The position numbers and the translations under genes are program-made. From assembly GCA_002841685.1 (NCBI GenBank), contig PHAM01000039.1, positions 1 to 17,358 of the forward strand: 17,358 nucleotides of DNA, in the 5' to 3' direction. This stretch comes from Elusimicrobia bacterium HGW-Elusimicrobia-2. GTDB lineage: Bacteria; CG03. Below the pieces are notes generated by a model. The model searched no databases, had not been told where the DNA came from, and saw only the letters and a program-made list of their open reading frames with translations. Shown piece after piece: positions 1-17,358 of the stretch (positions within the stretch are counted from its first letter, which is position 1; every line of letters starts with the position of its first letter).

Positions 1-140
1 TAATCCTTATCTTCTTTTCATATCCTTCCCCAAAACAAATCAACCTGATAAACCTATATTTCTTCCCAGGGGGGTCACGATGTCCCTTCCTATTCCCAGG
101 ATTTTCCTCCGTCCCCATTTTCCTTTTCGACCATAGTTTG

Positions 141-146
141 TATAAT
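141..146 (+). promoter_or_regulatory. Candidate -10 box (TATAAT) giving a possibly leaderless transcript
   Basis: A perfect TATAAT lies only 6 bases before the ATG at 153 of the FliF-FliG fusion gene. The sequence 17 bp upstream of it (118-123, TTTTCC) matches the -35 consensus poorly. A start site 6-9 bases after this box would fall on or next to the ATG, so the transcript would have almost no leader. This agrees with the absence of any Shine-Dalgarno sequence before the gene. The box could be chance in an AT-rich stretch. Confidence 0.4.
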
Positions 147-152
147 ATCAGA

Positions 153-2225
153 ATGCGTAAACTTATAATATCCGCCGCGGTTTTTATATGGGCAACAGCT
201 GTTTATTCTCAGGAGAACCGGCCTGTCCTGCAGGACATAGACTATACTGCTGTTGTGGAACAGAAGATGAAGCTTGAAAACAAGCTTGAAGCATATGTCA
301 ACGGGGTTCTTGAGAAATGGCTGGGCCCCGACAGGGCGATCGTCAAGGTTGATATAACGCCCAATGCCACAAAATCGCGCGTGGAAACGGAATCCTGGGC
401 GCAGAAACAGTCCGAGACCGGCGGGGTTGACGCGAAGGCTTCTCAAATGGCGGAGTTCCTTCCCGGTATTCCCCGCAAGCAGGATATTATGCAGAAAGAA
501 GCCTCGCCGGGCGGCGCCGGCGAGGCTTCCGGACAGAAAAGAAGCATAGAGAGCATAGTAAAAATCCCCGAATCATTTATAAAAAAAATAGACGCCACTC
601 TGATCGTTGACCAAGCGCTTAAAGATGAAGAATTTACGGCCGTAAAAAAAACCGTCGTCGATATGCTGGGGATAAATGTTGAAAGGGGGGATAAGCTGAT
701 TACAATGAGAGTCCAATTCTCGCCCTTCAGAAAGCTCCTGTCTTATCTTAGCAATCTTTATTTTTACATCGCGGGTGCCGCCATAATTCTTTCTCTTTTG
801 TTCCTGCGTTTCCTTTTTTCGTTCCTCGCGACATTAAAAGAGTTGAAAACGATGAAAACCGAAGTCGACACCAGCGGCGATCTCGCCGGCGGCGGAGGAG
901 GCGGCGGAGGAGGAGGATTCGTCGGCGAGGCAGGCGAATTTGAAAAATCTGAAAAGAAAGCCGGTGAAGAGGATAAAGAAGAAATTTCGGAAGAAATAAG
1001 AGAAAAACAACTGAAGGAATTGGTGGAATCACTTCCTGTTCCCGGCGAGGAGGTCGGAAAAATGGCATTTAAACCTTTTAAATTTGTTGAAGACAGTGAC
1101 CTGAAGAAAATAGCATATCTGCTTTCCAATGAAGAGCCGGAGGTGATAGCCACGGTGATACATTATTTTGACGACGCGAAAGCGGTGAAATTACTCAGGC
1201 TGCTTTCGGACGATAAAGATAAAAAATCGGCGGTGATAATGGCTATGACGAGAGTGCAGTTTGTCGAGCAGAACAAGATAGCGTGCCTCGAGAGGGTGCT
1301 GAAAAGGCGTATAGATCTCACCTCCGGCGGCGTTGACAGGCTGCTTGACATACTCTCTCTCATGGACGACAGCACAAAGAAAGAGGTGATGGGGCATCTC
1401 ACCGCGGAAAATCCCGAGATCGCCGAGAAGGTTGAATCCATGATGTTTTCGTTTGAGCACATAGCGCACCTTAACGATCACACTCTTCAGAGCATCCTCG
1501 CGGAGGTGAACGCCCCCGATCTTGCCGTCGCGCTGAAGGGCATGGACGAGGAGTTTAAGAATAAAATCAGGAGCAATCTCTCCGAGGCCGCGGTGAAACT
1601 CGTTGAGGAGGAACAGGAGGCCGGACGCGCGGCCACAGCCACTGACGCCCAGGTCACCGCCCAGCGCCGCGCTATAATAACAAAAATCAAGACCATGGAT
1701 GCCGAGGGGAAAATAGATCTCGGCGGCGCGAAGGAAATAGCCGTGTTTCAGGAAGAGCTGGCGTCGGTTTCCACAAAGAGCATAATGGAAGAGGTGGACG
1801 AGGAAATAGAAAAAGAAAAACAGAGAGAAGGTGCGAGGGCAAAAAGAAGGGAGAGGATCGGTATGGTGGACGGGAATGTGCCGGTTATGGATAACGAAAA
1901 ATCCTTTGAGCATTATTCAAGGGGAGAAGGGTATTTTCAGGAGGGCAATTATGAAGATGCCATTCTGGAATTTGAGGAATCAATACAGTACAATCCGGAA
2001 ATATGGCAGACATATCAGTTCATGGGATCCGCTCTCTTCGCTCAGGGCAAAGAGGTGGCCGCGGTGCGGGCATGGGAAAAATGCCTTGAGCTCAATCCCG
2101 ATAATGAAGATCTGAAAAAATGGCTGGAGGAGCATAAACACAAACAAAGCGCCCATACAGGGGAGGCTGAGAATCAACAAGAGGACGGGGCGGTATCTGA
2201 GGCTGTTCCCAGGGAGTCTGAATAA
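153..2225 (+). CDS. Minimal FliF-FliG fusion protein with C-terminal TPRs (putative rotor)
   Basis: This single 690-residue polypeptide combines membrane-ring and switch parts of a flagellar-type motor. The ATG at 153 is preferred over the in-frame TTG at 138 because it opens a clean signal peptide (about 1-20). Residues about 35-197 match the last periplasmic domain of FliF: the YVNGVLEKWLG helix, a variable Gly/Pro stretch, then ATLIVD and the GINVERGD strand. RBM1 and RBM2 are absent. A membrane helix (about 202-226) leads to ten glycines (246-255). FliG middle and C-terminal domains follow (about 310-520), with the NEEPEVIATVI, MFSF (431-434) and EVNAPDLAVALKG segments. The FliG N-terminal domain, which normally binds FliF, is missing, as expected if the proteins are fused. 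A charged helix (about 525-575) and two TPRs (about 586-655) complete it. Predicted topology is periplasmic FliF part and cytoplasmic FliG part. It couples to the next gene by TAATG. Confidence 0.88.
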   Translation: MRKLIISAAVFIWATAVYSQENRPVLQDIDYTAVVEQKMKLENKLEAYVNGVLEKWLGPDRAIVKVDITPNATKSRVETESWAQKQSETGGVDAKASQMAEFLPGIPRKQDIMQKEASPGGAGEASGQKRSIESIVKIPESFIKKIDATLIVDQALKDEEFTAVKKTVVDMLGINVERGDKLITMRVQFSPFRKLLSYLSNLYFYIAGAAIILSLLFLRFLFSFLATLKELKTMKTEVDTSGDLAGGGGGGGGGGFVGEAGEFEKSEKKAGEEDKEEISEEIREKQLKELVESLPVPGEEVGKMAFKPFKFVEDSDLKKIAYLLSNEEPEVIATVIHYFDDAKAVKLLRLLSDDKDKKSAVIMAMTRVQFVEQNKIACLERVLKRRIDLTSGGVDRLLDILSLMDDSTKKEVMGHLTAENPEIAEKVESMMFSFEHIAHLNDHTLQSILAEVNAPDLAVALKGMDEEFKNKIRSNLSEAAVKLVEEEQEAGRAATATDAQVTAQRRAIITKIKTMDAEGKIDLGGAKEIAVFQEELASVSTKSIMEEVDEEIEKEKQREGARAKRRERIGMVDGNVPVMDNEKSFEHYSRGEGYFQEGNYEDAILEFEESIQYNPEIWQTYQFMGSALFAQGKEVAAVRAWEKCLELNPDNEDLKKWLEEHKHKQSAHTGEAENQQEDGAVSEAVPRESE
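498..529. repeat. Perfect 13-bp inverted repeat with 6-base loop inside the fusion gene
   Basis: The arms 498-510 and 517-529 are exact reverse complements around the loop GCGGCG. The segment encodes residues about 116-126 (EASPGGAGEAS), in the variable stretch of the FliF-type domain. It may be a decayed palindromic insertion or a local duplication. It is in frame and creates no stop. Confidence 0.7.
888..917 (+). repeat. GGN codon tract encoding ten glycines
   Basis: Ten consecutive Gly codons (GGC/GGA mix) join the membrane helix of the FliF part to the FliG part. They most likely form a flexible linker. Length changes by slippage would stay in frame if whole codons were lost or gained. 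Confidence 0.85.
2211..2216 (+). promoter_or_regulatory. Shine-Dalgarno (AGGGAG) for the coiled-coil gene
   Basis: AGGGAG lies in the last codons of the fusion gene, 8 bases before the ATG at 2225, which itself overlaps the TAA stop by one base. This arrangement supports coupled translation of the fusion protein and the coiled-coil protein. Confidence 0.6.
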
Positions 2226-5200
2226 TGGCTGAGGGTAAGAAACCGCCGTTTACATTCGGAGGGGCGAAGCCTCCGTCGTTCGGGGGGGCTAAACCGCCGT
2301 CATTCGCAGGGGCTAAAAAGCCGGATGGGCGGGATACTCCGCAAAGTCCGTCAGGAGGATTTCCCCAGTCGCCGGCGCCGTTGAAACAGGAAAGTGACAC
2401 AGTGGCTCCGGAGATAGGCGGACAGAATTACACAAATCAGCTGAGATCAAAAATAGAACAGGCCAAGAAAACTCTTGAGGAGAGCCTCACCAGAAAAAAG
2501 GAAAAACTTGAGGCAAGGGAACTTTACTGGATGAGTACTCTCAAGGAGAAGGAACAGGAAGCGGAAAAAATCAAGCAGGAAATGAAAGCCGCGCTGGATA
2601 GAATGGAAATGAGTCAGGCCGAAAAAGAGGTGTCTTTACGCAGCGCCCTTGAGCAGTTTGAGGGGCGTTTGATGAGCGTCTCACGAGAGCTTGAAGACGA
2701 GAAGAAAAAGTCCTACAGGTCAATGCAGAAAGCCCGGGAGGAGAGCGAAGCCTCGCTCAAGGTCGAGATGGCGCTCAAAGAGATAGTGTCGTCAAAGGAC
2801 TATGAAGACAAGCTCCAGAACATGCAGGCCGCTCGTGAAAACCTGCTGAAAGACATGATCCGTCAGAAAGATAATTTTAACAGAGAGAAATCCGCTCTGG
2901 AAGAGCAGATCGGGGCGCTCAACGAGCAGGTTTACCGTCAGCGTGAGGTTATCGCGCGCCAGGAATCAAGCGAGAAGATCTTTGAGACGCAGAAGGAAAA
3001 AGAGATAGGAGCCGCGCGTCAGGACGCCAAGTCAAGGCTGGAAGACCTTGTAAATCAGGTGAAGAGCAGGGAAGATGGCGTCAGGATCAAGGAAAATGAA
3101 TTCAGGATACAGGAATTAGCGAACAGGCAGAAACTGGATAACATAAGTGATGATTTGAAGCGGAAAGAGGCGGAGTTGACGGCGTTGAGGGATCTCGCCT
3201 CCCGTCTTGAGAGAGAGTTACATGCGGCCAGGCAGGCGCTGGAAGAAGGCAATTCCAAATTCGTCAAGGAAATAGATTGGCTCAAAAAACATTTTGAGGA
3301 AGAACGCGCGTCCTGGGCCGACCGTTTCGCCCAGGAAAGCCGGATGAGGAAAGAAACGGCATCTTCCCACACGGATATTGTCAGGGACAGAGACAGCGTT
3401 TTACGCGAATTGGCCGCGGCCCGCGCGGGAGAAAAAGATCTGTCCGGGCATCTCGCGGAAAGGGAAAAAGAAATAGCGGATCTGAAGAATTCTTTTGAAA
3501 AAGAAAAGAATGAGGTTAAAAATATATACGAATCCGGCCTCAGGAACATAACGGCGGCGCGCGATGAACTCGCCCGCGAGCTTGAAGGTTACGCCGACGC
3601 GGAGAGGCGTTTTGCGGAAGAAAAAAATAAATTTACGGGGGATCTCGCGTTCGCCCAAAAGCGGCTCCGGGAAAAAGAGGGCGATGAGAGGGATCTGGCG
3701 CAGAAAATAAAGGATATATCCGCCCAAAAACTGGCTCTTGAGCAGAGGGCGGAAGATGACCGCCGCGCTTTTGAAGACGCGAAGCAGAAGCTGTATTCCC
3801 GGATAACACAGTTAAATTCCGAGAAAGAAAATTTATCAGGGGAAAAATCCGCCGCTGCCGGCAGAATTCAGCAGCTCGCGGGTGAGATATCAAGGCAAGA
3901 GCAGGAACTCGGGGCTTTACAGGCGGAGTACCGCGCAAAAGCAGGGGATTACTCACGTGAGAAGGGGATACTTGAGACCAAAATAAAAAATCTTGAAGAC
4001 GAAAAAGCCGCGCAGGAAAGGAAAACAGCCGAATACGTTTCGCAGTGCGATGCCCTGAAAGAGAAATTAAAGAAGCAGTCTGAAACCGCCGGGAAAGCTT
4101 CAGCCGAACTGATAGAGGCGAAGGAAGTTATCGGTAACCTCAATACCCGGCTTTCCGAATCAGAGAAAGAGCTGTCGGTTTTTCTTGAGAGGGAAAAACA
4201 GCTGCGGGAAAAAATAACAAACTATGAAAGAGAGATAGGGCAGCTCAATAAAAATATAGCTTCGCTCAAAGAGGAGAGCGCGAAAGGTTCCGCTTTAAAG
4301 GACAGCGAGCTGGAAAAAGCCCGCTCGGAAATCGGCGGTCTCAACGCCCGGCTCGATGGGTTCATAGAAGAAAAAAACAAACTTTCTGAAAAGTATAAGG
4401 CTATATCGGAAGAGCTTTTTGAGATGACGAAACAGCGTGATACGCTTTTCAATGAGAAAAACGCTCTGGCGGAGGAATTATCCGCTTCGCAAAAACAGCT
4501 TGAGAAACTTCTGGCTGAGGCCTCCGGGCAGGCCGTTCAGATAGCCGCATCGGGGGGAGAGATCAGCCTGCTGAATGACAAACTAAAGGCGTTGAGCACC
4601 GCCCGGCAGGCCGAAACGGTGGAATTGAAAAACAAGATACTGGAACAGCACAAAAAAATGGAAGAGCTCTTTTCCAGGATCAATGAATACAATGTAGAGA
4701 TTGAAAAGCTTAAAGCCGAACCGCGGGAGAGTGTTGAGGAATACAAGAGGCAGCTTCTTGACAGGGAAAAAGCGAATGAGCAGATGCGTTCGCAGCTTGA
4801 AGCCCTGCGCTCCGAGAAAGAGAGCGCCGCCGATAAAGACGGCATAATCAAAGAATACGACGGAAAGATCGCCGGCCTGGAAGCGGAGCTTGCCGAAACA
4901 GGCGCGGAAATAGAGAAGATGAGAGAAAGCGCCGTCCGGGCGTCTGATCTGGATTCTGAGATTGTGAGGAAAGACGCACAGCTGAAAGAAGCTTCCGTGG
5001 AACTTAAAGAACTCAGGTCCCGGATAGAATCTCTTGAAGAGGAAAAGCTCCGCAGCCGGGAAAAATTTGACGCGGAGCTCTCGGCCATCAAGGAAGAGTA
5101 TGAGCGCAGCCGGCAGGACGTTGAGGAAGGAATAGAAGCCTTTGAAAAAACAAAATCGGAATTAGAAGAGCTTAAGGCGAAAATAACCGGCCTTGCCGAG

Positions 5201-6073
5201 GAAAACGCTTCTTTGCTCATCGCGAAAGAGGATGCCGCCGCGGCGAGCGAAAAACTCAGGGATCTCACCGAGAAACAGGAGAGGGAGATAGAAGGCCTGA
5301 AAGAGCATCTGACTATGACCGTTGACGAGACCGCTGCCGCGTATGATGAGAAGATAAAAAAACTGAGCGCCGAAGCTAATGAAAACCGGGAGAAAGCGGC
5401 CGGTTTTGAAGGGTCTCTGAGAGAGGCGGAAAAAGAGATCGCGCGCCTGAAAGAAGCGTCGGTTTCCGAAAACAGACAGACGGATGAATTCAATGAGAAA
5501 CTGAAGGAACTTGGGGATATAATCGAAAAACAGAAGAAGGATATCTCCGGGAAGATGGAGTATATCAAAGACAAAGAGCTGGAATTCCACAAAATACTGA
5601 AAAAAAAGAATGAGGACATATCCGTTCTCAAGGCGCAGCTCGAACTGGGGCTGGAAGCTCTTGACAGCAAGAGCGCCGCCCCGAATGATAAGAGGCTCGC
5701 GGAGCTTCAAAGGATAAATGAGGAGATCGGAAGAAAATCAGCCCAGCGCGAGGCAATGCTCAGGGAAGAGATAGAAAGGAAGGAAAAAGAGGCGGCTGAA
5801 TACAGGAATCAGATCAGGGCCGCCGAGTCGCCGCAGCCATCCGATCATCCCGTCGTGCCGCCGGAACTCGAGGACGAGATCAAATCCAGGACAGCGGAAG
5901 CCCTCCGGCTCAAATCCGAGATGGAAAGAGCCAGAAAATATTACGAGAGGCTCGAGAGTATTATAAAAAAACAGGATGAGAAAATCACGCAGCTCCAGAA
6001 GAAAGACGGCGGCGGGAGCATCATTAAAAAGCATGACATCATTCCGGACGATGACGGGGATATAAAATTTTGA
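2225..6073 (+). CDS. Giant coiled-coil protein (1282 aa), putative motor scaffold
   Basis: I do not recognise a named family. There is no signal peptide or membrane helix, so it should be cytoplasmic. Residues 1-65 are Gly/Pro-rich and contain three tandem 8-residue units (FGGAKPPS, FGGAKPPS, FAGAKKPD) from residue 11. Residues about 70-1195 are almost uninterrupted Glu/Lys/Leu-rich sequence typical of long coiled coils. A Pro-rich break lies at about 1201-1216, then another helix to about 1260 and a tail with GGG and the acidic PDDDGD near the end. The gene starts on the stop of the FliF-FliG fusion and ends 17 bp before motA, so it is probably part of the same machine. Possible roles are a filamentous scaffold, a tether between rotor and cell body, or a polarity factor. 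AglZ of Myxococcus gliding is a loose functional parallel, but no receiver domain is present here. Orthology cannot be judged by eye because coiled coils resemble one another. Confidence 0.8.
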   Translation: MAEGKKPPFTFGGAKPPSFGGAKPPSFAGAKKPDGRDTPQSPSGGFPQSPAPLKQESDTVAPEIGGQNYTNQLRSKIEQAKKTLEESLTRKKEKLEARELYWMSTLKEKEQEAEKIKQEMKAALDRMEMSQAEKEVSLRSALEQFEGRLMSVSRELEDEKKKSYRSMQKAREESEASLKVEMALKEIVSSKDYEDKLQNMQAARENLLKDMIRQKDNFNREKSALEEQIGALNEQVYRQREVIARQESSEKIFETQKEKEIGAARQDAKSRLEDLVNQVKSREDGVRIKENEFRIQELANRQKLDNISDDLKRKEAELTALRDLASRLERELHAARQALEEGNSKFVKEIDWLKKHFEEERASWADRFAQESRMRKETASSHTDIVRDRDSVLRELAAARAGEKDLSGHLAEREKEIADLKNSFEKEKNEVKNIYESGLRNITAARDELARELEGYADAERRFAEEKNKFTGDLAFAQKRLREKEGDERDLAQKIKDISAQKLALEQRAEDDRRAFEDAKQKLYSRITQLNSEKENLSGEKSAAAGRIQQLAGEISRQEQELGALQAEYRAKAGDYSREKGILETKIKNLEDEKAAQERKTAEYVSQCDALKEKLKKQSETAGKASAELIEAKEVIGNLNTRLSESEKELSVFLEREKQLREKITNYEREIGQLNKNIASLKEESAKGSALKDSELEKARSEIGGLNARLDGFIEEKNKLSEKYKAISEELFEMTKQRDTLFNEKNALAEELSASQKQLEKLLAEASGQAVQIAASGGEISLLNDKLKALSTARQAETVELKNKILEQHKKMEELFSRINEYNVEIEKLKAEPRESVEEYKRQLLDREKANEQMRSQLEALRSEKESAADKDGIIKEYDGKIAGLEAELAETGAEIEKMRESAVRASDLDSEIVRKDAQLKEASVELKELRSRIESLEEEKLRSREKFDAELSAIKEEYERSRQDVEEGIEAFEKTKSELEELKAKITGLAEENASLLIAKEDAAAASEKLRDLTEKQEREIEGLKEHLTMTVDETAAAYDEKIKKLSAEANENREKAAGFEGSLREAEKEIARLKEASVSENRQTDEFNEKLKELGDIIEKQKKDISGKMEYIKDKELEFHKILKKKNEDISVLKAQLELGLEALDSKSAAPNDKRLAELQRINEEIGRKSAQREAMLREEIERKEKEAAEYRNQIRAAESPQPSDHPVVPPELEDEIKSRTAEALRLKSEMERARKYYERLESIIKKQDEKITQLQKKDGGGSIIKKHDIIPDDDGDIKF
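2255..2326 (+). repeat. Three tandem 24-bp units encoding FGGAKPPS-like repeats
   Basis: Units at 2255-2278, 2279-2302 and 2303-2326 each begin TTC and encode F-G/A-GAK-P/K-P-S/D. The first two are identical as peptides but differ at several synonymous positions, so the peptide appears to be kept by selection. Repeated short motifs of this kind often act as multivalent docking sites, which is inference here. Confidence 0.8.
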
Positions 6074-6090
6074 AAAAAGGCGGCTGAACA

Positions 6091-6873
6091 ATGGATTTTG
6101 CGACAATAATAGGTTTTATAGCGGGTTTGGGCCTTATAGTAGCGGCCATTGTCGGCCGGGTGGGGGTGGCGGGTTTTCTGACGAGTTTTATAGATCTGCC
6201 GTCGGTAGCCATAACTCTCGGCGGCACATTCGCCGCTACGATGGTCAATTATTCTTTTCACGAACTTGTCAGCGTTTTCGCCATAGCCAAAAAAGTGTTC
6301 ACGCAGAAAGACGAAAACGCGATAGGGATAATAGACACGATCGGGAGGCTCACAAAGAAAGCCAGAACGCAGGGCCTGCTGGCGATCGAGCAGGAGATAA
6401 AGGAATTACCCAACCCTTTTCTCCGTCACGGTTTCTCCCTTGTTCTGGCCAATATTGACGCCGAAACAATAAGGGCGGAGCTTGAAACAGAGATAACTTT
6501 TATACAGGAGCGCCACAAGCTGGGCCAGGAAATATTTTTGACAATGGGCACATTCGCTCCCGCTTTCGGTATGCTCGGCACCATCATGGGCCTTATAATG
6601 ATGCTCGCGAATTTAGAAGACCAGTCCGTTATCGCCAGCGGTATGGCTGTGGCTCTCATAACAACGCTTTACGGCGCGCTGGCGGCGAATCTCATATTCC
6701 TGCCGATATCGGGGAAACTCAAAAGAAAGAGCGAGGATGAGGTGCTGGTGAAGGAAATAATCATAGAAGGTATAATCTCAATGAAAAGCGGCGCTATACC
6801 GTCAATAATAGAAGCTAAGCTCAAGGCCTATCTGCCGCCGAAAAAAAGAGAAAGAAAAGTAATAGAAAAATAG
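6091..6873 (+). CDS. motA: MotA-type stator channel subunit
   Basis: This 260-residue protein is the MotA/PomA half of an ion-driven stator, expected as a pentamer around a MotB dimer in the inner membrane. It has four membrane helices at about 5-25, 36-55, 150-174 and 184-206. The third carries the family signature PAFGMLGTIMGLI, with Pro157 in the position of the conserved channel proline, and the fourth ends with Pro205. The cytoplasmic loop has charged residues around 126-143 (RAELETEITFIQER) where MotA contacts FliG. The length is normal for the proton or sodium MotA family (about 250-295). An AAGG sequence lies about 10 bases before the ATG, and motB starts one base after the stop. The alternative of an ExbB/TolQ homologue is unlikely because the order of helices and the long loop between helices 2 and 3 are those of MotA. 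The driving ion cannot be read from this sequence. Confidence 0.93.
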   Translation: MDFATIIGFIAGLGLIVAAIVGRVGVAGFLTSFIDLPSVAITLGGTFAATMVNYSFHELVSVFAIAKKVFTQKDENAIGIIDTIGRLTKKARTQGLLAIEQEIKELPNPFLRHGFSLVLANIDAETIRAELETEITFIQERHKLGQEIFLTMGTFAPAFGMLGTIMGLIMMLANLEDQSVIASGMAVALITTLYGALAANLIFLPISGKLKRKSEDEVLVKEIIIEGIISMKSGAIPSIIEAKLKAYLPPKKRERKVIEK

Positions 6874-6874
6874 T

Positions 6875-7900
6875 ATGGCGAAGAAAAAAACTTCCCAGAC
6901 TCTGCAGGTGGGACCCTCGGCGCCGGGATGGATGGTGACATACGGCGATCTCATGACGCAGCTTCTGATATTCTTTGTCATGATGTTCGCGCTGGCCTCG
7001 GCCATGAACGAACTGCAGCTGATAAATCTGCAAAAAAAAATGGAGCAGTATGTTAAGAGGGAAAATCTCGTCAACGATGTTTCGTTTGATGTGGATGAGA
7101 GGGGGCTCGTGGTTTCCTTTCACGGAAATAAAATGTACGAGAAGGGGGAAGCTGAGATCAAACCTGAGGCATTGAAAGCGCTTTCTAATCTCGCGGCTTT
7201 CGTGCGGCCCCAGCCCAATGAAGTGCGGATAGAGGCTCATGCGGATCTGACGGAAAGCCCCGGGAAATATATATCGCTGTGGAATCTTTCTTCAACGCGG
7301 GCGTCATTCATAGCGAAACAGCTCATACAAAACATATATTTCCCCCCGTACCGCCTGTCGTCGGCGGGTTATGCCGAACAGAAACCTTACATTAAAAAGG
7401 ACGGCGAAACATATAAGACGCTTGAGGCGCGCAGCGCTGATCTGCTCAAAACCGCGTCATCCTCTTTTTTTCATGAGGCCAACCGGATGGTAGAGATGAA
7501 CATAAATAATCAGGTTTTGGAAAAAAACAAAAGCTTTGAACAGAAATACAAAAACGACCCCAATCATTCTGTTCTCGTGCGCATGGCCAGAAACAATTAT
7601 CAGGGCGGCCTTGAAAGAAAATATGCCGCGATCTCCCTGAAGATGAAAGAAAGCTCCGTGTTCAAGGACCGCTCCGAAAAGTGGGCGGAGGAAGCCCGGA
7701 TCTTTTTTAAATTCGCTGACCACGAAGTTGAGATCCTCGCGGCGAAAGAGGATTATATCAAGGCGCAGTTTTATGACAGATTGCAGAAAGAAATAGTGAC
7801 TATGGCCAATCTTTCGCCGTCGCAGCAGAACAGGAACCGCCGCGTGGATATTATCATCGCCAGGATCTCGCCTAAGGCGGCCAAGGAAAGGCTGCTGTAA
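6875..7900 (+). CDS. motB: MotB-type stator with large insertion in OmpA-like domain
   Basis: This is the peptidoglycan-anchored stator subunit paired with MotA. The N-terminus carries the MotB membrane helix (about 19-42), reading WMVTYGDLMTQLLIFF, with Asp25 as the ion-carrying residue. The usual YAD is YGD. The OmpA-like domain follows: DERGLVVSFHGNKMYEKGEAEI at 74-95, RIEAHAD in place of the usual IEGHTD, LWNLSSTRA, RLSSAGYAEQKP and, only at 320-327, NRRVDIII. In ordinary MotB the GY..-P and NRRVD segments lie close together. Here about 140 residues separate them (about 172-312), mostly charged and helical, which makes the protein 341 residues. It has no Shine-Dalgarno and starts one base after motA, so translation is probably coupled. 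The long insert could change how the stator holds peptidoglycan or add an envelope partner. Confidence 0.9.
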   Translation: MAKKKTSQTLQVGPSAPGWMVTYGDLMTQLLIFFVMMFALASAMNELQLINLQKKMEQYVKRENLVNDVSFDVDERGLVVSFHGNKMYEKGEAEIKPEALKALSNLAAFVRPQPNEVRIEAHADLTESPGKYISLWNLSSTRASFIAKQLIQNIYFPPYRLSSAGYAEQKPYIKKDGETYKTLEARSADLLKTASSSFFHEANRMVEMNINNQVLEKNKSFEQKYKNDPNHSVLVRMARNNYQGGLERKYAAISLKMKESSVFKDRSEKWAEEARIFFKFADHEVEILAAKEDYIKAQFYDRLQKEIVTMANLSPSQQNRNRRVDIIIARISPKAAKERLL

Positions 7901-7936
7901 AGGCAAGTTCCGGAATGATGCGCCCTGCCGTTCGTT

Positions 7937-9835
7937 ATGACGAATAAGCTCACGGGGAATTTTGTAAAAGCCGTTTTTTTTCTGATACCGGTCGCGGCGG
8001 TGCCTTTTCTGAACGATTCTTTCGCTTTGCCCAAAGCCATCCTGCTCTGGATGTTTATTCCGCTTTTTTTTGCCGCGGACAGCTTCGCCGCGGACAGAGA
8101 GGAGTCACCGGTTTATTTTGTGACGGGCATCTATTTCCTGCTCTCTCTTTTTTCAATATATCCCGTGCTCAGTTTTACAGGGCTTTACAGATATTATTTC
8201 AGCGGTTTTTTCTCGCTTTTAGCGGGCGTGGCGCTTTTCAGGATTTTAAGAAATTTCCCGCAGGCCGCTGTAAAAAAACAGCTGGGTTTTCTGCTTTTCT
8301 CGGCGCTTTTAACCTGCGCGGCTGTTTTTGCCGGTGGCGGGGAAAGGATTTCTTCCACCTTCGGCAATCCCAATTTTTACGGCGGCGTTCTGGCGGCGGT
8401 CTCGCCCTACGCTCTTTATTTTTCGATTTCAAAGCCGGGCTATATCATCCATTTTATGTTTTTCGCGATAGCTCTTTTAATGACTCATTCCCGCGCCTCG
8501 TGGATGGGGGTGTCCGCCGGGATTATATTTTTTATTTTCTGCGCGGGCAAAAAACACGGCTTGTCAGTGATGAGAATGGCCGCCACGCCTAAGCTGAAAG
8601 CCCGCCCCGGGCGGATCCGCCACGGCAGACGAAGCGCTTCGCAAGGCTCAGCCGCGCGGAATGTTCTGGCGGCTCTGGCGCTGATCATAGCGGGGGCGTT
8701 TATAAGCTCGCCGCGCTTTTCGGGAGATATCGTCAGGAGAGCCGTTTCCATCTTTGATCTATCGGAAGCCGATATCGTCTCAAGGTTTGAGGGCTATGCG
8801 GCAAGCCTGGCCATGTTCGCCGAGAAACCGCTTTTCGGCCACGGGCCGGAAAGTTTTTCAATCCTTTTCCGTTCTCACGCGCCGGTTTCTTTTATCCGTC
8901 AGACAGGCGGCCTCGCGCATGCGGGATACAGTCACTGCTGGCCGCTCCAGATCCTCACCGAAACGGGCCTGGCCGGATTCGGCGCATGGTTTTTGCTGAT
9001 ATTTGTTCTGATCAAAAAAGCGATAGCATCAAAAGAGCTGTTTAAAAAAGCCGCGGGGGCCTCGGTGATAGCTTATGCCGTCACAAATCTTTTCGCTTTT
9101 CCGTCTATTACCGAGCTGCTAATTTTTTGGTTTTCCGCTGCCGTGATATACGGTCCGAGGCAGGTTCCGCCTTTTGCCGGGAATATTTTTACGCGCAAAG
9201 GAAGATTGTTCGCCGCTGCCGCCTCTTTTTTGATCTTGTCGGCGCCGCTTGTTTCCGAGATATTGTTTGTCAAAGCAGTCAAGTCTCCCGATAACGAGAA
9301 GGCTTATGCCCTGTTTCGCCGCGCGGCTTTTTTCCTGCCGGCGGATTATCACCTGATGAACGCGGGGAAAAGGTGTATTCTGATTTATAATAATACGAAT
9401 TTGCCGTTATGGCTTGACCGGGGAGATTATTTTTTTGAAAAGCTGGCGAAAAAAAATCCGCGCCACGCGCTGGCTCTAAACGGCCTGGGCGTGTCCGCCC
9501 GAGAAAAATTAGAGCTGTACAAAGATAAAAAGTACGCTGGTATCGCTGAAACTTTTTTTAAGAAAGCCATAGAGAATGACCCTTATCTGAAAGCGGCGCG
9601 TCTCAATCTCGCGCTCCTTCTTGAAAAAGAAGGCCGTTTCGCGCAGGCCCTCAGTCAGTATGAACAAGCCCTGGAAATTTACAGAGATGACCAGCAGATG
9701 CTTTTCAATTCCGGCGTCGTCAGCGTTAACGCCGGAAATCCGAAAAAAGCCCTTGAGTTCTGGTACAGGCTCAGGGAGATAAATCCCGGCTACGGGAAAC
9801 TCAGTGGATATATAAAGCAGGCCGAGGCGATTTGA
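7937..9835 (+). CDS. O-antigen-ligase-like polytopic membrane protein with C-terminal TPRs
   Basis: This 632-residue protein has about ten membrane helices in its first 445 residues, followed by a soluble part with TPR repeats (about 500-625). Family signs of the WaaL/Wzy_C superfamily are FGNPNFYGG (142-150), the THSRASWMG segment near 183-190, FGHGPESF (300-307), and HAGYSHCWPLQILTETGLAG (328-347), which holds the His and Glu-Gly positions seen in O-antigen ligases. Such proteins transfer or polymerise polysaccharide, or glycosylate proteins, at the periplasmic face of the inner membrane. The exact substrate cannot be read. The loop at about 205-242, between two helices, is long and very basic and contains a palindromic repeat. 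The gene lies 36 bp after motB with no terminator visible, so it may be co-transcribed with the motor genes. No good Shine-Dalgarno precedes the chosen ATG. Confidence 0.8.
   Translation: MTNKLTGNFVKAVFFLIPVAAVPFLNDSFALPKAILLWMFIPLFFAADSFAADREESPVYFVTGIYFLLSLFSIYPVLSFTGLYRYYFSGFFSLLAGVALFRILRNFPQAAVKKQLGFLLFSALLTCAAVFAGGGERISSTFGNPNFYGGVLAAVSPYALYFSISKPGYIIHFMFFAIALLMTHSRASWMGVSAGIIFFIFCAGKKHGLSVMRMAATPKLKARPGRIRHGRRSASQGSAARNVLAALALIIAGAFISSPRFSGDIVRRAVSIFDLSEADIVSRFEGYAASLAMFAEKPLFGHGPESFSILFRSHAPVSFIRQTGGLAHAGYSHCWPLQILTETGLAGFGAWFLLIFVLIKKAIASKELFKKAAGASVIAYAVTNLFAFPSITELLIFWFSAAVIYGPRQVPPFAGNIFTRKGRLFAAAASFLILSAPLVSEILFVKAVKSPDNEKAYALFRRAAFFLPADYHLMNAGKRCILIYNNTNLPLWLDRGDYFFEKLAKKNPRHALALNGLGVSAREKLELYKDKKYAGIAETFFKKAIENDPYLKAARLNLALLLEKEGRFAQALSQYEQALEIYRDDQQMLFNSGVVSVNAGNPKKALEFWYRLREINPGYGKLSGYIKQAEAI
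8591..8641. repeat. Palindromic repeat element, copy A (inside the ligase-like gene)
   Basis: The 25 bases at 8615-8639 are the exact reverse complement of 16068-16092, and weaker similarity continues through 8602-8614. The segment contains two perfect 12-bp palindromes, GGCGGATCCGCC (8610-8621) and CGAAGCGCTTCG (8630-8641). It is read in frame as the basic stretch ARPGRIRHGRRSAS in a loop between membrane helices. The first ten bases, 8591-8600, also match 16040-16049 in direct orientation. Confidence 0.75.
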
Positions 9836-9855
9836 TATTCGCAATAACGCGGCTG

Positions 9856-9884
9856 TTGACGGCGGGCGTAAATAACGGTAAAAT
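9856..9884 (+). promoter_or_regulatory. Sigma70-type promoter for the pilZ-mutL-mnmG unit
   Basis: TTGACG (9856-9861) and TAAAAT (9879-9884) are separated by exactly 17 bp, each matching 5 of 6 consensus bases. Transcription would begin near 9891, leaving a leader of about 12 bases before the ATG at 9903. It sits in the only sizeable intergenic gap of the window (9836-9902) and splits the genes into two transcription units. Confidence 0.6.
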
Positions 9885-9889
9885 ACTGC

Positions 9890-9894
9890 AGGAG
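9890..9894 (+). promoter_or_regulatory. Shine-Dalgarno (AGGAG) of the PilZ gene
   Basis: AGGAG with 8 bases to the ATG at 9903 is the best-formed ribosome binding site in the window. It fixes the start of the PilZ protein. Confidence 0.7.
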
Positions 9895-9902
9895 AAAAAT
9901 AA

Positions 9903-10346
9903 ATGGCAGAAAGAAGGATCCACCTCAGATTTCCGACCTTATCGGTTATAAAAACCGTTGAGATAAGCAGTTCCGACGGTAAGACGGACATACCCGCCAT
10001 AATGTGCGATGTGTCAGTCGGCGGGATGGCCATGATCACTTTTCTGCCGCTGCCTAAAAATTCCGATATAGTGCTGGATTTGAAGATGCCGGATATCAAT
10101 CTCAGAAAAGTCACAGCGAGAATAGTGCGTGTCGAGGAGAAAAACGGCACTTTTCTGATAGCTCTCAAATTCCGCTCTCTGGATAATACCGTTAAGAAAA
10201 AAATAAACGCTATGGCTCTTGACTGGCAGAAATGCGAGGAGAGACAGGCGGTCGGCGAAAAGACGGAATGCCGGAATTGCGCGTATTACAATCTCTGCAA
10301 TAAAGAAGCGAAAAAAAAGCATGCCGCGAATCAATGTTCTGCCTGA
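9903..10346 (+). CDS. PilZ-domain protein with Cys-rich tail (putative c-di-GMP receptor)
   Basis: This 147-residue soluble protein has a PilZ domain over residues about 3-98. Both c-di-GMP-binding motifs are intact: RxxxR (Arg5 to Arg9, in RRIHLRF) and DxSxxG (Asp36 to Gly41, in DVSVGGM). It should therefore bind c-di-GMP. After the domain comes a tail with five cysteines at 111, 123, 126, 132 and 145, in a C-x2-C-x5-C-x12-C pattern from 123. Such a pattern could hold a metal or Fe-S cluster, but I know no named domain for it. It is the first gene after a clear promoter and Shine-Dalgarno, and its last 26 bases overlap the start of mutL. PilZ proteins such as YcgR slow flagella by touching FliG or MotA, so the motor genes upstream are candidate targets. 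That is inference, because a separate promoter and the ligase-like gene lie between them. Confidence 0.87.
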   Translation: MAERRIHLRFPTLSVIKTVEISSSDGKTDIPAIMCDVSVGGMAMITFLPLPKNSDIVLDLKMPDINLRKVTARIVRVEEKNGTFLIALKFRSLDNTVKKKINAMALDWQKCEERQAVGEKTECRNCAYYNLCNKEAKKKHAANQCSA

Positions 10347-12033
10347 AGAGGTCAGAAATTATATTTCCTGCGGTGAGGTCATAGAATCACCGGCTTCCGT
10401 TGTAAAAGAGTTAGTTGAGAACGCCCTTGACGCCGGGGCTGACAGGATAGACGTAAAAGCGCTTGAGGCTGGACTGGGTTTCATAAGCGTGACGGACAAC
10501 GGTTCCGGCATGGATTTTGAAGACCTGAAGTTCTCGCTCGAACCTTTTGCCACAAGCAAGATCAGAGTAAAAAACGATATTTCATCGGTGCAGTCGCTGG
10601 GCTTCAGGGGTGAGGCTCTGGCGTCAATCGCTAATGTCTCTGCCGTTAAGATATTTTCCTCCATGGGCTCCACGGGCGCTGTGATTTTAAGCGAAGGCGG
10701 CAGAGAGATAGATCACAGGGAGTTTTCCTGCCCCAGGGGAACCACCGTTGAGGTGAGAAAACTTTTTTTTAACGCTCCTGTACGAAAGAGATTCCTTAAA
10801 AGCCCGAAATACATGAACGGCGAGATACTGAGAGTCGTGAGGGAATATGCGCTTTCCCGGCCGGAAATTGTTTTTTCACTCAGGATAGACGATAAAAATT
10901 ATTTTGACGATCTTTCGTCGTCCGACGACGAGAAAGAGAGGGTGCGGAAGATCTTCGGTTTTGAAAACGCCGATTACGCGGCTTTGGAAAACCCCATGAT
11001 GGGCCTGCGCTGTTTTGCCTATCCTGAGGATTACAAGTCCTCCCGAAGGTGGCAGTTTATTTTTGTCAACAGAAGGCCTATAAGCAATGCCGCTTTTCTC
11101 AAGGCGGCGGAGAACGCTTTTGAGGGCTATCTGCCGCGGGGAAAGCATCCCCCTCTTTTTATTTATCTGACCGCGGCCAGCGGGCTCATAGATGTCAATG
11201 TCCATCCTGCTAAAAGAGAGATAAGGTTTCAGAGCCCCCGCGCTTTTTATCAGATGGTCTATGATGTCCTGAGGAACAAATATTCCAGGAATCAGCCGGC
11301 CGTTTATCCTCTGGCGATCGGGGCTGACACCACCGCGGCGCTTTTACCGCGCGGCGCAGAGGCTTCAGCGGATATTCCCTCCGCATCGCTTTTCGAAAAG
11401 GAGGCTGTTAAAGAATCCGTCGCCCTCGAACCGCTTCCGGGTACGCCTGTCGGCCCGCGTTGGGACAATTTCCGCTATGTCGGAAAATCGCACGGGAAGT
11501 TCCTTGTTTTTTCAACTTTTGACGCCATACACATAATGGATTTTCACGCCGCCGCCGAAAGGATAAATTACGAAAAAATAAAACAAAAAATAAAACAGGG
11601 CAATGTCGCTTCCCAGAAACTCCTTGTCCAGATAGAGGTAAAACTTTCCCCCGATGAAGCCGCTGCCCTTCAGAGCAACAGCGATATTCTTATCAAACTC
11701 GGTCTGGCGCTGAAATATTACCGCGGCAGTGTTTTTATAAGCGCTGTTCCCGCGGGTTTTACCGGCAGCGAAAAAGACATGCTCGAGAAAATAAGCGCAT
11801 GTCTCCTTGACGGCAAAAAGCATCATGATATCTTTGAAAGTCTCGCGGATCGCGCCGTGAAGATCATTGCATGCCACATGTCTTTCCGCGCAGGGGACGA
11901 TATAAAGCCCCATGACGCCGAGACTTTGATACAGGAACTGAAAAAATGCTCCGAGCCGCTGAGATGCCCTCACGGGCGCCCGGTGATGTTCAGTATTCCG
12001 GTCGCAAAAATAGATTCACTCCTCCGTCGATGA
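10321..12033 (+). CDS. mutL: DNA mismatch repair protein MutL
   Basis: MutL links mismatch recognition by MutS to strand incision and repair. This copy has 570 residues, normal to slightly short for the family. The ATG at 10321 is chosen because MPRINVLPEEV aligns with the usual MutL N-terminus; an upstream in-frame ATG at 10219 would add 34 unrelated residues inside the PilZ gene. The N-terminal GHKL ATPase shows GEVIESPASVVKELVEN with Glu30 and Asn34, DNGSGM (59-64), FATSKI and GFRGEAL (94-100). The C-terminal dimerisation domain has the endonuclease-type metal motifs DFHAAAERINYE (407-418; the usual Gln is Phe), ACH (517-519) and CPHGRP (549-554), so it is probably a nicking MutL as in bacteria without MutH. 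No mutS is in the window. It overlaps pilZ by 26 bases and mnmG by the ATGA junction. Confidence 0.96.
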   Translation: MPRINVLPEEVRNYISCGEVIESPASVVKELVENALDAGADRIDVKALEAGLGFISVTDNGSGMDFEDLKFSLEPFATSKIRVKNDISSVQSLGFRGEALASIANVSAVKIFSSMGSTGAVILSEGGREIDHREFSCPRGTTVEVRKLFFNAPVRKRFLKSPKYMNGEILRVVREYALSRPEIVFSLRIDDKNYFDDLSSSDDEKERVRKIFGFENADYAALENPMMGLRCFAYPEDYKSSRRWQFIFVNRRPISNAAFLKAAENAFEGYLPRGKHPPLFIYLTAASGLIDVNVHPAKREIRFQSPRAFYQMVYDVLRNKYSRNQPAVYPLAIGADTTAALLPRGAEASADIPSASLFEKEAVKESVALEPLPGTPVGPRWDNFRYVGKSHGKFLVFSTFDAIHIMDFHAAAERINYEKIKQKIKQGNVASQKLLVQIEVKLSPDEAAALQSNSDILIKLGLALKYYRGSVFISAVPAGFTGSEKDMLEKISACLLDGKKHHDIFESLADRAVKIIACHMSFRAGDDIKPHDAETLIQELKKCSEPLRCPHGRPVMFSIPVAKIDSLLRR

Positions 12034-13871
12034 AGCTCAAATCTTTCGCGGATATAAAATGCGTCGTGGTCGGCGGCGGCCACGCAGGATGTGAGGCCGC
12101 CAGCGCCTCGGCCAGAATGGGTGTGCCCACGCTCCTTATAACAATGCATCTGGACACCATAGGTTACACATCCTGCAATCCCGCGATAGGCGGTGTGTCA
12201 AAAGGCCACATCGTTCGTGAGATCGACGCTCTTGGAGGGGTAATGCCGTTGATAACGGATTCCGGCCGGATACAGATGCGAATTCTCAATACATCCCGCG
12301 GCGAGGCCGTCAGAAGTTCCCGCGCCCAGATAGACAGGCAGATTTACCGTCAGAATATGAAGAACATGATTGAGAACACGGATAATCTCTATCTTCTTCA
12401 GGATGAGGTGATATCTCTCGTCGCTCATAAGGGCAGGGTCCGCGGCGTGCGGACGCTCAGGGGCCTTTATCAGGGCTGTGGGGCGCTGGTGCTCTGTCCC
12501 GGCACTTTTCCAAACGGCATGATGTTCGTGGGCGATGTGAGTTTTGAGGGCGGGCGGTTTGGCGAACCCTCGTCGAAGCAGCTCACCTCTTCCTTGAAAA
12601 GCATAGGTCACAGAATGATGCGTTTTAAAACCGGCACCTGCCCGCGGCTGGACGGCAGGAGTATAAATTTCAAAAAAATGATAATGCAGAAGGGCGACAG
12701 GAAAATCCTGCCTTTTTCTATGCGCTTCACGGGGAAGACGCCGAAACAGCTGCCGTGCTATATCACCTACACCAATAAAAAAACGGAAAAAATAATAGTC
12801 AAAAACATAAAGCGTTCAGCTCTTTTTTCAGGCATGATCACAGGAACAAGCGTCAGGTATTGCCCGTCAATAGAGGATAAGTACCGGAAATTTCCGGACA
12901 AGGCCCGTCATCAGGTATTCCTTGAACCTGACGGGGTCAACACAAACGAATATTATCCCAACGGCCTTTCCACATCGCTGCCTTATGAGGTGCAGGAGGA
13001 TTGTCTGCGTTCCATAGCGGGCCTTGAAAATGCGCGGATACTGCGGCCGGGCTATGCCATAGAGCATGATGTCATAGACAGCACGGAACTGAAGCACAGC
13101 CTTGAATCAAAAAAACTCGCAGGGCTTTTTATCGCCGGACAGATAGACGGCACCACCGGTTATGAGGAAGCGGCCGGCGGCGGCCTTATCGCGGGTATCA
13201 ATGCCGCCTGCTTTATTTCGGACCTGCCTCCTCTGACCCTGCGCCGCTCGGACGCTTATATAGGTGTGCTCATAGACGATCTTGTGACGAAAGGGACATC
13301 CGAACCTTACAGGATGTTTACCGCCCGCGCCGAATACAGGCTGCGTCTGCGCGAGGGGAACACGAAAATCAGGCTCCTGCCCCAGGCCAGGCAATACGGC
13401 CTCGTGGATAAGGATGTTATCGCGAAAATGGAGAAATTTAAAAAAGACGTTGAGAGGGCGGTTGGATTCCTTTCGGTAAAAAAGATAGCGTTGAATAAAA
13501 AAGAAGGGACCCTGACGCTCAAGGCCGCGCTTTTGCGGGGTGTGAGCCTGGCGTCTCTTAAAAGGCGCTGTTCTTCAGGGAAGATCCCGGATGAGGCTCT
13601 TGAAGAGGCCGTCGTGGAACTTCGTTACGGCGGCTATATAGCGAGAATGGAACGGGATATAAAAAAGTACGATTCCCTCAGAGAGATCAAGATACCGCCT
13701 GGGCTCTCTTACAAAAACATTAACGGCCTTTCAACGGAAATAAAACACAAACTGCAGCGCTTTAAACCGGAGGATCTGTATTCCGCATCCGCGATCTCCG
13801 GGGTGACCCCGGCCGCGCTGGATGTCCTGATGGTGACTCTCGCTAAATCCGGAAGTATTCCAAAAGAATGA
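12030..13871 (+). CDS. mnmG: tRNA uridine 5-carboxymethylaminomethyl modification enzyme MnmG (GidA)
   Basis: With MnmE, MnmG installs the cmnm5 group on U34 of several tRNAs, using FAD, NADH and a folate one-carbon donor. This copy has 613 residues, close to the usual 620-630. The FAD-binding GGGHAG is at 15-20, followed by SCNPAIGGVSKGHIVREIDALGG with Cys49. YCPSIEDK carries Cys278, which matches the second conserved Cys of E. coli MnmG. AGQIDGTTGYEEAAGGG and GVLIDDLVTKGTSEPYRMFT are near-perfect family blocks, and the C-terminus ends with SGVTPAALDVLM. The ATG at 12030 overlaps the mutL stop as ATGA and gives the expected N-terminus; a longer frame from 11946 would add 28 residues that do not fit the family. 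No mnmE lies in the window. Translation is probably coupled to mutL. Confidence 0.97.
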   Translation: MKLKSFADIKCVVVGGGHAGCEAASASARMGVPTLLITMHLDTIGYTSCNPAIGGVSKGHIVREIDALGGVMPLITDSGRIQMRILNTSRGEAVRSSRAQIDRQIYRQNMKNMIENTDNLYLLQDEVISLVAHKGRVRGVRTLRGLYQGCGALVLCPGTFPNGMMFVGDVSFEGGRFGEPSSKQLTSSLKSIGHRMMRFKTGTCPRLDGRSINFKKMIMQKGDRKILPFSMRFTGKTPKQLPCYITYTNKKTEKIIVKNIKRSALFSGMITGTSVRYCPSIEDKYRKFPDKARHQVFLEPDGVNTNEYYPNGLSTSLPYEVQEDCLRSIAGLENARILRPGYAIEHDVIDSTELKHSLESKKLAGLFIAGQIDGTTGYEEAAGGGLIAGINAACFISDLPPLTLRRSDAYIGVLIDDLVTKGTSEPYRMFTARAEYRLRLREGNTKIRLLPQARQYGLVDKDVIAKMEKFKKDVERAVGFLSVKKIALNKKEGTLTLKAALLRGVSLASLKRRCSSGKIPDEALEEAVVELRYGGYIARMERDIKKYDSLREIKIPPGLSYKNINGLSTEIKHKLQRFKPEDLYSASAISGVTPAALDVLMVTLAKSGSIPKE

Positions 13872-15988
13872 AAAATATCAGATTCGGTATTTTCGCGAAA
13901 TACCTCTCAGCTCTGGCGCTTATCTCGCTTGTTCCTCTGCTTCTGATGGGGATACGGCTTATAGATATAAACAGGATAACCCTGAAGCGCATGGTTATGG
14001 AAGAGCACATCAGCGTTGCATCATTTGCCGCTTATAAAGTGGACAGTTATTTTGACAGCCTTTCAAAGAATCTGTCGCTTATAATTCAGTCCCATTCTCT
14101 CGGCGATCTTTCGGGGGATCAGCTTCCGCGGACTCTCAGGGCACTGATCAGTTCATCCCGGAGCATAGAAAGCGCCGCGCTGGTATCCCGTTCCGGCAGA
14201 GAAAAGATCAAATTTTACCATCCCGACCTGGGGCAGGATTCGCCGGCTGTCGATTATTCCCGAAAGGACGAATTCAAGTCCGCTCTCTCCGGGAGCCCCG
14301 CCGCGGGAAGCCCTTATATCAGCGCCGGAGGCGTGCGCATAAACGCGGCCTATCCGTCAGGGGACGGCATATTGTTTATTACGGCTTCTCTGGATGATCT
14401 CTTTTCGGAAATCAAAAACACGAGTGTCGGCCGCAGCGGGCGCGTTATTCTAATAGACGGGGAAGGCCGTATATTGGCCTCGGCCGGCGAAGCTTTTGGA
14501 AGTGTCCGAGCGCATCCGCTGGTCGCTGATTTTATCAGTTCCCGCGTTTCCGCCGCGAGAGATTTTGTTCTTGACGGCAGAAAAATGTCCGGCGCCTATG
14601 TGCCTGCTAAAATCATGGGCTGGGCTGTTATCGTGGAAGAGCCGTATGAGGACGCTTATTATTCGTTATACCTTATGAAGAGAAACGCCGCCCTGTCGCT
14701 TCTGGCCGCGGCCCTCGGCGCACTTCTCATGGCGTTTTTCGCGGCGAAATCCGTGACAAAACCCATGAGAGAACTGATTGAGGCGGCATCGTTCATAGCT
14801 GGCGGCGATTTTTCAAGAGGCGTAAAAGTTTCTTCGGGAGATGAGATCGGCGAGCTGGCCGCGACTTTCAATAAAATGAGCGCCAAACTCAAAGAATACA
14901 ATGAAATGCAGATAGACAGGATAATAGCGGAAAAAACAAAAACAAAAGCGGTTATATTTTCAATTTTCGACGGTCTCATCCTGACTGACTACGATGGGAA
15001 GATCCTTCTGGCGAATGCCCAGGCTGAGCGGATTTTAGGGCTTTCGGGATTGAAGGAAGGAAACCGTATTACTGATTATTTGAAAGATTGCGACGCCGGG
15101 CTCAGGGATTTTTTTGAGGAAGTCGCAAAAAACAGGGGCAAAAACATTGTGCGGGAATTTTCTTTCGGACAAGGCCGAAGCGGAGTGAGTTTCGCCAAAG
15201 CGCAGACGGCGTCAGTGCGCACGGAAGCGGGCGCGGATCTCGGCACGGTGACAGTTTTCAGAGATATAAGCATTGAAAGGGAATTGGACGGCATGAAGGA
15301 ATTCTTTATGCAGGCGATAGCGCATGACTTGAGAAATCCGCTGACATCCATCAGCGGTTTTATAGAGCTCATGGGCATAAAAAGCGCGGGCGGTTTGAGC
15401 GAAAAACAGAAGCATTATCTTTCAGCCATGGCCAAGGAAACAGAAAGGCTGCAGGGCATGATAAACGATATCCTGGACGCCGCGAAACTTGAAGCCGGCA
15501 AGATGAGTCCCGTGATAAAAAGCGTGCCCGTTAATTTTCTCGTCTCAAACGTCATTGAGGGTTTATCGGGCATGGCGGCAAAAAAGGGTGTTGAGCTCAA
15601 AAGCGTTATGCCCGCGGAAAGCCCCAGAGTCAACGCTGACGGCGAACTCATACAGAGGGTGATAGTGAATCTTGTAGCGAATGCTGTTAAATTCACCCCG
15701 AAAGGCGGAGAAGCGCTGGTGAAAGTCTCCCGGGTCCGGAACGCCGTGCGCGTGGAGGTGCGGGACACCGGGCCGGGGATGCCGAAAGATTCCTGCGAAA
15801 AAATATTCGACAAATTCCAGCGCCTTCCTGGGGCGCTTTCCGGAGGCACGGGCATAGGCTTGACGATATCAAGAGAAATAGTGAAAGCGCACTCGGGAAA
15901 AATATGGGCGGAATCGGAACCGGGGAAAGGCAGTAATTTTATTTTTGAAATACCGGAAGGCCTGCCTCAATCTGACAGGGAATGCTGA
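13868..15988 (+). CDS. Membrane sensor histidine kinase (Cache-HAMP-PAS-HisKA-HATPase)
   Basis: This 706-residue kinase has a first membrane helix at about 11-29, a periplasmic sensor region at about 30-270, and a second helix at about 273-294. The sensor region resembles dCache, with GRSGRVILIDGEGRILA at 188-204. HAMP follows (about 295-348, ending DEIGELAATFNKMSAKL), then a PAS-like domain (about 355-470), then HisKA with AHDLRNPLTS, where His486 should be phosphorylated. The ATPase domain shows the N box (NLVANAVKF, 601-609), G1 (DTGPGM), F (IFDKFQ) and G2 (GGTGIGLTIS) motifs. It is therefore a complete, active-looking kinase. No response regulator is in the window, so its output is unknown. 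It overlaps mnmG by 4 bases and the following FecR gene by 7, which suggests that the kinase and the secreted protein are made together. Confidence 0.93.
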   Translation: MKNIRFGIFAKYLSALALISLVPLLLMGIRLIDINRITLKRMVMEEHISVASFAAYKVDSYFDSLSKNLSLIIQSHSLGDLSGDQLPRTLRALISSSRSIESAALVSRSGREKIKFYHPDLGQDSPAVDYSRKDEFKSALSGSPAAGSPYISAGGVRINAAYPSGDGILFITASLDDLFSEIKNTSVGRSGRVILIDGEGRILASAGEAFGSVRAHPLVADFISSRVSAARDFVLDGRKMSGAYVPAKIMGWAVIVEEPYEDAYYSLYLMKRNAALSLLAAALGALLMAFFAAKSVTKPMRELIEAASFIAGGDFSRGVKVSSGDEIGELAATFNKMSAKLKEYNEMQIDRIIAEKTKTKAVIFSIFDGLILTDYDGKILLANAQAERILGLSGLKEGNRITDYLKDCDAGLRDFFEEVAKNRGKNIVREFSFGQGRSGVSFAKAQTASVRTEAGADLGTVTVFRDISIERELDGMKEFFMQAIAHDLRNPLTSISGFIELMGIKSAGGLSEKQKHYLSAMAKETERLQGMINDILDAAKLEAGKMSPVIKSVPVNFLVSNVIEGLSGMAAKKGVELKSVMPAESPRVNADGELIQRVIVNLVANAVKFTPKGGEALVKVSRVRNAVRVEVRDTGPGMPKDSCEKIFDKFQRLPGALSGGTGIGLTISREIVKAHSGKIWAESEPGKGSNFIFEIPEGLPQSDREC

Positions 15989-17247
15989 AAAATACTTTTG
16001 CCGCTGTTGTTTTTTTTACAGCCGTATTTCTTTGCGCGGAAGCTGAAAGTGCGCCGGGGCGTGCTGAAAGCGCTTCGTCTGCCGTGGCGGATGCGCCGGG
16101 GCGTGAGGTTATCGTTGAAGTAAAGATTCCGCCAGGCACCACCACGGAGATCATCGCCCAGAAATATCTCAAGGATCCCTCCCGTATAAAGGAACTCCGG
16201 AGGCGCAATAAATTTCTCCCTAAAGACGATAAAGATGTTGTTAAGAGCCAGTTTGTGAACATACCGAAAGATCTCATGAAAGAAAAAGTGTGCGATACCG
16301 CCGCCGTTAGTCCCCTTGTGCTGACAAGAAAAGAAAAGGAGATCAGGTGGGAAAAGCTCCAGCCCACCCGCCGGCTTTTCCCCGGAGACGGGATAATGAC
16401 TTTATCCGACGGATCGGCGAGACTTGAATTCCTGGCGGGAGGAAATCTTTTTTTGGCGCCCGACTCGCTGGTTTTTCTCAGTGAAAATGAAGAACGCCCT
16501 GCCGCGAGTTTTCTCGCCGGCAATATCAGCGCGGATGATGTCCGGATGGCCAGCCGCGGGGTGAAGGTGAGCCCTGCCGGCGGGGCTCAGTATAATATAA
16601 ACACCTCGGCGGATAAGAACGTGCGTTTGAGCGTTCACCGCGGTGAGGTGGATGTCACCGCGCAGAAAAAAACGGTGAAGGTGAAAGAGGGCTTCAGGAC
16701 TCTTGTGGCTTTTGATTCCGCCCCGGAAGCGCCATTGCCTTTACCGGAAGCGATAAGTGATCTGAATAATCTGCGCGAACTTGAAGAGGGAGAGAAATAT
16801 CATTTACAGATAGCTTCGGATGAAAAATTCAAAGATATCATAAAAGTCAAATATATCACGCGGTCGGCGGATGTGAAAGCGGCGCAGCATGCGCTTCCGC
16901 CGGGAGGTTATTATTTAAGGGTCGCGCTTCTCTCAAAAGACGGTTTTGAGAGCAAGTGGAGCTCTTTTTATTATTTTGTGAAGGGGACAGAGAGCAGGGA
17001 TGTGATCAAAGTGGAAGCCATAACCGATATCGGCGACGGCAAGCTGGAGGTGAAGGGATCCTGTCCGGAAATAATAGATGTTGTTATAAACGGCCATCCC
17101 GGTAAAACGCTGCAGGGAGACAAATTCGTATGCGTGTTCAGAGTGGGTGAGGCGGAGCTCTTCACTGTGTTTATCAAGACGGAGTCGGGGTTTTTGTCCA
17201 AGCGCTATAAGAGGTCTCCTTCCAATCTCTGGCTGCCGATAGACTGA
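15982..17247 (+). CDS. Secreted LysM/FecR-domain protein
   Basis: This 421-residue protein begins with a signal peptide (about 1-21, likely cleaved after AEA). Residues about 44-98 look like a LysM-type unit (IPPGTTTEIIAQKYLKDPSR, NIPKDL), which would bind peptidoglycan. Residues about 125-245 form a FecR-like beta domain: GDGIMTLSDGSARLEFLAGG, then FLAGNISADD, VSPAGGAQYNINTS, LSVHRGEVDVTA and VKVKEGFRTLV. The rest (about 250-421) contains beta-sandwich-like sequence (YHLQIASDEKF, LPPGGYYLRVALLSKDGF) typical of repeats attached to FecR in diderm environmental bacteria. There are no membrane helices beyond the signal, so it should be periplasmic or surface-exposed. It overlaps the sensor kinase gene by 7 bases and could report on or shape the envelope for it; this is inference. 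Residues 20-42 are encoded by a repeat element. Confidence 0.75.
   Translation: MLKNTFAAVVFFTAVFLCAEAESAPGRAESASSAVADAPGREVIVEVKIPPGTTTEIIAQKYLKDPSRIKELRRRNKFLPKDDKDVVKSQFVNIPKDLMKEKVCDTAAVSPLVLTRKEKEIRWEKLQPTRRLFPGDGIMTLSDGSARLEFLAGGNLFLAPDSLVFLSENEERPAASFLAGNISADDVRMASRGVKVSPAGGAQYNINTSADKNVRLSVHRGEVDVTAQKKTVKVKEGFRTLVAFDSAPEAPLPLPEAISDLNNLRELEEGEKYHLQIASDEKFKDIIKVKYITRSADVKAAQHALPPGGYYLRVALLSKDGFESKWSSFYYFVKGTESRDVIKVEAITDIGDGKLEVKGSCPEIIDVVINGHPGKTLQGDKFVCVFRVGEAELFTVFIKTESGFLSKRYKRSPSNLWLPID
16040..16105. repeat. Palindromic repeat element, copy B (inside the FecR gene)
   Basis: Positions 16068-16092 are the exact reverse complement of 8615-8639, and similarity continues to about 16104 with one gap. 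The same region also holds a 14-bp direct repeat, TGCGCCGGGGCGTG, at 16050-16063 and 16092-16105, and its first bases (16040-16049) match copy A in direct orientation. It encodes AESAPGRAESASSAVADAPGRE just after the signal peptide, in two copies of an APGR-containing unit. Confidence 0.75.
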
Positions 17248-17262
17248 ATGAAAGGCGGATTA

Positions 17263-17358
17263 TGTTAGTTAAAATTCAAAAGTGAACCATTTAAAAATCA
17301 AAAGTGAACACCTCAAAACCTCAAAAAAAGTTGATTCTCAAGTCCGTGTTCTTGGCTC
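17263..17358. mobile_element. Possible terminus of an IS21-type insertion sequence (partial)
   Basis: After the last gene, the sequence from 17263 begins TGTTAGTT and contains TCAAAAGTGAAC twice, at 17276-17287 and 17298-17309, 22 bp apart. Ends beginning TG with subterminal repeats of about 20 bp spacing are a habit of IS21-family elements. The transposase genes would lie beyond the window. No target duplication can be seen, so this rests on pattern resemblance only. Confidence 0.35.

Follow-up and report, generated by a model that had tools for sequence, protein, structure and literature searches.

Introduction

FliG is known as the torque ring of flagella. Its middle domain (FliG_M) binds FliM through an EHPQ motif, and an FlhA-family protein is needed by flagella and injectisomes alike. 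In Chlamydia a truncated FliF is naturally fused to FliG (PMC4768692), and the FliG1 paralog of Borrelia works in periplasmic flagella (PMC7225975). Ion-driven machines of other kinds are the GldL/GldM motor of type IX secretion and gliding (PMC8986121) and AglRQS-Glt of Myxococcus (PMC3858216). Type IX secretion itself has been described as Bacteroidetes-specific (PMC7463736). A literature search on non-flagellar FliG, FliF-FliG fusions and Elusimicrobia flagellar genes, covering open-licence papers with preprints excluded, returned no description of a motor like the one presented here.

Results

Organisation of the locus

The window, i.e. the whole stretch of 17,358 nucleotides that was analysed, is an entire contig (C79), one of the 94 that make up a 1.78 Mb genome assembly of 96% completeness. 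An earlier note, made from the DNA alone, had claimed four genes at 153-7900. These are present on the + strand, head-to-tail, as a rotor fusion, a coiled coil, MotA and MotB (Table 1). Their contiguity, also claimed, was borne out, and the translational coupling claimed with it is plausible from intergenic gaps of -1 nt (rotor/coiled coil), +17 nt (coiled coil/MotA) and +1 nt (MotA/MotB). The unit is larger than had been supposed, as in relatives a PorV-type outer-membrane gene lies directly upstream. In the window genome the assembly is broken at a dispersed repeat (about 20 copies in the genome, often at contig ends), and the PorV-type gene forms the end of another contig (G000:C77; L031). 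The same repeat starts the open frame upstream of ATG 153, which is unlikely to be part of the rotor protein.

Table 1. Features of the motor locus and its downstream neighbours in the window
Feature	Position	Strand	Basis
Rotor, 690 aa from ATG 153	153..2225	+	Pfam, PDB profiles, ortholog alignment
Putative FliF RBM3-like periplasmic domain, LPGIP motif, RGD..F end	225..722	+	YscJ_FliF_C
Single TM helix region	750..857	+	Hydrophobic stretch in ortholog alignment; model helix 202-236
FliG middle domain (FliG_M), EHPQ replaced by EEPE	1107..1316	+	FliG_M 2.4e-8, motif table
FliG C-terminal torque domain (FliG_C)	1398..1721	+	FliG_C 2.5e-24 and, in a second search, 5.8e-26
C-terminal cytoplasmic TPR pair	1908..2105	+	TPR_2 2.1e-12
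Giant coiled-coil protein, 1282 aa	2225..6073	+	Composition, periodicity
MotA stator subunit	6091..6873	+	PF01618 4e-30; MotA of 8ucs 7e-57
MotB stator subunit: plug helix, OmpA peptidoglycan domain, extra C-terminal stretch	6875..7900	+	MotB_plug 6e-12, OmpA 6e-11
MotB proton-binding Asp25 codon (TYGDLMT)	6947..6949	+	Alignment of 32 MotB proteins
Wzy_C/O-antigen-ligase-like membrane protein with TPRs, possible accessory	7937..9835	+	Wzy_C 5e-12
PilZ-domain protein	9903..10346	+	PilZ 9e-11

The Wzy_C-like gene directly downstream of MotB is also found next to a motor locus in two other genomes of the group (L034/L058, L037/L062), and in the window it is followed by the PilZ protein, a possible c-di-GMP link. 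Together with the finding that Agl-Nfs moves glycan on Myxococcus spores (PMC3858216), these neighbours would fit surface polysaccharide as the load, to be moved or exported by the motor. However, no Wzy_C-like relative was found at the corresponding place in L041/L066, and the PorV-type protein and protein adhesins described below are the better-conserved outer-membrane partners. We consider a polysaccharide load quite unlikely.

The rotor protein

The rotor is encoded by one fused gene, and, as a correction to the earlier note, its FliF part amounts only to the last ring domain (RBM3-like) and one TM helix. The protein consists, in this order, of a signal peptide, the RBM3-like periplasmic domain, the TM helix, FliG_M, FliG_C and TPRs; RBM1, RBM2, the first FliF TM helix and FliG_N are missing from it. 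Compared with the PDB, the rotor profile matched 1lkv (2.4e-56) and FliF (6scn; 1.9e-4), the latter match aligning the RBM3-like domain to residues 404-475 of Salmonella FliF. In Pfam, YscJ_FliF_C was matched at rotor residues 53-189 with 7.4e-5, slightly below the family cut-off. With matches in the 1e-4 range, support for the RBM3 assignment is modest. The predicted model of this domain shows alternating helices and strands (overall pTM of the rotor model 0.30), and a structure search with this part returned no strong-scoring FliF, a result that does not count against RBM3 identity.

The label 'FliG-type rotor' given in the earlier note is correct, both FliG_M and FliG_C being present. The predicted FliG_C superimposed on the FliG of the solved MotAB-FliG complex (8ucs) with 1.2 Å over 88 residues.

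Coiled coil, stator and residue pattern

The coiled-coil protein contains 41% E/K/Q/R and 6% P+G, shows a raised 3.5-residue periodicity and has no TM helix or hydrophobic segment along its 1282 residues. At the same position other loci of the group encode coiled coils of about 900-1300 aa, in which position, size and character have been kept while the sequence has strongly diverged.

None of 38 fusions has an intact EHPQ motif, whereas T. maritima and every one of the 21 flagellar control rows, which represent 19 distinct genes, do. All 11 window-type rotors have EE as the acidic stator-contact pair (E. coli positions 288/289), most other rotors of the group keep the pair, and K264 of FliG is likewise present in all 11 window-type rotors; FliG R281 and R297 have been lost across the whole group. 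The window MotA has equivalents of both Arg90 and Glu98, other loci vary, and in three orthologs Arg90 is replaced by Ser. Given the loss of R281 and R297 and the Arg90 replacements, the torque contact is not the same as in the flagellum. The residue pattern is that of a rotor without FliM contact that has retained part of the stator contact.

The proton-binding Asp of MotB is present in every single-MotB locus in the alignment. Paralogous loci carry two MotB genes after MotA, the second lying further downstream in L046. In 10/10 loci with both MotBs the proton-binding position holds Asp in one of the two proteins, the other having Asn, Thr or Ser there, and such pairs were seen in several families and in the out-group genome G223. 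This points to a stator in which the two subunits would pair as a heterodimer with a single proton site. In Agl both B-type subunits retain Asp, whereas the paralogous loci here always lose one.

The lost FliG arginines, and a second MotB that in paralogous loci is always without the proton-binding Asp, could also point to a static or sensory envelope scaffold, whose ring and stators would sense tension or anchor the envelope with no rotation under load. Yet every locus has one Asp-bearing MotB, and the conserved channel helices of MotA have been kept; such a scaffold thus appears improbable.

Missing flagellar genes

No FlhA (PF00771) was found in the window genome or in any of the 16 genomes of its phylum-level group, and no FliM/FliN domain (FliMN_C, PF01052) in the window genome or in the 13 group genomes searched. 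The positive controls (E. coli, B. subtilis, Caulobacter, Thermotoga) matched in both searches. This genome-wide absence of FlhA and FliM/N supports the idea of a flagellum-less machine, which demanded that no complete flagellar set be present elsewhere in the genome. Rod, hook and flagellin genes are missing from the window and are implausible given the absence of FlhA. Among the features that define a flagellum, the FliG torque domain and a MotA/MotB stator with proton Asp and peptidoglycan domain are present; the FliM/FliN ring, the FlhA gate and a full MS-ring protein (RBM1-3, two TM helices) are not. The parts are flagellar-motor homologs, yet the machine lacks defining parts of a flagellum.

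Conservation and distribution

Orthologs of the window rotor occur in 12/16 group genomes (one as a fragment) with 33-92% identity. The order PorV-rotor-coiled coil-MotA-MotB is found in loci of seven other genomes (L032, L034, L036, L037, L040, L041, L059), and the gene order is kept across several families of the group, the conservation in relatives that the earlier note had asked for. Most well-covered group genomes carry two or three rotor loci, that is, one or two paralogous ones, most of these with MotA and MotB; the window genome has three in total.

Outside the group, RBM3-TM-FliG fusions were found in 7 of about 275 sampled genomes. Three of these (G223, G082, G058) are without FliM/N and four (G132, G137, G274, G203) have it; immediately upstream of the fusion, G082 and G274 once more have a PorV-like gene. 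In a FliG tree a weakly supported split (0.33) has all flagellar controls to one side, and the fusions may have arisen once or more than once.

Since FlhA and FliM/N are absent, the gene order is conserved, EHPQ is lost, and the stator-contact pair and the proton Asp are kept, the locus is, on the sequence evidence, a non-flagellar FliG-MotAB motor and not a flagellar remnant. A decaying remnant, or a Chlamydia-type FliF-FliG fusion serving an injectisome, would explain the homology of the parts, and a natural fusion of this kind does exist (PMC4768692). Here, however, the genes are intact, multi-copy and syntenic across the phylum-level group, no FlhA-family protein is present, and the RBM3-like domain, missing from the Chlamydia fusion (PMC4768692), has been kept. 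The remnant was rejected on group-wide synteny and intact genes, the injectisome on the absence of an FlhA-family protein; we give this pair of explanations hardly any probability.

Outer-membrane neighbours

Immediately upstream of the rotor is a gene for a barrel of the PorV/PorQ family with a tail of about 200 residues of TPR; in G003 it lies 12 nt upstream of the rotor. The protein scores 133 bits with NF033709 (cut-off 90), stays short of the threshold for NF033710, the narrower PorV equivalog, and matches solved PorV (6h3i_F) with 3.4e-10; its barrel is FadL-like. Farther upstream, PorV is preceded in L059, L062, L063 and L066 by an open frame of about 1900-2900 aa, read as a giant surface protein. 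It carries fn3, Big_5 and FG-GAP repeats in L066, fn3 and a weak Por_Secre_tail in L059, and no recognised domain in L062. A CHU_C type IX signal domain (30.2 bits, cut-off 27) is encoded in the second motor locus of the window genome (L004, 9709-10134).

Outside the motor operon, 15/16 group genomes encode an SprA-like protein of about 1700 aa, scoring 149-176 bits against the NCBI true-SprA cut-off of 200. Its profile had SprA (6h3i/6h3j; 8.8e-26) as the only PDB match, and single-sequence PDB searches gave none. SprA-like matches also occurred in 26 of 73 sampled fusion-free genomes and were missing from the fusion-bearing G058 and G203; the link between motor and translocon is therefore not strict, and co-occurrence alone is weak evidence. 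In the window genome and in G003, the contig that begins with the gene after the second motor locus carries the SprA-like gene. This proximity was not used as evidence because it does not hold in other families.

GldM (GldM_1st) was found in 0/16 group genomes, with no genome known for type IX secretion among the controls. As GldM evolves fast and such a control was missing, its absence is weak evidence. GldN was likewise found in 0/16 group genomes, and no control genome matched either.

Discussion

In these uncultured bacteria of a small phylum-level lineage, a motor core without a flagellum and its conserved outer-membrane neighbours suggest that a rotary engine has been reused for a job other than swimming. 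The motor itself is well supported; what it would drive, we infer from the gene neighbourhood. We envisage an ion-driven, probably proton-driven, rotary motor outside any flagellum. The fused rotor would assemble as a ring, with the RBM3-like domain in the periplasm, one helix across the inner membrane and FliG in the cytoplasm. MotB would hold the MotA/MotB stators to peptidoglycan, and their push on FliG would turn the ring. Its load would be other than a rod and filament. The PorV-family barrel, its TPR tail reaching into the periplasm, probably couples the turning ring to the outer membrane, at which end the SprA-like translocon and the giant adhesin-like proteins would sit. In this way the motor may drive the export or the movement of surface proteins, the task that GldL/GldM has in Bacteroidota, with the cytoplasmic coiled coil and the TPRs serving as a scaffold or positioning device. 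Ring formation, rotation, contact with PorV and the load are all proposed here from the parts list. The weakest step is the assumption that the TPR tail bridges the gap between a short RBM3 ring and the outer membrane; the operon encodes no further obvious periplasmic link.

Gliding, movement of polysaccharide and energising of the envelope had been proposed as loads. Given the PorV-type protein, the giant surface protein and the SprA-like translocon, transport of surface proteins, gliding included, is now favoured over polysaccharide. That the motor drives such transport (secretion and/or gliding) through the PorV/SprA-like side we hold to be somewhat better than an even bet. We are a little more hesitant, leaning slightly against, about the fuller picture of a separate trans-envelope machine in which a flagellum-free FliG rotor turns an inner-membrane RBM3 ring and so operates an outer-membrane apparatus of PorV/SprA type, each cell having several motors and the paralogs an asymmetric one-Asp stator.

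A gliding motor like Agl-Glt of Myxococcus, moving a focal-adhesion complex tied to an AglZ-like coiled coil and driving no secretion, would account for the giant cytoplasmic coiled coil in the operon of all complete window-type loci, for TPRs on both the rotor and the outer-membrane protein, and for the adjoining giant adhesin-like proteins. Against it stand the true MotA/MotB with OmpA anchoring and the FliG rotor, neither of which is known for AglRQS. The likeness to Agl drawn in the earlier note is functional only, and we judge this reading unlikely, if worth keeping in view.

If this motor works, FliG-MotAB rotary torque needs no switch complex, export gate or filament, and the flagellar motor core can serve as a module. 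Structural work would gain a minimal three-protein rotor-stator, the question of what drives outer-membrane secretion or gliding beyond Bacteroidota would have a new answer, and there would be evidence on which of motor core and export apparatus arose earlier. The tandem MotB pair, with its one lost Asp, would show whether a stator can do with a single proton site.

Comparison with known systems

With the flagellar motor the locus shares a homologous RBM3-like domain, FliG_M/FliG_C, MotA, and MotB with proton Asp and OmpA anchor. It differs in being without RBM1/RBM2, FliG_N, FliM/FliN and FlhA, in the loss of EHPQ, in a single-chain rotor with TPRs, and in an operon that adds a coiled coil and a PorV-type barrel. 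As in Borrelia (PMC7225975) there is more than one FliG per genome, but the genomes here are without FlhA or FliM/N.

The GldL/GldM motor (PMC8986121) is likewise ion-driven, and the present lineage has an SprA-like protein, PorV, CHU_C/Por tails and adjoining giant surface proteins; unlike that system, it has peptidoglycan-anchored MotA/MotB and a FliG ring, and GldM was not found in the 16 genomes. AglRQS-Glt (PMC3858216) resembles the locus in using a flagellar-type proton channel without a flagellum and a large coiled coil, and its AglQ and AglS recall the pair of MotB-like subunits that the paralogous loci here have for each motor, whereas no FliG rotor is known for Agl.

The nearest known fusion is FliF-FliG of Chlamydia, truncated the opposite way: it keeps part of the SctJ-like domains and is without the RBM3-like domain (PMC4768692), while the window rotor shows the reverse and is accompanied by MotA/MotB.

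Motor loci and their paralogues

Each of ten paralogous motor loci (DNA stretches L005, L046, L047, L048, L049, L050, L052, L053, L054 and L097) was found to contain two MotB genes. In all ten pairs the proton-binding Asp is retained in one protein, and Asn, Thr or Ser occupies that position in the other. The coiled-coil gene of genome G003 and the PorV-like gene of CS1-C068 are each split into two frames, reflecting either a sequencing error or a real frameshift.

RBM3-FliG fusions also occur outside the group. In L097 and L098 (genomes G223 and G082, respectively) the fusion, MotA and MotB adjoin a histidine-kinase-like gene, and FliM/N are absent from both genomes. G137 and G274 carry extra fusions alongside FliM/N (L102, L103, L104, L105, L106); one type has SLH and TPR domains N-terminal to RBM3-FliG, and after another comes a further gene that encodes a FliG domain on its own.

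Genomic surroundings

The dispersed repeat at the window start is present in about 20 copies in this genome, often at contig ends, and also in same-genus relatives; it probably caused the assembly break upstream of the rotor gene. Downstream, the PilZ gene and the listed MutL frame overlap, and the real MutL start probably lies further downstream than listed. A dCache-HAMP-PAS histidine kinase precedes a 421-aa protein for which no Pfam match was found.

Coordinates of the features described
Feature	Location	Position
Dispersed repeat	window	1-116
PilZ gene	window	9903-10346
MutL, listed frame	window	10219-12033
421-aa protein	window	15982-17247
Coiled-coil gene, G003	L032	2547-6500
PorV-like gene, CS1-C068	L059	8658-10297
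SprA-like translocon gene, ~1700 aa	G000:C93 (L125)	2992-8133
SprA-like translocon gene, ~1700 aa	L126-L132	

The SprA-like translocon is encoded in nearly every genome of the group. Matches were obtained in 31 of 80 diverse genomes, and the family may range more widely than the Bacteroidota.
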